NCBI RefSeq assembly: GCF_963678865.1
Contig: NZ_OY787459.1
Span: 1 to 64,000, forward strand
Length of the DNA stretch: 64,000 bases
Reading direction: 5' to 3'
Source: Maridesulfovibrio sp.
Lineage (GTDB): Bacteria > Desulfobacterota > Desulfovibrionia > Desulfovibrionales > Desulfovibrionaceae
A model generated the notes under the pieces. The model did not search any database and had not been told where the DNA came from. It was given only the letters and a program-made list of their open reading frames with translations. Position numbers and translations under genes: made by a program. The stretch's first letter is position 1; each line of letters starts with the position of its first letter. This document shows positions 1 through 64,000 of this stretch, in pieces.

Positions 1-433
1 TGTTACCCTCGCCCCTTTGAAAGTACGTAATGTACCCAAGGCTGAGGCCGAGGAAACAGCTCTTTATCTTCTTGAAAGGGTGGGCATTAACGATCAGGCC
101 CATAAATACCCCGCAGAACTTTCCGGTGGACAGCAGCAGCGCGTTGCTATTGCCAGAGCTTTGGCAATGAAGCCCAAAGCCATGCTGTTTGACGAACCTA
201 CTTCCGCACTGGACCCGGAAATGATTAACGAAGTTCTCAATGTTATGAAGGATCTCGCCCGCGAAGGCATGACCATGCTTTGCGTGACCCACGAAATGGG
301 CTTTGCCCGGGAAGTGGCTGATCGCGTAATCTTCATGGATGGCGGTGAAGTTATTGAACAGGCTCCCCCGGAGGAGTTCTTCAAAAACCCCAAACATGAA
401 AGAGCAAAAATGTTTTTGAAGGAGATTTTATAA
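1..433 (+). CDS. Polar amino acid ABC transporter ATPase, 5'-truncated
   Basis: This is the C-terminal two thirds of a GlnQ/HisP-type ATPase that powers uptake of a polar amino acid. The reading frame is open from base 2, so the gene starts left of the window and the Walker A motif is missing. Visible are the ABC signature LSGGQQQR, Walker [14 protein letters not shown] and the switch histidine in CVTHEMG. The C-terminus FLKEIL is typical of the family. The binding protein follows after 58 bases and two permeases come after that, so this is the first visible gene of a four-gene importer operon. The family is certain; the substrate cannot be told from sequence. Confidence 0.95.
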
Positions 434-491
434 GTGTCGCTCCTGTGGGCGATTTCGGTTGGTAACCTTAAATTTTTTCAGGAGGAACCTG

Positions 492-1307
492 ATGAGAAGA
501 CTCTCAATTGTTGTTGCTATGGTTTTGGCGATGGCCCTTTGCGCATCTGTCGCAATGGCCGACAAGCTGCAGGAAGTTAAAGCCCGCGGTGTTTTGATGT
601 GCGGTGTTAAAGATGCTGTTGTACCTTTTGGCTACATTGATGAAGATACCAAGAAGCTCGTCGGTCTGGATATCGACATCTGCAACTACATCGCCAAGGA
701 ACTGGGTGTGAAGGCTGAATTCAAGCCTGTAACTTCCGCTACCCGTATCCCCATGGTTGTTCAGGGTTCCATTGACCTCGCAGCAGCTACCATGACCCAC
801 AAGATTGCCCGTGACGACACCATCGACTTTTCCATCACTTACTTCATGGACGGTCAGAAGCTGCTCGTCAAAAAAGGTTCCGGTATCAAATCCGTTGCGG
901 ACCTGAAAGGTAAGAAAGTCGGTACTGCCAAAGGCTCCACCTCCGAGCAGAATATCCAGAATGCACAGCCCGATTGTAAAGTACTTTCCTTCGAAGGTTA
1001 CCCTCAGGCAATGCTCGCTCTCAAGCAGGGTAAAGTAAAAGCGGTTACCACTGACTCCACCATCCTTCTCGGCCTTAAAAACTCCGACCCCAACCCCGAA
1101 AAGTGGGAAATCGTCGGCGAGTTCATCTCTCCCGAACCTTACGGTATCGGTCTGCCCGAGAACGAATCCAATTTCCGTGATGCAGTCAACACTGCTCTGA
1201 TCAAAATGTGGAAGAGCGGCGACTACAAAAAAGCGTACACCAAATGGTTCGGTCCTGATACCAAGTACTACCTGCCCCTCACCTGGAACATGGAAGTATG
1301 GCCCTAA
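492..1307 (+). CDS. Periplasmic amino acid-binding protein of ABC importer
   Basis: This is a family 3 extracellular solute-binding protein of 271 residues that captures an amino acid in the periplasm for the adjoining permeases. I chose the ATG at 492 because AGGAGG lies just upstream and it gives a clean signal peptide (MRRLSIVVAMVLAMALCASVAMA, cut before DKLQEV); an upstream TTG at 459 has no such support. Family features are GVKDAVVPFGY near the N-terminus, GLDIDICNYIAKELG and the GTAKGSTSEQN hinge region. A strong hairpin follows the stop codon. The substrate is probably glutamine, glutamate or a related polar amino acid, by family resemblance only. Confidence 0.93.
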   Translation: MRRLSIVVAMVLAMALCASVAMADKLQEVKARGVLMCGVKDAVVPFGYIDEDTKKLVGLDIDICNYIAKELGVKAEFKPVTSATRIPMVVQGSIDLAAATMTHKIARDDTIDFSITYFMDGQKLLVKKGSGIKSVADLKGKKVGTAKGSTSEQNIQNAQPDCKVLSFEGYPQAMLALKQGKVKAVTTDSTILLGLKNSDPNPEKWEIVGEFISPEPYGIGLPENESNFRDAVNTALIKMWKSGDYKKAYTKWFGPDTKYYLPLTWNMEVWP

Positions 1308-1342
1308 GCCGACTGCTTGAGGTTTTAGTTCTGTAAGATAAC

Positions 1343-1370
1343 GGGAAGGCCGTGTGCGCACGGTCTTCCC
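1343..1370 (+). promoter_or_regulatory. Intercistronic hairpin after binding-protein gene
   Basis: A 12-bp stem (1343-1354 with 1359-1370, one G-U pair) closes on a TGCG loop. No T-run follows, so it is unlikely to be a full terminator. It lies between the binding-protein gene and the first permease gene. Such hairpins commonly protect the upstream message from 3' decay and lower downstream expression, giving excess binding protein. That role is inferred. Confidence 0.7.
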
Positions 1371-1390
1371 GAAAACAACGGATAGATGTT

Positions 1391-2092
1391 TTGAATTATC
1401 AGTTTGATTGGAATCTGGTTCTCAGCGGACAATACGGGCAGTGGATTATCGATGGGGTCAAGGTCACCCTGCAGATATCTGCAGTGTCTATTGTATTTAC
1501 ACTGCTTCTTGGTACTATCGTCGCAGTTATGCGCATGTCCAAGTTCAAGCCCTTTGAATGGTTCAGCTTCGCGTTTGTAGAATTCTTCCGTAATACGCCT
1601 TTGCTGATTCAGATATTTTTCTGGTATTTCGGCTCATATTCCATCCTTCCCGAGGGGGTGAATGAATGGCTTTATGATCACGATTTCGAATTTGCGGCCG
1701 GGGTGATATCCCTGACTGTATACACTGCCGCGTTTGTGGCTGAGGAAATCAGGGCCGGGATCAACTCCATCCCCAAGAACCAGCTGGAAGCGTCCCGTGC
1801 GACCGGGCTTTCCTTTCTGCAGGCCTATCGCTACGTTATTTTGCCGCAGGCTTTCAGGATTATCATACCACCTCTTATTTCGCAGTCGCTGAACCTGATT
1901 AAAAACTCGTCACTGGTAATGACTATCGGGGTTATGGACCTTACCTACATGGCCCGCCAGATTGAATCCTATACCTTTCACGGATTCGAGGCTTTTACAG
2001 TGGCGACAGTTATCTATCTGTGTATCTCGCTGATCGTGTCACTCATGATCAATATGTATAACAAGCATTTCCTGCTGCAAATTAAATACTAG
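1391..2092 (+). CDS. Polar amino acid ABC transporter permease 1
   Basis: This is an inner-membrane permease of the HisM/GlnP family, about 233 residues with several hydrophobic segments. The EAA loop that contacts the ATPase reads EASRATGLSFLQAYRYVILPQA. A GTG at 1352 is also in frame, but it lies inside the intercistronic hairpin stem and would add an unrelated arginine-rich leader. I therefore prefer the TTG at 1391, with a weak CGGA upstream, which starts the protein at MNYQFDWN. It pairs with the next gene as a heterodimer. The start remains uncertain. Confidence 0.88.
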   Translation: MNYQFDWNLVLSGQYGQWIIDGVKVTLQISAVSIVFTLLLGTIVAVMRMSKFKPFEWFSFAFVEFFRNTPLLIQIFFWYFGSYSILPEGVNEWLYDHDFEFAAGVISLTVYTAAFVAEEIRAGINSIPKNQLEASRATGLSFLQAYRYVILPQAFRIIIPPLISQSLNLIKNSSLVMTIGVMDLTYMARQIESYTFHGFEAFTVATVIYLCISLIVSLMINMYNKHFLLQIKY

Positions 2093-2104
2093 GAGTGGCG
2101 TCTC

Positions 2105-2800
2105 GTGCAATGGGATGTAGTTTGGAACAACTTTGATTATTTTCTCTGGGGCGCCTTCCCTGACGGACCTATCGGCGGTCTGGCTGCCAGTATTATTCTG
2201 GCCTTGCTCGGTATTTTCGGTGCTTTCTGGATAGGGCTTGCTGCCGGTTTGATGCGTCTTTCCCGCAACAGGGTGGTCAAGTCCATATCTGTTATCTATA
2301 TTGAGGTCATACGCGGTGTGCCGCTGCTGATGCTGATTTTCTGGTTTTATTTTCTGGCGCCGGTTGTACTTGGGAATCCCCTGCCGGAATTCCACTGTGC
2401 CTTGATAGCTTTTATCGTTTTTACCGGGGCTTATATCGGTGAAATCGTAAAAGCAGGTGTTATCGCCCTGCCGAGAGGGCAGATGGAAGCCGCAAGGGGA
2501 ACCGGTCTTTCCCATGTGCAGGCTATGCGGTATGTTATTCTGCCGCAGGCTCTGCGTAATATGATTCCCTCTTTTGTAAACCAGTTCGTTTCTCTGACTA
2601 AGGATACCTCGCTCGCCTACATTATCGGGGTGAACGAGCTGACCCGTACAGCCACACAGGTTAACAACAGGACCCTGTCGGCTCCCACTGAAATTTTTAT
2701 TACTATTGCGATTCTTTATTTTATTGTCTGCTATGTACTGACTTGGACCAGCCGCCGCATGGAAGCACATATGGCCAAGTATCAGGCTAGAGACCGATAA
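2105..2800 (+). CDS. Polar amino acid ABC transporter permease 2
   Basis: This is the second HisM/GlnP-family permease, 231 residues, starting at a GTG with AGGAG upstream (at the stop codon of permease 1, 12 bases away). The EAA loop MEAARGTGLSHVQAMRYVIL is intact. The segment IEVIRGVPLLMLIFWFYF matches the conserved second transmembrane region of the family. It is the last gene of the operon, because a strong terminator lies 27 bases after its stop. Together with the upstream genes it completes the importer. Confidence 0.94.
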   Translation: MQWDVVWNNFDYFLWGAFPDGPIGGLAASIILALLGIFGAFWIGLAAGLMRLSRNRVVKSISVIYIEVIRGVPLLMLIFWFYFLAPVVLGNPLPEFHCALIAFIVFTGAYIGEIVKAGVIALPRGQMEAARGTGLSHVQAMRYVILPQALRNMIPSFVNQFVSLTKDTSLAYIIGVNELTRTATQVNNRTLSAPTEIFITIAILYFIVCYVLTWTSRRMEAHMAKYQARDR

Positions 2801-2826
2801 GTAATTTTAATGAATATGAAATGGTT

Positions 2827-2858
2827 AGCCCCTGCTTCAAATGGAGCAGGGGCTTTCT
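2827..2858 (+). terminator. Rho-independent terminator of amino acid ABC operon
   Basis: A perfect 10-bp stem (2827-2836 with 2845-2854, AGCCCCTGCT and its complement) is followed by TTCTT. It stands directly after the second permease gene and should end the operon. Confidence 0.85.
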
Positions 2859-2880
2859 TATGCTCTTTTGTAACTTTATT

Positions 2881-2909
2881 TTGACCGAAATTTCATATTG
2901 GACTAATGT
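2881..2909 (+). promoter_or_regulatory. Possible sigma-70 promoter for deoC
   Basis: TTGACC at 2881-2886 and TAATGT at 2904-2909 are separated by 17 bases. The -35 element is good and the -10 only fair. The site is about 95 bases upstream of deoC and downstream of the preceding terminator. Confidence 0.45.
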
Positions 2910-3002
2910 CGTTCTAATGGGAAGTATGCTCTAGTTTTACCCTGCATTGGATTATGTCGGGTTGAAAACTGGCTTTGTTCAATTTTAACCCGGGAGACGG
3001 AC

Positions 3003-3656
3003 ATGGACAGAATCGACAACCTTGCTCCATACATTGACCATACTTTATTAAATGTATCGGCGGTTCCTGCGGATATTGAACGGCTTTGCCGTGAGGCGGT
3101 TGAGTATGATTTTGCGGCTGTTTGTGTTCATCCTTCCCATATAGCCAGAGCCGTGCAGCTGTTGGCAGGCGAAAGACCTCTGGTCTGTTCGGTAATCGGT
3201 TTTCCTTCAGGTTCTACCCTGCCGGAAGTTAAAATGCTTGAAGCCATGCGTGCAGTGGAAAAAGGTGCGCGTGAGCTGGATATGGTTGTTAACATAGGCG
3301 CCCTGAAGGCTGGTGACCGTAAAGCTTTCCTTAATGATATTTTTATGACGGTTGAAGGAGCCGGTGGAATTCCGGTCAAGGCCATTATAGAAACAGGACT
3401 GCTGGATGATGACCAGAAGAAGCTGGCTTGCGATCTGGCGGTGACAGCAGGGGCTTCTTTTGTTAAGACCTGCACCGGGTTTGCTCCCGGCTGTGCCTGT
3501 GTAGAGGATATCAAGCTTATGCGTTCTGTCGTCGGCGATGACGCAGGTGTTAAGGCCAGCGGGGGTATTAAAACATATGATCAAGCTAAGGAACTTTTGG
3601 AGGCCGGGGCCAGCAGGCTTGGCACTTCATCTTCCCTTGCAATAATGAGGAGATAG
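3003..3656 (+). CDS. deoC: Deoxyribose-phosphate aldolase
   Basis: DeoC cleaves 2-deoxyribose 5-phosphate to glyceraldehyde 3-phosphate and acetaldehyde, so deoxynucleoside sugars can enter central carbon metabolism. The 217-residue protein is the usual bacterial length. The Schiff-base lysine lies in FVKTCTGF and the second catalytic lysine in VKASGGIK; DHTLL near the N-terminus and MVVNIGALK are also family signatures. The ATG has GGGAGACGG upstream. The next gene begins four bases after the stop and its ribosome site lies inside the end of deoC, so the two are translated from one message. Confidence 0.96.
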   Translation: MDRIDNLAPYIDHTLLNVSAVPADIERLCREAVEYDFAAVCVHPSHIARAVQLLAGERPLVCSVIGFPSGSTLPEVKMLEAMRAVEKGARELDMVVNIGALKAGDRKAFLNDIFMTVEGAGGIPVKAIIETGLLDDDQKKLACDLAVTAGASFVKTCTGFAPGCACVEDIKLMRSVVGDDAGVKASGGIKTYDQAKELLEAGASRLGTSSSLAIMRR

Positions 3657-3659
3657 TTT

Positions 3660-4334
3660 TTGTCCGGGAAAATAGAACTCATGGCTGTGGCAAGGCCCGG
3701 TGATATAGAAAAAAAATCTTTTGAAATTATAGATTCTGAGGTCCCGGAACCACGCAAATTCGCTGGTATTGAATGGCAGATCGTAAGACGTATGGTTCAT
3801 ACCACTGCGGATTTTGAGCTGATTGATCTTGTGCGTTTTCATCCCGAAGCCGTTGCTTCCGGTCTTGATGCCCTGCGTTCAGGCTGTACCGTGGCCACAG
3901 ATACTGAAATGGCCCGGTGCGGGATTCCAATGCGTAGAATGACCCCCCTCGGCTGCGAAGTACGTTGCCTTATGAATGATCCTGAGGTCATTTCTTCCGC
4001 GAAGAGAAATTCCACCACCAGAGCCCATGCTGCCATGGACCTTGCTGCGCACAGCATGCGGCCTGAAATCCATGTTATCGGAAATGCGCCTACAGCTTTG
4101 ATCCGGCTGGTAGAGCTTGTGGAAGAGGGGATAATGAAACCTCCGGCTCTGGTTGTGGGCATGCCTGTGGGATTCGTAAATGCTGCAGAATCCAAAAAAC
4201 TGCTCATGAACAGCGGGGGGCTTCCGTATATTACCATTGAAGGGCGCAAGGGAGGCTCTGCTCTTGCCGCATGTGTTATAAATGCACTTGCGAAGGTGGT
4301 TCTTGCAGAACGTAAACTTTCCGGGGAGATATAA
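3660..4334 (+). CDS. cbiC: Precorrin-8X / cobalt-precorrin-8 methylmutase
   Basis: This enzyme moves the C-11 methyl group to C-12 to make (cobalt-)hydrogenobyrinate in corrin ring synthesis. The catalytic histidine is in RMVHTTADFE and the conserved GNAPTAL and VGMPVGFVNAAESK segments are present in the 224-residue protein. I take the TTG at 3660 as the start because GAGGAG lies about seven bases upstream, within the end of deoC; the ATG at 3681 is less well placed. No other cobalamin gene is nearby, so the corrin pathway is scattered in this genome. CobH is the aerobic-pathway name of the same enzyme. Confidence 0.93.
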   Translation: MSGKIELMAVARPGDIEKKSFEIIDSEVPEPRKFAGIEWQIVRRMVHTTADFELIDLVRFHPEAVASGLDALRSGCTVATDTEMARCGIPMRRMTPLGCEVRCLMNDPEVISSAKRNSTTRAHAAMDLAAHSMRPEIHVIGNAPTALIRLVELVEEGIMKPPALVVGMPVGFVNAAESKKLLMNSGGLPYITIEGRKGGSALAACVINALAKVVLAERKLSGEI

Positions 4335-4476
4335 GCCCTCAGGAAGATATTTTGTTTTGTTCTTTTCAGAATGAAAGATTATTAATTATAGACTTTGAAG
4401 GCTATTTGTGAAAACACTGTTTGAAGGAATCCTTTGTATTTTTAAAGTGATAATGATATTCTCGGTGCAATAAGGT

Positions 4477-7293
4477 ATGTCTGACGATAAGTCTGTTTCA
4501 AAAAGATCCTTTTTCATATTCAAAAAAGGCGAAAGGTCCATATCACGTGACCTCTCAGCTTGTCTTGTTTTCGCTCTTGCCATAATTATAGGGTTGGTTA
4601 CTGCTTACGAATATTTCAGTCGTTCAAAAATGTTGCGTCAGGAATTTGAAGATAAGGCAGATACCTATATAGAGCAGTTAGCCAAATCAGTTACTTTTCC
4701 TATCTGGAATTTTGATATGGGTTCGCTTAAGCATGTCTGTAGTGCCTATACCCAGAATGAACAGTTTTCCAAGCTCAAAATCATTGATGTAAACGGCGAA
4801 GTTCTCTTCAATTTTGTGCGTCCCGGTGAGGTTGGTGATGACTCTGTCGTCCGGGAACGCGACCTCTATATTTCCAAAGAAAAAATCGGGTCTATCCGTA
4901 TGGAGCTGACCAGTCGCGTCTATCGCCGCAATCTGGATTGGATTCTTTTTGTTTCCAGCCTGACTTTTCTTATTTCTGTTGCAGTTATTTATATCATTAC
5001 AGGCTTTTTAATTGATTATTTTATTCGCAATCCAATAGCCCGTTTGCGTAAGGGCATGGATAAAGTTGCCATGGGTGATTTCTCAGACCGCTTTGACGAA
5101 TTTCAATACATAGAGCTTCTGGAGATCGGTTCACGTTTCAACCGCATGACTGAGGAAATTGCCAGCCGTGAGAGCAGGCTGGAAGAAGTGAACAAGGTGC
5201 TGCAGAGTGAAATCCACATGCGCGAAAAAGCGGCCCGTTCACTGGTGAAAAGTGAAAAGCGTTACCGGGCACTGGTTGAGACCACAGCGGAAGGATTTTT
5301 CATGATTGATGAATCCCTGATCCTGCTGGATGTAAACCCTGCTTTCTGTACCATGATCGGTTTAAACCGTGAGGATGTACTCGGAGTCGAAATCGGAGTT
5401 GTTCTCGGCAGCATTGCTGCTGACCGGTTTTGTCATGATAACACCCACGGCCATAGATTCGAGCTCAGCTTCGAGAACAGTAATGGTCGTGAAGTGGATA
5501 TTTTTATCAACGCCACTAATCTTTTTGAAAACGATAACGTGAAGCTTACCTTTGCCTTTGTAACTGATATTTCCAGTTATAAAATGATGGAGAAGGCTTT
5601 GCGTGCTTCAGAGGAAGAGTACCGGACTATTGCCGAATATACCTTTGACTGGGAAATGTGGATAGGTCCCACAGGTGCGGTTAAATACGTCAGTCCTTCG
5701 TGTGAACGTATTTCAGGGTATCCCAAGGCTTATTTCATGGAGGGGCCGGTCAGGGTGGAGCACATCCTGCATAAGAATGACCGGGAATTCTGGTTGAAGG
5801 CCCTTAAGGGAAGTTTTCCGTCTCCGGATGGAACGGATATGCGGCTTTTTCGCCGGGACGGCCTTCTGCGCTGGGTCTCACTTACCGGTCATCAGGTTTT
5901 TGCCGATGACGGCACTTCACTTGGCTTGAGACTTTCCCTGCGCGATATTACCAAGCGTAAGTTTATGGAAAAGCAGTTGCAATATGAGGCTCTGCACGAT
6001 CCTTTAACCGGCCTTGCCAACCGCACCCTTTGTTGTGACCGCATTCTGCAGGCAGTGGAGCGTTCCCGCCGCAGGGAAAATTATTTTTTTGCAGTCATTT
6101 TTATGGATTTGGACCGTTTCAAGATTATCAATGACAGTCTCGGTCATAATATCGGCGATAAGCTTCTGGTAGAGGTTTCCAAGCGTTTGCTTAAAACGAT
6201 CCGCGAGCTTGATACTGTTTCCCGTTTCGGCGGTGATGAATTTATTGTTGTACTCGAAGAGCTGGCTTCACCGCGTGAGGGAATCCGCATCGTGCGGCGC
6301 ATAAGAGACTGCCTGAACGGGCCTGCGCTCATTGATGGACACAAGATCAATATTGCCGCCAGTTACGGTGTTCTGCTCAGTCCTACCGAGTATGATAAGC
6401 CTGAAGCGATTATTCAGAATGCCAATGTTGCCATGCATCAGGCCAAGGAATCCGGCAGAGACAGGATCAAGGTATTCAATAAGAGAATGCTTGAGGAAGC
6501 TGTGCAGGCCATGCAGTTGGAAAGCGACCTGCGCGCGGCAATGCTTGCCGGGGATGAGTTGTATCTTGATTATCAGCCAATTTATTCTTTGAGTGACAAT
6601 CGTGTTGTCGGTTTTGAAGCCCTCATCCGTTGGGATCATCCAAGTCGGGGGCTGGTAATGCCGGGAGAATTTATTCCTTTGGCAGAGGAGTCCGGACTTA
6701 TCTTTGAGCTGGGAAGCTGGGTCATTACCGAGGCCTGCCGCCAGATGAAGGGCTGGCAGTCCAGCTATGAGAATGCTTCAGAGATGATGATGTCCATCAA
6801 TATTTCGCCGCGTCAGTTTTCGCAGCCAGCGTTGGTCGATAATATTCTTTCCAAGCTCAACGAATTCGATCTTCCTGCTTCAAATCTTAAGGTAGAGATT
6901 ACTGAAACTGCAATTATGGAAAGGGCCAAGCAGTCGGTTGATATGCTTAACCGTCTTAAGTCCGCCGGAGTGCTGGTTTCCATTGATGATTTCGGTACCG
7001 GCTATTCCTCCATGAGCAACCTGCAGGAATTTCCACTGGATCAGCTTAAAATTGATCTCAGTTTTGTGCGCAAGATGCATGAGTCTTCAGAAAACCTCGA
7101 AATCGTCAAGGCCATTGTCAACCTGGCCCATAATCTTGGCCTGAATGTTGTGGCTGAGGGGGTGGAAGATCTTCAGCAGCAGGAAGCATTGCGTGATCTA
7201 GGCTGTGAGTTCGGACAGGGGTATCTGTTTTCAAAACCCATCAGTAGGGAGAAAGTGGAAGTTTTTTTAAAGAACGGGGGTAGTTTCAATTAG
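4477..7293 (+). CDS. Membrane PAS-PAS-GGDEF-EAL cyclic-di-GMP protein
   Basis: This 938-residue inner-membrane signalling protein probably makes or degrades cyclic di-GMP. In order it has TM1 (about 26-46), a periplasmic sensor of roughly 105 residues containing the recurring PIWNFD motif, TM2 (about 155-179), a HAMP region, two PAS domains (about 261-375 and 380-495), GGDEF (about 515-675) and EAL (about 695-930). The cyclase site RFGGDEF is intact and RELD five residues before it fits an inhibitory I-site. The phosphodiesterase motifs EALIRW, ITETAIM, DDFGTGYSS and AEGVE are also intact, so either activity is possible. It stands alone, ahead of a terminator. The signal it senses is unknown. 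Confidence 0.93.
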   Translation: MSDDKSVSKRSFFIFKKGERSISRDLSACLVFALAIIIGLVTAYEYFSRSKMLRQEFEDKADTYIEQLAKSVTFPIWNFDMGSLKHVCSAYTQNEQFSKLKIIDVNGEVLFNFVRPGEVGDDSVVRERDLYISKEKIGSIRMELTSRVYRRNLDWILFVSSLTFLISVAVIYIITGFLIDYFIRNPIARLRKGMDKVAMGDFSDRFDEFQYIELLEIGSRFNRMTEEIASRESRLEEVNKVLQSEIHMREKAARSLVKSEKRYRALVETTAEGFFMIDESLILLDVNPAFCTMIGLNREDVLGVEIGVVLGSIAADRFCHDNTHGHRFELSFENSNGREVDIFINATNLFENDNVKLTFAFVTDISSYKMMEKALRASEEEYRTIAEYTFDWEMWIGPTGAVKYVSPSCERISGYPKAYFMEGPVRVEHILHKNDREFWLKALKGSFPSPDGTDMRLFRRDGLLRWVSLTGHQVFADDGTSLGLRLSLRDITKRKFMEKQLQYEALHDPLTGLANRTLCCDRILQAVERSRRRENYFFAVIFMDLDRFKIINDSLGHNIGDKLLVEVSKRLLKTIRELDTVSRFGGDEFIVVLEELASPREGIRIVRRIRDCLNGPALIDGHKINIAASYGVLLSPTEYDKPEAIIQNANVAMHQAKESGRDRIKVFNKRMLEEAVQAMQLESDLRAAMLAGDELYLDYQPIYSLSDNRVVGFEALIRWDHPSRGLVMPGEFIPLAEESGLIFELGSWVITEACRQMKGWQSSYENASEMMMSINISPRQFSQPALVDNILSKLNEFDLPASNLKVEITETAIMERAKQSVDMLNRLKSAGVLVSIDDFGTGYSSMSNLQEFPLDQLKIDLSFVRKMHESSENLEIVKAIVNLAHNLGLNVVAEGVEDLQQQEALRDLGCEFGQGYLFSKPISREKVEVFLKNGGSFN

Positions 7294-7402
7294 ATTGTTC
7301 TTTTATCTTTTTAGAATGCAGGAAAAGACCTTTGCATACGTTTTTTTCAGCAGTGTGCAGAAGAGTGCTTTCAGAATCATGCATTTGTTTTAAAATTAAC
7401 AA

Positions 7403-7432
7403 GGGTCGGCTGTTTGCCGACTCTTTTTTTTA
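7403..7432 (+). terminator. Terminator after the GGDEF-EAL gene
   Basis: An 8-bp stem (7403-7410 with 7416-7423, one G-U pair) with loop TGTTT runs into a long T tract. It is the only terminator-like structure between the GGDEF-EAL gene and korD. Confidence 0.85.
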
Positions 7433-7475
7433 TATTCTGTAGGTGATTGTGTAATCAATTAAAAGTCGTTGGCTG

Positions 7476-7548
7476 CATAATCTCCAATCTTATAGTAGAT
7501 TATGTGTAAAGTATATTCATGTCAATTATGTAGGGCTTATTTTATAAT
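7476..7548 (+). promoter_or_regulatory. Dyad operator and promoter candidate upstream of kor
   Basis: The rest of the 420-base gap before korD holds a perfect 8-bp dyad, CATAATCT at 7476-7483 and AGATTATG at 7497-7504, with a 13-base spacer. Downstream lies a consensus TATAAT at 7543-7548 with a poor -35 at 7520-7525. A dyad just upstream of a weak -35 suits an activator, but the protein is unknown. A 7-bp stem also forms between ACCCGTT (7654-7660) and AACGGGT in the untranslated leader. Confidence 0.4.
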
Positions 7549-7713
7549 ATTGCCATAAAAGTTCTGATTCCTGTTGCATGTGCGGTATTACCATGCTAGG
7601 GCCGAATTTAGGTCCTGTTAAATTAATATTTAGCAAGGCAATCGGTTAGGCCTACCCGTTTCAAAGGGAGTGAAGGAACGGGTTTTAAAGTCATCCTCAA
7701 CCTGGATCAGGTT

Positions 7714-8043
7714 ATGAGTGTCAAACGCAAGGGAAATAGTACGGTTACGATTTTTCCGGATTGGTGTAAGGGATGCGGAATTTGCGCAGCGTTCTGTCCG
7801 GCAAAGGTCATGGAATTGAACGATCAGGGTAAAGCGGTCGTCGTCAGGGAAGAAGAATGTATCAATTGTGGATTCTGTGAACTGCACTGTCCGGATTTCG
7901 CGATTATGGTTCGCCCCAAGATTGATGACGAGATTCCAGCTGTATGCAGGGCTGTCCTTGAGAAGGCCGCCCGTAAAACAGATGGAGCCGCCGATTCCGG
8001 CGATGCTGCTGATAAAGCCGTTTCCGGTAAACAAAAGGTATAA
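7714..8043 (+). CDS. korD: 2-oxoacid:ferredoxin oxidoreductase, delta (ferredoxin) subunit
   Basis: KorD is the two-cluster ferredoxin subunit that passes electrons from the thiamine-diphosphate site to soluble ferredoxin. Both [4Fe-4S] motifs are complete in the 109-residue protein: C18-C21-C24-C28 followed by P, and C49-C52-C55-C59 followed by P. The tail after residue 80 is alanine-rich and probably flexible. It is the first gene of korDABC; korA follows after 11 bases. The ribosome site is weak. The enzyme most likely oxidises 2-oxoglutarate to succinyl-CoA, though other 2-oxoacids cannot be excluded. Confidence 0.9.
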   Translation: MSVKRKGNSTVTIFPDWCKGCGICAAFCPAKVMELNDQGKAVVVREEECINCGFCELHCPDFAIMVRPKIDDEIPAVCRAVLEKAARKTDGAADSGDAADKAVSGKQKV

Positions 8044-8054
8044 GGTGAACTTCC

Positions 8055-9206
8055 ATGGCCAGACCTAGAAAAAAGAGAAATAAAGAGATTTTCGCTCTGG
8101 GCAATGAGGCTGTTGTTGAAGGTGCACTTCTGGCAGGCTGCACTTTTTACGGCGGGTATCCAATTACTCCTTCATCGGAGATTATGGAGATTATGGCTCA
8201 GAGATTGCCGTTGATTCCCAACGGTGCATTTATTCAGATGGAAGATGAAATTGGCGGGCTTGGTTCAGTTATCGGTGCTTCATTGGCGGGAAGAAAAGCT
8301 ATGACCGCAACATCCGGTCCCGGTTTTTCGCTTATGCAGGAGCATCTTGGCTACGGGTGCATCACCGAGACTCCGCTGGTAATCGTGAACGTCATGCGCG
8401 GCGGACCCAGTACCGGGCTCCCAACATCCCCGGCACAGGGAGATGTTCAGCAGGCTCGTTGGGGAACCCACGGTGACCATTCCATCATAGTGCTTTCAGC
8501 ATCCAACGTTCAGGAATGCCTTGATAATACTATTGAGGCTTTCAACCTTGCGGAAAAATACCGCACTCCGGTAATTCTGCTCATTGACGAGATTACCGCC
8601 CATACCCGTGAGAAGATCATCATCCCCAACGAGGATGAGTATGAAGTTTTCAACCGTATTGTCCCGACCATGCCTCCGGAATGGTACAAACCTTACGAAG
8701 AAACCGTGCGCGGTGTTCCGCCCATGCCTTCCATCGGTTCCGGGTACCGGTTTCATGTTACCGGACTGACCCATGATACCAACGGTTTCCCGACCTCGCG
8801 ACCTGATGAAGTCCGGGAACTAAACGATCGTCTTTTCCGTAAGATCGACCAGTTTCTTCACGATGTTCAGCTTGTGGACGAAGTGGATACAGCTGATGCG
8901 GAAGTTGTGGTCATCGCGTATGGTACAGTTGCCCGCTCGGCAGAGCTTGCTGTTAAGCAGGCTCGTGATCTGGGCGTCAAGGCCGGACTGCTTAAGCTTT
9001 CAACCCTGTTTCCGTATCCCAGGACGGCCACCGAGAGAATTATGGCAAAAGCCCATACTCTTGTAGTGCCGGAAATGAATATGGGACAGATGTCAAGGGA
9101 AGTGAAAAGGGTCAATAACGGTCAGGTAAGCGTGCGGACCATTAATAAGGTGGACGGGCAGATAATCACCCCCGCCGAAATCCTCAAAGTCTTAACACGG
9201 GTGTAG
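8055..9206 (+). CDS. korA: 2-oxoacid:ferredoxin oxidoreductase, alpha subunit
   Basis: KorA (383 residues) carries the pyrimidine-binding and transketolase C-terminal domains of a KorAB-type oxidoreductase. The family segment GGYPITPSSEIME is present near residue 35, followed by EDEIGGLGSVIGAS and TATSGPGFSLMQEHLG. The C-terminal domain has VPEMNMGQM. It acts with KorB to decarboxylate a 2-oxoacid and form an acyl-CoA in the cytoplasm. The next gene starts two bases after the stop, so translation is probably coupled. In sulfate reducers this enzyme usually feeds an incomplete citric acid cycle. Confidence 0.94.
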   Translation: MARPRKKRNKEIFALGNEAVVEGALLAGCTFYGGYPITPSSEIMEIMAQRLPLIPNGAFIQMEDEIGGLGSVIGASLAGRKAMTATSGPGFSLMQEHLGYGCITETPLVIVNVMRGGPSTGLPTSPAQGDVQQARWGTHGDHSIIVLSASNVQECLDNTIEAFNLAEKYRTPVILLIDEITAHTREKIIIPNEDEYEVFNRIVPTMPPEWYKPYEETVRGVPPMPSIGSGYRFHVTGLTHDTNGFPTSRPDEVRELNDRLFRKIDQFLHDVQLVDEVDTADAEVVVIAYGTVARSAELAVKQARDLGVKAGLLKLSTLFPYPRTATERIMAKAHTLVVPEMNMGQMSREVKRVNNGQVSVRTINKVDGQIITPAEILKVLTRV

Positions 9207-9208
9207 TC

Positions 9209-10045
9209 ATGGCTGATATGAAAGGTACACAACTCATTCATGAGTACTTAAGGCATAACAAGAAGTTTCCGCATGTTTTCTGCGCAGGTTGCGGGCACGG
9301 AATTGTGCTCGGCTCCCTGATCCGGTCTATCCACGGTCTCGGTCTTTCCAAGGACGAGGTCTGCGTTGTGGCCGGTATAGGCTGCTCCGGCAGGTTGGCG
9401 GCGTATGTTGATTTCAACACAGTCCATACCACTCACGGGCGTGCGCTGACTTTTGCTACCGGAATCAAAATGGCTAAGCCGAACATGCATGTTATTGTGG
9501 TCATGGGTGACGGTGACTCCATGGCTATCGGGGGCAACCACCTGATCCATGCTGCGCGCAGGAACATCGGGGTGACCGCATTGATCCTCAACAACAACAT
9601 TTACGGTATGACCGGCGGTCAGTGTTCACCTACCACACCGGCGGGCTCTTTCTCCATGACCACCCCGCTGGGGCAGATGGAGCAGAGCTTCGACTGCGTG
9701 GAACTCTGCACAGCCGCAAAGGCAAACTATGTGGCTCGCGGATCGGTTTTTCATGTCAATAAACTGGATAAGATGATCATGGACGGTATAAGCACTCCCG
9801 GTTTCGGTGTGGTAGAAATTCTTACTCCATGTCATACCCAGTATGGGCGCAAAAACAAGTTCAAGACTCCGGTGGATATGTACAAGATGCTCAAAAGGGA
9901 TGTTGTCGACATAGACCGCTATAATAATCTCAGTGAAGCTGAAAAAGCCAAGAAGATTCCTTCCGGGGTCTTTGTCCAGAAAGATAATCCCGGTCTGGAA
10001 GAAAAATTCTATGAAATGGCTGCGCACTGTCAGGGAGGTTTGTAA
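9209..10045 (+). CDS. korB: 2-oxoacid:ferredoxin oxidoreductase, beta subunit
   Basis: KorB is the thiamine-diphosphate-binding subunit, 278 residues. The cofactor motif begins at GDGDSMAIGG and runs to NNNIYGMTGGQ about thirty residues later. Upstream are the conserved FCAGCGHG and GIGCSGR segments; these cysteines are typical of beta subunits in this family. HTTHGRA matches the KorB group. The stop codon shares one base with the korC start, in the tight TAATG arrangement. Confidence 0.94.
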   Translation: MADMKGTQLIHEYLRHNKKFPHVFCAGCGHGIVLGSLIRSIHGLGLSKDEVCVVAGIGCSGRLAAYVDFNTVHTTHGRALTFATGIKMAKPNMHVIVVMGDGDSMAIGGNHLIHAARRNIGVTALILNNNIYGMTGGQCSPTTPAGSFSMTTPLGQMEQSFDCVELCTAAKANYVARGSVFHVNKLDKMIMDGISTPGFGVVEILTPCHTQYGRKNKFKTPVDMYKMLKRDVVDIDRYNNLSEAEKAKKIPSGVFVQKDNPGLEEKFYEMAAHCQGGL

Positions 10046-10668
10046 TGAAAAATCAATCTCTGGACAGATTTGAAATACGTCTTTCCGGACTTGGAGGGCA
10101 GGGTATCCTGACGCTTGGTAAGGTCATGGGATCAGGTCTGGCTCTCGGGCACGGCTATTTTGTGACCCAGACCCAGAGTTACGGCCCGGAAGCCCGAGGT
10201 GGGGCAAGCCGTTCAGATCTCGTAGTCAGTTCCGATGTAATCAGCTATCCAAAGGCTGAATCCCTTGACCTGCTCATTGCGCTCAGTCAGGAAGCTTGCA
10301 ACATGTATTATCGTAACCTGAAGCCCGGCGGTCTGTTGATGATCGAAACCGATCTGGTCAAACAGCCTCCGGTAAACCAGTTTATCGGCTTGCCTTTTAC
10401 TAAGCTTGCCAAAGATAAGCTGGGCTTGATTCAGGCTATGAACACTATTGTTCTTGGTGCAGCAACTTTTCTGCTGCCTTTTGCACAGCAGAGGACTATG
10501 CGTAAAAATCTTGAGGATGTTCTTCCCGCAAAGATTAGAGATATCAACGTCAAGGCCTTTAACATGGGTTATCGCGAGGCTAAGAAGAGCTTTGGTGATC
10601 CTGAAGATCTTTGGAAATTCAATTCAGTTATCGTCTCTGATGATGATTCTGATTACGATTCAATTTAA
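10045..10668 (+). CDS. korC: 2-oxoacid:ferredoxin oxidoreductase, gamma subunit
   Basis: KorC (207 residues) is the gamma domain that shapes the coenzyme A site. The signatures are LSGLGGQGILTLGKV at the N-terminus and QSYGPEARGGASRSDLV about 35 residues later, both classic for this domain. The last residues are rich in aspartate and serine, which is unusual but probably harmless. It is the last gene of the operon; a bidirectional terminator follows within 25 bases. Confidence 0.94.
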   Translation: MKNQSLDRFEIRLSGLGGQGILTLGKVMGSGLALGHGYFVTQTQSYGPEARGGASRSDLVVSSDVISYPKAESLDLLIALSQEACNMYYRNLKPGGLLMIETDLVKQPPVNQFIGLPFTKLAKDKLGLIQAMNTIVLGAATFLLPFAQQRTMRKNLEDVLPAKIRDINVKAFNMGYREAKKSFGDPEDLWKFNSVIVSDDDSDYDSI

Positions 10669-10690
10669 CTTGTGCACATATGATCAATAA

Positions 10691-10727
10691 AAAAACTCCG
10701 GCTGAAAGGCCGGAGTTTTTTTATTGT
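10691..10727. terminator. Bidirectional terminator between korC and the lipoprotein gene
   Basis: A perfect 12-bp stem (10691-10702 with 10709-10720, core ACTCCGGC and complement) has A residues on its left arm and T residues on the right. It can therefore stop korC on the plus strand and the converging lipoprotein gene on the minus strand. Confidence 0.9.
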
Positions 10728-10746
10728 AATGCGTGGGATACTTTTC

Positions 10747-11331
10747 TTATTCAAATCTGAACAGAGAATCTGAAGTTCTGTTGAATGTTTCCAGTTCTTC
10801 CTGTTGCTCGGGGCTGAGATTGTGTACGTCCCATTGTTCACACAGTTCCTGTGGTTCGCGGGCACGGTTGCGAACTCTGATTACGCTGAGGCTGCGTTTA
10901 CCTGTGGGGATATAGGTTGTGCGGACCAGATGGCAGTCTATGTGCGCGGTAAAGCAGCTTACGCCTTGTTCGCTGCTTAAACAATTGCCGATGGAGGCGG
11001 TGGACCAATCACCTATTTCCGGCATATCCACCTTTGCGCTACGGTTAAGAATCAAGCGGACGCTGGCAGTGCAGTTTTTGTTATCAAAGTAAAAATCCTG
11101 ATGGGTAATTGTTTTGAAATTGCGCTCATCGCTTCCGTCAGGATAAAGTTTTGTGGATACGTAGAGGGTTTTGTCGGTGGTGATGTGCTTTGAATCAAAT
11201 GGAATGACAAAGGGTTGCCCCGGTGCTTGTTTAGCACCGGAACAACCCGCTATAATCAATGTCAGCACACCCAGAGCTGCATAAAAGAGAGGCTTTAAAG
11301 GGGCCTTTCCGGCATGCTTGAATATGTACAT
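10747..11331 (-). CDS. Uncharacterised lipoprotein
   Basis: This is a 194-residue protein that I do not recognise. It has a signal sequence ending in the lipobox LIIAGC (lipidated Cys near residue 30), so it should be anchored in a membrane facing the periplasm. Four further cysteines (in NKNCTASV, IGNCLSSEQGVSC and HIDCHLV) suggest disulfides. The gene follows the sigma-54 regulator by three bases on the minus strand, so the two are co-transcribed. Nothing in the sequence indicates an enzyme. Confidence 0.7.
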   Translation of the reverse strand: MYIFKHAGKAPLKPLFYAALGVLTLIIAGCSGAKQAPGQPFVIPFDSKHITTDKTLYVSTKLYPDGSDERNFKTITHQDFYFDNKNCTASVRLILNRSAKVDMPEIGDWSTASIGNCLSSEQGVSCFTAHIDCHLVRTTYIPTGKRSLSVIRVRNRAREPQELCEQWDVHNLSPEQQEELETFNRTSDSLFRFE

Positions 11332-11334
11332 GGT

Positions 11335-12903
11335 TTATTTTTTCTTTTTAGAGCCTGCGTATTTTTTTACGTCAATATTGTATTTTTTTACCTTATAGTT
11401 GACGATACGGTAGCTTACCCGTAAGTCCCGTGCGGCTTGAAGCATATTGCCTCGGGCTTTTTTCAGGGAATCCACCAGCAGTTCCTGCTCGAATTTTGCA
11501 ACTGCTTCACCGAATGAAAGTGAAGTGTCAGTTGCGGTGGATTCAGCTGTCTGCAAGGTCGGGGGCAGGTGATAAGTCCTGATTACCTCTTCTTCGCAGA
11601 TGAGAACTGCACGCTCAATGCAGTTTTTAAGCTCACGCACGTTTCCCGGCCAGTGATACTGAGTGAAAAGGTCGATTGCCGGGCTGGAGATACGTTTAAT
11701 TTCTTTTCCGTACTCTTTGGAGAACATATCAAGAAATTTTTCAGCCAGCGGCAGGATATCTTCTCTGCGTTCACGCAGGTGCGGGATGAAAATTGGGAAG
11801 ACGTTAATGCGGTAGAAGAGGTCTTCTCTGAATTTTCCTTCACGCAGCAGGGTTTCAAGGGGCTGGTGGGTAGCGCAGATCAGGCGGACATCAACAGCAA
11901 TGGGCTGCTCGGAGCCGACACGCTGAATTTCTTTTTCCTGAATCGCACGCAAGACCTTGGCCTGTGCATCAAGTGACAGTTCCCCTATTTCATCAAGGAA
12001 CAGGGTTCCGTTGTTGGCTATTTCAAAAAGGCCGCGTTTGTTCTGGTAGGCTCCGGTAAATGCTCCTTTCTGGTGACCGAAAAGTTCACTTTCTACCAGT
12101 TCGGCGGGCAGGGCAGCACAGTTGAGCTTAACCAGCGGTTTTTCCCTTCTTGGGCTGCAGGCGTGGATGGCTTCGGCGAGGAGTTCCTTACCTGTTCCTG
12201 ATTCTCCGCGCAGCAGTGCGGTTGCACGGCTGGGGCCTACCTGCCGGGCCTGCCGCAGCACCTGCTTCATGCTTTTGGAAGTGGCTACAAAATCAGCAGG
12301 GGGAGGAACATCTGCTGCTCCGGGAACCATGCCCTGTGAAAGCATTTGAGCATGCATAGCCATTTCTTCCTGAAGCCGCGATACCTGATTGGAAATAAGT
12401 GCGGCAACAACCTCCAGAAACTGTTTATGCTCCAGAAGATTGTCCATGGGCAGTATCGGGGAGTCCACACTCAGTGCGCCGATAACTTCCTGATTGCCGT
12501 CGGAGTCCGTCCTTATTACAGGAACGCAGATGAAAGAGAGCTTCTTCTGTTCTTCCTCAGATCTGTTGAATGCTTTATTCAGCAGCTGGTTGTCTTCCGA
12601 CATTTTAGGAATGATTACAGATTCACCTGTTTCATAAACTTTACCAACAACACCTTTACCCGGAGCGTAAGTGGCTGTGTAATCTTTTGCCGGGCTGTGG
12701 GTTATGGAAAGTTTTAATTTTTCGGATTCCGTGTCCATAATGGCCAGGAATGCACGCGGGAAGTGGAGATCTTTGGACAGCACTTCAAGGATCGCGTTGA
12801 GGCTGGGTTCCAAATCGTGATGGGGAGCTACAGAATCAAGAATTTCACTCAAAGTTGAAAGATATATGTTGTCCACTCGTTCCGTCAGTCCGTTTCTAGT
12901 CAT
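11335..12903 (-). CDS. Sigma-54-dependent transcriptional activator with GAF domain
   Basis: This 522-residue protein is an enhancer-binding activator of sigma-54 RNA polymerase. It has an N-terminal GAF sensor (about 25-175), an AAA+ domain (about 205-430) and a Fis-type helix-turn-helix at the C-terminus (about 470-515). The Walker A motif GESGTGKE, the sigma-54 contact loop GAFTGA and Walker B LFLDEIGE are intact, so it should be a working activator. There is no receiver domain, so the GAF domain probably senses a small ligand. It lies between kor and ior, which makes these amino acid and 2-oxoacid genes plausible targets, but I found no clear sigma-54 promoter upstream of either. Confidence 0.93.
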   Translation of the reverse strand: MTRNGLTERVDNIYLSTLSEILDSVAPHHDLEPSLNAILEVLSKDLHFPRAFLAIMDTESEKLKLSITHSPAKDYTATYAPGKGVVGKVYETGESVIIPKMSEDNQLLNKAFNRSEEEQKKLSFICVPVIRTDSDGNQEVIGALSVDSPILPMDNLLEHKQFLEVVAALISNQVSRLQEEMAMHAQMLSQGMVPGAADVPPPADFVATSKSMKQVLRQARQVGPSRATALLRGESGTGKELLAEAIHACSPRREKPLVKLNCAALPAELVESELFGHQKGAFTGAYQNKRGLFEIANNGTLFLDEIGELSLDAQAKVLRAIQEKEIQRVGSEQPIAVDVRLICATHQPLETLLREGKFREDLFYRINVFPIFIPHLRERREDILPLAEKFLDMFSKEYGKEIKRISSPAIDLFTQYHWPGNVRELKNCIERAVLICEEEVIRTYHLPPTLQTAESTATDTSLSFGEAVAKFEQELLVDSLKKARGNMLQAARDLRVSYRIVNYKVKKYNIDVKKYAGSKKKK

Positions 12904-12994
12904 TTTTTTACTCGTGCCGTCCAGGCTGTTTTAGATTTCAGCTTTCTCGGAGCGTCTATGCCCCGTGGTTCCGGCCTAAAATTTTATTGGCGCT

Positions 12995-13012
12995 TCGGGA
13001 GTAACCTCCCGA
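12995..13012. promoter_or_regulatory. Short hairpin upstream of the sigma-54 activator gene
   Basis: A 7-bp stem (TCGGGAG at 12995-13001 with CTCCCGA at 13006-13012) has a four-base loop. It lies about 90 bases upstream of the activator gene and may be an operator or part of its leader. No function is shown. Confidence 0.35.
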
Positions 13013-13035
13013 TATGGTATATTGTTATGTAAAGT

Positions 13036-13065
13036 TGACAGCCGCATTAGATCATGCGGCTGTCA
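13036..13065 (-). terminator. Terminator hairpin after iorAB
   Basis: A perfect 12-bp stem (13036-13047 with 13054-13065, TGACAGCCGCAT and complement) begins ten bases beyond the iorB stop on the minus strand. The tail on that strand is only moderately T-rich (AACTTTAC), so termination may be partial. Confidence 0.7.
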
Positions 13066-13074
13066 GTTATTTAC

Positions 13075-13662
13075 TTAAGATACGGCCTTAACTCCGAGTT
13101 CCAGAGCTTTCAGGTTTATATCCGCGATTTTCGGTTTCATGGCTGATTTGATTGTTTCAGCAAGTTGTTCCGGTTTAAGCGGGATACACCCGGTAGCGCA
13201 GAGAGCTCCAAGCATAGCGATGTTTCCGCTCTGCACGGCTCCGGCTTCAAGGCCTAAGCTCTGGCAGGGCAGGTAGTAAGCTTTTCCGGCGCAGGTATCA
13301 ACCTTTTCCTTGATTTCTTCAAGTGGAGTGTTGTCTGCTTTACCGGTGCATACGGAAAGTGGCGGAATGTATTCGGTGCTGGAAAGCACTGTTCCGCCGG
13401 GTTTGAGATAGGGCAGTGCCCGCAGTGTTTCCAGAGGCTCAAAGCCGAGGATGATGTCTGCTTCGCCATATCCGATTTTAGGGGAGGCCAGTCCTATGAG
13501 CAGTGCAGATTCTACAACACCGCCGCGCTGGGCCATTCCATGAATTTCTCCGGCAGTGACATTAACTCCGCAGTCAAGAACCGCCTGTGCGAGGAGGTTG
13601 GTGGCTGTCAGGGTTCCCTGTCCGCCGACCCCGGTCATGAATATACGCAACCTGGTGTCCAT
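13075..13662 (-). CDS. iorB: Indolepyruvate ferredoxin oxidoreductase, beta subunit
   Basis: IorB (195 residues) is the gamma-like subunit that works with IorA to convert aryl pyruvates, from transamination of aromatic amino acids, into aryl-acetyl-CoA with reduction of ferredoxin. The signature FMTGVGGQGTLTATNLLAQ is at the N-terminus and HGMAQRGGVVES follows. The start overlaps the iorA stop by one base, with AGGAG upstream, so translation is coupled. The enzyme can also run in the reductive direction to make aromatic amino acids. Confidence 0.94.
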   Translation of the reverse strand: MDTRLRIFMTGVGGQGTLTATNLLAQAVLDCGVNVTAGEIHGMAQRGGVVESALLIGLASPKIGYGEADIILGFEPLETLRALPYLKPGGTVLSSTEYIPPLSVCTGKADNTPLEEIKEKVDTCAGKAYYLPCQSLGLEAGAVQSGNIAMLGALCATGCIPLKPEQLAETIKSAMKPKIADINLKALELGVKAVS

Positions 13663-15506
13663 TAGCTGCTCCTTTTCCGGGCTTTAATATCTTTTGTCAG
13701 CTGCAGGCAGAGCATACAGCCGGAACAAAGTATTTCGTTGATTTCAACGCCATTCGCAGTTTTTTCAAATGCGGGGCAGGCCAGTTCTTCCATCACTTTG
13801 AGAACTTCTTCACTCTGGTTTTCCACGTATGCGGTGCGTCCGGGAGCTTTTTTAAGAGTTCTGCGGGCAAAGAGCGGGCAGGGATCCTTGGCAATCAGTA
13901 CGCGAACACCGCTAATTCCCTTGAGTTCTTCTAGGGCATTGGTGATAGCCTTTTGATTGAGCGGGCTCACAGTACGAACTTCATTTACACCGCAGCCACG
14001 GACAATGGCTTCCATGTCAATCTGAGCGGGGTTGGAGCCGAGCATAGTCGTCTCTACACCGGGATTGGGCTGGTGCCCGGTCATGGCAGTGGTGGAGTTA
14101 TCAAGAATCACCAGCAGGATGTTGTGCTGGTTGAAGACGGCGTTAACCAGTCCGGTGATGCCGGAATGGAAAAAAGTGGAGTCTCCGATAAAGCCGATCA
14201 CAGTCTGGCCTGCTGCTTTTGCTGCGCCGGAACCTGCAGATATGGAGGACCCCATGCAGAGCAGGAAGTCGGCGGCATTCAGCGGGGGCAGGATGCCCAG
14301 AGTGTAGCAGCCGATGTCAGAAGAACATATGGCATCAGGGCCGAAGACTTTTTTCACTGCGTAGTATGCTGCACGGTGGGTGCAGCCGGCACAGAGGTTC
14401 GGCGGACGTGTAGGCAATCCTTCTTCTGCAACACATCTTTCTGTCTTTTCTGCTTCCAGTCCCAGAACTTCGCGGATGATAGCGGTGATATTCAGAGTGG
14501 AATATTCATCATTGAGAGGCAGAAGTTTGTTTTCTTTGCCGAGAATCTCCACTGTGATGGAATTTTTCTGGGCCAGAACACGGAGTTCATTCTCAAGGAA
14601 AGGCTCAAGCTCTTCCAGAACAACTACTTTTTCAACAGAAGAGATAAAGTCGGTAATCATCTTGGCGGGCAGCGGGTAAGTGAAGCCCAGTTCAAGGATT
14701 TTAAATTTATCGGTAAGGCCGGTATCCACCAGTGCATCTGCGAGGTAAGCTCTACAGATACCGGAAGCAACGATACCGATTTTTCCGTTACCGGAAATTT
14801 TGTTATACTTGGAGGTTTCCGCCATTTCACGCAGCTTTTCGAGCTTTTCAAGCAGGTCCACGTGCATTCTGCGGGCAAAAGCCGGGATGGGTACGAACTG
14901 CGCGGGATTTTTTTTGAATCCTTCCGCCGGAGCAAGTTTGGTAATTTCACCATACTCGACCGGGCCGCGAAGGTGGTTGACTCGGGTTGTGGTGCGCAGC
15001 AGGACAGGAGCGGACATTTCGCGGGACATATTCAGCCCGTCGCGGGTCATATCTTTGGCTTCCTGAGCAGTGGAAGGCTCAAAGCAGGGCATGCCGGCGA
15101 GGCGGGCATAGTAACGGTTATCCTGCTCATTTTGGCTGGAGTGGCATCCGGGGTCGTCAGCGGAAAGCAGGACCATGCCGCCCGGGGTGCCGGTGTAGGC
15201 CAGAGTCATAAGCGGGTCGGCAGCAACGTTAACGCCGACATGCTTCATGGTGGTCATAGTCATTGCACCTGCGAGGGAGGCGCCGCCGCCAACTTCCAGG
15301 GCAACTTTTTCGTTGACCGAGTATTCAAATGTGAAATCGCCTTCAGGTGAAAGGCGGAAGAATGTGTCCGGTACTTCGGAGGAAGGGGTTCCGGGGTAGC
15401 AGGTAACAACCTGAATCCCGGCTTCAATCGCGCCTCTGACAATGGCTTCATTGCCGAGAAGCAGCTTTTTCATGCCCGGACTGTCCTTGAGAAGTGGGTG
15501 AGCCAT
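13662..15506 (-). CDS. iorA: Indolepyruvate ferredoxin oxidoreductase, alpha subunit, one-cluster form
   Basis: IorA (614 residues) carries the thiamine-diphosphate site and normally a C-terminal ferredoxin domain with two [4Fe-4S] clusters. The cofactor motif starts at GDSTFFHSG and the N-terminal GNEAIVRGAIEAG and CYPGTPSSEVPD are typical. The ferredoxin domain is shortened: only C577 (in CPAF) and C594, C597 and C600 (in CSGCMLC) remain. These are precisely the four ligands of one cluster, while all four ligands of the other are gone. The next gene starts at the stop codon, so this is not a frameshift. A good ribosome site (AAGGAG) precedes the ATG. Confidence 0.94.
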   Translation of the reverse strand: MAHPLLKDSPGMKKLLLGNEAIVRGAIEAGIQVVTCYPGTPSSEVPDTFFRLSPEGDFTFEYSVNEKVALEVGGGASLAGAMTMTTMKHVGVNVAADPLMTLAYTGTPGGMVLLSADDPGCHSSQNEQDNRYYARLAGMPCFEPSTAQEAKDMTRDGLNMSREMSAPVLLRTTTRVNHLRGPVEYGEITKLAPAEGFKKNPAQFVPIPAFARRMHVDLLEKLEKLREMAETSKYNKISGNGKIGIVASGICRAYLADALVDTGLTDKFKILELGFTYPLPAKMITDFISSVEKVVVLEELEPFLENELRVLAQKNSITVEILGKENKLLPLNDEYSTLNITAIIREVLGLEAEKTERCVAEEGLPTRPPNLCAGCTHRAAYYAVKKVFGPDAICSSDIGCYTLGILPPLNAADFLLCMGSSISAGSGAAKAAGQTVIGFIGDSTFFHSGITGLVNAVFNQHNILLVILDNSTTAMTGHQPNPGVETTMLGSNPAQIDMEAIVRGCGVNEVRTVSPLNQKAITNALEELKGISGVRVLIAKDPCPLFARRTLKKAPGRTAYVENQSEEVLKVMEELACPAFEKTANGVEINEILCSGCMLCLQLTKDIKARKRSS

Positions 15507-15661
15507 GAATGTGCTCCTTGAGTCATGTGGTTAACAGAATGTTCACAAACGCACGACGGTTGATTTTCCGCGGGGATCCGGCCCCAATGGTAAATGCCGG
15601 AGCCCCGTACTGTACTCATCTGGTCATAGCGTCGTACACTTATGATCAGCCTGTGTTAAAT
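15507..15661. other. Intergenic region upstream of iorA
   Basis: This gap should carry the iorAB promoter on the minus strand and the 3' end of the TPR gene. I see no clear promoter, sigma-54 site or terminator in it. Confidence 0.3.
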
Positions 15662-16312
15662 TTAGAGTTTAGCCTTGAGTTCTTTTATTTTAATCTCAAA
15701 GAAGGGAGCTTCTCTGGGGATGCTTGTCAGCAGTCCCTGATAAGCCTGCACCGCAAGCTGGAAGTTGCCTGCCTGTTCTGCGGCTTCGGCCAGAAGTCTG
15801 TCGATGGGCGCTGCATAAGTAGCACCTGCACTGTTTTTGAGCCCCTGCAGAATTGTCACGGCTTCATTTGCTTTGTCCGCAAGCATCAGGCATTTTGCTT
15901 CACCGAGACCTGCTACGGGAGCCATTTCAGGGCTGGACTTGCCTACTGCAGCCCATGCGGATTTTGCATCGGCATAACGGGAAGCATCCATCCATGCCTT
16001 GGCAGTAGCAAGCTGGACCGCAGGTTTCATGGATGCAGGAGCGTCCTTTTCAAAAGCGGCCAGGGACTCGGCCTGTTCAGCACCGTTGTACTTGATCAGG
16101 ATGATGCCCAGTTCAGTCTGTGCCTTGACCAGTGCCTGCTGGTTCATGTGTTTGTATCCGGCCACACTGCCTGCGATGATAATAATCGCCGCAACCCCGG
16201 CAGCAATTAATTTTCCGTTTTTAATAATGTAGTCGAGAAGAGGGTGCAGGGAGTCGGGTGTGGATTCGTGAACCTGATTCAGAATGTCCTGTGTGTTGTT
16301 TTGTTCTTCCAT
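15662..16312 (-). CDS. TPR-like membrane-anchored protein, YfgM family
   Basis: This 216-residue protein has a cytoplasmic N-terminus, one membrane segment (about 33-51, LIAAGVAAIIIIAGSVAGY) and a periplasmic alpha-helical repeat domain. That layout is that of the YfgM / TPR_21 family, which associates with the Sec translocon and periplasmic chaperones. I chose the ATG at 16312 (MEEQNNTQD); an in-frame start at 16387 would add 25 residues unlike the family. A distant GGAGG lies 12 bases before the ATG. It is probably a single-gene unit. Confidence 0.75.
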   Translation of the reverse strand: MEEQNNTQDILNQVHESTPDSLHPLLDYIIKNGKLIAAGVAAIIIIAGSVAGYKHMNQQALVKAQTELGIILIKYNGAEQAESLAAFEKDAPASMKPAVQLATAKAWMDASRYADAKSAWAAVGKSSPEMAPVAGLGEAKCLMLADKANEAVTILQGLKNSAGATYAAPIDRLLAEAAEQAGNFQLAVQAYQGLLTSIPREAPFFEIKIKELKAKL

Positions 16313-16619
16313 TTTAAAGGAAAGCCTCCATGAAATTTTATACAAAGTTGAAGTGCGCTTTATAAAGCAGTCTGACAAAAAGGTCAAAAGTGAAAGTTTT
16401 GATTAACACCCTGTAAAACCTGAATAATTAATAAAGGGTGTGAAAAAGCTTACAAAAAAAGGAAAAATAATTTCACATATTTTTCAATAAAAACCACTCC
16501 AGACCGCAAACATAGGTAAATGGTAGTTGACTTTTTTGCAATATCCTTAGTAGCCAAAAAGAATCAATCGGCGGAAAAAATGAAATTTAAGTTAATATAA
16601 ATGTTTTTGAGGTATAAAA
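16313..16619. promoter_or_regulatory. Divergent control region between the TPR gene and proA
   Basis: This AT-rich gap of 307 bases separates two divergent genes. It holds an inverted repeat ACACCCT (16406-16412) / AGGGTGT (16435-16441). For proA there is a TTGACT at 16527-16532 followed 17 bases later by a poor -10. GAGGTAT just before 16620 serves as the proA ribosome site. The promoter call is tentative. Confidence 0.35.
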
Positions 16620-17879
16620 ATGAGTTATTCTGAAGCAATGAAATCTGTGGCCGGAAAGGCCAAGGAAGCTTCCCGTAAAGTTTCCTGTGCCGACGGTACT
16701 GCAAGGAATTCAGCTATCCTTGAACTGGCTGCTCTGCTTGAGCAGGAAAAAGAATTTATTTTTGCAGAGAATAAAAAAGATCTCGATGCGGCAAAAGAGC
16801 GCGGCCTTGATCAGGCCCGTATGCAGCGGCTTGAGATTACACCGTCTGTTCTGGATTACATGATCCAAGGCTGCAACGAGGTAGCCGGGCAGGTCGATCC
16901 AGTGGGCGGCATAGAAAATATGGAACGCCGCCCCAACGGTATGATGGTCGGTAAAATGCGTATTCCGCTGGGCGTGATAATGATGATTTTCGAATCCCGT
17001 CCCAATGTTACTGTCGATGCTGCCGTGCTCTGTCTTAAAGCCGGTAACTCTGTCATCCTGCGCGGCGGTTCGGAGGCTATTCACTCCAACCTTGCACTTG
17101 CTTCCCTGTTGCAGAAAGCACTCGGTAAGGCCGGGCTGCCTGCTGAAGCGGTGCAGGTGGTAGAGATTACTGACCGCGAGGCAGTAAGCGAACTGCTTAA
17201 ACTGGATGAATACATCGACGTGGTTATTCCCCGTGGCGGTGAAGGGCTGATCCGTGCTGTTGTTTCACAGGCGACGATGCCCGTGCTCAAGCACTATAAG
17301 GGAGTTTGCCACATATATGTGGACAAGGATTGTGAAATTCCTGAAGCCATGGACATTATTAAGAATTCCAAGGTGCAGAAGCCTGCAGCCTGCAATTCTG
17401 TCGAATGCCTGCTTGTCCACGAGGATATTGCCAAGGATATTCTGCCTTCCCTCGGCACTCTGCTCGCAGCTTCCGGTGTGACCATGAAGGCTTGTCCTCG
17501 GGCCATGCCGCTTTTGGGGGCCAAAGCAGTAGCTGCAGAGTTTGATGATTGGGGTATGGAATATCTTGATTTGATTCTTTGCGTAAAAGTGGTCAGCGAT
17601 CAGGATGAAGCTCAGGACCATATCGCTCGTTACGGGTCCAATCACAGTGAAGTGATCCTGACCAGGGATCACGCACGGGCCATGCGTTTTATTCGTGAAG
17701 TGGATGCTTCCATGGTCGGGGTCAACGCTTCCACCCGTTTCAATGACGGCGGGCAGCTCGGGCTTGGCGCTGAAATCGGTATCTCAACTTCCAAGCTGCA
17801 TTCCTATGGTCCCATGGGAGCCACTGAATTGACCAGCACCAAGTTTGTGTTGTTGGGCAATTGGGACGTACGTAATTAA
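16620..17879 (+). CDS. proA: Gamma-glutamyl phosphate reductase
   Basis: ProA reduces gamma-glutamyl phosphate to glutamate semialdehyde with NADPH, the second step of proline synthesis. The 419-residue protein has the usual length. The catalytic cysteine is in KPAACNSVECLL, and the cofactor region IFESRPNVTVDAAVLCLK and the C-terminal GLGAEIGISTSKLH are conserved. No proB lies beside it. A REP-like repeat begins within ten bases of the stop and may act as terminator. Confidence 0.97.
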   Translation: MSYSEAMKSVAGKAKEASRKVSCADGTARNSAILELAALLEQEKEFIFAENKKDLDAAKERGLDQARMQRLEITPSVLDYMIQGCNEVAGQVDPVGGIENMERRPNGMMVGKMRIPLGVIMMIFESRPNVTVDAAVLCLKAGNSVILRGGSEAIHSNLALASLLQKALGKAGLPAEAVQVVEITDREAVSELLKLDEYIDVVIPRGGEGLIRAVVSQATMPVLKHYKGVCHIYVDKDCEIPEAMDIIKNSKVQKPAACNSVECLLVHEDIAKDILPSLGTLLAASGVTMKACPRAMPLLGAKAVAAEFDDWGMEYLDLILCVKVVSDQDEAQDHIARYGSNHSEVILTRDHARAMRFIREVDASMVGVNASTRFNDGGQLGLGAEIGISTSKLHSYGPMGATELTSTKFVLLGNWDVRN

Positions 17880-17885
17880 AGGATT

Positions 17886-18102
17886 CCTCCGGCAGCCCTT
17901 CGGGGATCCTGCCGGGGGCTTTAAATCCTTATGGGAAAGGGTTTAAAAAATCCCAAAACTTTTCAGTATGGCTTCGCCTCGGGTTACCGGTATATTGCTG
18001 ATTCTCAAACTATGACCCATTTGAAATTATTAAAAGTTTTTGACGAGTCTACAGAAATTTTTTTCAAAAAGTTTCTGTGGAGCTCGGAGAGCCGCCGGAG
18101 GC
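17886..18102. repeat. REP-like mosaic repeat, copy 1 (inverted)
   Basis: This copy fills the proA-nadD gap. Its left half has CCTCCGGC, a hairpin arm and a TTTAAAAAATCCCAAAAC tail; its right half has ATTAAAAGTTTTTGACGAGT, a hairpin of CAGAAA...TTTCTG type and the closing arm GCCGCCGGAGGC. It matches the copy at 25554-25761 in reverse orientation. The closing arm ends eight bases before nadD and carries its GGAGG ribosome site. Confidence 0.75.
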
Positions 18103-18109
18103 ATTTTTA

Positions 18110-18790
18110 ATGAAAATCGGTCTTTTCGGCGGAAGTTTTAATCCAATCCACTCAACACATCTTGATGTTGCTCTAGGGGTTAGAAAGCGTCTCGGTCTTG
18201 ATAAAGTCCTGTTCGTCCCTGCAGGTAATCCTTATCACAAAGAGCAGGGTGAAATGCTGCCTGCCGGCTTGCGTTACGAGCTGGTTGAAAAGGCTGTGCA
18301 TGGCTGCGAGGGGCTTGACGTCAGCGATATTGATATTTCTGCAGAAGGGCCGACCTACACCATTGATACCCTGCGCGAGGCTGCGCGCCGCTATCCCGAA
18401 GATGAGCTCTATTTTATTATGGGGCAGGATTCATTCGAGGATTTTACCACTTGGAAGGACTGGCAGGACATACCTAAGATGGGTAATATTGTCGCTGTAA
18501 GCAGGGCGGAGGCTGATCATGGAGAAATGGCGCAGGAGCTGAAACGTATCTTTTCCGGTCTGAAAAAATCCGGGGAGAATGTCTGGACGGTTCCCTGTGG
18601 TAAGTCGTTTTACATAATCGGAGATTTTGATTTTGTGATCAGCTCTACTCAGGTACGTGAAGAGTGGAAAAAGGGTGCAGAATTTTCTGCATTGGTCCCG
18701 GAAGCTGTTGCCGAGTGTTTGATTGAGCATGAGAGTGAACTGATAAAATTCTGGCACGAGCAGCAGCGAAGACCCAACAGAGAGTTTTGA
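18110..18790 (+). CDS. nadD: Nicotinate-nucleotide adenylyltransferase
   Basis: NadD transfers AMP from ATP to nicotinate mononucleotide, giving deamido-NAD in NAD synthesis. The nucleotidyltransferase motif GGSFNPIHSTH is at the N-terminus and the C-terminal ISSTQVREE matches the family ISSTxIR motif. I use the ATG at 18110, giving 226 residues, because GGAGG sits eight bases upstream; a GTG at 18077 would read through the repeat element. The C-terminal tail HEQQRRPNREF is slightly longer than usual. Confidence 0.95.
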   Translation: MKIGLFGGSFNPIHSTHLDVALGVRKRLGLDKVLFVPAGNPYHKEQGEMLPAGLRYELVEKAVHGCEGLDVSDIDISAEGPTYTIDTLREAARRYPEDELYFIMGQDSFEDFTTWKDWQDIPKMGNIVAVSRAEADHGEMAQELKRIFSGLKKSGENVWTVPCGKSFYIIGDFDFVISSTQVREEWKKGAEFSALVPEAVAECLIEHESELIKFWHEQQRRPNREF

Positions 18791-18824
18791 AGAGTGGAGA
18801 GAAACTTTTGCATCAAAAAACGTG

Positions 18825-19838
18825 TCAGCGCATCAGCTTTAAAACCTTTTCAAACACATCTTCCGGTTTAATTTTCCGCAAACATTCCCGGTCTTTTTTG
18901 CAGTTGCTTTTACCATGCAGCGAGCAGGGGCGACAATCCATCTCAGATTCCAGAACAACATCATGCGGTCCTGCGGGATAGAAGCCCCATGCTTTGGAGG
19001 TCGGCCCGAACATGGCTATTACCGGGGTCTCCACAGCAGCGGCAAGGTGCATGGGACCGGAATCACCGGTGATGAGCAGCGTTGATTTCTCCAGCAGGGC
19101 GCAGGTCTCGCGGAGTTGCAGCTGGCTGGTGAAGTTGCAACCGGCATGCTGCGGTTCAAATATGTTGCTGTCATGGCCGATAATTGCCCATTTTATGTCT
19201 GCATCATCAAGCATGTTGATGAGTGTCTGCCAATTCTTTTCAGGCCATGCTTTGTCCGGATGGGTGGCGTAAGGGTGCAGGGTAATAAAATTATTACCTA
19301 AGTCGTGCTCTTCAATTAAAGTCCGGGCGATTTCTTTTTCGTTATCAGTAAGATATATGTGTGGCAGCAGTGCTGACGGTTCCGGGATATCTTCCTCAAG
19401 GGCGGAAGCATAGCGCTGGGTGACACGGAGCGCTGAAAGCTTTTCGTTCATTCTGGGGGAACGGGTAAGCTTGAACAGCCTACGTTCAATAGAAAATTTG
19501 TTGTAACGGGATACTTTGCCTTTCCAGCGTGCGGCCAGGATCCTTGAGCGCAGGGTGGAGTGCAGGTCGATGAGTTCGCAGTTTTCATAGTCTGCGGCAA
19601 TCTGTCCGGCTTTCTTCAGCCATGCCAGATCTCCAAGGTCTTTTTTTTCAAGACTGATGACATTTGTGATATGGGGATTATTTTCTAATACAGGGCTGCT
19701 GGAAATTTTGGTAATAACCGTGAAAGTGCAGTTGAATTTTTTCGCCCAGTACTCAATTACCCCGGTTGTCAGGACTACATCTCCGAGGGCGCTGAGCCTG
19801 AAAATTATTTTGTGGTTTGTATTTGGCATCGCGTGCAT
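18825..19838 (-). CDS. Glycosyltransferase family 9 (heptosyltransferase-like)
   Basis: This 337-residue protein resembles the ADP-heptose:LPS heptosyltransferases that build the lipopolysaccharide core on the cytoplasmic face of the inner membrane. Supporting features are RLSALGDVVLTTGVIEYW at the N-terminus, HPYATHPDKAWPEKNW at the domain junction and TGDSGPMHLAAAVETPVIAMFGPT in the nucleotide-sugar half. The four-cysteine segment CRPCSLHGKSNCKKDREC near the end recurs in this group. An ATG at 19829 is an alternative start. It converges on nadD across 34 bases. Confidence 0.88.
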   Translation of the reverse strand: MHAMPNTNHKIIFRLSALGDVVLTTGVIEYWAKKFNCTFTVITKISSSPVLENNPHITNVISLEKKDLGDLAWLKKAGQIAADYENCELIDLHSTLRSRILAARWKGKVSRYNKFSIERRLFKLTRSPRMNEKLSALRVTQRYASALEEDIPEPSALLPHIYLTDNEKEIARTLIEEHDLGNNFITLHPYATHPDKAWPEKNWQTLINMLDDADIKWAIIGHDSNIFEPQHAGCNFTSQLQLRETCALLEKSTLLITGDSGPMHLAAAVETPVIAMFGPTSKAWGFYPAGPHDVVLESEMDCRPCSLHGKSNCKKDRECLRKIKPEDVFEKVLKLMR

Positions 19839-20058
19839 ATTTTATTTGCGAAGCCCAAAAGGTCAATGTCTTTTTTTTGTGCTCTAACTGTTTGAACTCT
19901 TGCTAATTTTACTTTAAAATTTTATTTTGTAGCAAAACCGTAGGGAATCGGGTCCTAAGTGACCTATTTCTGTTGCGCCACTATCTGCCTTCTGGTACTG
20001 ATGCCAGTATCAAAAAGATGCCGGATGGCGTCCTTTAATAACTTTAACTCCAAAATTA
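19839..20058. other. Intergenic region before the CNNM/CBS gene
   Basis: This gap of 220 bases lies between divergent genes. It contains an imperfect GATGCC...GGCGTC pairing near 20000-20032. I see no convincing promoter, and the gene at 20059 has no visible ribosome site. Confidence 0.25.
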
Positions 20059-21120
20059 ATGCTGGAATTAATACTTTCCGTCAGTGTAGCCACACTTATT
20101 TCCGCCTACTGCTCAGTCAGTGAAGCCGTATTTTATTCCTTTCCGTGGAGCAGGATTGAAACCCTGCGCAAGGAAGGTAACAAGTCCGGGGCGATTCTGC
20201 ACAAGCTGCGTTCCAATGTGGATAGGCCAATCACTGCTATCCTGACCCTTAACACAGTTGCCCATACCGCTGGAGCCGCTTTTGCCGGTGCCGCGTGGGC
20301 CGGCGTTTACGGTGCGGATACCCTGCCCTGGTTTACCCTCGGCTTCACAATTATTATTCTTGTTCTTTCCGAAATTCTGCCGAAGACCATCGGAATTGTT
20401 TACTGTGAACCGCTGGGACGGGTTCTGGCCCGGCCAATGGAAATTTTAATTTGGATATTCCTTCCGGTTATCTGGGTTTGCGGCATTTTCTCCCGTCTGG
20501 TCAACAGAAAAGGGGAAGGTCCGCAAGCTACGGAAGATGATATAAGAGCTATGGTCAGCCTGACCAGGAGATCCGGGGCGATCAAACCGTATGAAGCCCT
20601 CTCAATTGCCAACATCCTGTCGTTGGACGACAAGATTGTTGAGCAAATTATGACTCCCCGGACTGTTGTCTTCTCTCTTCCTGCTGAGATGACCGTAGCC
20701 GAGGCTCATGCCAAGTTCAGTGCATGGCCCCACAGCCGTATTCCCGTTTATGAAGGGGATGATTCTGAAGACATTGTCGGGGTCATCTACAGGCGTTCCG
20801 TTTTTGAAGCGCTTGCTGATGATCAGGATGAAGTCAAATTGTCCGAGTTGATGAAACCTGTACGTTTTGCGTTGGAAAATCTCACTTTGGACAAACTTCT
20901 GGTTAAGTTCCTTGAAAGCCGCATGCATTTGTTTGTGGTGCTTGACGAGTACGGTGGAATGTCAGGGGTTGTTACCCTTGAAGATGTAATGGAAGAAATC
21001 CTCGGCAGTGAAATCGTGGACGAAACCGATCAGGTTGTGGACATGCGCGAACTTGCCCGCAGGAGAAGAAAAGAACTTGTCGTCAGCAAGGAAGAAGCTT
21101 CCGCTGACGTTTCGAAATAG
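20059..21120 (+). CDS. CNNM transmembrane and CBS domain protein (HlyC/CorC-related)
   Basis: This 353-residue protein has an N-terminal CNNM (DUF21) membrane domain of about 160 residues with three or four hydrophobic segments, then a pair of CBS domains (about 195-320). Typical motifs are SAYCSVSEAVFYS, VLSEILPKTIG and the CBS stretch LFVVLDEYGGMSGVVTLEDVMEEILG. The family is linked to magnesium or cobalt efflux and membrane resistance. The C-terminal CorC_HlyC domain is absent and is replaced by a short charged tail. ccmE starts 14 bases later, so it may be the first gene of the ccm operon. Confidence 0.88.
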   Translation: MLELILSVSVATLISAYCSVSEAVFYSFPWSRIETLRKEGNKSGAILHKLRSNVDRPITAILTLNTVAHTAGAAFAGAAWAGVYGADTLPWFTLGFTIIILVLSEILPKTIGIVYCEPLGRVLARPMEILIWIFLPVIWVCGIFSRLVNRKGEGPQATEDDIRAMVSLTRRSGAIKPYEALSIANILSLDDKIVEQIMTPRTVVFSLPAEMTVAEAHAKFSAWPHSRIPVYEGDDSEDIVGVIYRRSVFEALADDQDEVKLSELMKPVRFALENLTLDKLLVKFLESRMHLFVVLDEYGGMSGVVTLEDVMEEILGSEIVDETDQVVDMRELARRRRKELVVSKEEASADVSK

Positions 21121-21134
21121 AACGGAGAACGAGA

Positions 21135-21551
21135 ATGGCCAAGAAAGGCGGAAAAGGCGTCTATGTTGCTGCCTTAATCCTTTTTCTCGGTGGACTTGGA
21201 TACCTGATTTACTCAGGAATTTCACAGGACAGCGTGTATTTTCTTAATGTTTCAGAAGCCCTTGCCATGGAAGAGTCGGAACTCGGACAGGCAAGGCTTT
21301 TCGGCAAAGTAGCCCCGGCTGGTATTGAACGCAAAAACGGTGGGCTCGGAGTCGCTTTTGATCTCTCTGATCAGAAGGAAGCCGCGAAAACTCTTCGTGT
21401 GGATTACAGTGGTGCTGTTCCAGATACCTTCAAAGAAGGGGTCGAGGTTATTGTGGAAGGTAATTTTGTCAATGGGCATGAAATGTTCAGGGCAACTTCA
21501 CTGATAACCAAGTGTCCATCCAAGTATGAGAAAGAAAATCGCAAGGGATGA
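21135..21551 (+). CDS. ccmE: Cytochrome c maturation heme chaperone CcmE, Cys variant
   Basis: CcmE carries heme from CcmC to the CcmF ligation site in the periplasm. This 138-residue form has one N-terminal membrane anchor (about 9-27) and the OB-fold domain with ARLFGKVAPAGIERK. In most bacteria heme is bound covalently by His in HxxxY. Here the motif is C127-P-S-K-Y131. A Cys-type CcmE together with loss of CcmG and CcmH has been described for Desulfovibrio as a natural variant of System I. It sits at the head of ccmFABCD. Confidence 0.93.
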   Translation: MAKKGGKGVYVAALILFLGGLGYLIYSGISQDSVYFLNVSEALAMEESELGQARLFGKVAPAGIERKNGGLGVAFDLSDQKEAAKTLRVDYSGAVPDTFKEGVEVIVEGNFVNGHEMFRATSLITKCPSKYEKENRKG

Positions 21552-21609
21552 TTTCCTGCTGATTTGTTCTGTTTTATAAAGATTTTATCCGTAATGGAGT
21601 AAATATAGT

Positions 21610-23487
21610 ATGCAGCTTTTTGCCAATCTCCTGCTCCTCATCGCCCTGCTTGCGGCGCTGGGGGCGGGTGCTTATGCGTGCCTGGCCCTGCTTACGGGCA
21701 AACGCAGTGTGCTGGATTTGATTGATAAGGCGAATATGGCAATTGCCGGTCTTGTGGCCGGTTCCAGTGTGATCCTTACAATAGCCCTGATTAACAGGGA
21801 TTATTCATTTAAATACATCTACGAGTATGTAGATAATACCTTGCCCATTTTTTATACATTGACAGCTTTCTGGGCCGGAGCCGACGGTTCCCTGCTTTTT
21901 TGGATGCTGTCCATAGCTGTTATGGGCGTTGTTTTTTCAAAGCTGAGTCTTTTTAATGAGTTTTCAGAGAAAACAAGACTTTATTATTGGTTGTTTTACA
22001 TGGTGGTGCAGGCGTTTTTCCTGCTCCTGCTGACCTGCTGGTCCAATCCGTTCATGGAACTGGTTCCCACCCCCGCAGATGGGCATGGCTTGAACCCGTT
22101 GCTGCGTAACCCCGGCATGATCTTTCATCCGCCGTTGCTTTTTCTCGGTTACGCAGGATTCACCAGCCCGGCAGCTCTAGCGCTTGCCTCCTACATTTCA
22201 GGTGAACTGAAATCGTGGGTGTCCTTCTGCCGTAACTGGAACATTCTGGCCTGGATTTTCCTTACTGCCGGAATTGTCCTCGGTTGCTGGTGGTCTTACA
22301 TGGAATTGGGCTGGGGTGGCTACTGGGCATGGGACCCGGTGGAAAACGCTTCCCTTATCCCGTGGCTGAGCGCATCCGCTTTTATGCATACCGCGATTAT
22401 TCAGATAAAGCGCAAAGCCCTGCAGCGCACCAACGTCTTCCTCATGAGTCTGACTCTGCTGCTCTGCGTTTTTGCCACCTATCTGGTGCGTTCGGGCGTT
22501 GTACAATCTCTGCATGCTTACGGTGAAAATGGCGTAGGGCTGCCTCTGCTGCTCTTTTTGCTTGCCAATCTTGCTGTGATTCTGGCCGTACTAGTGGTCG
22601 GTCCCCGTCCTGAATTCAAGACCCTTTCAGGTCTGAACAGCCGACAGGGCATGCTGGTAATCGCAGCATGGGCTTTTCTGGGGCTCGGCCTTGTGGTCGG
22701 TCTGGGAACCATGTGGCCTGTTATCAGCAAGATGTGGAGTGCCAATCCGGTCGGTCTTGACGCACGGTTTTACAACCGGGTCTGTCTGCCTCTGTTTAGT
22801 TTGATTATCCTCATTTTTACTGTCTGTCCGTGGTTTAACTGGAAAGAGGGTATTTTTGACAAGCGCGGCCTGTATCTGGTCGGCGGTGCTTTTATCGGCG
22901 GCGGCGTTATCAGTTATATGTGCGGCCTGCATAATCCTCTCGGTCTTATTACCAGTGCTGCAGCTATTGCGTCTCTGGTGGGGATTATCGGTGTTTTCGC
23001 TTTTATTCCCCAGTTGCGTAAAGTCCGCTCCATGATCGGGGTTTACGGACTGCACTTCGGTGTGGCTCTGGTCTTTCTCGGTGTCGCGTGGTCCGGCCCC
23101 AATAAGCTGGAACACCAGTATGTGATCAAACAGGGTGAAAGTGTTCAGCTAGGCACTTACACCATGACTTATAAAAAAATGACTGAAGGCCAGACTCCGG
23201 AAATGGCAAAGATTTGTGCAATTCTGGAAGTCACTGAAAACGGTAAGCCGGTCGGCCTGCTTGCGCCTGAGCGTAGAATCTACCGTAATTTTGAACAGCC
23301 TTTTGCAGAAGTCTCGGTCATACCCAGCCTTGGCAGCGAAATATATGCGACCTTGCTGAGTGTGGATGCCGAAGGTAATGCAACATTCAAGATGAGCCTT
23401 AATCCGCTTATCAACTGGTTGTGGATCGGCGGTACTTTAATGTGCCTGTTCGGATTCATGGCTTTCAGAAAACCGAAATTGTCTTAG
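21610..23487 (+). CDS. ccmF: Cytochrome c heme lyase subunit CcmF
   Basis: CcmF joins heme to apocytochrome c at the periplasmic face of the inner membrane. The 625-residue protein has many membrane segments. The tryptophan-rich heme-handling motif GGYWAWDPVENASLIPWL is intact, as is the upstream HPPLLFLGYAGF. The C-terminal periplasmic part (about 500-600) is shorter than in E. coli CcmF, as is common outside enterobacteria. It starts 58 bases after ccmE and ends 10 bases before ccmA. Confidence 0.95.
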   Translation: MQLFANLLLLIALLAALGAGAYACLALLTGKRSVLDLIDKANMAIAGLVAGSSVILTIALINRDYSFKYIYEYVDNTLPIFYTLTAFWAGADGSLLFWMLSIAVMGVVFSKLSLFNEFSEKTRLYYWLFYMVVQAFFLLLLTCWSNPFMELVPTPADGHGLNPLLRNPGMIFHPPLLFLGYAGFTSPAALALASYISGELKSWVSFCRNWNILAWIFLTAGIVLGCWWSYMELGWGGYWAWDPVENASLIPWLSASAFMHTAIIQIKRKALQRTNVFLMSLTLLLCVFATYLVRSGVVQSLHAYGENGVGLPLLLFLLANLAVILAVLVVGPRPEFKTLSGLNSRQGMLVIAAWAFLGLGLVVGLGTMWPVISKMWSANPVGLDARFYNRVCLPLFSLIILIFTVCPWFNWKEGIFDKRGLYLVGGAFIGGGVISYMCGLHNPLGLITSAAAIASLVGIIGVFAFIPQLRKVRSMIGVYGLHFGVALVFLGVAWSGPNKLEHQYVIKQGESVQLGTYTMTYKKMTEGQTPEMAKICAILEVTENGKPVGLLAPERRIYRNFEQPFAEVSVIPSLGSEIYATLLSVDAEGNATFKMSLNPLINWLWIGGTLMCLFGFMAFRKPKLS

Positions 23488-23497
23488 GCGGATTGTT

Positions 23498-24178
23498 GTG
23501 GCTGAGAATGAAAATATAGCTCTCAAGGTGCGTAAAGCAGCCAAGTTCTTCGGGACAAGGCTGATTTTCAAGGATGTCAGTTGCGATGTACTGCGCGGGG
23601 AAATCCTGCTGGTGGTAGGGCGCAACGGTGCGGGTAAAACAACTCTGCTCAAGATTATGTCCGGGCTTTCTAGGCCTTCAGCCGGGGCTGCGGAAATATT
23701 GACTGAGCCTGAAAAAACCGCATACCTCGGGCATTCCACCTTTATTTATCCGCGTCTCAGCGGCGTGGCTAACCTTTCATTCTGGGCTTCCATGTACGGA
23801 CTTTCTCCTTCCCGCGACGAGCTGATGGCTCTGCTGAAGCGGGTTGGGCTTGAAAGGGCTGCTGAAGAGCAGGCCGGGTCCTACTCAAGGGGAATGGCCC
23901 AGCGTTTGAATCTGGCCCGTGTTTTTCTAGTGAACCCGGATCTTCTTTTCCTTGATGAACCGGGAACCGGGCTTGATCAGGCTTCGCTGAGCCTCCTGCG
24001 TGAGGAAGTCGTGGCTTTGCGTGACCGTGGAACAGCCATTGTCTGGATCAGTCATGATGTCAACCACGACACTTCACTCGCCGACCGGGTCCTTGGGCTT
24101 GCCGGACGCAGGATGGCTTATCTCGGTGCCGCTGCTGAATTCGACCCAGCAACCATATTGGGAGGGGAGAATGCTTAA
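23498..24178 (+). CDS. ccmA: Heme exporter ATP-binding protein CcmA
   Basis: CcmA is the ATPase of the CcmABCD complex that releases holo-CcmE. The 226-residue protein has Walker A VGRNGAGKTTLLK, signature YSRGMAQRLNLAR, Walker B LLFLDEPGTGLD and the switch histidine ISHDVNHD. It starts at a GTG. The stop codon overlaps the ccmB start by eight bases. Confidence 0.95.
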   Translation: MAENENIALKVRKAAKFFGTRLIFKDVSCDVLRGEILLVVGRNGAGKTTLLKIMSGLSRPSAGAAEILTEPEKTAYLGHSTFIYPRLSGVANLSFWASMYGLSPSRDELMALLKRVGLERAAEEQAGSYSRGMAQRLNLARVFLVNPDLLFLDEPGTGLDQASLSLLREEVVALRDRGTAIVWISHDVNHDTSLADRVLGLAGRRMAYLGAAAEFDPATILGGENA

Positions 24179-24848
24179 ACGCGGACTGACTATAGCAGCC
24201 AAGGACCTGCGCCTTTCCATAGGTGGCGGGCAAGGCTTGACGCAGGCTGTTCTGCTGGGATTGTTGCTGATCTTTGTGTTCAGCTTATCGCGTCCGGCGG
24301 GGCAACTGGTTGAGCCACAGGCGGCTTCGGCCATATTCTGGCTGGCGTCTTCCTTCGGGCTGGTTTTGGTTTTCAACACTTTGTTTTCAATGGAAGAATC
24401 AAACGAAGCGCGCTTGGGACTGCTGTCATCTCCTGTTCCTCTGCACGCCGTCTGGTTCGGAAAAGGCCTTGCCGGTTTCGGGCTGCTGCTTTGTTCACAG
24501 CTTGTTTTCCTTCCGGCTACAATTGTATTTTTAGGTCAGGATATGAAAGGGTCGCTGGCGATTTTTGCTGTGACTCTGCTGGCCGCGGACTGGGGACTTG
24601 TAGCCCTCGGGGCATTGCTTGGTGCAATATCCCAAGGTCAGGCTGCACGGGAATCTCTGTTATCAGTTATTCTTTTTCCTTTGCTGCTGCCCATTTTACT
24701 AGGGGCAATACAATTGATGACCTCGGTGTTCTCCGGGGTTAACCTTATGGACGAAAGTTCGTGGATGGGCATCATTGTTGCCGCCTCGGCTTTGTTCAGC
24801 GGTGCTGGGCTGATTCTTTTTCCTTTTGTATACAGCGGCGAGCAATAA
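24171..24848 (+). CDS. ccmB: Heme exporter membrane protein CcmB
   Basis: CcmB is the membrane partner of CcmA, here 225 residues with about six hydrophobic segments. I take the ATG at 24171 because GGGAGGGGAGA precedes it directly and MLKRGLTIAAKDLRL is the usual CcmB N-terminus. The segment FNTLFSMEESNEARLGLLSS and the following PVPLHAVWFGK are conserved. The gene overlaps ccmA by eight bases and ends 33 bases before ccmC. Confidence 0.94.
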   Translation: MLKRGLTIAAKDLRLSIGGGQGLTQAVLLGLLLIFVFSLSRPAGQLVEPQAASAIFWLASSFGLVLVFNTLFSMEESNEARLGLLSSPVPLHAVWFGKGLAGFGLLLCSQLVFLPATIVFLGQDMKGSLAIFAVTLLAADWGLVALGALLGAISQGQAARESLLSVILFPLLLPILLGAIQLMTSVFSGVNLMDESSWMGIIVAASALFSGAGLILFPFVYSGEQ

Positions 24849-24881
24849 GCTGGCTGTTTAATATAGTTTACGGAGTTATAA

Positions 24882-25547
24882 ATGAACCTTGCAATCGCAG
24901 CATTGCTGGCAGGAATAGCACTTTGTGCCGGGCAGTATCTTATCTGGATGTATGCTCCCATTGAAATGACAATGGGGCTGGTGCAGAAGATTTTTTATGT
25001 CCACATGCCAATGGCGGCTTGGGCCATGATCAGTTTTTTCGTGGTTTTTCTTGCCAGTGCGGCGTATTTGCTGAAACGCGATATAAAGTTTGATTATATT
25101 GCCGGAGCTGCTGCTGAGATCGGAGTGGTCTTCAGCGGACTGGCTCTTGTTACCGGTTCCATCTGGGGCCGGGCGGCATGGAATGTATGGTGGACATGGG
25201 ATCCGCGGCTGACCACTACATTAATCATGTGGTTTGTCTATGCCGCGTATCTGGTGCTGCGCACCTCGCCCATGTCTGCAGAGCGCCGTTCACTTGTCTG
25301 CGCGGTTCTCGGAGTTGTTGCATTCGTAGATGTCCCTCTCGTTTTTTATTCTGCGCGACTCTGGAGAAGTGTGCATCCCAATGTTATCGGTGCAAAGGGT
25401 GGCGGAATGGAGCCGGAAATGTTGACCACTCTGCTGGTGAACGTTGTTGCATTCGGCCTGTTCTGGTTGGTCCTGCTGGCGGTGCGCTACCGTCAGGTAA
25501 GGCTTTCCGGTGAACTGGACGCTAAAATGGTCTGGGATCAGGATTAG
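24882..25547 (+). CDS. ccmC: Heme delivery protein CcmC
   Basis: CcmC presents heme to CcmE. The 221-residue protein has about six membrane segments and the tryptophan-rich WNVWWTWDPRLTTTLIMW motif. Conserved histidines flank it in FYVHMPMAAWAM and SVHPNVIGAKGGG. CGGAG precedes the ATG. Downstream a repeat element of about 210 bases separates it from ccmD, although the operon evidently continues. Confidence 0.95.
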   Translation: MNLAIAALLAGIALCAGQYLIWMYAPIEMTMGLVQKIFYVHMPMAAWAMISFFVVFLASAAYLLKRDIKFDYIAGAAAEIGVVFSGLALVTGSIWGRAAWNVWWTWDPRLTTTLIMWFVYAAYLVLRTSPMSAERRSLVCAVLGVVAFVDVPLVFYSARLWRSVHPNVIGAKGGGMEPEMLTTLLVNVVAFGLFWLVLLAVRYRQVRLSGELDAKMVWDQD

Positions 25548-25553
25548 GAAAAT

Positions 25554-25761
25554 GCCTCCGGCGGCCTAAGAAACTTTTTGGAAAAAGTTTCTCTGGACTA
25601 ATCAAAAACTTTTAATAAGCTTCGCATAGTTGTTTATTAAAATAAGATATAAACTTAATTGATTAAATTGTCTTACTGAACGGCATAGCCTAACTAAAAC
25701 GTTTTGGGATTTTTAAACCTTTTGTAAAAGGGTTTAAGACCCCGGAAGGGTAGCCGAAGGC
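25554..25761. repeat. REP-like mosaic repeat, copy 2 (inside ccm operon)
   Basis: This copy opens with GCCTCCGGCGGCC, then a perfect 11-bp hairpin (25569-25579 with 25582-25592, AGAAACTTTTT) and the tail AAAAACTTTTAATAAGCTTC. About 90 bases later the second module follows: GTTTTGGGATTTTTAAACC, a hairpin around 25718-25738 and a CCGGAAGGG/CCGAAGGC end. It splits ccmC from ccmD. Confidence 0.8.
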
Positions 25762-25774
25762 AAGGAGATATATA

Positions 25775-25915
25775 ATGAACAGTGAAACTTACCTGTTAAT
25801 TGCAAATATAGCTGTATGGGCTGTGCTTGCCGGTTATCTGGCATTCATCGCAGCCAATGGCGCATCCATGGATCGCCGTATCAGGCAGATGGAGATGCTC
25901 GATAATGACAAGTAA
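25775..25915 (+). CDS. ccmD: CcmD-like small membrane protein
   Basis: This 46-residue reading frame starts MNSETYLLIANIAVWAVLAG and ends in a charged tail rich in Arg, Asp and Met. One membrane segment (about 6-27) followed by a basic cytoplasmic tail is the CcmD layout; CcmD holds CcmC and CcmE together. AAGGAGA lies eight bases upstream. Its end overlaps the next gene by 11 bases, and the position after ccmC supports the call. Sequence identity in this family is always low. Confidence 0.8.
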   Translation: MNSETYLLIANIAVWAVLAGYLAFIAANGASMDRRIRQMEMLDNDK

Positions 25916-26525
25916 GACTCTCAATGATTTTACGCTCAGCGGCGGACAGAAAGCCGTGGTTTGGCTGTTGGGTCTGGCTCTTGTGGCGGTGTTTGTCTCT
26001 TCGCTAACTTATCGCATGAGTCATCCCGGCAATAAAGTCGAATTCCAGCAGCAGAGCAAGGGCGGAGGAATGCCCGGCGGTATGGGCAAAGGCATGAGTG
26101 AAGACGCCATGAAACATGTGCGTGAACTGATGGAACGTTTGGGCAAGGAACCGGATAACATGGAAATCCAGCTCGAACTCGCCAATTCATTCATGATGAT
26201 TCGGGCTTATGGACGTGCTCAGACCTTTTTTGAGAAGGTTGTCAGTGCTGAGCCTGAGAATGTGCAGGCTCTGATGGGGCTGGGAATGTGTTTCTATCAG
26301 GCGGAGCAGTTTGAGAAGGCTGCTGAGGCTTTTGATAAAATCGTAGCGCTAAGCCCCGACGACTCAATGGCTTTATTTAATGCTGCGGTGGTAAAGAAAT
26401 ACTACCTGCACAAGCACGATGAGGCCGACGCTCAGCTTAAGCTGATACTTGACAATCCTAAATCCTCTCCTGAAATGAAAAAACGTGCTGAAGAGGAACT
26501 TAACCGGGATGCTCACGCAGAGTAG
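25905..26525 (+). CDS. TPR protein of the cytochrome c maturation operon (CcmI-like)
   Basis: This 206-residue protein has a short cytoplasmic end, one membrane segment (about 18-36), a Gly/Met-rich linker and three or so TPR repeats (about 75-195). TPR proteins at this place in ccm clusters, CcmI or the C-terminal half of CcmH, usually bind apocytochrome and present it for heme attachment. The ATG at 25905 lies inside ccmD and gives MTSKTLNDF; earlier starts would overlap all of ccmD. No ccmG or ccmH follows, and a terminator comes next, so this TPR protein may stand in for part of their function. Confidence 0.82.
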   Translation: MTSKTLNDFTLSGGQKAVVWLLGLALVAVFVSSLTYRMSHPGNKVEFQQQSKGGGMPGGMGKGMSEDAMKHVRELMERLGKEPDNMEIQLELANSFMMIRAYGRAQTFFEKVVSAEPENVQALMGLGMCFYQAEQFEKAAEAFDKIVALSPDDSMALFNAAVVKKYYLHKHDEADAQLKLILDNPKSSPEMKKRAEEELNRDAHAE

Positions 26526-26550
26526 CAGGTTTTAATTCTATAAATGTTGA

Positions 26551-26587
26551 AAAGGGAATCCGATGGAACGGGTTCCCTTTTTTTTGC
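26551..26587 (+). terminator. Terminator of the ccm operon
   Basis: AAAGGGAA (26551-26558) pairs with TTCCCTTT (26573-26580) around a 14-base loop, followed by a T tract. It stands 25 bases after the last ccm gene. Confidence 0.8.
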
Positions 26588-26730
26588 CAATTTATGTCTG
26601 TTGCCGGAGGAAGTCTCCAATAACTAAGAGTGAGTGGTTACTTTTTAGTGTGTTTGGTTTCTAGCTACTTTAAAAATGACCTTGCAGACTAATTTTTTAC
26701 GAGCAGGTCAATTTAGCTTACTTTATTCGT

Positions 26731-26776
26731 TAATTGTAGCCAAACATTGACAAGTTTGCTCAATGTTGGCTAATTA
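26731..26776. promoter_or_regulatory. Long imperfect dyad upstream of livJ
   Basis: The left arm 26731-26750 and right arm 26760-26776 pair over 17 positions with two small bulges; the arms include AGCCAA/TTGGCT and CATTGA/TCAATG. It is AT-rich and has no T-run, so it resembles an operator more than a terminator. It lies about 230 bases before livJ. Confidence 0.45.
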
Positions 26777-26812
26777 AGACGTAAAGGTTATTGCTTTTCT
26801 CGCAATTAAAAT

Positions 26813-26925
26813 ATGTCCGTCTTGCCGGATCTGGACATCTGCTGCGGGAAATCGATGAACAGCTGCAGTCTGTTGTTTTCAACAGCTGTACTAACGTGAT
26901 AGGGTGATTCACGTTTTCTTCTTGT
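26813..26925 (+). promoter_or_regulatory. Possible leader-peptide attenuator upstream of livJ
   Basis: A 28-codon frame (26813-26899, begins MSVLPDLDICC) holds eight Leu, Val or Ile residues, with CTG TTG and GTA CTA pairs near its end. Its final codons include a 6-bp hairpin (CTGTTG at 26870-26875 with CAACAG at 26880-26885) that competes with another pairing to AACAG at 26858-26862. The stop codon lies in a 7-bp hairpin, AACGTGA (26893-26899) with TCACGTT (26909-26915), followed by TTCTTCTT. This is the layout of an attenuator, but the frame lacks a good ribosome site. Confidence 0.3.
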
Positions 26926-27009
26926 GGCGATAAGACACGAGTTGTTTCGCAGGTGAATATAGTAACTGGGCTTGAACGGCCCAAATCAACGCAGTCAAGG
27001 AGTGTTATG

Positions 27010-28125
27010 ATGAAACGTTCATTACTGGTACTGCTGGTCGCAGCCATGATGACCATCGGTAGTTTCGGTTCTGCTTCAGCAGGCAAAATTGTTCTCGGTG
27101 TTCCGGGCGCCCATAGTGGCGACCTTGCAGCTTACGGCCTGCCTACAGTTGAAGCCGCAAAACTTGTTGTTAAATCCATCAACGATGCCGGTGGTATAAA
27201 TGGTGAGCAGGTTGTCATGTCCACTCAGGATGACCAGTGCAAACCTGAATTCGCCACTAATGCGGCCATGAAGCTTCTTTCCGACGGTGTAACCGTAGTT
27301 CTCGGTCACATTTGTTCCGGTGCTACCAAAGCCGCACTGCCTATTTACAAGGATTCCAGTCTGGTCTGCATGTCTCCTTCCGCAACCAACCCCGCGCTGA
27401 CCCTCAGCGGCGATTATCCCAACTTTTTCAGAACTATCGCTTCAGATGACGCGCAGGGTGCTCTGGCAGCCATTTTTGCCGTCGAAAAACTCGGCCTCAA
27501 GAAGCCTGCCATCATTCATGATAAGGGTGACTACGGTAAAGGATTTGCTGAGTGGACCAAAAAGTATCTTGCTGAGAAAGGTGTTGAAGCAGTCCTTTTT
27601 GAAGGTGTAACCCCCGGCGCAGTTGACTATTCAGCTGTTGTACAGAAAGTGAAAGCTTCCGGCGCTGACGGTGTTATTTTCGGCGGCTACCATCCTGAAG
27701 CTTCCAAGATTGTATCTCAGATGCGTAAGAAAAAAATGACCATCCCCTTCCTTTCCGATGACGGTGTAAAAGCTCAGACTTTCATCGATATCACCGGTGA
27801 CGCAGCTGAAGGTGTATACGCTACCGGTCCTCAGGATATTACCGGTAACCCCATGTACAAGGTTGCTATCAAGCAGTACAAGGATTCCCATTACGGTGCA
27901 GAGCCCGGTGCATTCTACTTTGAAGCATACTCCGCAGCTCTGGCCCTGCTCAAGGCCATTGAGAACGCAAAATCCACTGATTACGACAAAATCGTCGAAG
28001 CTCTTCGCACCCACGAAGTTGAAACTCCTGTCGGCAAAATTAAGTTTGACGCCAAGGGTGATGCTATCGGTGTAGGCTTTTCTGTTTATCAGGTGAAAGA
28101 TGGCGAGTACGTAGAAGTTAAATAA
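27010..28125 (+). CDS. livJ: Branched-chain amino acid-binding protein
   Basis: This is a LivJ/LivK-type periplasmic binding protein, about 371 residues, with signal peptide MKRSLLVLLVAAMMTIGSF and onward, cut after ASA. The mature part starts GKIVLGVPGAHSGDLAAYG and has the family segments VVLGHICSGATKAALP and CMSPSATNPALT, where leucine-type ligands bind. Two ATGs occur in tandem at 27007 and 27010; AAGGAG is better spaced for the second. It leads the livJHMGF operon. Related proteins bind urea, amides or aromatic acids, so the ligand is likely but not certain. Confidence 0.92.
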   Translation: MKRSLLVLLVAAMMTIGSFGSASAGKIVLGVPGAHSGDLAAYGLPTVEAAKLVVKSINDAGGINGEQVVMSTQDDQCKPEFATNAAMKLLSDGVTVVLGHICSGATKAALPIYKDSSLVCMSPSATNPALTLSGDYPNFFRTIASDDAQGALAAIFAVEKLGLKKPAIIHDKGDYGKGFAEWTKKYLAEKGVEAVLFEGVTPGAVDYSAVVQKVKASGADGVIFGGYHPEASKIVSQMRKKKMTIPFLSDDGVKAQTFIDITGDAAEGVYATGPQDITGNPMYKVAIKQYKDSHYGAEPGAFYFEAYSAALALLKAIENAKSTDYDKIVEALRTHEVETPVGKIKFDAKGDAIGVGFSVYQVKDGEYVEVK

Positions 28126-28152
28126 ACTTTTACGCTTTGAAACAATTCCGGT

Positions 28153-28183
28153 TCAGGGGGCAGGCATGTTGCCTGTCCCCTGA
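28153..28183 (+). promoter_or_regulatory. Intercistronic hairpin after livJ
   Basis: A 13-bp stem (28153-28165 with 28171-28183, one G-U pair) closes on ATGTT and is not followed by a T-run. It lies between the binding-protein gene and livH, the same position as the hairpin at 1343-1370, and probably protects the livJ message. Confidence 0.7.
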
Positions 28184-28205
28184 CTCTTGATTCAGCAGGG
28201 TCCAA

Positions 28206-29108
28206 ATGGAATATTTTCTGGAATTATTTTTTTCTGGTCTGACCAGGGGTAGTATCTATGCGCTAATTGCCCTTGGTTATACAATGGTTTACGGTATTAT
28301 CGAGTTGATTAACTTCGCCCACGGTGAAATCTATATGATCGGGGCGTTTGTGGGGCTTGTTGTAGCCGGGATTTTAACCAGTTTTGGGTTTCCCGCAGCT
28401 TCCATTGTCATCTTGGCTACCATTGCGGCAGTTATCTATGCTTCGGCTTATGGATACACATTAGAAAAGATTGCCTACCGACCGTTGCGGGATGCACCGA
28501 GACTTTCTCCGCTCATCTCGGCTATCGGTATGTCAATTTTCCTTCAAAACTATGTAATGCTTTCCCAGACTTCCGACTTTCTCTCTTTTCCAAGTCTGAT
28601 TCCCGAGTTCGGTTTTCTTAAAAATTATGAGTCCATGGTCGGCTCCACCGATTTTCTGATTATTGTGGTTGCCGCTCTTGTTATGGTCGGACTCAATCTT
28701 TTCATTAAATTCACCCGGATGGGCAAAGCCATGCGCGCTACGGCTCAGAACCGTAAAATGGCAATGCTTGTCGGCATTAATGTAGATCAGGTTATTTCAG
28801 CTACCTTTGTTATCGGTTCTGCACTTGCAGCAATCGGCGGGGTGCTTATTGCCTCCCATATCGGGCAGATTAACTTTTTCATCGGATTTATCGCAGGTAT
28901 TAAAGCTTTCACAGCTGCAGTTCTCGGCGGTATCGGGTCCGTTCCCGGTGCGATGCTGGGCGGCCTTATCCTCGGCTGGACTGAAAGCTTCTGCACCGGA
29001 TATGTGTCCAGTGACTATGAAGACGTTTTCGCCTTTGCTCTTCTGGTGCTTATCCTTATTTTCAGGCCTTCCGGATTGTTGGGCAAGGCTCCGACCCAGA
29101 AGGTTTAA
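28206..29108 (+). CDS. livH: Branched-chain amino acid ABC permease LivH
   Basis: LivH is one of the two inner-membrane permeases of the importer, 300 residues with about eight membrane segments. Conserved segments are GLTRGSIYALIALGYTMVYG at the N-terminus, INFAHGEIYMIGAF and the C-terminal AVLGGIGSVPGAMLGG coupling region. It follows livJ after the intercistronic hairpin and precedes livM by 68 bases. Confidence 0.95.
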   Translation: MEYFLELFFSGLTRGSIYALIALGYTMVYGIIELINFAHGEIYMIGAFVGLVVAGILTSFGFPAASIVILATIAAVIYASAYGYTLEKIAYRPLRDAPRLSPLISAIGMSIFLQNYVMLSQTSDFLSFPSLIPEFGFLKNYESMVGSTDFLIIVVAALVMVGLNLFIKFTRMGKAMRATAQNRKMAMLVGINVDQVISATFVIGSALAAIGGVLIASHIGQINFFIGFIAGIKAFTAAVLGGIGSVPGAMLGGLILGWTESFCTGYVSSDYEDVFAFALLVLILIFRPSGLLGKAPTQKV

Positions 29109-29176
29109 AGGTGCAGATGCATGCGGGAGATAAGAATCCCGTTGATATGAAAATGAAATAAACGGAATATTTTTAT

Positions 29177-30400
29177 ATGGAAGGCTTTAAAAAATCTATT
29201 CTGGCTTCATTGTGGTTCATGTTTCTGACCCTGCCTATAATGGGGGTCTTTGTGAACACGATTGATAAGTCTGTTACCTGGCATCTGGACCGGGTCCTCT
29301 ATGTAGGAGCCGCTGCATTCGTGCTTTCTTTTCTCTGGCGTTACATGCTTGATCGAAAGGAGAAGGGCAGGAAAGAGGAAGAAGCGTCCAGTGTTGAAAA
29401 AGTTACCCTGTTCAACAAACTTGTTTCCAATCCAAAATTTTATTGGCCCGGTATGGTTGCAGTGGCTGTATTCGCCATAGCGTTTCCTAAGCTGTTCTCC
29501 ATGTATCAGGTCAATGTTATGACCACAGCGCTCATCTACGTGGTGCTCGGTCTGGGCTTGAATATTGTGGTCGGCCTTGCCGGCCTGCTGGATCTCGGTT
29601 TCGTGGCTTTTTACGCTGTCGGTGCATACTCTTACGCGCTTATGAATATGTACTGGGGAATCAGTTTCTGGATGGCCTTGCCGCTGGGGGCGTTACTTGG
29701 TGCCTTCTGCGGTATTCTGCTCGGTTTTCCGGTTCTGAGACTGCGTGGTGATTACCTTGCCATTGTAACACTCGGCTTTGGTGAAATTATTCGTCTTATA
29801 CTTGAGAACTGGGGCGAATTCACCCACGGTCCTTCCGGGATCTCCAACATTTCGCGTCCTGAATTTTTCGGACTTGCCAAGGGTTTTGTCGCTCAGGTCA
29901 ACTTCATGTATTACCTGATGCTGGCACTGGTGCTCTTCACGATTTTTGTGGTCAACAGGCTTAAAAATTCTCGTATCGGGCGTGCATGGCAGGCCTTGCG
30001 TGAGGATGAGATTGCTTGTCAGGCCATGGGAATCGATAAGATGAAGACCAAGCTTTTGGCGTTTTCTTTGGGAGCTACATGGGCCGGAATGGTCGGTGTT
30101 GTCTTTGCTGCCAAGACAACCTTCATCAACCCGGCATCATTTACATTCCTTGAGTCGGCTATCATTCTTTCGGTGGTTGTTCTCGGCGGTATGGGTTCTA
30201 TCCTCGGGGTTATCCTCGGTGCGCTTATGCTCATCCTGCTACCGGAATATCTGCGTGACTTCTCTGAGTATCGCATGCTTGTTTTCGGCGCGACTATGGT
30301 TCTTGTTATGGTTTTCAGGCCGCAAGGGCTGGTCCGTGATGTGCGCAAGAAAATTGACATCAGTTCAGTGAAAAAAGCTTTAGGTGGCGCTCATGAGTAA
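29177..30400 (+). CDS. livM: Branched-chain amino acid ABC permease LivM
   Basis: LivM is the second permease, 407 residues. The core has GLGLNIVVGLAGLLDLGFVAFYAVG, GDYLAIVTLGFGEIIR and VVLGGMGSILGVILGA, all typical. The N-terminus carries about 90 extra residues with two hydrophobic stretches and a charged linker, a long form also known in E. coli LivM. The stop codon overlaps the livG start by eight bases. Confidence 0.95.
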   Translation: MEGFKKSILASLWFMFLTLPIMGVFVNTIDKSVTWHLDRVLYVGAAAFVLSFLWRYMLDRKEKGRKEEEASSVEKVTLFNKLVSNPKFYWPGMVAVAVFAIAFPKLFSMYQVNVMTTALIYVVLGLGLNIVVGLAGLLDLGFVAFYAVGAYSYALMNMYWGISFWMALPLGALLGAFCGILLGFPVLRLRGDYLAIVTLGFGEIIRLILENWGEFTHGPSGISNISRPEFFGLAKGFVAQVNFMYYLMLALVLFTIFVVNRLKNSRIGRAWQALREDEIACQAMGIDKMKTKLLAFSLGATWAGMVGVVFAAKTTFINPASFTFLESAIILSVVVLGGMGSILGVILGALMLILLPEYLRDFSEYRMLVFGATMVLVMVFRPQGLVRDVRKKIDISSVKKALGGAHE

Positions 30401-31196
30401 TGAAAGAAGAACTGTTCTCCAGGTTAAGGGTGTCAGCAAGGATTTCGGTGGGCTACGTGCCCTTGATGATGTAGATCTTGATGTTAAAGAAGGTGAGATT
30501 GTTGCCCTTATCGGACCCAACGGTGCGGGCAAGACTACTTTCTTCAACTGCATCACCGGGATATACACCCCCACAGAGGGAGACGTTAATATCGATCCGA
30601 AAGGTGAAGGTTTCAAGCGTATTAACGGCAGGAAGCCCAACCATGTAACCAAATTGGGAATGGCGCGCACCTTTCAGAATATCAGACTCTTTCCGTCCAT
30701 GTCGGTGATTGAGAATGTCATGATCGGCTGTCACTGCCGCACCAAGGCGACTTTTCTCGGTGCAGTCTTTCGTGATCCTCGGACCCGCAGGGAAGAGCAG
30801 GAGACTATCCTCAAGAGTTATGAATTGTTGCAGGAACTCGGACTGGATCAATATGCAGATGATCTGGCCCGTAATCTGCCCTATGGTGCGCAACGCCGTC
30901 TGGAAATAGCCCGCGCGCTGGCAACTGATCCGTTCCTTCTGCTTCTGGACGAACCGGCTGCAGGCATGAACCCGCAGGAAACAACCGAACTTGAGGAATT
31001 GATCGTCAGCATCAAGGACAAGCATAAAATATCAGTCCTGCTTATTGAGCATGACATGAAGATGGTCATGTCTTTGTCGGACCGTTTGTTCGTGCTTGAG
31101 TACGGGCGCGAGATTGCCCACGGCACACCTCAGCAAATCAGCGAGAACCCCGCTGTTATCAAGGCTTACCTCGGGGAGGAACTCGTCGATGCTTAA
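30393..31196 (+). CDS. livG: Branched-chain amino acid ABC ATPase LivG
   Basis: LivG is the first ATPase of the importer, 267 residues. Walker A GPNGAGKTTFFN, signature LPYGAQRRLEIARAL and Walker B LLLLDEPAAGMNP are intact, and the post-Q-loop insertion with NVMIGCH is the LivG type. I use the ATG at 30393, preceded by AGGTGG, rather than a GTG nine bases earlier. Its end overlaps livF by eight bases. Confidence 0.95.
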   Translation: MSNERRTVLQVKGVSKDFGGLRALDDVDLDVKEGEIVALIGPNGAGKTTFFNCITGIYTPTEGDVNIDPKGEGFKRINGRKPNHVTKLGMARTFQNIRLFPSMSVIENVMIGCHCRTKATFLGAVFRDPRTRREEQETILKSYELLQELGLDQYADDLARNLPYGAQRRLEIARALATDPFLLLLDEPAAGMNPQETTELEELIVSIKDKHKISVLLIEHDMKMVMSLSDRLFVLEYGREIAHGTPQQISENPAVIKAYLGEELVDA

Positions 31197-31896
31197 ACTT
31201 AGGAATGTAAACACCTTTTATGGAAATATTCAGGCCCTGCGCAATATCAATATTGAAGTGGGGCAGGGTGAGATTATTACTCTCATCGGGGCCAACGGTG
31301 CAGGCAAAACCACCACGCTGATGACTATCAGCGGTGTGGTGCCGCCACGCACAGGAGAAGTCCTCTACAACGGTAAACCGATCCACAAAACCAAGCCGGA
31401 TAAAATTGTCAAGATGGGAATTTCACAAGTGCCTGAAGGGCGGCTTATTTTTCCTGATCTGACTATTACCGAGAATCTCGACATGGGCGCATTCCTGCGT
31501 GATGACAAGGATGGGGTCAAAGAAGACATGGATCATGTCTTTAAACTCTTTCCCATTCTCTGGGAACGGCGCAGGCAGCTCGGCGGTAACCTTTCCGGTG
31601 GTGAGCAGCAGATGTTGGCAATTTCCCGTGCGCTCATGGCCCGGCCCAAGCTTTTGCTTCTTGACGAACCTTCACTCGGGCTTGCTCCGTTAATTATTCG
31701 TCAGATCTTTGATATTGTTAAGAAAATTAATGAAGAAAGCGGTACTACCGTATTTTTGGTTGAACAGAATGCAAACCTGGCACTGAAGACTGCCCACCGC
31801 GGTTACGTCATGGAAAACGGTGAGATTATACTCTCAGACACCAGTGACAAACTTCTCGCCAACGAAGATATCAAGAAAGCTTATCTGGGACTTTAA
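31189..31896 (+). CDS. livF: Branched-chain amino acid ABC ATPase LivF
   Basis: LivF is the second ATPase, 235 residues. Walker A GANGAGKTTTLM, QVPEGRLIFPDLTITENL, signature LSGGEQQMLAISRAL and Walker B LLLLDEPSLGLAP are all standard. The ATG at 31189, with GGGGAGGA upstream, gives MLKLRNVNTFYG, the usual LivF start; upstream in-frame starts lie within livG. It is the last gene before a strong terminator. Confidence 0.95.
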   Translation: MLKLRNVNTFYGNIQALRNINIEVGQGEIITLIGANGAGKTTTLMTISGVVPPRTGEVLYNGKPIHKTKPDKIVKMGISQVPEGRLIFPDLTITENLDMGAFLRDDKDGVKEDMDHVFKLFPILWERRRQLGGNLSGGEQQMLAISRALMARPKLLLLDEPSLGLAPLIIRQIFDIVKKINEESGTTVFLVEQNANLALKTAHRGYVMENGEIILSDTSDKLLANEDIKKAYLGL

Positions 31897-31971
31897 TTTT
31901 GAATGTCTCATGCGACCAAATACTTTTTAACATGGCATCCCTGTTTTGTATTGAAGAACTTGCAAACAACG

Positions 31972-32010
31972 AACCCGCAATAGCTTTTGAGCTATTGCGG
32001 GTTGAGTTTT
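31972..32010 (+). terminator. Terminator of the liv operon
   Basis: A perfect 13-bp stem (31972-31984 with 31991-32003, AACCCGCAATAGC and complement) has a TTTTGA loop and is followed by GAGTTTT. It stands 75 bases after livF. Confidence 0.88.
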
Positions 32011-32245
32011 AAAAATAGTTTTATAAAATTATATGTGGTTCTTACAATAAGGAATTGATTTTTTGCCCTTGCCATCAGGTGAGGGGACTTGGTTCGATTC
32101 TAAGGTATAGTAACAGTGGAGCAACCCCTTTTTAAAGTGTTTGAGGCTTCCGGCAGGGGCTCCGGATGGAAACATAACTATTGACAAAAATCGGCCCTGC
32201 ACATATGCGGTCCCCAACACTTTTAATAACTTTTTGGTTATGGGC
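32011..32245. other. Intergenic region between liv and the guaB promoter
   Basis: This stretch holds a small hairpin around TCCGG (32148-32152) / CCGGA and a TTGACA at 32181-32186 followed 17 bases later by TATGCG, a possible weak upstream promoter. A 63-codon minus-strand frame here has no family resemblance and I do not call it. Confidence 0.3.
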
Positions 32246-32273
32246 TTGAGTCCGGAACAAAAAAGTATATAAT
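32246..32273 (+). promoter_or_regulatory. Sigma-70 promoter of guaBA
   Basis: TTGAGT (32246-32251) and a consensus TATAAT (32268-32273) are 16 bases apart. Transcription should start near 32280, giving an untranslated leader of about 170 bases before guaB. Confidence 0.65.
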
Positions 32274-32279
32274 CAGTTC

Positions 32280-32452
32280 ATTAAAAGATTGAAAATTCCG
32301 GCAGGGAAGAACCTGCCAAAACCCCTGTAAAACTGATGGTACCGCGCCCGGTTGACCGCCAGAAAGACCGGTTCGGTCCCTTTGAGAGGAATCATATGTC
32401 ATGATTTCTCTTTTCTTTTAGCTAATATTTCAAATCATTTTGCGAGGGCAAT
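32280..32452 (+). promoter_or_regulatory. Structured guaB leader with terminator, possible cis-regulatory RNA
   Basis: The leader has hairpin GGCAGG (32300-32305) / CCTGCC (32312-32317) with a GAAGAA loop. A two-part hairpin follows: ACCG (32341-32344) / CGGT (32374-32377) and CCGGT (32348-32352) / ACCGG (32367-32371). A terminator-like stem of about 11 bp comes next (32384-32395 with 32401-32412), ending in a T-rich tract. CAGGG (32302-32306) could instead pair with CCCTG (32323-32327). The layout of structured domain plus terminator before the gene suggests premature termination control. It fits no riboswitch class that I know. Confidence 0.5.
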
Positions 32453-33910
32453 ATGGAAAAGGTAGTAGGTCAGGCTCTGACTTTTGACGATGTTCTGCTT
32501 TTGCCCGCCTATTCGGAAGTTCTTCCCGATAGCGTGGACGTATCCGCTAAACTCACCGAAGAGATCACTCTTGGAATCCCACTGGTCAGTGCCGCTATGG
32601 ATACTGTTACCGAGTCCAAGATGGCTATCCAGATGGCCCGCCACGGAGGTGTCGGCGTTGTTCACAAAAATATGAGCGTACGCGATCAGGTTCGTGAAGT
32701 CGAAAGGGTCAAAAAATCAGAATCCGGTATGGTCACCGATCCCATCGTGGTTCATCCCGATGATACCGTGGGCAAGGCTCTCGATCTCATGGCTGAATTT
32801 AAAATTTCCGGCTTCCCGGTTGTTAAGGGTGAACATCTTGTAGGTATCATTACCAACCGTGATGTACGTTTCATCAACGACCGCAATGTGCCCGTTTCCG
32901 AAGTGATGACCAGCCGTAACCTCGTTACCGTGCAGAAGGGAACTTCTTCTGAAGAAGCCAAGCGCCACCTGCATACCAACCGCATTGAAAAACTGCTGGT
33001 TGTTGACGAAGAAAACAAGCTTACCGGCCTGATTACCATCAAGGATATTGACAAGGTCAAGAAGTACCCCAACGCTGCTAAAGACTCTGCGGGTCGCCTG
33101 CGTGTTGGTGCTGCAGTTGGAGTTGGCCGCGATCTTATGGAGCGCAGCTCTGCGCTTATTAACGCCGGAGTTGACTTCCTTACCCTTGATTCCGCACACG
33201 GTCATTCCAAAGGTATCCTTGAAGCTATCAAGGAACTTCGTTCCTGCTACCCCGATACTCAGATCATCGGCGGTAACATCGCTACCTATGATGGAGCCAT
33301 GGCTCTTATTGATGCCGGTGTAAATGCTGTGAAAGTCGGTATCGGCCCCGGTTCCATCTGCACAACCCGTGTTGTTGCCGGTGTAGGTGTTCCGCAGATC
33401 ACCGCCATCATGGAAGCTGCCCGTGCTTGTCAGGAACGCGGTGTCTGCGTGATCGGCGACGGTGGAATCAAATTCTCCGGTGATGTTGTAAAGGCTTTGG
33501 TTGCGGGTGCAAATACCGTAATGATGGGCTCCATGTTTGCCGGAACCGATGAAAGCCCCGGTGAAAAAGTTCTTTATCAAGGTCGCAGCTATAAACTTTA
33601 TCGCGGTATGGGCTCCATTGACGCAATGAAGAAGGGCAGTTCCGACCGTTATTTCCAGAAGGACACCAATAAGTTGGTTCCCGAAGGTATTGTCGGCCGT
33701 GTTCCTTACAAAGGACCTGTTTCCGATAGCATTTACCAGATGATCGGCGGACTTCGTTCCGGTATGGGTTATGTGGGTTGTGCCAATATTGCTGAAATGT
33801 CAGAGAAAGCACAATTCATCCGCATGTCTGCCGCCGGTTTTAAAGAAAGCCACGTACATGATGTAATTATTACCAAGGAAGCACCCAACTACCGGGTTGA
33901 TTCCTACTAG
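32453..33910 (+). CDS. guaB: Inosine-5'-monophosphate dehydrogenase
   Basis: GuaB oxidises IMP to XMP with NAD, the committed step to guanine nucleotides. The 485-residue protein has two CBS domains (about 95-205) inserted in the catalytic barrel. The catalytic cysteine is in GPGSICTTR and the flap region has [14 protein letters not shown] followed by the Arg-Tyr pair in SDRYFQ. GAGGG precedes the ATG. guaA follows 12 bases after the stop. Confidence 0.97.
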
Positions 33911-33922
33911 TCAGGAGACGTC

Positions 33923-35470
33923 ATGCAGCACGAAAATAAAGTAATTATTCTGGATTTCGGGTCTCAGTTTACTCAGCTGATTGCCCGCAGAATCCGTGAA
34001 GCGGGTGTGTATTCTGAAATCCACCCCTGTAATGTTGATCCTCAGAAGATCAAGGATATCAAGCCCGGTGCGTTGATCCTTTCCGGTGGACCTTCCTCCG
34101 TTCTGGAAGACGATTCCCCCCAGCTTGATCCATCCCTGTTGGAAATGGGTGTGCCTGTGCTTGGCATCTGCTACGGCATGCAGCTCATGACCAACGATCT
34201 CGGCGGACGCGTTGTTTCTTCCGAGGACCGTGAATATGGCCGTGCGGAATTCAAAGGCGATTCCGGCTGCGTTCTTTTTGAAGGCATTGAGGACATTGAA
34301 AAGCTCACCGTATGGATGAGCCACGGTGACCGTGTTGAAGCCATCCCCGACGGGTTCAAGGTCTGCGGTACCACCGAGTCCATTCCTTTTGCCGCCATGG
34401 CCAACGATGATAAGAAAATGTACGCCCTCCAGTTCCACCCCGAAGTGGCCCACACCGAGAGCGGTACCACCATCATCAACAACTTTGTATTTAAAATTGC
34501 AGGCCTTAAAGCCGATTGGACCATGTCTTCCTTCGTTGAGAACTGCATTGAGGAAATGCGCGAAAAGATCGGTGACAATCAGGTTGTGCTCGGCCTTTCC
34601 GGCGGTATTGACTCCACTGTAGTTGCCGTGCTCCTGCATAAAGCCATTGGCAAGCAGTTGCACTGCATCTTTGTTGATAACGGCCTGCTGCGCATGCACG
34701 AGCGTGAAGAAGTTATCGGTTTCCTTGAAGAGCATTTCGAACTCAACGTTAAATGCGTTGATTCCGCCCAGCTTTTCCTCGACAAGCTTAAAGGCGTTGA
34801 AGATCCTGAGAAGAAGCGCAAACTCATCGGTTACACCTTTATTGATGTTTTCAATGAAGAAGCAACCGCGCTCAAAGATGTTAAGTTTCTCGCACAGGGA
34901 ACTCTCTATCCCGACGTAATCGAATCCGAATCCTTCAAAGGTCCCTCCGCTGTCATTAAGTCCCACCACAACGTTGGCGGACTGCCCGAAGACATGGATC
35001 TCGATCTGGTTGAACCTTTGCGCGAACTCTTTAAAGATGAAGTCCGCAAGGTTGCTTACGAACTGGGGCTGCCCGAGTTCATCATCTGGCGCCAGCCTTT
35101 CCCCGGCCCGGGCCTTGCTATCCGCGTTCTGGGTGAAATTACTGAAGAGCGTCTTGAAATCCTGCGTCAGGCAGATAAGATTGTGCAGAATGAAATGCAT
35201 GCTTCCGGCTGGTACCGCAAGGTCTGGCAGGGTTTCGCGGTTCTGCTGCCGCTCAAGACTGTCGGCGTAATGGGCGATGACCGTACCTACGAACACGTCA
35301 TCGCACTGCGTATCGTAGACAGCATTGATGCCATGACCGCTGACTGGTCCCGTATCCCCAACGATATCCTCGCCCGCATGTCCAACCGGATCATCAACGA
35401 GGTAAAAGGTGTTAACCGCGTGGTTCTGGATATTTCCTCCAAGCCGCCGGCAACCATCGAATGGGAATAA
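33923..35470 (+). CDS. guaA: GMP synthase (glutamine-hydrolysing)
   Basis: GuaA converts XMP to GMP using glutamine and ATP. The 515-residue protein has an N-terminal class I glutaminase (nucleophile Cys in LGICYGMQL; His and Glu in FHPEVAHTE), the ATP pyrophosphatase P-loop LSGGIDST and the C-terminal dimerisation domain ending [15 protein letters not shown] precedes the ATG. It is co-transcribed with guaB, so the leader upstream would control both steps from IMP to GMP. Confidence 0.97.
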
Positions 35471-35484
35471 TTTAGCGCTTTCGG

Positions 35485-35533
35485 CGGTCGGGGAAGGGGA
35501 AATTCTTACGGGAATTACCTCTTCCCCGAACCG
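35485..35533 (+). terminator. Long hairpin after guaA
   Basis: CGGGGAAG (35489-35496) pairs with CTTCCCCG (35521-35528), with an inner AATTC/GAATT stem. No T-run follows, so it probably stabilises the 3' end rather than terminating alone. Confidence 0.5.
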
Positions 35534-35600
35534 CATTACCTCCATAGCCTTTCAATTGGTTTCGCAGACAGCTTTGCCAAGCTGCCTTTGCTTTAGTGAT

Positions 35601-35632
35601 CGCAATATCCTGATTGGGTATTGCGTTTTTTT
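35601..35632 (+). terminator. Rho-independent terminator of guaBA
   Basis: A 10-bp stem (35601-35610 with 35616-35625, one G-U pair, CGCAATATCC) is followed by seven T residues. The remaining 210 bases before tatB show no other clear signal. Confidence 0.88.
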
Positions 35633-35843
35633 GTTCCTGTTTTTGATAAGCGAATATAATTTGAAGGTACTGCAGCGGTAACTTATGCCGAATTTCATTG
35701 TTGATAAGACGTAGATAAAGTTTTAGAAATCGGTTACAAGACGTCAGCAAATTCTGAGAAAGTCTGTGCTGATTAAAGATTGTGTCAGTTTCGACTTTCT
35801 GCGCATCAGCGTTTTTTATTGTAGCAACGAAAAAGGAATTAAT

Positions 35844-36191
35844 ATGTTCGGTATCGGTTCAACAGAACTTATAGTTATTTTGGTTGTAGCCCTGATCCTC
35901 ATCGGACCCCAGAAATTGCCGGAACTTATCAAGAATCTTGGTAAGGGTCTTTCTGAAGTAAAAAAGATGTCCAATGACGTGAAATCCACCCTTGATGCTG
36001 AAATTTCCGCTGCCGATCAGGAACGTCAGCAGAAAGAAGAGGCCGAACGCGAAGCTGCACGTAAAAAGGCAGAAGCAGAAGCCATGGAAAAAGCACGTCA
36101 GGCTGAGGCCGAAAAACAGCAGAATGCTGAAGAAGCTGAGGAAGCTGAGGAAGTTGCTGAAGCACCCAAGAACGAGAGCGAGAAAGCATGA
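35844..36191 (+). CDS. tatB: Twin-arginine translocase subunit TatB
   Basis: This 115-residue TatA/B-family protein has an N-terminal membrane helix and an amphipathic helix: MFGIGSTELIVILVVALILI then GPQKLPELIKNLGKGLSEVK. The Glu in the membrane helix and the adjoining tatC suggest the TatB role of substrate recognition. After residue 50 the sequence is a long Glu/Ala/Lys helix. I use the ATG at 35844, preceded by AAGGAAT; an in-frame start at 35766 would bury the membrane helix. A TatA role cannot be excluded. Confidence 0.88.
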   Translation: MFGIGSTELIVILVVALILIGPQKLPELIKNLGKGLSEVKKMSNDVKSTLDAEISAADQERQQKEEAEREAARKKAEAEAMEKARQAEAEKQQNAEEAEEAEEVAEAPKNESEKA

Positions 36192-37342
36192 GTTCTGCGG
36201 AGAAAGATTCGCGTAATGTAGGGCAGGAAAATCCTGAAGAAAAAGATCAGGTTGAAGAAACTGCTCCGGAATCCTTGAGTTCCGATGAAGAAATCCCGGA
36301 AAAGAACGGGACAGAAGCCGGATTGCCTGCAGAGCAGGACGCCGGCGAACCGGCTCTTATTGAAGACGGTTCCGATGTGGAAGAAGACGATGATGAGCTT
36401 GATGAAGATGAAGCTCCCATGACTTTCCTGGAACATCTGGAAGAACTTCGACGTCGTTTTCTCAGGATCATGATTGCCTGCGGTGTAGGTTTTCTGGCCT
36501 GCTATTCCTTTGCCAAACCGCTGTTTTCTCTGCTTATGGCTCCGCTGGTTGCGGAGCTGCCTCCAGATTCCACTTTGATTTTTACTTCCCTGCCGGAAGG
36601 ATTTGTAACTTATTTGAAAGTCGCAGCCGTGGCCGGAGTTTTTGTTGTATCGCCTTATATCTTTTCACAGATATGGGGATTTATCGCTCCCGGACTGTAC
36701 GAGCATGAACGCAAATGGATGATTCCGCTGGCTTTTCTCTCCGCATTCTTTTTTGTGGGCGGGGCTTTGTTTGGTTATTACGTGGTATTCCCCTTTGGTT
36801 GTGAGTTTTTTATGGGGTTTGCCGATGAATTTATCAAACCAATGCCTACTTTGCGGGAATATTTAGGTTTTTCACTTAAGCTGCTCTTCGCTTTCGGGCT
36901 TATCTTTGAGCTGCCGTTGTTCATTTTCTTCCTCGCCAGACTTGGAGTTGTTACAGCAGAAGGGCTGCGCAGCAAGCGTAAGTATGCCATTCTGGTCTGT
37001 TTCATCTGCTCTGCGATTTTGACACCTCCGGATGTCATGACCCAGACCCTTATGGCTGGACCGCTGATTATTCTGTATGAAATCGGCATTTGGGTGGCTC
37101 ATTTCTTTGGTAAGCGGGGCGGCAGGAAGCTTAAAGAGGCTGAGTCCGGTCCCGAAGGCCCTGATAATTCCGGCCCTGACGGCGGAGCTTCTGCTGCAGA
37201 AACTGATTCCTCCCCTGAGGATAAAGAGACAGGCAGTACCGAAGCAGAAGAATCTGCCCCTGAAAAGAAAAAGGACCCCGAGGCCGAAAAGAAATCCAAG
37301 GCTGAAGGCGCAGGTTACGACGAAGATTTGATTGAAATGTAA
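36188..37342 (+). CDS. tatC: Twin-arginine translocase subunit TatC with charged extensions
   Basis: TatC is the membrane receptor for folded twin-arginine proteins. The core from M78 (MTFLEHLEELRRRFL) to about residue 312 is standard, with six membrane segments and the conserved Phe and Glu residues near the N-terminus. Unusually, 77 mainly acidic residues precede the core and about 70 charged, Pro/Glu/Lys-rich residues follow it. The first ATG overlaps the tatB stop (ATGA), which supports the long form; the internal ATG at 36419 has no good ribosome site. Confidence 0.92.
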   Translation: MSSAEKDSRNVGQENPEEKDQVEETAPESLSSDEEIPEKNGTEAGLPAEQDAGEPALIEDGSDVEEDDDELDEDEAPMTFLEHLEELRRRFLRIMIACGVGFLACYSFAKPLFSLLMAPLVAELPPDSTLIFTSLPEGFVTYLKVAAVAGVFVVSPYIFSQIWGFIAPGLYEHERKWMIPLAFLSAFFFVGGALFGYYVVFPFGCEFFMGFADEFIKPMPTLREYLGFSLKLLFAFGLIFELPLFIFFLARLGVVTAEGLRSKRKYAILVCFICSAILTPPDVMTQTLMAGPLIILYEIGIWVAHFFGKRGGRKLKEAESGPEGPDNSGPDGGASAAETDSSPEDKETGSTEAEESAPEKKKDPEAEKKSKAEGAGYDEDLIEM

Positions 37343-37380
37343 TAGCCGTATAATAGGCTACACTATAAGAGAGGTTGCTT

Positions 37381-37968
37381 TTGTCACAGAGATTAGCTGC
37401 AATTACCCGTACCACCAAGGAAACTGATATTGCTCTGAAACTTAATATCGACGGTGAAGGCCGTACTGATATTGATACCGGGGTGGGGTTTGCCGACCAT
37501 ATGTTGACCCTGATGAGTTTCTGGGCCGGATTTGATCTTGATCTCAAATGCAAGGGTGACCTTGAAATTGATTCGCACCATACCCTTGAGGATATCGCGC
37601 TCGTACTGGGGCAGGCTCTCTCTGAGGCCATGGGTGATAAAAAAGGCATCAACCGTATCGGCTTTGCCAAAGTGCCCATGGATGAAGCTCTCGTGGAGGT
37701 TGTAATTGACCTTTCGGGACGGGCCTATCTTGTGTATGATGATGAAATCCTGCCTCCGATAATTGCCGGAGATGAAAGGGATGTCTGGCGTGAATTTTTC
37801 AAGTCACTGGCTTTTAAGGCCGGTATGAACCTGCACATCAAGTTCGAATACGGACGTAACGGCCACCACCTGCTTGAAGGTGCGTTCAAGGCTCTGGGGC
37901 TTGCCTTTCGCAATGCCCTGTCCGTGGAAAGACAAGGTGTTTCCAGTACAAAAGGGAGTCTCGACTGA
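37381..37968 (+). CDS. hisB: Imidazoleglycerol-phosphate dehydratase
   Basis: HisB dehydrates imidazole glycerol phosphate in histidine synthesis. The protein of about 195 residues is the single-domain form and has the metal-binding pairs [20 protein letters not shown] and [11 protein letters not shown] choose the TTG at 37381 ([12 protein letters not shown]), with AGAGAGG six bases upstream; a TTG six bases earlier abuts the ribosome site. It lies 38 bases after tatC and may share its transcript. Confidence 0.94.
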
Positions 37969-38624
37969 TGAAACGGCTTTTCCCTCTTCTCTTTGTTTGT
38001 GTTTTTGCCCTTGCCGCCCTCAGTGGTTGTGCCAGTAAGAGTGAGCTTGTGAAGCTCCCGCGGCCCAGCGGAAAGCTTGCTGTTGCCGGATTTACCAATC
38101 CGGTATTCAACTGGGAACTGCTGGCAGGTTATCTGCCTCAGGAAGGTAAACCGATTAAGAAAGACATCCTGCAGCAGTTGGATGACAAGATGGTCGGTGT
38201 CCTTTCCAAACATGGTGTAACCGCTTTTGCGCGTCCGGCCATTACACGCCAGTGCCAGGAAATCGAAGTTTTTGAAAATTTGGGCGGTCGCCGCGAAGCC
38301 GCTTTTGCTTATTGGGTTAAGGTCGGCCAGTGCATGAGTGCCGACTATATTCTGGTCCCGCAGATTCTTTTCTGGCAGGACCTGCGCGGTATGCAGAAGG
38401 CTGATTTCAATATCCAGCCTGCATCCGTTATTATTGATTTGTTTCTTATTGATGTTAACAACAGGCGCATCATCAGACGATTCCATTTTGACGAAACCCA
38501 GCAGACTCTTATGGAGAATGTGCTGGAAGCCGATACTTTTTTCAAACGCGGCGGCAAATGGGTTACCGCGATGGATCTCTCTGACGAAGCCCTTGAGACA
38601 GGACTTATGGAGCTTGGTTTATGA
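37968..38624 (+). CDS. Uncharacterised lipoprotein between hisB and hisA
   Basis: This 218-residue protein has a signal peptide ending in the lipobox ALSGC (Cys near residue 21) and a mixed alpha/beta domain. The segments [15 protein letters not shown] and [16 protein letters not shown] suggest an outer-membrane assembly-type fold, but I cannot assign a family. It overlaps hisB by one base and hisA by four, so it is translationally coupled to histidine genes with which it has no evident link. Confidence 0.75.
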
Positions 38625-39349
38625 TTGTTTTTCCCGCTGTAGATATCAAGGACGGCGTTTGCGTACGCCTTTCCCAGGGTCAGGCTGATGCTGTTACCGT
38701 ATTTTCAAGTGATCCTGTTGCTCAGGCAAAGTACTGGGAAAATCAGGGCGCAAGGTATCTGCACGTAGTCGATCTTGACGGCGCATTCAGCGGAATGCCC
38801 AAGAACTTTGACCTCATCAAGGATATTTGCAGTCAGCTCAGCATTCCGGTGCAGCTCGGCGGCGGTATCCGTGATATTGAAACCGCAGCAAAATACCTTG
38901 AAGCCGGTGTAAGACGCTTGATTATCGGCACTATGGCCCTTGAGGACGAGGAAACTTTTGCAGAACTCTGCGCCAAGTTTCCCGGTCAGATCGGGGTATC
39001 CCTTGACGCTGTTAACGGTCAGCTTAAGTCTCGCGGCTGGGTAGAGGATGCTGGTATCTCTGTTTTTGATATTATTCCCCGCATTGAAGCTGCAGGTGCA
39101 GCATTCATCATTTACACCGACATAAGCCGCGACGGTATGCAGACCGGCGTTAATGTGATGGCCCTTTCCGAGCTTTGCGCTAAAACCAAGCTTCCTGTTA
39201 TCGCAGCAGGTGGCGTGGCTACCCTTGAGGATGTAATCAACCTTCATCCGCTGGTATCCAAAGGTCTTGAAGGTGCTGTCTCCGGTCAGGCCATTTACAC
39301 CGGAACTCTCAATTTCGCTGAAGCCGTTGAGTGGTTGGAAAACAATTAG
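38621..39349 (+). CDS. hisA: Phosphoribosylformimino-5-aminoimidazole carboxamide ribotide isomerase
   Basis: HisA catalyses the Amadori rearrangement of ProFAR to PRFAR in histidine synthesis. The 242-residue barrel has the catalytic Asp in [14 protein letters not shown] and the second Asp in [21 protein letters not shown] and [10 protein letters not shown] are phosphate-binding loops. The ATG overlaps the stop of the lipoprotein gene (ATGA). Confidence 0.96.
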
Positions 39350-39382
39350 TTGATGCGCTTCGCGTTTTAATGAACTGATTTA

Positions 39383-39421
39383 GCCTCCGGCGGCCAAAGG
39401 GGATAATCCCCTTTGGAATCC
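39383..39421. repeat. REP-like repeat, copy 3 (short)
   Basis: GCCTCCGGCGGCC is followed by a perfect 10-bp hairpin, CCAAAGGGGA with TCCCCTTTGG around TAA. The GC-rich arm is the family arm but the hairpin sequence differs from other copies. It lies between hisA and the copper-chaperone-like gene and may terminate hisA. Confidence 0.75.
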
Positions 39422-39442
39422 TTAATAGAGGGAGTTCTAGCT

Positions 39443-39649
39443 ATGAAAAAAGTAGAAGTAAAAGGCATGAGCTGCATGCATTGCGTAGGTTCCGTTGAGA
39501 AAGCTCTCAGCGCTATTGAAGGCGTTAGCGACGTCAAGGTCAGCCTTGAAGACGCATGCGCTACCTACGAAGAAACCAGCCCTGTTGATGAAGCCAAGAT
39601 CAAGGAAACCATCACCAAGATCGGTTTTGAGGTTGGCGAAGTTAAGTAG
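39443..39649 (+). CDS. Heavy-metal-associated domain protein (copper chaperone-like)
   Basis: This 68-residue protein is a single HMA domain with the metal-binding CxxC in GMSCMHCVGSVEKAL. Such proteins bind Cu(I), or another soft metal, in the cytoplasm and hand it to a P-type ATPase. No such ATPase is nearby. I use the ATG at 39443 with GAGGGAG upstream. A terminator follows closely. Confidence 0.9.
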   Translation: MKKVEVKGMSCMHCVGSVEKALSAIEGVSDVKVSLEDACATYEETSPVDEAKIKETITKIGFEVGEVK

Positions 39650-39671
39650 TTTTTGTTTGCTATGAAATTTG

Positions 39672-39707
39672 AAAGCCCCGCGCTCTGAAGAGTGTGGGGC
39701 TTTTTGC
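39672..39707. terminator. Terminator after the HMA gene, duplicated segment
   Basis: A stem of about 12 bp, AGCCCCGCGCTC paired with GAGTGTGGGGCT through G-U pairs, is followed by TTTTT. It belongs to the segment repeated at 40472-40606. Confidence 0.85.
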
Positions 39708-39723
39708 GTTCTGTTAGCGTCTG

Positions 39724-39800
39724 TTAGCGGCGCAGCTTGTTTCGCAGGGCGAAACCGAAGAGGGCGGCTTGAAGGGCTATGGCGGTTGTTGAGAGGCCTT
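39724..39800 (-). pseudogene. 3' remnant of a second pentapeptide-protein gene
   Basis: On the minus strand this stretch encodes the last 24 or so residues of the protein at 40528-42552, ending ALFGFALRNKLRR and a stop, with one difference in the final 24. The similarity stops abruptly at about 39800. No start or repeat region remains, so it is a gene fragment. Confidence 0.85.
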
Positions 39801-39837
39801 ACAGATATAGAGCAGAGCGGATTCTCCCTATAAAAAA

Positions 39838-39867
39838 ACGCCCGATTCTCAAAAGAGAACCGGGCGT
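39838..39867 (-). terminator. Terminator of the RRM-protein gene
   Basis: A 12-bp stem with one mismatch (39838-39850 with 39855-39867) lies just past the RRM gene stop. On the minus strand it runs into TTTTTTTATA. Confidence 0.88.
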
Positions 39868-39899
39868 AAAAAAAGTCTTTTAAGACTTACAGAAACAGA

Positions 39900-40163
39900 C
39901 TACCAGCGGGGGCGTTCTGCTCTGGGCTTGGCTTCGTTAACCTTGAGGTTACGACCGCCGAAGTCTTTACCGTCGAGAGCTTCGATAGCATCGAGAGCAC
40001 CGTTGTCGTCCATTTCAACGAAGCCGAAACCACGGGGACGACCTGTGTCGCGATCTTCGATGAGTTTAACGGAAACAACTTCACCGTAAGCTTCAAAGGA
40101 AGCACGGATATCTTCTTCAGTAGCGGACCAGGGCAGATTACCAACATAAATATTCTTAGACAT
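39900..40163 (-). CDS. RRM-domain RNA-binding protein
   Basis: This 87-residue protein is a single RNA recognition motif. RNP2 is IYVGNL and RNP1 is RGFGFVEM, both intact, and a short Arg/Pro tail follows. Bacterial proteins of this kind are often induced by cold and bind RNA without strong sequence specificity. GGAG precedes the ATG. The gene lies between two copies of a duplicated segment and has a structured leader. Confidence 0.93.
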   Translation of the reverse strand: MSKNIYVGNLPWSATEEDIRASFEAYGEVVSVKLIEDRDTGRPRGFGFVEMDDNGALDAIEALDGKDFGGRNLKVNEAKPRAERPRW

Positions 40164-40210
40164 TCAAAATTCTCCAAAAAAAGTAAAAAGTATATTAGTG
40201 CCCGTGCACC

Positions 40211-40360
40211 AAAAAAAAAGGGCCGCGTACAAGATGCGTACTCGGCTCCTCGATAGACTTGTTCAATTTAAACCAGCGCTAGTCACAGTTTGACCGTGCC
40301 TTCACGGGTACGGCTGGTGTTTGTTGAAGAGACAATCTTCTATTTCTGATTTAAAGTCAA
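40211..40360 (-). ncRNA. Small RNA or attenuated leader upstream of the RRM gene
   Basis: On the minus strand TTGACT (40355-40360) and GATTGT (40332-40337) form a possible promoter with a 17-base spacer. The transcript, of about 115 bases, would contain an ACCAGC...GCTGGT stem and end at a strong hairpin (40220-40230 with 40238-40248; one G-U, one mismatch) followed by nine T residues at 40211-40219. The hairpin lies about 50 bases before the RRM start codon. It could end a separate small RNA or attenuate the RRM message. Confidence 0.5.
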
Positions 40361-40472
40361 GCGATAATGAAGCTGGAAAGTATATTTAATGTTTTTTTTA
40401 GTTGCGCTGGAGATTTAAGTAATTGAAAAAACAACTAAAACATTTTAGATAAAAAATAAATACTGCCTTGCA

Positions 40473-40509
40473 AAAAGCCCCGCGCCCGGATGAGTGCGGG
40501 GCTTTTTTT
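40473..40509. terminator. Terminator of the pentapeptide-protein gene, duplicated segment
   Basis: AGCCCCGC (40476-40483) pairs with GCGGGGCT (40496-40503), with A residues before and T residues after. It lies just past the minus-strand gene stop and corresponds to the terminator at 39672-39707. Confidence 0.85.
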
Positions 40510-40527
40510 GCGTTCTGATCTCGTCTG

Positions 40528-42552
40528 TTAGCGGCGCAGTTTGTTTCGCAGGGCGAAACCGAAGAGAGCAGCTTGTAGGGTTATGGCGGTTGTTGAGAGG
40601 CCTTTTAGGAGGTAATGAAGGCCAACGGCCTTATCAAATTCAATTTTGATAAGTGGCATGTACCACATTGCTGTTTTGAGGCTGTCACCATTTGCCCATG
40701 GGGTGAGGCTTGTAATTAATTGAAGAAAGAAAGGTAATAGGATCAGGCAGAATAAGATTACTCCTGCGCGGATTGGGTCTTCGCCGTATCCGCTTATGAA
40801 TCTGTATAATTTAAGATAGATTTTGTTAAATGCCTTGTTGAAGTCGGTTATTTTTTTATAGTCATCGTAAGCAATCCCTATTGCTGTGCAAAGTATAGAT
40901 GTAGCCACACCAAAGCTGAAAATGTTCATCGGTTTGATTTCAAGGAAAAATATGCAGAGGGGAATCATAAAAATAGCAGTGGCGAGTATATTTCCAATTG
41001 GAGCTAGTTGTGTGTTTTGTAAACATTTGAGAGCCATTTCTTTTTCGCGGTAGTGCCAGTGTGATGTCTGTTCTTCGTCTGCATTTTCGCGAGCAATTTT
41101 TTTAAGACGGCGGTATATTTCTGCTAGGGTAGTGTTTTTACAGTCAGTTTTTTGTTGTGTACGTTCATCGTAAATTTTTGCAAATCTTTCTTTCCCCCAA
41201 TTGCAGTCAATGAACTTAAACGATTCTATGTTCGTCTTATCTAATTTAAGATTATATAAGTTTGTTGATTCCAGCAGGATAGTCTCTTTGGATATGGCTC
41301 CTGCGAAGCTTGTCTCACCTAAAAATTTTGAATCGCGGAAATAGGTCCATTCTTTAAAAAAAGCTAAATTGAAATTAGCACCGTCTTCGAAAACTGTTTG
41401 CTCAAAGTTGGAATATTCGTGAAATATTGTGTTATGAAATGATGCTTTATTTTCAAATGAAGAATTATCGAAATAAACAGGTCCTTTGAATTCCATTTGG
41501 TTAAATGTAGATTTACCAAATTTGACTTTATCAAAATTAGTTTGTTTTTCTGTTACTGAGCTTCTGAAATCCGTGTACCCGCGGAACTGTGAGCTGCTGA
41601 ACTCCGCGTCCCCGCGGAACTGAGAGCTGCTGAACTCCGCGTCCCCGCGGAACTGTGAGCTGCTGAACTCCGCGTCCCCGCGGAACTGTGATCTTCTGAA
41701 ATCCGCGTACCCGCGGAACTGTGAGCTGCTGAACTCCGCGTCCCCGCGAAACTGAGAGCTGCTGAAATACGCGTCCCCGCGGAACTGTGATCTGCTGAAA
41801 TACGCTTCCCCGCGGAACTGTGATCTGCTGAAAGAAGCGCCCCTGCGGAACTGTGAGTCGCTGAAATCCGCGTACCCGCGGAACTGTGAGTCGCTGAAAT
41901 ACGCTTCCCCGCGGAACTGTGAGTCGCTGAAATCCGCGTCCCCGCGGAACTGTGATCTGCTGAAAGAAGCGCCCCCGCGGAACTGTGAGCTTAGGAAAGA
42001 AGCTTTCCCGCGGAACTGTGAGCTTCTGAAATCCGCGTACCCGCGGAACTGTGATCTGCTGAAATACGCTTCCACGCGGAACTGTGAGTCGCTGAAATAC
42101 GCTTCCCCGCGGAACTGTGATCTGCTGAAATACGCGTCCCCGCGGAACTGTGATCTGCTGAAATTTATTGGAGGTAAATATTTATCATTCTGCCCATCAT
42201 ATTCAGAAAATGAAATCTCATAAGGAAATATTGTTCCACTGAAATTACATCTAGGGTTCCATCCATCTCCGATAACTGCTTGAAAAGGATCCAATTTATC
42301 ACGCTCCTCATCCTCCCCAGCCTCAATAACCTCATCAATCCGCGCAAAAACCAACTGATTAAACTGCTCAGCCCCCATCAAAGCGGGCTTGTCTCCACCT
42401 GCACGTTCATCATAAGGCTTACCCTTCGGCACATCAAACTTACACTCTACAGGAGCATGAAAAATACAATATTCTTTTCCATCGGCATCTATATAGACAA
42501 TGTCGTAATCTTCGCACCAATTATTATGTTTAGCTCCAACGCAGCAGCCCAT
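40528..42552 (-). CDS. Pentapeptide-repeat membrane protein with 11-residue repeats
   Basis: This 674-residue protein starts with a Cys-rich domain (CCVGAKHNNWCEDYD, then CIFHAPVECKFD). Next come 18 tandem 11-residue units of FSxSQFRGxAx type (from about residue 131), then degenerate F-x4-F pentapeptide repeats to about 440. The C-terminus has three or four membrane segments. Pentapeptide repeats form a right-handed square beta helix; the alternating 5 and 6 spacing of Phe here departs from the standard five. The parts outside the repeats are AT-rich compared with neighbours. Function is unknown; related proteins are mostly uncharacterised. Confidence 0.85.
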   Translation of the reverse strand: MGCCVGAKHNNWCEDYDIVYIDADGKEYCIFHAPVECKFDVPKGKPYDERAGGDKPALMGAEQFNQLVFARIDEVIEAGEDEERDKLDPFQAVIGDGWNPRCNFSGTIFPYEISFSEYDGQNDKYLPPINFSRSQFRGDAYFSRSQFRGEAYFSDSQFRVEAYFSRSQFRGYADFRSSQFRGKASFLSSQFRGGASFSRSQFRGDADFSDSQFRGEAYFSDSQFRGYADFSDSQFRRGASFSRSQFRGEAYFSRSQFRGDAYFSSSQFRGDAEFSSSQFRGYADFRRSQFRGDAEFSSSQFRGDAEFSSSQFRGDAEFSSSQFRGYTDFRSSVTEKQTNFDKVKFGKSTFNQMEFKGPVYFDNSSFENKASFHNTIFHEYSNFEQTVFEDGANFNLAFFKEWTYFRDSKFLGETSFAGAISKETILLESTNLYNLKLDKTNIESFKFIDCNWGKERFAKIYDERTQQKTDCKNTTLAEIYRRLKKIARENADEEQTSHWHYREKEMALKCLQNTQLAPIGNILATAIFMIPLCIFFLEIKPMNIFSFGVATSILCTAIGIAYDDYKKITDFNKAFNKIYLKLYRFISGYGEDPIRAGVILFCLILLPFFLQLITSLTPWANGDSLKTAMWYMPLIKIEFDKAVGLHYLLKGLSTTAITLQAALFGFALRNKLRR
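41569..42162 (-). repeat. Tandem array of eighteen 33-bp units inside the gene
   Basis: Eighteen units of 33 bases lie head to tail with no spacers, each encoding an 11-residue FSxSQFRGxAx block. Units differ at few positions, mainly in the codons after SQFRG. Such homogeneity at DNA level points to recent tandem expansion or gene conversion. Confidence 0.92.
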
Positions 42553-42664
42553 GTGTACCTCTTTTAAATGACTAATTTCAGTAAGTGATGGTTTTATAAC
42601 GTATAAGGTTGTGATTAATCCAGAGGAAAAGGGTAGGGCTGTCAGTTTTACTTAAATACAAATG

Positions 42665-42720
42665 AAAGTTTTTGGGATTCTTAAACCATTTTTCAAAAAG
42701 GGTTTAAGCCACCGGAGGCG
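42665..42720. repeat. REP-like repeat, copy 4 (second module only)
   Basis: AAAGTTTTTGGGATTCTTAA leads into a hairpin arm pair (TTAAACC...GGTTTAAG type) and ends in the CCACCGGAGGCG arm. It lies between the pentapeptide gene and the terminator after gatA. It matches the right-hand modules at 25554-25761 and 44888-44958. Confidence 0.75.
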
Positions 42721-42760
42721 AAAACACCGATCATAAGCGCGCAGAGCATAACTCAAACAA

Positions 42761-42793
42761 AAAGCCCCGACTCATACGAGCGCGGGGCTTTCA
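42761..42793 (-). terminator. Terminator after gatA
   Basis: AAAGCCCCG (42761-42769) pairs with CGGGGCTTT (42783-42791), 23 bases past the gatA stop on the minus strand, followed there by TTTGTTTG. Confidence 0.85.
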
Positions 42794-42813
42794 ATCTTTT
42801 AGCTGCTTACTTT

Positions 42814-44277
42814 TTAGAGCTTAACCTTAGGCAGTCCAGGAAGGTTCTTTTCAAGTACGTTTGCGGCCTGCAGCATGGTCTTTTCGTCGAAGGCTGGGGC
42901 CATGAGCTGGAGACCTACGGGCATGTTCGTTTCCTTGCCCATTGCTACAGGTAGGGACATGCCGGGCATTCCCACTAGGTTGAGGGAAATGGTGAAGATA
43001 TCCTGCAGGTACATCTGCAGGGGATCGGAAGTAAGATCCCCGATGGGGAAGGCGGTGGTGGGGCATACCGGTCCGGCGATGAGATCGCAGGACTCGAAGG
43101 CCTTGTTGAAGTCTTGGCGCAGCAGGCGGCGAATCTGGGCGGCCTTGCGGTAGTATGCATCGTAGTAACCTGCGGAAAGTACGTAGGTACCGATGATGAT
43201 ACGACGCTGGACTTCGTCACCGAAAGCTTCGGTACGGGATTTGGTGTAGAGGTCTGCCAGTTCCTGCGGATTCTTGGTGCGGTGGCCGTAGCGTACGCCG
43301 TCGAAACGGGAAAGGTTGGAGCTGGCTTCAGCCATTGCGATAATGTAGTAGGTGGCAATGGCGTATTCTGTCATGGAAAGTTTAACCGGAACGGTCTTGG
43401 CGCCCAGTTCTTCGGCCTTGGCAATTGCGGCCCGGCAGGCTTCGGCTACTTCTTCGGAAAGTCCTTCGCCCCAGTATTCTTCGGGCAGGCCGATTGTCAG
43501 TCCGGAAAGATCGTCGCGTTCTTCAAGAGCGGCTACGAAATCTTCCATGGGCTTGTCAGCGGAAGTGGAGTCGCGTTGATCGTGTCCGCCGATTACGTTC
43601 AGCACACGGGCAGCATCCTCTACTGTGCGGGTCATGGGGCCGATCTGGTCGAGTGATGAACCGTAGGCGATCAGTCCGTAACGGGAAACACGGCCATAGG
43701 TGGGCTTAACACCTACACAGCCGCAGAAAGATGCGGGAAGACGGATAGAGCCGCCTGTATCGGTACCGAGTGCTGCGTAGCATTGACCTGCTGCGATAGT
43801 TGCACCGGAGCCGCCGGAAGAACCGCCGGGTACGCGGCTGGGGTCCCATGGGTTGGTAGTGGTCTGGTAAGCGGAGTTTTCGGTGGTGGAACCCATGGCG
43901 AATTCGTCCATGTTGGCTTTACCTACGATGATGGCTCCTGCTTCTTTGAGCTTGGCAACAGCTGTGGAATCATAGAAGGGGGTAAATCCTTCAAGGATTT
44001 TGGACCCTGCAGTGGTCGGCACGCCTTTGGTTGCCAGTGCGTCTTTAATGACTACCGGAACACCCCAGAGCGGTTTGGAAGCGTCGGGACCGGCTACGTC
44101 CATTTCTTCTGCCTGCTTGAGGGCTTCTTCATTGCAGACAGCCAGCAGAGCCTTTGTTTCGGGTTCACTTTTTGCGATCTGATCAAGACAGGCTTTAACA
44201 GCTTCAGTGACGGTCACTTCTTTTGCCATGAGCATGGCGTGGATTTCAGTGAGTGATTTTTCAATGAGTGCGGACAT
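42814..44277 (-). CDS. gatA: Aspartyl/glutamyl-tRNA amidotransferase subunit A
   Basis: GatA releases ammonia from glutamine for GatB to amidate misacylated Glu-tRNA(Gln) or Asp-tRNA(Asn). The protein of about 487 residues is an amidase-signature enzyme: the catalytic Lys is in VVIKDALA and the Ser-cisSer pair in [15 protein letters not shown] and [17 protein letters not shown] use the ATG at 44277 ([13 protein letters not shown]), preceded by GAGGAT; an earlier TTG would include the ribosome site. gatC lies upstream on the same strand and gatB is elsewhere. Confidence 0.96.
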
Positions 44278-44420
44278 TTTTATCCTCAAAGATTTAAAAC
44301 GTTCAAAAAGAATGAGATACGAGGAGCAAGTAAAAGGCTGGAACGAAGCATATTAAAACATGTGCAAGTTTCAGCTTTTTCCGTAGCGATGAAGTAGATC
44401 GCTGCTTTTCAACGTTTTAG

Positions 44421-44714
44421 TTAAACTATTCTGGGAACTACAAAGTATTTACCGTCAGAATCAGGGGCATTGGAAAGAACTTCTTCTCTGGTGTGTTCTT
44501 TCTTGACTTCATCCTTGCGCAGAACTGTGGTGTGTTCCACCGGGCTGAACATAGGCTCCACTTCTGAGGTATCGATTTCGTTCAACTTGTCCATATATGA
44601 GAGGATGTTATTAAGCTGTCCTGCAAAAAGTTCAGTTTTTTCTTCTGAAAGGTCAAGACGGGCCAGTCGCGCAACTCGCGCTACTTCCTCTAAATTGAGT
44701 TTTTCATCACTCAT
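44421..44714 (-). CDS. gatC: Aspartyl/glutamyl-tRNA amidotransferase subunit C
   Basis: GatC is the small wrapping subunit that stabilises GatA-GatB. The 97-residue protein has the family segments VARVARLARLDLSEEK, LNNILSYMDKLNEIDT and VEPMFSPVEHTTVLRKD. It precedes gatA by about 140 bases that hold no evident signal. A REP-like repeat begins 20 bases upstream of its start. Confidence 0.95.
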   Translation of the reverse strand: MSDEKLNLEEVARVARLARLDLSEEKTELFAGQLNNILSYMDKLNEIDTSEVEPMFSPVEHTTVLRKDEVKKEHTREEVLSNAPDSDGKYFVVPRIV

Positions 44715-44734
44715 GAATATCTCCTTTTTATGGT

Positions 44735-44958
44735 GCCTCCGGCGGCAGGAGAAGGAAAACTTTTCAAAGCCTTTTATCAGGGCTTCGCCGCTGGAGACAG
44801 AATATTTATTTTTAATTTAGATTGTTATCCTAACATCCAATGGTGCTGGATGTGCGAATTATAAAATATACATGGCGAAGCCAGAATAAAAGTTTTGGGG
44901 ATTCTCAAACCCTTTTTGCAAAAAGGTTTTACGTCCGCCGGGAGGCTCGCCGAAGGCA
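44735..44958. repeat. REP-like mosaic repeat, copy 5 (two modules)
   Basis: The left module (44735-44790) has GCCTCCGGCGGC then AAACTTTTC and a GCTTCGCCG end. The right module (44888-44958) has AAGTTTTGGGGATTCTCAAA, a hairpin CCTTTTTGCAAAAAGG and GCCGGGAGGC. It fills the gap between gatC and the LpoA-like gene and reaches the latter's stop codon. Confidence 0.75.
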
Positions 44959-44960
44959 AT

Positions 44961-47030
44961 TTATTGTTCAGTCTTGGATCCGTCAAGCGCAGCAGCCTCT
45001 TCTTTCTTGGCTTTCAGTTCTGCCTGCTTTTCTTCCCATGCCTTCACACGTGCTTCTCGTCTGGCCTTGGCCTTGGCGAGGGTTGAGCTGACCAGATTCG
45101 CATCAATGCGGGTCTTGCCGTTCTGCTCGGGGCGGAACAGATATAACTTCTGGCTGGCTTTGCCGTCAGCATCCCAACTTATAGGGGCAAGGCTGAAATC
45201 CATATGCTGGGCCTCGCTGATGCGGTCATTGACGGTATCAGCGGTCCAACCTTCGGAAAAGGTTCCGAGCTTGCCTGCGAACTTGATGAAGTCGTATCCC
45301 AGTGCAACCCAGAAGTCGGGAGTGCCGAGACCTTCGTTATCCATTACTTCCTTGAGGCGTCCGGCACCGTCGCTGGCCGGCCACCATGCTCCGGGAGCAA
45401 CGGTAAGACGCAGGTTGCGCGCTTCCACATCACGGGCGGAGTTCAGGGCCTGACTCCAGAGTTCTGGCCCGAGAAAGACGAGAGTGTCAGCCTCATGGAA
45501 AAAGAAGTGCGGGATCAGCAACTGTGCCTGATGCCATGTATCGGGAATGAAGACCGCGCCGAAATCAGTTTCCGGCAGGGGGGCGTCCTCGCCCAGTCCT
45601 TCGGCTTCATTCTGGGCTTTTTTCTGGGGTGCGCGGACCAGTTTGCCGACGACTTTGCCCCATTGGGGAAAATCGCGGGGAGGATATGATTCCATACCGG
45701 TTATTCTTGCTCCGCGCTGCGCTGCGAGGTCAAAGAATTTTTTGGACATCTGGCGCCCGAATTTTTCCTGCGGATAGAGCACCGCAAGTTTGGTAATGCC
45801 AAGATCATTGACCGCAAGGTCAAGGGTGGAGCGGATCTGGTCCTCGGGGCTGGAGAAGAATCTCCATGCCTGCTTGCCTTCCTCAAGGTTGCCGGGTTTG
45901 GCAAGGAAGGAAAAGGTTACTTTATCCGCATATGTCCCGGCCTGCTCCAGCTGTTTGAAAGCTTTTACACTGATCGGTCCGCCGATGGTGGTGTACCACG
46001 GGGGCAGATTCTGGAGTCTTTCCAACCAGTCCGGTGCCTCGGTGTTGATTACCTGCACATCGACATCGAGTCCGGCCTTGGTCATTTCCCACTGGGCTGC
46101 TCCGGCACCGCGAACGATCTTCCAGCCGTATTCCTGAAAGCGGCCTGAAATGGGTAGCACAAGGGCAATCCCTACTCGCGGTATGCCGTACTGACCTTCA
46201 AGTTTACTCAGGATAGCGCTGAAGTATGCTTTGTCTGCTATCTGCCCGTTCTGTATGATCCCGGCCATGGCTCGCCATGACATAGGCCAGTATTCAGTGT
46301 CTCCGGACTGACGAACCGCTTTCTCGAAGATCAGCAGTTCGTAGGGAAATTTCAGGTTGGCTTCGCTGGGAACGAGTCCGTTCATGGCCTCAATTTCGGC
46401 TTTGGTCTTTTTTTCAAGCCCCTGCATGAACCATTGTTCCAGTTCCTGTTTGTTGGAATCTTCGGGCGCAATGGCGTAAAGCCGCTCAAGTGCAGTCAAC
46501 GAACTCGCATCCTGCTCCATACCGGAAAGGTTTTTACCTGCAGTGGAACGGATATCCCAAGACAGGAAGGGGTCTTCCATGGTTGCTGAAAGGTGAGTTC
46601 TCAGTTTGGGAAAACTTTTGATGGCAGTGAGGGTTTCGAAATAATACTGTTGCCAGACCGGTGAGCTTATAGCTTCGTCAGAAAGCTTTTTCCACTGTTC
46701 AAGTCTTGCTTCAGCCTCGTGGTAATGACCGGATTTGAAGGAGCTGATAGCCAGTCTTTCCGTGGCCGCGGGAATCTCATGTTCCGGGATGTCGCTACGT
46801 TCCAGCAATCTGGTATAGTAGAGTTCGCTGGAGATATAGTCCCGTGAGCGCCATGCCTTGTCCGCCACGCTGACAAGGGCCTGTGTGGTCAACATCTCAG
46901 TGGAAATGGTAGGCATTTTGACCGGCTGTTTCTGGAGAGAAACACAGCCTGATGCTGCAAAGATGAAAATCGTCAGCAGCGTAACAGCATAAATATTTAT
47001 TGAAAGGCGCACGGCCTTATCTCTATTCAT
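44961..47030 (-). CDS. LpoA-like lipoprotein (penicillin-binding protein activator family)
   Basis: This lipoprotein of about 689 residues has the lipobox FAASGC (Cys near residue 29), an N-terminal helical TPR-like region (to about 260) and a C-terminal domain shaped like a periplasmic amino acid-binding protein. The segment GIALVLPISGRFQEYGWKIV begins the latter and is typical of the LppC/LpoA group, which activates peptidoglycan synthases from the outer membrane. I chose the ATG at 47030 (MNRDKAVRL); ATGs at 47042 and 47060 are possible. The acidic/Ala tail is long. The activator role is by homology only. Confidence 0.78.
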   Translation of the reverse strand: MNRDKAVRLSINIYAVTLLTIFIFAASGCVSLQKQPVKMPTISTEMLTTQALVSVADKAWRSRDYISSELYYTRLLERSDIPEHEIPAATERLAISSFKSGHYHEAEARLEQWKKLSDEAISSPVWQQYYFETLTAIKSFPKLRTHLSATMEDPFLSWDIRSTAGKNLSGMEQDASSLTALERLYAIAPEDSNKQELEQWFMQGLEKKTKAEIEAMNGLVPSEANLKFPYELLIFEKAVRQSGDTEYWPMSWRAMAGIIQNGQIADKAYFSAILSKLEGQYGIPRVGIALVLPISGRFQEYGWKIVRGAGAAQWEMTKAGLDVDVQVINTEAPDWLERLQNLPPWYTTIGGPISVKAFKQLEQAGTYADKVTFSFLAKPGNLEEGKQAWRFFSSPEDQIRSTLDLAVNDLGITKLAVLYPQEKFGRQMSKKFFDLAAQRGARITGMESYPPRDFPQWGKVVGKLVRAPQKKAQNEAEGLGEDAPLPETDFGAVFIPDTWHQAQLLIPHFFFHEADTLVFLGPELWSQALNSARDVEARNLRLTVAPGAWWPASDGAGRLKEVMDNEGLGTPDFWVALGYDFIKFAGKLGTFSEGWTADTVNDRISEAQHMDFSLAPISWDADGKASQKLYLFRPEQNGKTRIDANLVSSTLAKAKARREARVKAWEEKQAELKAKKEEAAALDGSKTEQ

Positions 47031-47091
47031 TGATTTTTCCATGCAAAGTTTGTGGCCCATGAAAGTAAATTCGTCAAGGGAAGGTAAAAAA

Positions 47092-47126
47092 AATCCGGCC
47101 TTCCTTTAAATAAGGAAGGCCGGATT
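47092..47126. terminator. Terminator between dnaK and the LpoA-like gene
   Basis: A perfect 15-bp stem (47092-47106 with 47112-47126, AATCCGGCCTTCCTT and complement) is followed on the minus strand by TTTTTTACC. It ends the grpE-dnaK operon. Confidence 0.92.
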
Positions 47127-47168
47127 AAATTATACTTTACTAATCAGCTATGCAAGCTTGGACAGGAA

Positions 47169-49085
<1,917 letters not shown>

Positions 49086-49172
49086 ATATAAATTCCTCCA
49101 GATATATTTTCGAATTTATGAACTATGATTTAATACCTGATTTCAGCTTGTAAAGAGCTCAGGTTATAAAAA

Positions 49173-49751
49173 TCAGGATAATTTATTAACCATTACTTTT
49201 GCAGGACGGATAACACGTTCTTTGAGTACGTAACCCCGCTGCATAATCTGGGCGATAGAGTTGTCGGGAAGATCCGCAACCTGTGCCATGCCCATGGCTT
49301 CGTGAAAATTGGGGTCGAACTCATCGCCTGTTTTGCCGACAGCTTTAAGGCCGTGTTTGGCGAGGGTCTCCAGAAACATTTTTCTGGTCATGTCTACGCC
49401 GATCACGAAATCCTTGCAGGCATCAAGGTTCTGGGCATGGTCAAGGGCGAGATCAAGGTTGTCGAGCACGGGCAGCAGATCGGAAAGGATGGAGTCTGCC
49501 GCGAACTTTTTCAGTTCTTCAGTCTCGCGGATCAGTCTCTTTTTAATGTTCTCCGTTTCAGCCAATGCGCGGAGCCTTTCTTCCTTGGCTTCTCCCATCA
49601 CATCGCATGCGGGGCATACGTGTTCCCGGCAGAGGGCTTTGAGCTCATCTTCGCTTAAGGTCACTTCATTCTCAGCTTCCGCGGTTTCTTCAGTTTCAGT
49701 TGCCGCGGTTTCCTGTTCGTTCATTTCTTTATTATCTTCTTTTCCAGACAT
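49173..49751 (-). CDS. grpE: Nucleotide exchange factor GrpE with N-terminal Cys cluster
   Basis: GrpE removes ADP from DnaK. The 192-residue protein has an acidic N-terminus, the long coiled-coil helix and the beta domain ending GYVLKERVIRPAKVMVNKLS. Unusually, CREHVCPAC (C41, C46, C49) sits just before the coiled coil; ordinary GrpE has no cysteines there. Three closely spaced Cys could bind a metal or act as a redox switch. I recall similar residues in other Desulfovibrio GrpE proteins, unverified. It is first in the grpE-dnaK operon, without hrcA. Confidence 0.95.
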   Translation of the reverse strand: MSGKEDNKEMNEQETAATETEETAEAENEVTLSEDELKALCREHVCPACDVMGEAKEERLRALAETENIKKRLIRETEELKKFAADSILSDLLPVLDNLDLALDHAQNLDACKDFVIGVDMTRKMFLETLAKHGLKAVGKTGDEFDPNFHEAMGMAQVADLPDNSIAQIMQRGYVLKERVIRPAKVMVNKLS

Positions 49752-49820
49752 GGACTCTCCGGTGTCATGAATTAGCGGCCTGAGCCCTTTAAAAAAGGAC
49801 AGTCAGACCGCACAATTAGA

Positions 49821-49848
49821 CAAATAAGCATCCCGCATATCTTGTCAA
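49821..49848 (-). promoter_or_regulatory. Promoter of grpE-dnaK
   Basis: On the minus strand TTGACA (49843-49848) and TATTTG (49821-49826) are 16 bases apart, about 70 bases upstream of grpE. I see neither a CIRCE element nor a clear sigma-32 site. Confidence 0.5.
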
Positions 49849-49894
49849 CACATGAAAGGGGATCAAAGGTTAATTTTTTTCAATTCATGCACAT

Positions 49895-51106
49895 TCAGGG
49901 CATTTTGAACTGTCCGTCTTCGTAAATAGTTACTTTTTTACCATCGGCAAGGTTTGCAGTCACAATTTTTTCTTCAGTATTTACAAGATCCCAGTGAATG
50001 GAAGAAGTGTTGAAGCCGAGGGAATCCATCATCATTTTATCGAGGACTTCCGGTGGACCGGCAAATGTTTCGCTCAAGGATTGGCCCAGTGCAATGTGGC
50101 AACTGCCGTGTTCCCCGCCGAAATTTTCATCAAGAATGGTCTGGGCCATGAAATGGTCAACTCGTGATATGGAGGCATCGGTCAATGAAAATTCTCCAAC
50201 CCGGCGCGCTCCTCCATCGGCCCGGAGTTGATCCAGCAGAAACTTTTCTCCGCCCATGGCTTTCACGCGTATGGCTATCCCGTCCATAAATTCGAGCTGC
50301 ACCCCGTAGGTTGCCTTATCCATATATAATGAAGGAAGGTCTGCGAAATAGATTCCGTTTACTGTGCGGCAGTCGGGGGAAATATATATTTCATAGCCGG
50401 GGATGTTGTCTCCGGCAGCACATTGCCAGCGGCGGTTGTCTCCGGGAGAGAAAAACAGGTCACAAAGTTCCGATTGCATGCGTATGTTTTTTATATCAAG
50501 CGAAGTCAGCCAGCGGGCGATTTCGCTGGTACGTTCTGATATTTTTCCCCATTCGCGGTCAGGGGCCGGCATGTTAAGGTAGCAGGCCCGCATTAGCCGT
50601 GTGGTGTACTCTGCAAGGGAAAGTCCTGATTTTGCCGCAAGTGCCGCAGTAGGATATACACATTCGGTCCAGGCCAGCTTTCCATATAGTTTGCGCTTCT
50701 CAACCGCCTGCCGGAAGGTACGTGAACTGTTGCGGTTTTCCATAATGGAGCGTGGGTCCACTTCGGTCATGGCTTCTAATTCTTCCGGGGCATGGATGCG
50801 GATTACTCCGGCGGCGTTTGCGTACAGTTCTTCTTTGCCGGGAGGATGAAAAGTCAGTTGTCCGTAGCTGGAATTGATATACAGCTCTGCCTTCATGGCT
50901 GGAGTCAGAGGCGTCTCCAGGACCGGATGCAGGTGTTTTTCTATGAGCAGGGCAAAAAGAGCTTCCGCAAGCGGGGTGGCAAGGTAATCATATTTAATGA
51001 TGATGACATCTCTATTTTTTAGTCCGTTTTCTTTCCGGCTGTTCAGAGCCCAGAACAGAACTTTTGAATACTGGCGCAGATCTTCGTAGGGGATTATGTT
51101 TTTCAT
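49895..51106 (-). CDS. M29-family aminopeptidase
   Basis: This protein of about 403 residues resembles the AmpS/PepS metallo-aminopeptidases of family M29, which remove N-terminal residues from peptides using two metal ions. Family segments are IPGYEIYISPDCRTVNG, GEFSLTDASIS, DENFGGEHGSCHIALG and SSIHWDLVNTEE, which carry the presumed metal ligands. I take the ATG at 51106 (MKNIIPYEDLRQY), which fits the usual length; a GTG at 51175 is also in frame and neither has a good ribosome site. It is divergent from feoA. Confidence 0.85.
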   Translation of the reverse strand: MKNIIPYEDLRQYSKVLFWALNSRKENGLKNRDVIIIKYDYLATPLAEALFALLIEKHLHPVLETPLTPAMKAELYINSSYGQLTFHPPGKEELYANAAGVIRIHAPEELEAMTEVDPRSIMENRNSSRTFRQAVEKRKLYGKLAWTECVYPTAALAAKSGLSLAEYTTRLMRACYLNMPAPDREWGKISERTSEIARWLTSLDIKNIRMQSELCDLFFSPGDNRRWQCAAGDNIPGYEIYISPDCRTVNGIYFADLPSLYMDKATYGVQLEFMDGIAIRVKAMGGEKFLLDQLRADGGARRVGEFSLTDASISRVDHFMAQTILDENFGGEHGSCHIALGQSLSETFAGPPEVLDKMMMDSLGFNTSSIHWDLVNTEEKIVTANLADGKKVTIYEDGQFKMP

Positions 51107-51342
51107 ATAATATTGCTGTGGTTTATGCTCTAGGTTTATTTGTGAAGTGTAATATTTCCCTAAAATCAAATCCACAATAAAATTGATTATATCAGCTTGA
51201 CGTCGGCCTATGCATACTTATTTAGTATGATATTGGCTGTGTTGAAAATAATAGATTTAATTGTCGTGTTTGAGATTGACTTTCAATCATGAGCATGGCT
51301 AAGTAACGGATTCTAATTGTGGCTGGAATAGACTGGCTGCTG
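51107..51342. other. Divergent region between the aminopeptidase gene and feoA
   Basis: This AT-rich stretch contains a Fur-like half-site TTGAAAATAAT near 51242 and a short inverted repeat GATTGActtTCAATC near 51272. Neither is strong on its own. Confidence 0.3.
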
Positions 51343-51371
51343 TTGAAAATGCTATTCATAATCAAGATAAA
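51343..51371 (+). promoter_or_regulatory. Fur-box-like operator over the feoAB promoter
   Basis: TTGAAAATGCTATTCAT (51343-51359) matches 15 of 17 positions of the Desulfovibrio Fur consensus as I recall it (WTGAAAATNATTTTCAW). Its first six bases form the -35 element, and GATAAA at 51366-51371 is the -10 after 17 bases. Fur with iron would therefore block polymerase here. Confidence 0.65.
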
Positions 51372-51394
51372 AGATATACGATGTAAGGGGAATT

Positions 51395-51628
51395 ATGTCT
51401 GTATCACTCAGAACAATGAGAAAGGACCAGAAAGGTGTAGTTGTCTCGGTTAACGCCAGCGGAGAGCTTGGACGTCGAATCCGGGATATGGGGCTTGTGC
51501 CCGGCACTGAATTCATGGTCGTGGGCCGTGCGCCCCTTAAAGACCCTGTAGCCTTGCGTATGAAAGGTTTTACCCTGACCCTGCGCAATAACGAAGCTGA
51601 CTTCATCGTGGTCAAGCCGGAGGAGTAG
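51395..51628 (+). CDS. feoA: Ferrous iron transport protein A
   Basis: FeoA is a small SH3-like cytoplasmic protein that assists FeoB. The 77-residue protein has the family segments ELGRRIRDMGLVPGTEF and DPVALRMKGFTLTLRNNEA. AAGGGG precedes the ATG. It starts 36 bases after the presumed Fur site and ends three bases before feoB. Confidence 0.95.
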   Translation: MSVSLRTMRKDQKGVVVSVNASGELGRRIRDMGLVPGTEFMVVGRAPLKDPVALRMKGFTLTLRNNEADFIVVKPEE

Positions 51629-51631
51629 GCT

Positions 51632-53812
51632 ATGGGTAAGGAATATTTTGTAGCGGTCTCCGGCCAGCCCAATTGTGGTAAAAGTACCATGTTCAACGGT
51701 CTGACGGGGGCAACCGCGCGAGTAGGCAACTACCCCGGTATCACCGTTGACCGCACTGAGGGACGCTATTGTACTCCTGAATTTTGCGCCAACCTTGTCG
51801 ACCTGCCCGGAACCTATTCCCTTACTTCCTATTCCATGGAAGAGGTTGTTGCACGTAATGTTATTGTTGATGAGAAGCCTGACGTGGTTATCAATATGCT
51901 TGATGCCACTTCCCTTGAGCGTTCTCTGTATCTTGCCGTGCAGTTCATGGAGATCGGTGTGCCGGTCGTTCTCGGCCTGAATATGATGGACGAGGTGCGC
52001 AAAAAAGGCATCCGTATCGATTCGCAAAAGCTTTCCGAGCTCATGGGCGTTCCTGTTGTGGAGTGCGTTGCCCGCAGGGGAGTGGGTAAAGAAGAGCTTA
52101 TGGAATCCGTTCAGCAGGTTGTGGAAGAAACACAGGGTGAGTGGAGTCCGGTTAACATTTCATATGGCCATGACCTTGATCCGGTAATTGAAGAAATGAC
52201 CGCGTTGATCAAGGAAAATGAATTCATGACAGACCGTTACGACCCGCATTGGCTGGCGGTGAAGTATCTGGAAGAAGATGAAATTGTCATGAAGAACGGC
52301 CGTAATGCAGGTCCTCTCGCCGAGCAGTTGGAGGAAAAGGTTCAGAAAGTTTCCGAGCACATTCAGAAAACCCTGAACACATATCCTGAGGCAGTGCTGG
52401 CCGATTACCGCTATGGCTTTATCAACTCCATCCTCAAGCAGGGCGTTATCAGTCGTGAAGATAACCTGCGTTTCGATTTTTCCGACAAAATAGACCTTGT
52501 ACTGACCCATAAATTTCTTGGCCCGATTCTCATGCTGCTAATTATGTACGGCATGTTTTACGTTACCTTTACTGTGGGGGCCATTCCTCAGGGCTGGGTG
52601 GAAGATGGTTTTGCGTGGCTTTCCAATACCATCGGTTCTCTGCTGCCTGACGGCCTGATCAAGTCCATGGTCACTTCCGGGGTAATTGACGGAGTTGGCG
52701 CGGTCATGGGGTTCACCCCGTTGATCCTGATCATGTTTGCCATGCTCGTTTTTCTGGAAGATTTAGGATACATGGCCCGTGTTTCCTACATGGTTGACCG
52801 TGTATTTCGTTCATTCGGGCTGCATGGTATGTCAATCATGCCTTTTATCATGTCCGGCGGACTTCCCGGCGGTTGTGCTGTTCCCGGTGTTATGACCTGC
52901 CGAACCCTGCGCAGCCCCAAGGAACGTATTGCCACTATCCTGACTGCCCCGTTCATGATTTGCGGTGCAAAGACAACTGCATATTTAATGCTTGTCCGGG
53001 CATTCTACCCGGACAACGCCACTACTGTTATGTTTTGTCTGGTTTTAGTTTCGTGGTTGCTGGCTCTTTGTTTTGGGCGGCTGTTGCGTTGGACTGCTCT
53101 TAGGGGCGAATCCACTCCTTTTGTCATGGAATTGCCGCCGTACCGGATTCCCACCTTGCACGGGATTTTCATCCATACTTGGGATCGTGTCTGGGAGTAC
53201 GTGAAAAAGGCCGGGACCGTAATCCTAGCCATTTCCATTCTCATGTGGGCCTTGATGACTTTTCCGCAAATGCCTGTTGAACAGGTTGCAGCCTTCGAAG
53301 CTCAGCGAGTTCAAGTTGTAGAGCAGAGTTCCACATGGACCGGCAGCGCACAGGAAAAGGAAGATAAGGTTGCCAAGGCTCTTGCAGAGATCAGTTACAA
53401 TGAAGGCGAGGCCGCTCTCAAGCATTCCTATGCCGGACGTTTGAGTGAAGCCATTTCCCCCGTAACGGATGTGGCCGGATTCCCGTGGCAGGCAAATATT
53501 GCTTTCATTGGCGCATTTGCAGCCAAGGAGGTTTTTGTCTCGACCATGTCCACTGCTTATTCTTTGGGCGATGAGGCTCCTGAAGGTGCCCTTTCGCTCA
53601 GCGAGAGGATTGCAGCTGACAAGAGTTGGACAACCCCGGTAATCTGGTCGGTTTTCATTTTCCTGATGGTCTATGTACCGTGTATGGTCACGGTTGCGGT
53701 CATTGCCCGTGAGACCAACTGGAAGTGGGCAACATTCTCGGTTTTCGGTTCGCTGGCATTTGGCTATTCACTGTCTGTGGTGATTTATCAGGTAGGGAAT
53801 TTGTTGATATAA
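51632..53812 (+). CDS. feoB: Ferrous iron transporter FeoB
   Basis: FeoB imports Fe(II) across the inner membrane. The 726-residue protein has an N-terminal G domain (G1 GQPNCGKST, G3 VDLPGTYSLT, G4 NMMD), a helical spacer and two Gate domains; the first Gate has GGLPGGCAVPGVMTCRTL with its conserved Cys. No feoC follows. GGAG lies upstream of the ATG within the feoA end. It is the main ferrous iron route expected in an anaerobe. Confidence 0.97.
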   Translation: MGKEYFVAVSGQPNCGKSTMFNGLTGATARVGNYPGITVDRTEGRYCTPEFCANLVDLPGTYSLTSYSMEEVVARNVIVDEKPDVVINMLDATSLERSLYLAVQFMEIGVPVVLGLNMMDEVRKKGIRIDSQKLSELMGVPVVECVARRGVGKEELMESVQQVVEETQGEWSPVNISYGHDLDPVIEEMTALIKENEFMTDRYDPHWLAVKYLEEDEIVMKNGRNAGPLAEQLEEKVQKVSEHIQKTLNTYPEAVLADYRYGFINSILKQGVISREDNLRFDFSDKIDLVLTHKFLGPILMLLIMYGMFYVTFTVGAIPQGWVEDGFAWLSNTIGSLLPDGLIKSMVTSGVIDGVGAVMGFTPLILIMFAMLVFLEDLGYMARVSYMVDRVFRSFGLHGMSIMPFIMSGGLPGGCAVPGVMTCRTLRSPKERIATILTAPFMICGAKTTAYLMLVRAFYPDNATTVMFCLVLVSWLLALCFGRLLRWTALRGESTPFVMELPPYRIPTLHGIFIHTWDRVWEYVKKAGTVILAISILMWALMTFPQMPVEQVAAFEAQRVQVVEQSSTWTGSAQEKEDKVAKALAEISYNEGEAALKHSYAGRLSEAISPVTDVAGFPWQANIAFIGAFAAKEVFVSTMSTAYSLGDEAPEGALSLSERIAADKSWTTPVIWSVFIFLMVYVPCMVTVAVIARETNWKWATFSVFGSLAFGYSLSVVIYQVGNLLI

Positions 53813-53822
53813 GAATGCTTCT

Positions 53823-53921
53823 GGCCCTTCGGGGAGCCTACCGGCGGTCCCTCCGGGGGCCAAAGCACCTTTTGGGAAAAAGGTGCTCGGACTCGCCCAA
53901 AAACTTTCAATAAGCTTCGCT
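53823..53921. repeat. REP-like repeat, copy 6
   Basis: An arm CCCTCCGGGGGCC is followed by a 10-bp hairpin AGCACCTTTT / AAAAGGTGCT and the family tail AAAAACTTTCAATAAGCTTC. It lies directly after feoB. Confidence 0.75.
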
Positions 53922-53950
53922 GTGTAGCTTCTGTTCTTAGCTTAGAACCA

Positions 53951-53986
53951 AGGCCGCAATATCTTGAATGATATTGCGGTCTTTTT
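53951..53986 (+). terminator. Terminator of feoAB
   Basis: A 13-bp stem (53951-53963 with 53970-53982, one G-U pair, AGGCCGCAATATC) is followed by TTTT. It stands beyond the repeat element. Confidence 0.85.
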
Positions 53987-54000
53987 ATGAAGTGAAAACA

Positions 54001-54048
54001 GCATAAAGGCGGAATGTTCGGGTGGTAACGAACATTCCGCCTTTATGC
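54001..54048 (-). terminator. 20-bp hairpin after the winged-helix gene
   Basis: A perfect 20-bp stem (54001-54020 with 54029-54048) has an 8-base loop and is followed on the minus strand by TGTTTTCAC. It is the strongest hairpin in this part of the window. Confidence 0.85.
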
Positions 54049-54084
54049 GTGGGGTGTGAGTGGTTATGAGGTAATTAGAAATTT

Positions 54085-54255
54085 TTAAAGAGGCTCGTAG
54101 TAACAGCGCTTAGGACTGTGTACTTTTCCTTCTTCTTTGAGAGCTTTGATGGCTTTTGAAACATCTTTGGATTCAATACCAAGTGCCTTGGCTACATCAC
54201 CGGGACGAACAGGTTTACCTGCTTCTTTCATTGCTTCGAGAACTTTATTTTGCAT
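54085..54255 (-). CDS. Small winged-helix DNA-binding-like protein, 56 residues
   Basis: The protein starts MQNKVLEAMKEAGKPVRPGD and goes on VAKALGIESKDVSKAIKALK, a helix-turn-helix with a following wing (EEGKVHSPKRCYYEPL). This is nearly a bare winged-helix domain, like small MarR-type regulators seen in Desulfovibrio. AAGGAG lies upstream of the ATG, a good promoter precedes it and a strong hairpin follows, so it is a real monocistronic gene. Its targets are unknown; the repeated AT-rich sequence at its own promoter suggests autoregulation. Confidence 0.85.
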   Translation of the reverse strand: MQNKVLEAMKEAGKPVRPGDVAKALGIESKDVSKAIKALKEEGKVHSPKRCYYEPL

Positions 54256-54267
54256 TCTTAATCTCCT

Positions 54268-54317
54268 TAATTATTACTGTTGATAATTATTACTATTTAT
54301 TTTCGTATTTGATGTCA
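54268..54317 (-). promoter_or_regulatory. Promoter and direct-repeat operator of the winged-helix gene
   Basis: On the minus strand TTGACA (about 54312-54317) is followed 17 bases later by TAGTAA. Downstream, AGTAATAATTA occurs twice (plus-strand 54284-54294 and 54268-54278), 16 bases apart, ending at the ribosome site. Two direct repeats between the -10 and the start codon suit a repressor. Confidence 0.55.
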
Positions 54318-54326
54318 ACCCAAAAG

Positions 54327-54360
54327 TTAAGCCCGCATGAAGTTTTTCATGCGGGCTTAA
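54327..54360 (-). terminator. Hairpin between clpB and the winged-helix promoter
   Basis: A perfect 14-bp stem (54327-54340 with 54347-54360, TTAAGCCCGCATGA and complement) has loop AGTTTT and is followed on the minus strand by CTTTTG. It should stop read-through from clpB. Confidence 0.8.
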
Positions 54361-54391
54361 AAAAATGACTGATATAGGTGAGCAGAAGGGA

Positions 54392-54474
54392 CGCCTTATT
54401 AAAAGCTTTTGAAAGGATGGGGTCTGTGGAAGGAAAACTTTTGTAAAAGTTTTCCTTCCACAGCCGCCGGAGGG
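54392..54474. repeat. REP-like repeat, copy 7, with 19-bp hairpin
   Basis: On the minus strand this reads CCTCCGGCGG, a perfect 19-bp hairpin (54424-54442 with 54445-54463, core AAGGAAAACTTTT) and a tail CAAAAGCTTTTAATAAGG. It begins eight bases past the clpB stop and probably forms the 3' end of that message. Confidence 0.8.
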
Positions 54475-54481
54475 TTCTTAA

Positions 54482-57103
54482 TTATTCAGTCTTAAATTCC
54501 AAGCCATCATCACCGGAATCAATGCTGACAGAGTGCTCCTCACGCAGCTCTCCACCGATGATTTTCTTTGCCAGCGGGGTTTCCAGATGGGACTGGAGGT
54601 ACCGGCGCAGCGGCCTTGCCCCGTAGATGGGATCGTAAGACGCATGGGCGATGAATGCCTTGGCCTTGTCGGTTATTTCCATAGACATTTTTTGTTCTTC
54701 AAGACGTTTTTTCAAGCCTGCCAGTTGCAGGTCCACAATTTGGACAAGATCCTTTTCGAGCAGCGGCTTGAACAGCACTGTTTCGTCTACACGGTTCAGA
54801 AACTCGGGCCTGAAATGTCCGCGCAGCACGTTCATTACGCCGTCCTGAACTCCATCCTTGAACTCACCGTTGTCCTTGATTCCCTCAAGCATGAGTTGTG
54901 AACCGAGGTTGGAGGTCATGATAATGATTGTGTTTTTGCAATCCACGGTGCGGCCCTGTGAATCAGTGATTCGACCGTCATCAAGGATTTGCAGCAGCAC
55001 ATTGAAGACGTCGCTGTGCGCTTTTTCGATTTCATCAAAGAGCACAACGGAGTACGGCTTGCGGCGGATGGCTTCGGTTAGCTGCCCGCCTTCGTCGTAA
55101 CCGATGTAGCCCGGAGGAGCCCCGATGAGCCGTGCGACCGCATGTTTTTCCATGTATTCGGACATGTCCATGCGTACGATGTTTTCTTCGCTGTCAAAGA
55201 GCGCTTCCGCAAGGGCCTTGCACAGCTCGGTTTTACCGACACCGGTGGGACCGAGGAATATGAATGAGCCGATAGGCCTTGAAGGATCTTTGAGTCCCGC
55301 ACGGGCTCGCAGCACTGCTTCGGATACAGCCCGTACCGCATCATCCTGCCCGATTACGCGGCCATGCAGGATATCTTCAAGGCGGAGCAGTTTTTCCCGC
55401 TCTCCTTCCACAAGGCGGCTGACCGGAATTCCGGTCCAGCGGGAGATAATCCCGGCAATATCATCGGGACCGACAAATTCCTTGAGCAGGCGTTTGCTGT
55501 CCGCAGTGGCTTTGTCCTCTTCGCCTTCTATGTCGTTGGAGATTGCCTCCAGCTGATTCTGCAAATCGGGCAGCACAGAGTAGGTCAACTCAGATGCCCG
55601 ACCAAGATCTCCTTTGCGCTGGGCTTCTTCAATGTCGATCTTTGTTTTTTCGATCCGGGCCTTAATATCGCGGACGGTGTCGATGGAACCTTTTTCCTTT
55701 TCCCATTGTTCGACCAGCTCAGACTGTTTGATTTTCATCTCGGTAAGAGTGTCTTCCAGCTTTGAAAGGCGCTCACGGGATGCAGCGTCATCTTCCTTGC
55801 GCAGTGCTTCGCGTTCGATTTCGGCCTGCATAATCTGGCGGTTGACCTTGTCCAGCTCGTAGGGCTGGGAGTCGATCTCGGTCCTGATCATGGCTGCCGC
55901 TTCATCAATAAGGTCGATGGCTTTATCAGGCAACTGGCGGTCAGTGATATAGCGGGCGGAAAGACCGGCTGCTTCAACAAGCGCACTGTCGCTGATGCGT
56001 ACACCATGGTGAACTTCAAAACGTTCCTTCAAGCCGCGCAGGATTGAGATGGTGTCCTCAATGGTCGGTTCCTCAACCATAATGGTCTGGAAACGGCGTT
56101 CAAGGGCCGGGTCTTTCTCAATATACTTGCGGTATTCGTCAGTAGTTGTCGCGCCGATGCAGTGCAGTTCGCCACGGGCCAGCATTGGCTTGAGCAGGTT
56201 CCCGGCATCCATTGCGCCGTCAGTTTTACCTGCACCTACAATGGTATGGATTTCATCGATAAAGATGATGATCTGTCCGTCGGATTCCTGCACTTCCTTG
56301 AGCACGGCCTTGAGTCTTTCCTCAAATTCTCCGCGATATTTGGCTCCGGCAATGAGCGCACCCATGTCGAGCATGAACACGGTCTTGTCTTTCAAACCTT
56401 CGGGCACATCCTGCTTGACGATGCGTTGAGCCAGTCCTTCAATGATGGCGGTTTTACCGACCCCGGCTTCACCGATGAGGATCGGGTTGTTTTTCGTGCG
56501 CCGGGAAAGGATGCGGATTACGCGCCGTATTTCTGAATCACGGCCAATGACCGGATCAAGCTTGCCTTTGCGGGCTTCTTCCACCAGATCGCGTCCGTAT
56601 TTCTTCAGAGCATCGTAGGTGGCTTCCGGGTTATCAGTGGTCACGCGCTGATTGCCGCGGATGGAGGTCATGGCTTCCAGCACCTTGTCTTTGGTTAGGC
56701 CGAATTTTTTGTTGACCTTGCCTGCACCGGTTGAGCCGTGTTCGTCCATTATGGCGAGGAAAAGGTGCTCCACGCTGATGAATTCGTCCTGCATGCGCTG
56801 GGCAATTTCTTCAGAGGCAACAATAATCCTGTTCAGCCGCTGGGTAACAAAGACCTGACCTGGCTGTGCGCCGGGGCCGCTGACCTGCGGAAGTTTGCGT
56901 ATTTCATCCTCTACAGCTTTTTTATAGTCTGCGGGATCAATGGATGATTTTTCGAGAATTTTGGAAACAATTCCTTTTTCCTGCTCAATGAGCGCGAGGA
57001 GGAGGTGTTCCACTTCTATCTGCTGCTGGCCGTTTTTAACAGCCAGAGATTGTGCCGCAGCAATTGCGTCGTTGGTTTTTTGTGTGAATTTGTTCGGATC
57101 CAT
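54482..57103 (-). CDS. clpB: Disaggregase ClpB
   Basis: ClpB, with DnaK, pulls proteins out of aggregates. The 873-residue protein has the N domain, AAA1 (Walker [11 protein letters not shown]), the coiled-coil middle domain (about 410-530, [20 protein letters not shown]) and AAA2 (Walker [17 protein letters not shown], sensor NRVDETVLF). It is third in the cbpA-cbpM-clpB operon. Several in-frame starts exist but [14 protein letters not shown] is the family N-terminus. Confidence 0.97.
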
Positions 57104-57201
57104 ATTCAGTCTCCTTTTTGCTTTATCTTAATTGACCTGCATTCAAGATTCACAACTCATTTCAGTTAATATGCCTGAAATCCGGACGCACTTCTACTGT
57201 T

Positions 57202-57237
57202 CTCAAAGGGGGGGGCGTTTCCTCCCCCTGAGTTTTT
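57202..57237 (+). terminator. Plus-strand terminator-like hairpin between cbpM and clpB
   Basis: CTCA-aa-GGGGG (57202-57212) pairs with CCCCC-TGAG (57224-57232), followed on the plus strand by TTTTT. The flanking genes are on the minus strand, so it does not end a known gene. Confidence 0.4.
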
Positions 57238-57293
57238 GCTGCGTTTTAGGCAGGAGTCTGAATCCTGTAGAAAGATCGCAAGTCATTTTGTTT

Positions 57294-57608
57294 TTAAATC
57301 AATTTTTTCATTTCTTCGATTTGAGACTCAAGTTTCTCAACCCGTTCAAGCAGATCCACGATGATGGACCCGCCTGTGGGAGTGACTTCGAGGTCCTTAC
57401 AGAGCCTCGAGAGCTTGGTCATGCGATAAAGATCGCGTGTTTCAAAGAGATAATGTCCGTCCCCAGTGGTTCCGGGCCGCACCCATTCTATGCTGATCAG
57501 CTCTAGAACCACGGTCTCTTCAAGTCCGGTCATTTCCATAACCTGTGTTATGACCAGTCGTTTGGAGCTGGATGGAGGCTGCGCTTCGGTCCTTTGTTTA
57601 ATGTCCAT
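57294..57608 (-). CDS. cbpM: Chaperone-modulator CbpM (MerR-like)
   Basis: This 104-residue protein has an N-terminal MerR-type domain (ITQVMEMTGLEETVVLELI, GHYLFETRDLYRMTKLSRL) and a C-terminal coiled coil (VDLLERVEKLESQIEEMKKL). It matches CbpM, which binds CbpA and inhibits its J domain, and is distantly related to the repressor HspR. It starts 12 bases after cbpA. A DNA-binding role at the operon promoter is possible but unproven. Confidence 0.85.
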   Translation of the reverse strand: MDIKQRTEAQPPSSSKRLVITQVMEMTGLEETVVLELISIEWVRPGTTGDGHYLFETRDLYRMTKLSRLCKDLEVTPTGGSIIVDLLERVEKLESQIEEMKKLI

Positions 57609-57620
57609 GGCGAACCTCCT

Positions 57621-58613
57621 TTAGAATGAGCGGGGTGAGAAGTCGGACTTTTCAGCCAGTTCTTCCCAAAGTTTTTTTATTTCGTCTGTTTCGGCCTTGG
57701 GCACCTGAATCATGATGCGTACAAACTGATCGCCTTTCTTGGATCCGGTACCAAGTCCGCGTCCTTTGATGCGAAGTTTCTTGCCGCTTCCAAGCCCTGC
57801 GGGAATATTCATTTCAACCATTCCGTCAAGGGTGGGCAGCTTGAATTTTCCGCCGAGCGCCGCTTCCCACGGGGCAAGGTGCAGGTCAAGGATAACATTG
57901 CTTTCTTCGACCTTGAAATCCTTGTGCGCTGCAAGCTTGATTTTCAGGTACAGGTCGCCGCGCGGTCCGTCATGCTGGCCGGGTGATCCCTGACCGGAAA
58001 GGCGGATTTTCTGGCCTTCCTTGATACCTGCGGGAATCTTAACATCCAGAGTCTTTGATTGGACCATGGGATGCCCGCCCGGACCGGTTGCTCTTTCCTG
58101 TACTGTCACGGATTTCGGTCCGCCCTTGTAGGCTTCTTCAAGAGTCAGCAGCAGGGTGGTTTCTGAGTTTTCACCTTTGCGCGGACGCTGCTGGAATCTT
58201 TGTCCACTAAATCCTCCGCCACCGAAATTGGCACCGCCGAAGTTTGCACCGCCTCCGCCGAAGATGGTTTCAAAGAAGTCGCTGAAATCACCGCCTCCGG
58301 CACCTCCTCCGCCGAAGCCTCCGAATCCGCCACCGCCGAAGTTCATGTTTTCGTAGCCCGGAGGCGGACGGAAATTCTGTCCGTGCTCCCAGTCCGCACC
58401 GAACTGGTCGTACATTTTACGCTTTTCCGGATCCTTGAGAACTTCGTAAGCTTCGTTGATTTCTTTAAACTTCTGCTCTGCTTCCGCTTTATCCGGGTTC
58501 AAGTCAGGGTGATACTGCCGGGCCAGTTTTTTAAAGGCCTTGGCTATCTCATCCTTGCTTGCGGAGCGGGAAACCCCCAGAAGTTTGTAATAGTCCTTAT
58601 ATTTGACGCTCAT
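57621..58613 (-). CDS. cbpA: DnaJ-family co-chaperone CbpA
   Basis: This class B J-protein of 330 residues stimulates DnaK. It has the J domain with HPD at 35-37, a Gly/Phe-rich linker (about 85-140) and two beta-barrel client-binding domains; the Cys zinc finger of true DnaJ is absent. The motif KIPAGIKEGQKIRLSGQG is the usual one after the linker. GGAG precedes the ATG. It leads the operon with cbpM and clpB. Confidence 0.95.
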   Translation of the reverse strand: MSVKYKDYYKLLGVSRSASKDEIAKAFKKLARQYHPDLNPDKAEAEQKFKEINEAYEVLKDPEKRKMYDQFGADWEHGQNFRPPPGYENMNFGGGGFGGFGGGGAGGGDFSDFFETIFGGGGANFGGANFGGGGFSGQRFQQRPRKGENSETTLLLTLEEAYKGGPKSVTVQERATGPGGHPMVQSKTLDVKIPAGIKEGQKIRLSGQGSPGQHDGPRGDLYLKIKLAAHKDFKVEESNVILDLHLAPWEAALGGKFKLPTLDGMVEMNIPAGLGSGKKLRIKGRGLGTGSKKGDQFVRIMIQVPKAETDEIKKLWEELAEKSDFSPRSF

Positions 58614-58660
58614 CTTGTAATTACTCCTTGAGTGATTGGACGATCAGTTTATGTTCGCCA

Positions 58661-58695
58661 CTCTATCAGAGTAAATCAGAGTTTGAGCAAGTCAA
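58661..58695 (-). promoter_or_regulatory. Promoter and repeated half-site operator of cbpA
   Basis: ACTCT (58661-58665) pairs with AGAGT around ATC, and ATCAGAGT is then repeated 10 bases later (to 58683), giving three half-sites on one face. TTGACT on the minus strand (58690-58695) lies beside them, so a bound protein would cover the -10 region. The -10 itself is unclear. Confidence 0.4.
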
Positions 58696-58772
58696 GCGTA
58701 ATAATTGAAATTTGAAGGATGGATAGTGGGTGGTTTGTGCTAAAAGTAGTAATAGCAAAGTTTACCGATGTG

Positions 58773-58817
58773 AAAAAAATCCCTCCCACCGATTTTAAAC
58801 GGGGGTGGGATTTTTTT
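58773..58817. terminator. Terminator after the nhaC gene
   Basis: An AAATCC(CT)CCCACC / GGGGTGGGATTT stem with an A-rich left side and T-rich right side lies just past the antiporter stop. It can work on the minus strand for the antiporter gene. Confidence 0.75.
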
Positions 58818-58839
58818 AATACGTATATTCTGCTTCGCG

Positions 58840-60546
58840 CTAATTGGAAACTGGCTTACCCAGAAATCTTACTACTGCGAGAACTGCGATGATTCCGGCG
58901 GGCAGGACAATTGATACGGGCATTCCTAGTCCTGCGGGAATGTATCCGAACAGGATGGAGATGAGAGCCACCGGGATGGCGTAAAAGAGCTGTGTTCTGG
59001 TGTGGTCGATGTGGTCACATGCGGAACCCATGGAGGACAGGATTGTGGTATCCGAGATGGGAGAGCAGTGGTCGCCGAAGATAGCTCCGGTAAGGACCGC
59101 ACCGATGTTCAGGATTACGTATCCCTGCTCAGGTACCAGCGCGTAGGCCAGCGGGATGCAGAGCGGCATGAGGATACCCATTGTTCCGTAAGATGTTCCT
59201 GTAGCAAAGGAAATGATGGAACCCATTATGAAAATAATGGAGGGCAGCAGGAAGGTCGGAATGGTGTCGGAGAGCACGTTTACGAGGTAGGCGGCAGTTC
59301 CGAGTTCCTTGATGATGCCGGACAGTGACCATGCCAGCAGCAGGATTACCGCAGTGATGTTAAGTGATTTAACACCCTGAATCCAAGTGGAGATTGCTTC
59401 GTCCACAGTCAGAATGCGTTTGCCGATGGCGATGGCCAGAGCCACAACACCTGCGATGAGTGCAGCCTGAAAAAGTACAACTGATGCATCTGATGCACCG
59501 AATGCTTCGCGGATAGCCACAAAGCTCATGGGTGCGTCCTCGAAAATCTTTTTCAGCGCGGCATCGTCACCGCCCATAATTCCGTTGTAACCGTTGAAGT
59601 AGAAACCGAGGAAAGCTGCAACAATCAGTGTTCCGATAGGGATGATTGCATACCAGATGCTGGGAGTTACGTTTTCCGCTGGCTGCAGTTCAGTTGCTTC
59701 ATCCGCGACCATGGGTTTGGCCTTGTCGTCAATTACTTTTCCGGTGGTGCGGGCGCGGTGTTCAGCCTTGTACATGGGGCCGAATTCGCGCATGAGCCAG
59801 ATGGTGGCGAGAATGAAAACCAGAATAAGAATATTGTAAAATCTGTACGGAATGGTTTCCACGAAAACTCCGTATGCATTCATGGTATAGCCGATACCCT
59901 GAAGGCCATCGCGGATCAGGCCAACTTCGTAGGCAACCCAGGTGGAGATCAGGGCGATGCCTGCAATGGGTGCTGCGGTGGCATCGATGATAAAAGCAAG
60001 CTTCTCACGGGAGACCTTCATTTTATCAGTTACCGGACGCATGATCGGGCCGACGGTGAGAGAGTTCGCATAGTCATCAAAAAAGATGAAAAGCCCGAGC
60101 ACCCAAGTCACAAACTGGGAACTTCTCGGGCTTCTGGCTTTTTTTGCCAGAGCATCGGCAATTGCCTTTGCGCCGCCCATCTTGGATACCAGTGCGATAA
60201 GCCCACCGATGGCGAGACACTGGAGTACGATACCCGCGTTCCATGAGTCGGCAAGAGAAGCGAGAATTTCGTTTGAAAGACGCAGGAAGCCGCCGATAAA
60301 TCCGTTGTAGATGTCAAATCCTTTGGCTTCCAGCATGAAAGCACCGGAAAACACACCGATGAAAAGTGACAGGACAACGTTCTTTGTAATGAAGGCAAGA
60401 ACAATTGCCACCAGTGGTGGAATCAGTGTGAATAAACCGTAAATTTTGGCATTGGCCGGTCCGAGGCTGGAGTCAGCAGCAAAGGCCGGTTGACAAAGCA
60501 GTGTAAACAACACCGTGAGTATAAAAAATCCACTCCATTTGCGCAT
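58840..60546 (-). CDS. NhaC-family Na+/H+ antiporter
   Basis: This 568-residue inner-membrane protein has about 12 hydrophobic segments and the NhaC motifs FIFFDDYANSLTVGP and FATGTSYGTMGILMPLCIPLAYAL followed by FGDHCSPISDTTILSS. It probably exchanges sodium for protons, useful in a marine organism, although some relatives move organic acids. The N-terminus looks like a cleavable signal peptide (ending QPAFA), which places the following residues in the periplasm. It stands alone, divergent from thiC. Confidence 0.88.
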   Translation of the reverse strand: MRKWSGFFILTVLFTLLCQPAFAADSSLGPANAKIYGLFTLIPPLVAIVLAFITKNVVLSLFIGVFSGAFMLEAKGFDIYNGFIGGFLRLSNEILASLADSWNAGIVLQCLAIGGLIALVSKMGGAKAIADALAKKARSPRSSQFVTWVLGLFIFFDDYANSLTVGPIMRPVTDKMKVSREKLAFIIDATAAPIAGIALISTWVAYEVGLIRDGLQGIGYTMNAYGVFVETIPYRFYNILILVFILATIWLMREFGPMYKAEHRARTTGKVIDDKAKPMVADEATELQPAENVTPSIWYAIIPIGTLIVAAFLGFYFNGYNGIMGGDDAALKKIFEDAPMSFVAIREAFGASDASVVLFQAALIAGVVALAIAIGKRILTVDEAISTWIQGVKSLNITAVILLLAWSLSGIIKELGTAAYLVNVLSDTIPTFLLPSIIFIMGSIISFATGTSYGTMGILMPLCIPLAYALVPEQGYVILNIGAVLTGAIFGDHCSPISDTTILSSMGSACDHIDHTRTQLFYAIPVALISILFGYIPAGLGMPVSIVLPAGIIAVLAVVRFLGKPVSN

Positions 60547-60772
60547 TTTAAATTTCCCCCTTGAAATATTAGTGTCGCAAAAAATATGATCTGCTCATCT
60601 ACTAGATTTGTTACATAAATGCAAATTTGATTTTGTATCTGTTTAATTTTCCATGATAAAATTATGAAATGACAGACTTTAGCTTAAAAAAATTAATGAA
60701 AAACAAATTTATGCTGGTTGTGGTTAAAATCGGTTAGTCTCACTCTTATTTGCTTTCGGGGGTAAAAGTACC
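60547..60772. other. Divergent intergenic region, nhaC side
   Basis: This AT-rich sequence should hold the antiporter promoter. I see no clear element and no thiamine-pyrophosphate riboswitch pattern. Confidence 0.3.
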
Positions 60773-60831
60773 ATTGTACCCTGTTACAATTTGGGGTATG
60801 CACTTGCCTGTACAGACACCATTGATAATAC
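60773..60831 (+). promoter_or_regulatory. Dyad operator and promoter of thiC
   Basis: A perfect dyad, ATTGTA-ccctgt-TACAAT (60773-60790), lies 13 bases upstream of TTGCCT (60804-60809), which is 16 bases from TAATAC (60826-60831). A dyad upstream of a weak -35 suits an activator. The protein is unknown. Confidence 0.45.
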
Positions 60832-60870
60832 GATAAATGCACAATTCTAAATAAAATATAAGGAAATCAG

Positions 60871-62139
60871 ATGTTTTCAAAAAATAAAGCTCTCAAAAGC
60901 ATATTTGATTCCAGCATTGATGAACTTTGCAAGAGCGAAGGGCTCTCCAAAGAGACCATTATTCAGGGCATTGAAGACGGGACCATGGTTCTGCTCGGGA
61001 ACCCCAACCATAAAAATGTAACTCCCACCCTTATCGGGCAGCCCGCAAAGGTAAAAGTAAACGCTAACATCGGTACTTCTCCTTTTAAGAATGACCGTGA
61101 AAAAGAAATGAAGAAGCTTGATGCCGCATGGAAGGCAGGCGCACATGCCGTTATGGACCTTTCCACTGCGGGTGATCTTGACGGAATCAGGACCGATATG
61201 CTGAACAGCTGCCCCCTGCCGCTGGGTACTGTTCCCATCTATGCCATGGCGCAGCAATACGTTGCCCGTGATGAAGATCCTGCCGGTTTTTCTATTGATG
61301 AGCTTCTTGTCGAAGTGGAAAAAGAAGCAGAACAGGGCGTTGATTTCATGACTCTGCATTGCGGCCTGACCCGTCGCGGAGCAGACTGGGCAACAGCTGA
61401 AGACGAGCGTCTGCTGGGTATTGTTTCCCGAGGCGGGTCCATCCTTGCCCGTTGGATGCGTGATCACGACGAGGAAAATCCGTTGCTGACCAACTACGAC
61501 AGACTTCTTGAAATCTGCCTGAAACACAATGTTACCTTGAGTCTCGGTGACGGCCTGCGTCCCGGTGCCGGTGCAGATGCAGGCGATGCCGCACAGTGGG
61601 AAGAAGTTCTTGTCCTCGGCAAGCTTGCCAAGCGCGCGCATGAGTACGGCGTACAGGCTATGATTGAAGGCCCGGGCCACGTACCCATGAATCTCGTTGA
61701 AACCCAGATCCGTGGTATCAAGGCAGCTACTTACAACGCTCCCCTTTACGTCCTCGGACCTCTGGTTACCGATTCCGCTCCCGGTTACGATCACATTGCC
61801 GGAGCAATCGGCGGCGCTATTGCCGTAATGAACGGTGTTGACTTCCTTTGCTATCTTACTCCCGCAGAACATCTGACCCTGCCTGAGATTGATGATGTCT
61901 GGAACGGCGTCAAGGCTTCCCTCGTAGCCGCTCAGTGCGGTGAAGTCGGAATGGGCCGTAAAGATGCTGTTCAGCGTGACAGGGATATTTCCATAGCACG
62001 TAAGGAACTTGACTGGGATCGTATTGCCGAACTCGCAATTGACCCCGCACTGGCGTGTGCTCGTAGAAAAGACCATAAAGACGAAAAAGAATGCGCTATG
62101 TGCGGAAAATTCTGCGCTGTACGCATGCTTTCTGAATAA
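60871..62139 (+). CDS. thiC: Phosphomethylpyrimidine synthase, short form
   Basis: ThiC is a radical-SAM-type enzyme that rearranges aminoimidazole ribotide into the hydroxymethylpyrimidine phosphate of thiamine. The 422-residue short form has VNANIGTSPF, VMDLSTAGDL, MTLHCGLTRRG and IEGPGHVPMN. The C-terminal cluster motif is C408-C411-C415 (CAMCGKFC), with three residues between the second and third Cys instead of the four of long ThiC. The paralogue BzaF, for benzimidazole, is the main alternative; thiL nearby favours ThiC. AAGGAAA precedes the ATG. Confidence 0.88.
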   Translation: MFSKNKALKSIFDSSIDELCKSEGLSKETIIQGIEDGTMVLLGNPNHKNVTPTLIGQPAKVKVNANIGTSPFKNDREKEMKKLDAAWKAGAHAVMDLSTAGDLDGIRTDMLNSCPLPLGTVPIYAMAQQYVARDEDPAGFSIDELLVEVEKEAEQGVDFMTLHCGLTRRGADWATAEDERLLGIVSRGGSILARWMRDHDEENPLLTNYDRLLEICLKHNVTLSLGDGLRPGAGADAGDAAQWEEVLVLGKLAKRAHEYGVQAMIEGPGHVPMNLVETQIRGIKAATYNAPLYVLGPLVTDSAPGYDHIAGAIGGAIAVMNGVDFLCYLTPAEHLTLPEIDDVWNGVKASLVAAQCGEVGMGRKDAVQRDRDISIARKELDWDRIAELAIDPALACARRKDHKDEKECAMCGKFCAVRMLSE

Positions 62140-62186
62140 TCCTGAATTTGAATTAGAGCCGCTCTGTACATACTAAGATGCTAACG

Positions 62187-62220
62187 GCCCGTAACACCTC
62201 TGGTGTTACGGGCTTTTTTT
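62187..62220 (+). terminator. Terminator of thiC
   Basis: A perfect 12-bp stem (62187-62198 with 62202-62213, GCCCGTAACACC and complement) with a three-base loop is followed by seven T residues. Confidence 0.93.
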
Positions 62221-62284
62221 ATGTAAGCTGATGCTGACTTATTAAACAAACGTTTAAATTGCATCTTTTGCAGGAGAATCAGCA

Positions 62285-62944
62285 ATGTTTCGATATGTTC
62301 GGGACCCCATGAGTGGGCTGACACATTTTATTGGTTTTTGCCTTGCTATTGCCGGATTGGTAATGCTGCTGCTTGCTTCTGTGAATCCCACAAGTGTGAT
62401 GCATGTGGTTACTTTTTCGATATTCGGCGGCGGGATGATTCTGCTTTACCTCGCCAGTACTCTCTATCATTGGCTGCCCCTGTCCAAGCGGGGGATAATG
62501 TGGCTGCGCAAGCTCGATCATTCCATGATCTATGTCTACATCGCCGCAACTTATACGCCAGTCTGCCTTGTTGGTCTGAAGGGCGCTTGGGGGTGGTCGC
62601 TATTCGGGGCTATCTGGGGAATGGCGGTCGCCGGAATCATAACCAAAATGCTTTGGCTGCATGCACCGCGATGGTTGTCCACAGGCTTTTATCTTGCTAT
62701 GGGCTGGCTGGTGATTGTAGGGGCTTATCCTTTGATTCAGGCATTGCAGACCGGTGCTTTACTTTGGCTTTTGGCCGGTGGGGTCATGTATTCAATCGGT
62801 GCGGTGATCTACGCCACAAAGCATCCTGATCCGTGGCCCGAATTTTTTGGCTTTCACGAAATTTTTCATGTTTTTGTCATGGCCGGAAGCTTCTGCCATT
62901 TCTGGGTTATGTATGAGTATATTACGGAACTGGGGTGGAGTTAG
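62285..62944 (+). CDS. HlyIII / PAQR-family membrane protein
   Basis: This 219-residue protein has seven membrane segments and the conserved motifs of the hemolysin III family: STLYHWLP, KLDHSMIYVYIAATYTP and FGFHEIFHVFVMAGSFCHF, whose His and Asp residues bind zinc in related receptors. The name comes from a Bacillus protein; the physiological role in Gram-negative bacteria is unclear. AGGAGAA precedes the ATG. Confidence 0.9.
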   Translation: MFRYVRDPMSGLTHFIGFCLAIAGLVMLLLASVNPTSVMHVVTFSIFGGGMILLYLASTLYHWLPLSKRGIMWLRKLDHSMIYVYIAATYTPVCLVGLKGAWGWSLFGAIWGMAVAGIITKMLWLHAPRWLSTGFYLAMGWLVIVGAYPLIQALQTGALLWLLAGGVMYSIGAVIYATKHPDPWPEFFGFHEIFHVFVMAGSFCHFWVMYEYITELGWS

Positions 62945-63059
62945 CTTGAATGAGCCATCGCGCTTTTGATGTAAGAATATTACCCTGCGGTCAAAGGAAC
63001 CAAAATCTATTTGGAATCTCAATCAGGGCAAGCAGAGAGTTATTTGCTTTAGATTTTTG

Positions 63060-64000
63060 TTAGCTGGAAAAGTGATCAAATCCCCCGGCTGTATATTCTT
63101 TGCCGTTGAGCATGATTTTATTCTCCCCGGTGATTGTGCCTATCTGGTGCAAGCCGGGGATTGTCTTTTTCAGTTCTTCAAATCCTTCCGCTGAGGCGGC
63201 TCCGAAAAGAGCATAATCCTCACCGCCGAGAAAAGAATGTTCAGTTGCGGAGATGGATTTTGATTTTGCATAACGCACTATTTCTTCATGCAATTGCGAT
63301 TCATCAAGCAGAATTTCAGCACCCATATTTCCCTTACAACAGCCCAGAAAACGGGGCAGGTCACGGGCCAGACCGTCTGACAGGTCCATAAGACCTTTTA
63401 CATATGGAGATTTTGCCAGCTTGATCCCTGCGGCAACCCGCATGGGCGGACGCAGGTGGGTTCGAACGCATTCAGGGTAAATATCTGCAGCTTCAGGGCC
63501 AGATTCCTCAAGTGCAAGTAATCCGGTTCGGGCCATCCCTGCCGGGCCGTGCAGGAATAAAACATCACCCGGTCCGGCGTTGCCCCTTGAAAGAAATCGT
63601 CCTCCGGCAGATTCACCCCAGACGGTGACCGAAATACCAAGATATTGTCCCCCGGAAAGATCGCCTCCCGCCAGAATCAGTCCGTGTTGTCGCGCAAGGG
63701 CAGACATGGACTGAAAGAAAGGTTCCCAGAATTCACTTTCCAGACTGGGCGGTACGATCAATCCCAGTGCGAAACCGCAGGGCTGACCTCCCATGGCCGC
63801 AATATCGCTGATATTTACCGCAAGGGATTTATAGCCGATGTCTGCCGGTGAAAAGTATGATCTCCTGAAATGAACATCTTCCAGAAACAAATCTTTACTG
63901 ATGCACAAGTCTTTTCCTGTGCGTAGAATTGAACAGTCATCCCCGCGTCCAAGGGTGACATGACCGTTTTCGGACGGAAAATATCTATCTATTAACGTCA
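63060..64000 (-). CDS. thiL: Thiamine-monophosphate kinase, 5'-truncated
   Basis: ThiL phosphorylates thiamine monophosphate to the active diphosphate. The frame runs open to the right edge, so the start is outside the window. Visible from the edge are GRGDDCSI, then DLFLEDVHFRRSYFSP, NISDIAAMGGQP, GGDLSGG, MDLSDGLARDL and GGEDYALFGA, all typical of the PurM-like ThiL fold. It converges on the HlyIII gene. With thiC it indicates that the cell makes thiamine. Confidence 0.94.
   Translation of the reverse strand, partial: TLIDRYFPSENGHVTLGRGDDCSILRTGKDLCISKDLFLEDVHFRRSYFSPADIGYKSLAVNISDIAAMGGQPCGFALGLIVPPSLESEFWEPFFQSMSALARQHGLILAGGDLSGGQYLGISVTVWGESAGGRFLSRGNAGPGDVLFLHGPAGMARTGLLALEESGPEAADIYPECVRTHLRPPMRVAAGIKLAKSPYVKGLMDLSDGLARDLPRFLGCCKGNMGAEILLDESQLHEEIVRYAKSKSISATEHSFLGGEDYALFGAASAEGFEELKKTIPGLHQIGTITGENKIMLNGKEYTAGGFDHFSS

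Follow-up and report, generated by a model that had tools for sequence, protein, structure and literature searches.

Indolepyruvate ferredoxin oxidoreductase, whose alpha subunit is IorA, is an amino-acid-degrading enzyme of sulfate-reducing bacteria. The window analysed here, a stretch of 64,000 nucleotides from Maridesulfovibrio sp. (contig NZ_OY787459.1, positions 1 to 64,000), encodes an IorA ending in a ferredoxin-like domain in which only four cysteines are found. The locus raises the question of whether one of two cluster sites was given up selectively or the tail is simply decaying, and of the route by which electrons would then leave the enzyme.

The iorA locus and the cysteines of its tail

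The alpha subunit gene iorA (13662..15506, minus strand; 614 aa) matches TIGR03336 with 735.9 bits against a cut-off of 650.9, over positions 1-591 of the 595 of the model, and its product is predicted to be a member of this family acting on indolepyruvate or other arylpyruvates with ferredoxin. It is paired, as is expected of an iorA, with a POR-domain gene lying directly downstream, the beta subunit gene iorB (13075..13662, minus strand; PF01558, 121 bits), whose best NCBIfam match is TIGR03334 (165.9 bits, under the cut-off of 205.8); the stop codon of iorA and the start codon of iorB share one base (TAATG). In a search of its own genome, the window IorA was the only one above the TIGR03336 cut-off, which rules out a redundant IorA paralogue.

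The ferredoxin-like domain covers about residues 557-614 (13665..13838, minus strand) of an AF2 model with a mean pLDDT of 92.3, rising to 94-96 over residues 561-610. In ferredoxins with two such motifs, Cys1-3 of motif 1 together with Cys4 of motif 2 bind cluster I. After C543, the translation of the window IorA holds only C577 (13776..13778), at motif 1 Cys4, and C594, C597 and C600 (CSGCMLC, 13707..13727), at motif 2 Cys1-3, all of them ligand positions of cluster II. The cluster I positions, aligned with 90 relatives, are occupied by S565, V568 and V571 (13794..13814) at the former motif 1 Cys1-3 and by T604 (13695..13697) at the former motif 2 Cys4 (all on the minus strand). The first-pass annotation, over a range (13662-13776) that spans C577 to the stop codon, had read the remaining cysteines as the complete ligand set of cluster II and none of that of cluster I; the alignment with the 90 relatives agrees, and a comparison of C-termini across Desulfovibrionaceae and other bacteria places the cysteines at these same positions, motif 1 Cys4 and motif 2 Cys1-3. 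Its exclusion of a frameshift, drawn from the iorB start at the stop codon, stands as well: congeners of 91-93% identity carry the same tail, so that neither a frameshift nor an error of sequencing can account for it.

Two CxxCxxC...C motifs with eight cysteines, which define a 2[4Fe-4S] ferredoxin domain, were not found in the window IorA, and a Pfam search of its tail returned no Fer4 family at E values up to 1. The tail does show the pattern of a single [4Fe-4S] site, that is CxxCxxC (C594, C597, C600) with the remote pair C577-P578. From this ligand set we infer a [4Fe-4S] cluster bound at C577, C594, C597 and C600, which would be exactly one cluster in the tail domain. Since the support for a cluster comes from sequence and the AF2 model is computed without cofactors, zinc or another metal that carries no electrons could be imagined in the remaining site of one plus three cysteines; we consider this very improbable, as relatives with two tail clusters have exactly this CxxCxxC spacing and this partner CP motif.

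Upstream of the tail lie the putative ligands of the proximal cluster, namely C372 and C375 of the CxGC loop (14382..14393), C400 (14307..14309) and C543 (13878..13880), all on the minus strand; the first three are cysteine in 161/161 aligned rows and C543 in 160/161, with one gap. The assignment of C372 and C375 follows from their homology with the CxGC motif described in PMC5020499. Next to this loop, residue 376 (14379-14381) varies within the window genus, being Thr in the 9/9 sequences without motif 1 Cys3, the window included, and Pro in the 7/7 with it.

Distribution and history of the one-sided loss

The order to which the window species belongs was sampled with 91 full-length IorA sequences (own genome included), down to 524 bits among the matches listed. 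This set leaves out truncated sequences (G048, G045 and G009, the latter in two pieces), one sequence of 510 aa (G027) and one of 748 aa (G089), as well as twelve matches of 300-340 bits and 834-981 aa and all weaker ones. C577, C594 and C600 are present in 91/91 rows and C597 in 88/91, the three exceptions having Asp and forming a distant group (L098-L100). In this group motif 2 reads CxxD, with Asp at a cluster II ligand position, and motif 1 is without its second Cys.

Within the order clade of 84 IorAs (support 100), cluster II has its 4/4 cysteines in 84/84 rows, and cluster I is reduced in graded steps to at most two cysteines in 68/84. The ligand cells occupied by other residues number 208/336 for cluster I vs 0/336 for cluster II, so the one-sided pattern is more than chance. 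The cluster I patterns of the 91-row set are CCCC (18), CHCC (4), C.CC (5),.CCC (1), ..CC (11), ..C. (29) and .... (14), plus nine others. A usable cluster I site is absent from 15/15 sampled congeners of the window species, and the 16 rows sampled from the genus hold either no cluster I Cys (9/16) or motif 1 Cys3 alone (7/16). Across the family of the window species, site I is lost in all rows of 28/34 sampled genera; among the other families of the order it is kept in 7/7 rows of f5, 3/11 of f2 and 0/12 of f3, f4 and f6. To judge from these alignments, one-sided loss is the rule in the window's family and not a peculiarity of the window gene.

Outside the order, a phylum sample of 70 rows (30 + 40 loci) was partly picked for an early-ending model match, so that its counts are not those of a random sample. 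Five of the 70 belong to the window's own family, all with the loss; the other 65 comprise 33 CCCC, 22 CHCC, one CCDC, one fusion, one broken frame and seven short IorAs (L131-L137), which stop right after the last Cys of the proximal cluster or its place. In the two short ones examined, L136 and L137, iorB comes directly next. Among 80 named loci from bacteria and archaea, some of which possibly come from the same genomes as rows of the other samples, both sites are complete in 55, the pattern is CHCC in 13, and the loss is found in 4, all titled Desulfovibrio sp.; three more end after the proximal cluster (L197, L198, L219), two are cut by contig ends (L195, L209) and three are odd: L196 is a fusion and probably misaligned, in L176 the His is displaced by one residue, and in L241 a one-residue insertion hides an intact motif. 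Loss of cluster I with the domain kept therefore appears confined to the window's order in the samples read, leaving the fusion L139 aside. The long fused frames, L139 and L196, measure 1100 and 1151 aa.

The CHCC pattern corresponds to a CxxHxxC motif 1 that is kept across genera in a large Desulfobacterota group (L101-L113, L115-L117, L119, L120, L122 and others) and occurs in 22/70 phylum rows and 13/80 named loci; this group possibly has a His-ligated cluster I.

Graded ligand loss across the order might be taken for a decaying tail in which four cysteines are left by chance. This is contradicted by a cluster II that is intact in 84/84 rows and by strong purifying selection on the tail, and we give it practically no weight. 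Against 15 congeners, the window protein has a median dN/dS of 0.049 and 0.045 in the two body parts, of 0.057 in residues 571-611 and of 0.155 in the linker, and all-pairs pN/pS gives 0.136 and 0.112, 0.302 and 0.127 for body parts, linker and tail, respectively; synonymous sites are near saturation, which makes the ratios rough, yet the ranking of the regions is clear. From residue 543 on, the invariant columns of the 95-row alignment A1 are exactly C543, C577, C594, C597 and C600. The one-sided loss of cluster I looks like a maintained redesign of the electron path rather than decay, because most near relatives share it and because the tail is under purifying selection like that of the catalytic body. 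The earlier proposal of a selective loss is thus strongly supported, by the invariant cluster II ligands, the low dN/dS of the tail, the graded intermediates and the family-wide distribution.

The number of losses was counted on a tree built from the catalytic part alone, from which L138 (broken frame) and L139 (fusion) were excluded. If losses are irreversible, 11 events are required, or 8 and 4 when branches with support below 80 and below 95, respectively, are collapsed. Unordered parsimony needs 7 changes over 159 rows, domain-less rows being scored as lost, and 6 on a second tree of 73 rows, slower and better modelled. In place of CxxC, a Q-[GST]-x-x-[VA] motif is common to many lost rows, which argues for fewer losses than the irreversible 11; the site may have been lost just once, in an ancestor, and intact genes later regained or transferred in f5 and others.

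Docking of the tail and the path of electrons

In the AF2 model of the window IorA, a single helix (residues 566-575) runs through the former motif 1, whereas in L054, a relative with eight cysteines, residues 561-569 are not helical and a helix is found at 570-574 only, which suggests that the cluster I loop was refolded into a helix. The domain is present and confidently folded, so the window IorA is not of the StOFOR type, in which the ferredoxin domain is absent. Its core superposes on the pyruvate:ferredoxin oxidoreductase (PFOR) structure 1b0p with Z 32.9 and an rmsd of 3.0 over 520 aligned residues; the structural alignments with PFOR did not place the tail against domain V, and a sequence search of the PDB found no solved chain spanning the IorA tail.

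The reading that we favour, at a probability of roughly 0.68, is an IorA with two clusters in all, in which cluster II would pass electrons to ferredoxin. Each alpha-beta unit would hold two [4Fe-4S] clusters where three are usual: one, the proximal cluster, would be bound in the ThDP domain by C372, C375, C400 and C543, and the other, cluster II, by C577, C594, C597 and C600 of the C-terminal domain. The cysteines of cluster I would have been replaced step by step, for the most part with the motif 1 segment keeping its length, its former loop now probably a helix, and the domain and cluster II would still be under selection. ThDP would pass its electrons to the proximal cluster, from where they would reach cluster II and then a soluble ferredoxin, a relay that needs cluster II to lie within electron-transfer range of the proximal cluster.

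How this range might be reached depends on docking. In the StOFOR2-StFd model of PMC5020499, a distance of 14 A separates cluster I from the proximal cluster that it faces, and cluster II is called structural; a docked ferredoxin superposed on domain V of PFOR has cluster I as the medial and the other cluster as the distal one; and the interface residues named for StFd include Ile46 and Pro94 (PMC5020499). A shorter electron path, which the first-pass annotation expected from the loss, is not supported, since this geometry puts the lost site at the medial cluster and the path would be broken unless the docking were reversed. PFOR-like docking would leave the window enzyme without a medial cluster, and cluster II would then be either too far away or structural. 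Either the IorA tail docks the opposite way, or electrons would leave at the proximal cluster, as they have to in IorAs that lack the domain, and cluster II would be structural. Ile46 and Pro94 of StFd presumably adjoin the first and last cluster I ligands, which fits the ligand rule.

The first of these options, in which the ferredoxin module of IorA is wired opposite to that of PFOR, with cluster II facing the proximal cluster and cluster I as a former exit that was removed repeatedly, is put forward tentatively, at somewhat less than even odds. If it holds, the partner ferredoxin would take its electrons from the inner cluster in Desulfovibrionaceae and their order, and homologous 2-oxoacid oxidoreductases would use one ferredoxin module in two orientations.

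That cluster II is structural, i.e. that docking is PFOR-like, that loss of the medial cluster disconnected cluster II and that electrons exit at the proximal cluster, as in StOFOR and in the domain-less IorAs, seems to us unlikely. It agrees with the StOFOR2-StFd model, in which cluster I is the one facing the proximal cluster (14 A) and cluster II counts as structural (PMC5020499). It also agrees with a domain that is dispensable in the IorA family, as ten IorAs, seven from Desulfobacterota (L131-L137) and three named loci (L197, L198 and L219), end after the last Cys of the proximal cluster or its place, and with the coincidence of C571V and P376T in the window genus (T376 in 9/9, P in 7/7). 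A purely structural domain sitting in the docking pocket would, however, be expected to block the proximal cluster, and G596, M598 and Q602 of the motif 2 loop are conserved at 100% in 72 lost rows, stricter than folding alone suggests.

Two further lines of evidence on the orientation of the tail were set aside. P376, adjoining the proximal CxGC loop, is Pro in 16/16 rows that retain three or four cluster I Cys and in 23/68 lost rows, which hints at a cluster I site near the proximal cluster, but these suggestive counts come down to just 3 independent pairs once phylogeny is counted and are not significant; residue 544, whose co-change with the loss was considered together with that of residue 376, is also highly variable among intact rows from beyond the order. 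Conservation around the motifs was also rejected as a test of docking polarity. In IorA the surroundings of motif 2 are more conserved than those of motif 1 (motif 2/motif 1, in bits) among 8-Cys (2.15/2.89), CHCC (0.79/1.55) and lost rows (0.87/2.51); PFOR, whose medial cluster corresponds to cluster I, has motif 1 more conserved instead (0.83 vs 1.34; 17/19 rows usable). The PorD/KorD delta subunits, for which PFOR-like docking would be expected, nevertheless resemble IorA, with motif 2 more conserved (0.69 vs 1.64; 20/30 loci usable).

Comparison with known systems

The window IorA shares the enzyme, the cluster II ligands and the proximal ligands with IorAs that have two tail clusters (TIGR03336; Desulfonatronum sp. 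L171 and most archaeal and clostridial IorAs), but these retain all four cluster I Cys and the window IorA none. Monocluster [4Fe-4S] ferredoxins are free proteins that usually kept cluster I and lost cluster II of the two-cluster fold; both they and the window IorA have lost one cluster, whereas IorA keeps the opposite site, and does so within a large enzyme. With the PFOR of Desulfovibrio africanus (1b0p) it has the core fold in common, as well as a ThDP domain that holds the proximal cluster (domain VI of PFOR; PMC5020499); PFOR has its medial and distal clusters in domain V (PMC5020499), whereas in the window IorA the domain is C-terminal and the site matching the medial cluster is gone. 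StOFOR of Sulfolobus tokodaii resembles it in an electron exit with fewer built-in clusters, but is, according to PMC5020499, entirely without the ferredoxin domain, which the window IorA retains with one site.

What is new here is a one-sided loss of a built-in cluster in a known enzyme, widespread in one order and with intermediates; a search of the open-licence PMC literature, which probably misses older biochemistry of the enzyme, found no report of IorA cluster number or loss. IorA offers a natural series within one family, in which some members have three clusters, others partial ligand sets and others two, with the proximal cluster alone in another branch and the core kept throughout, and this series can show which built-in cluster is needed for electron transfer to ferredoxin. 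The question it poses is a sharp one, as the site that is always kept matches the distal cluster of PFOR and the site that is lost matches the medial one.

The window also carries a korDABC-like operon (7714-10668, plus strand), whose KorD has all eight Cys, unlike the IorA tail, and two PFOR genes above the TIGR02176 cut-off are found elsewhere in the genome (G000:C1:4225723-4229211 and 1792189-1795680).
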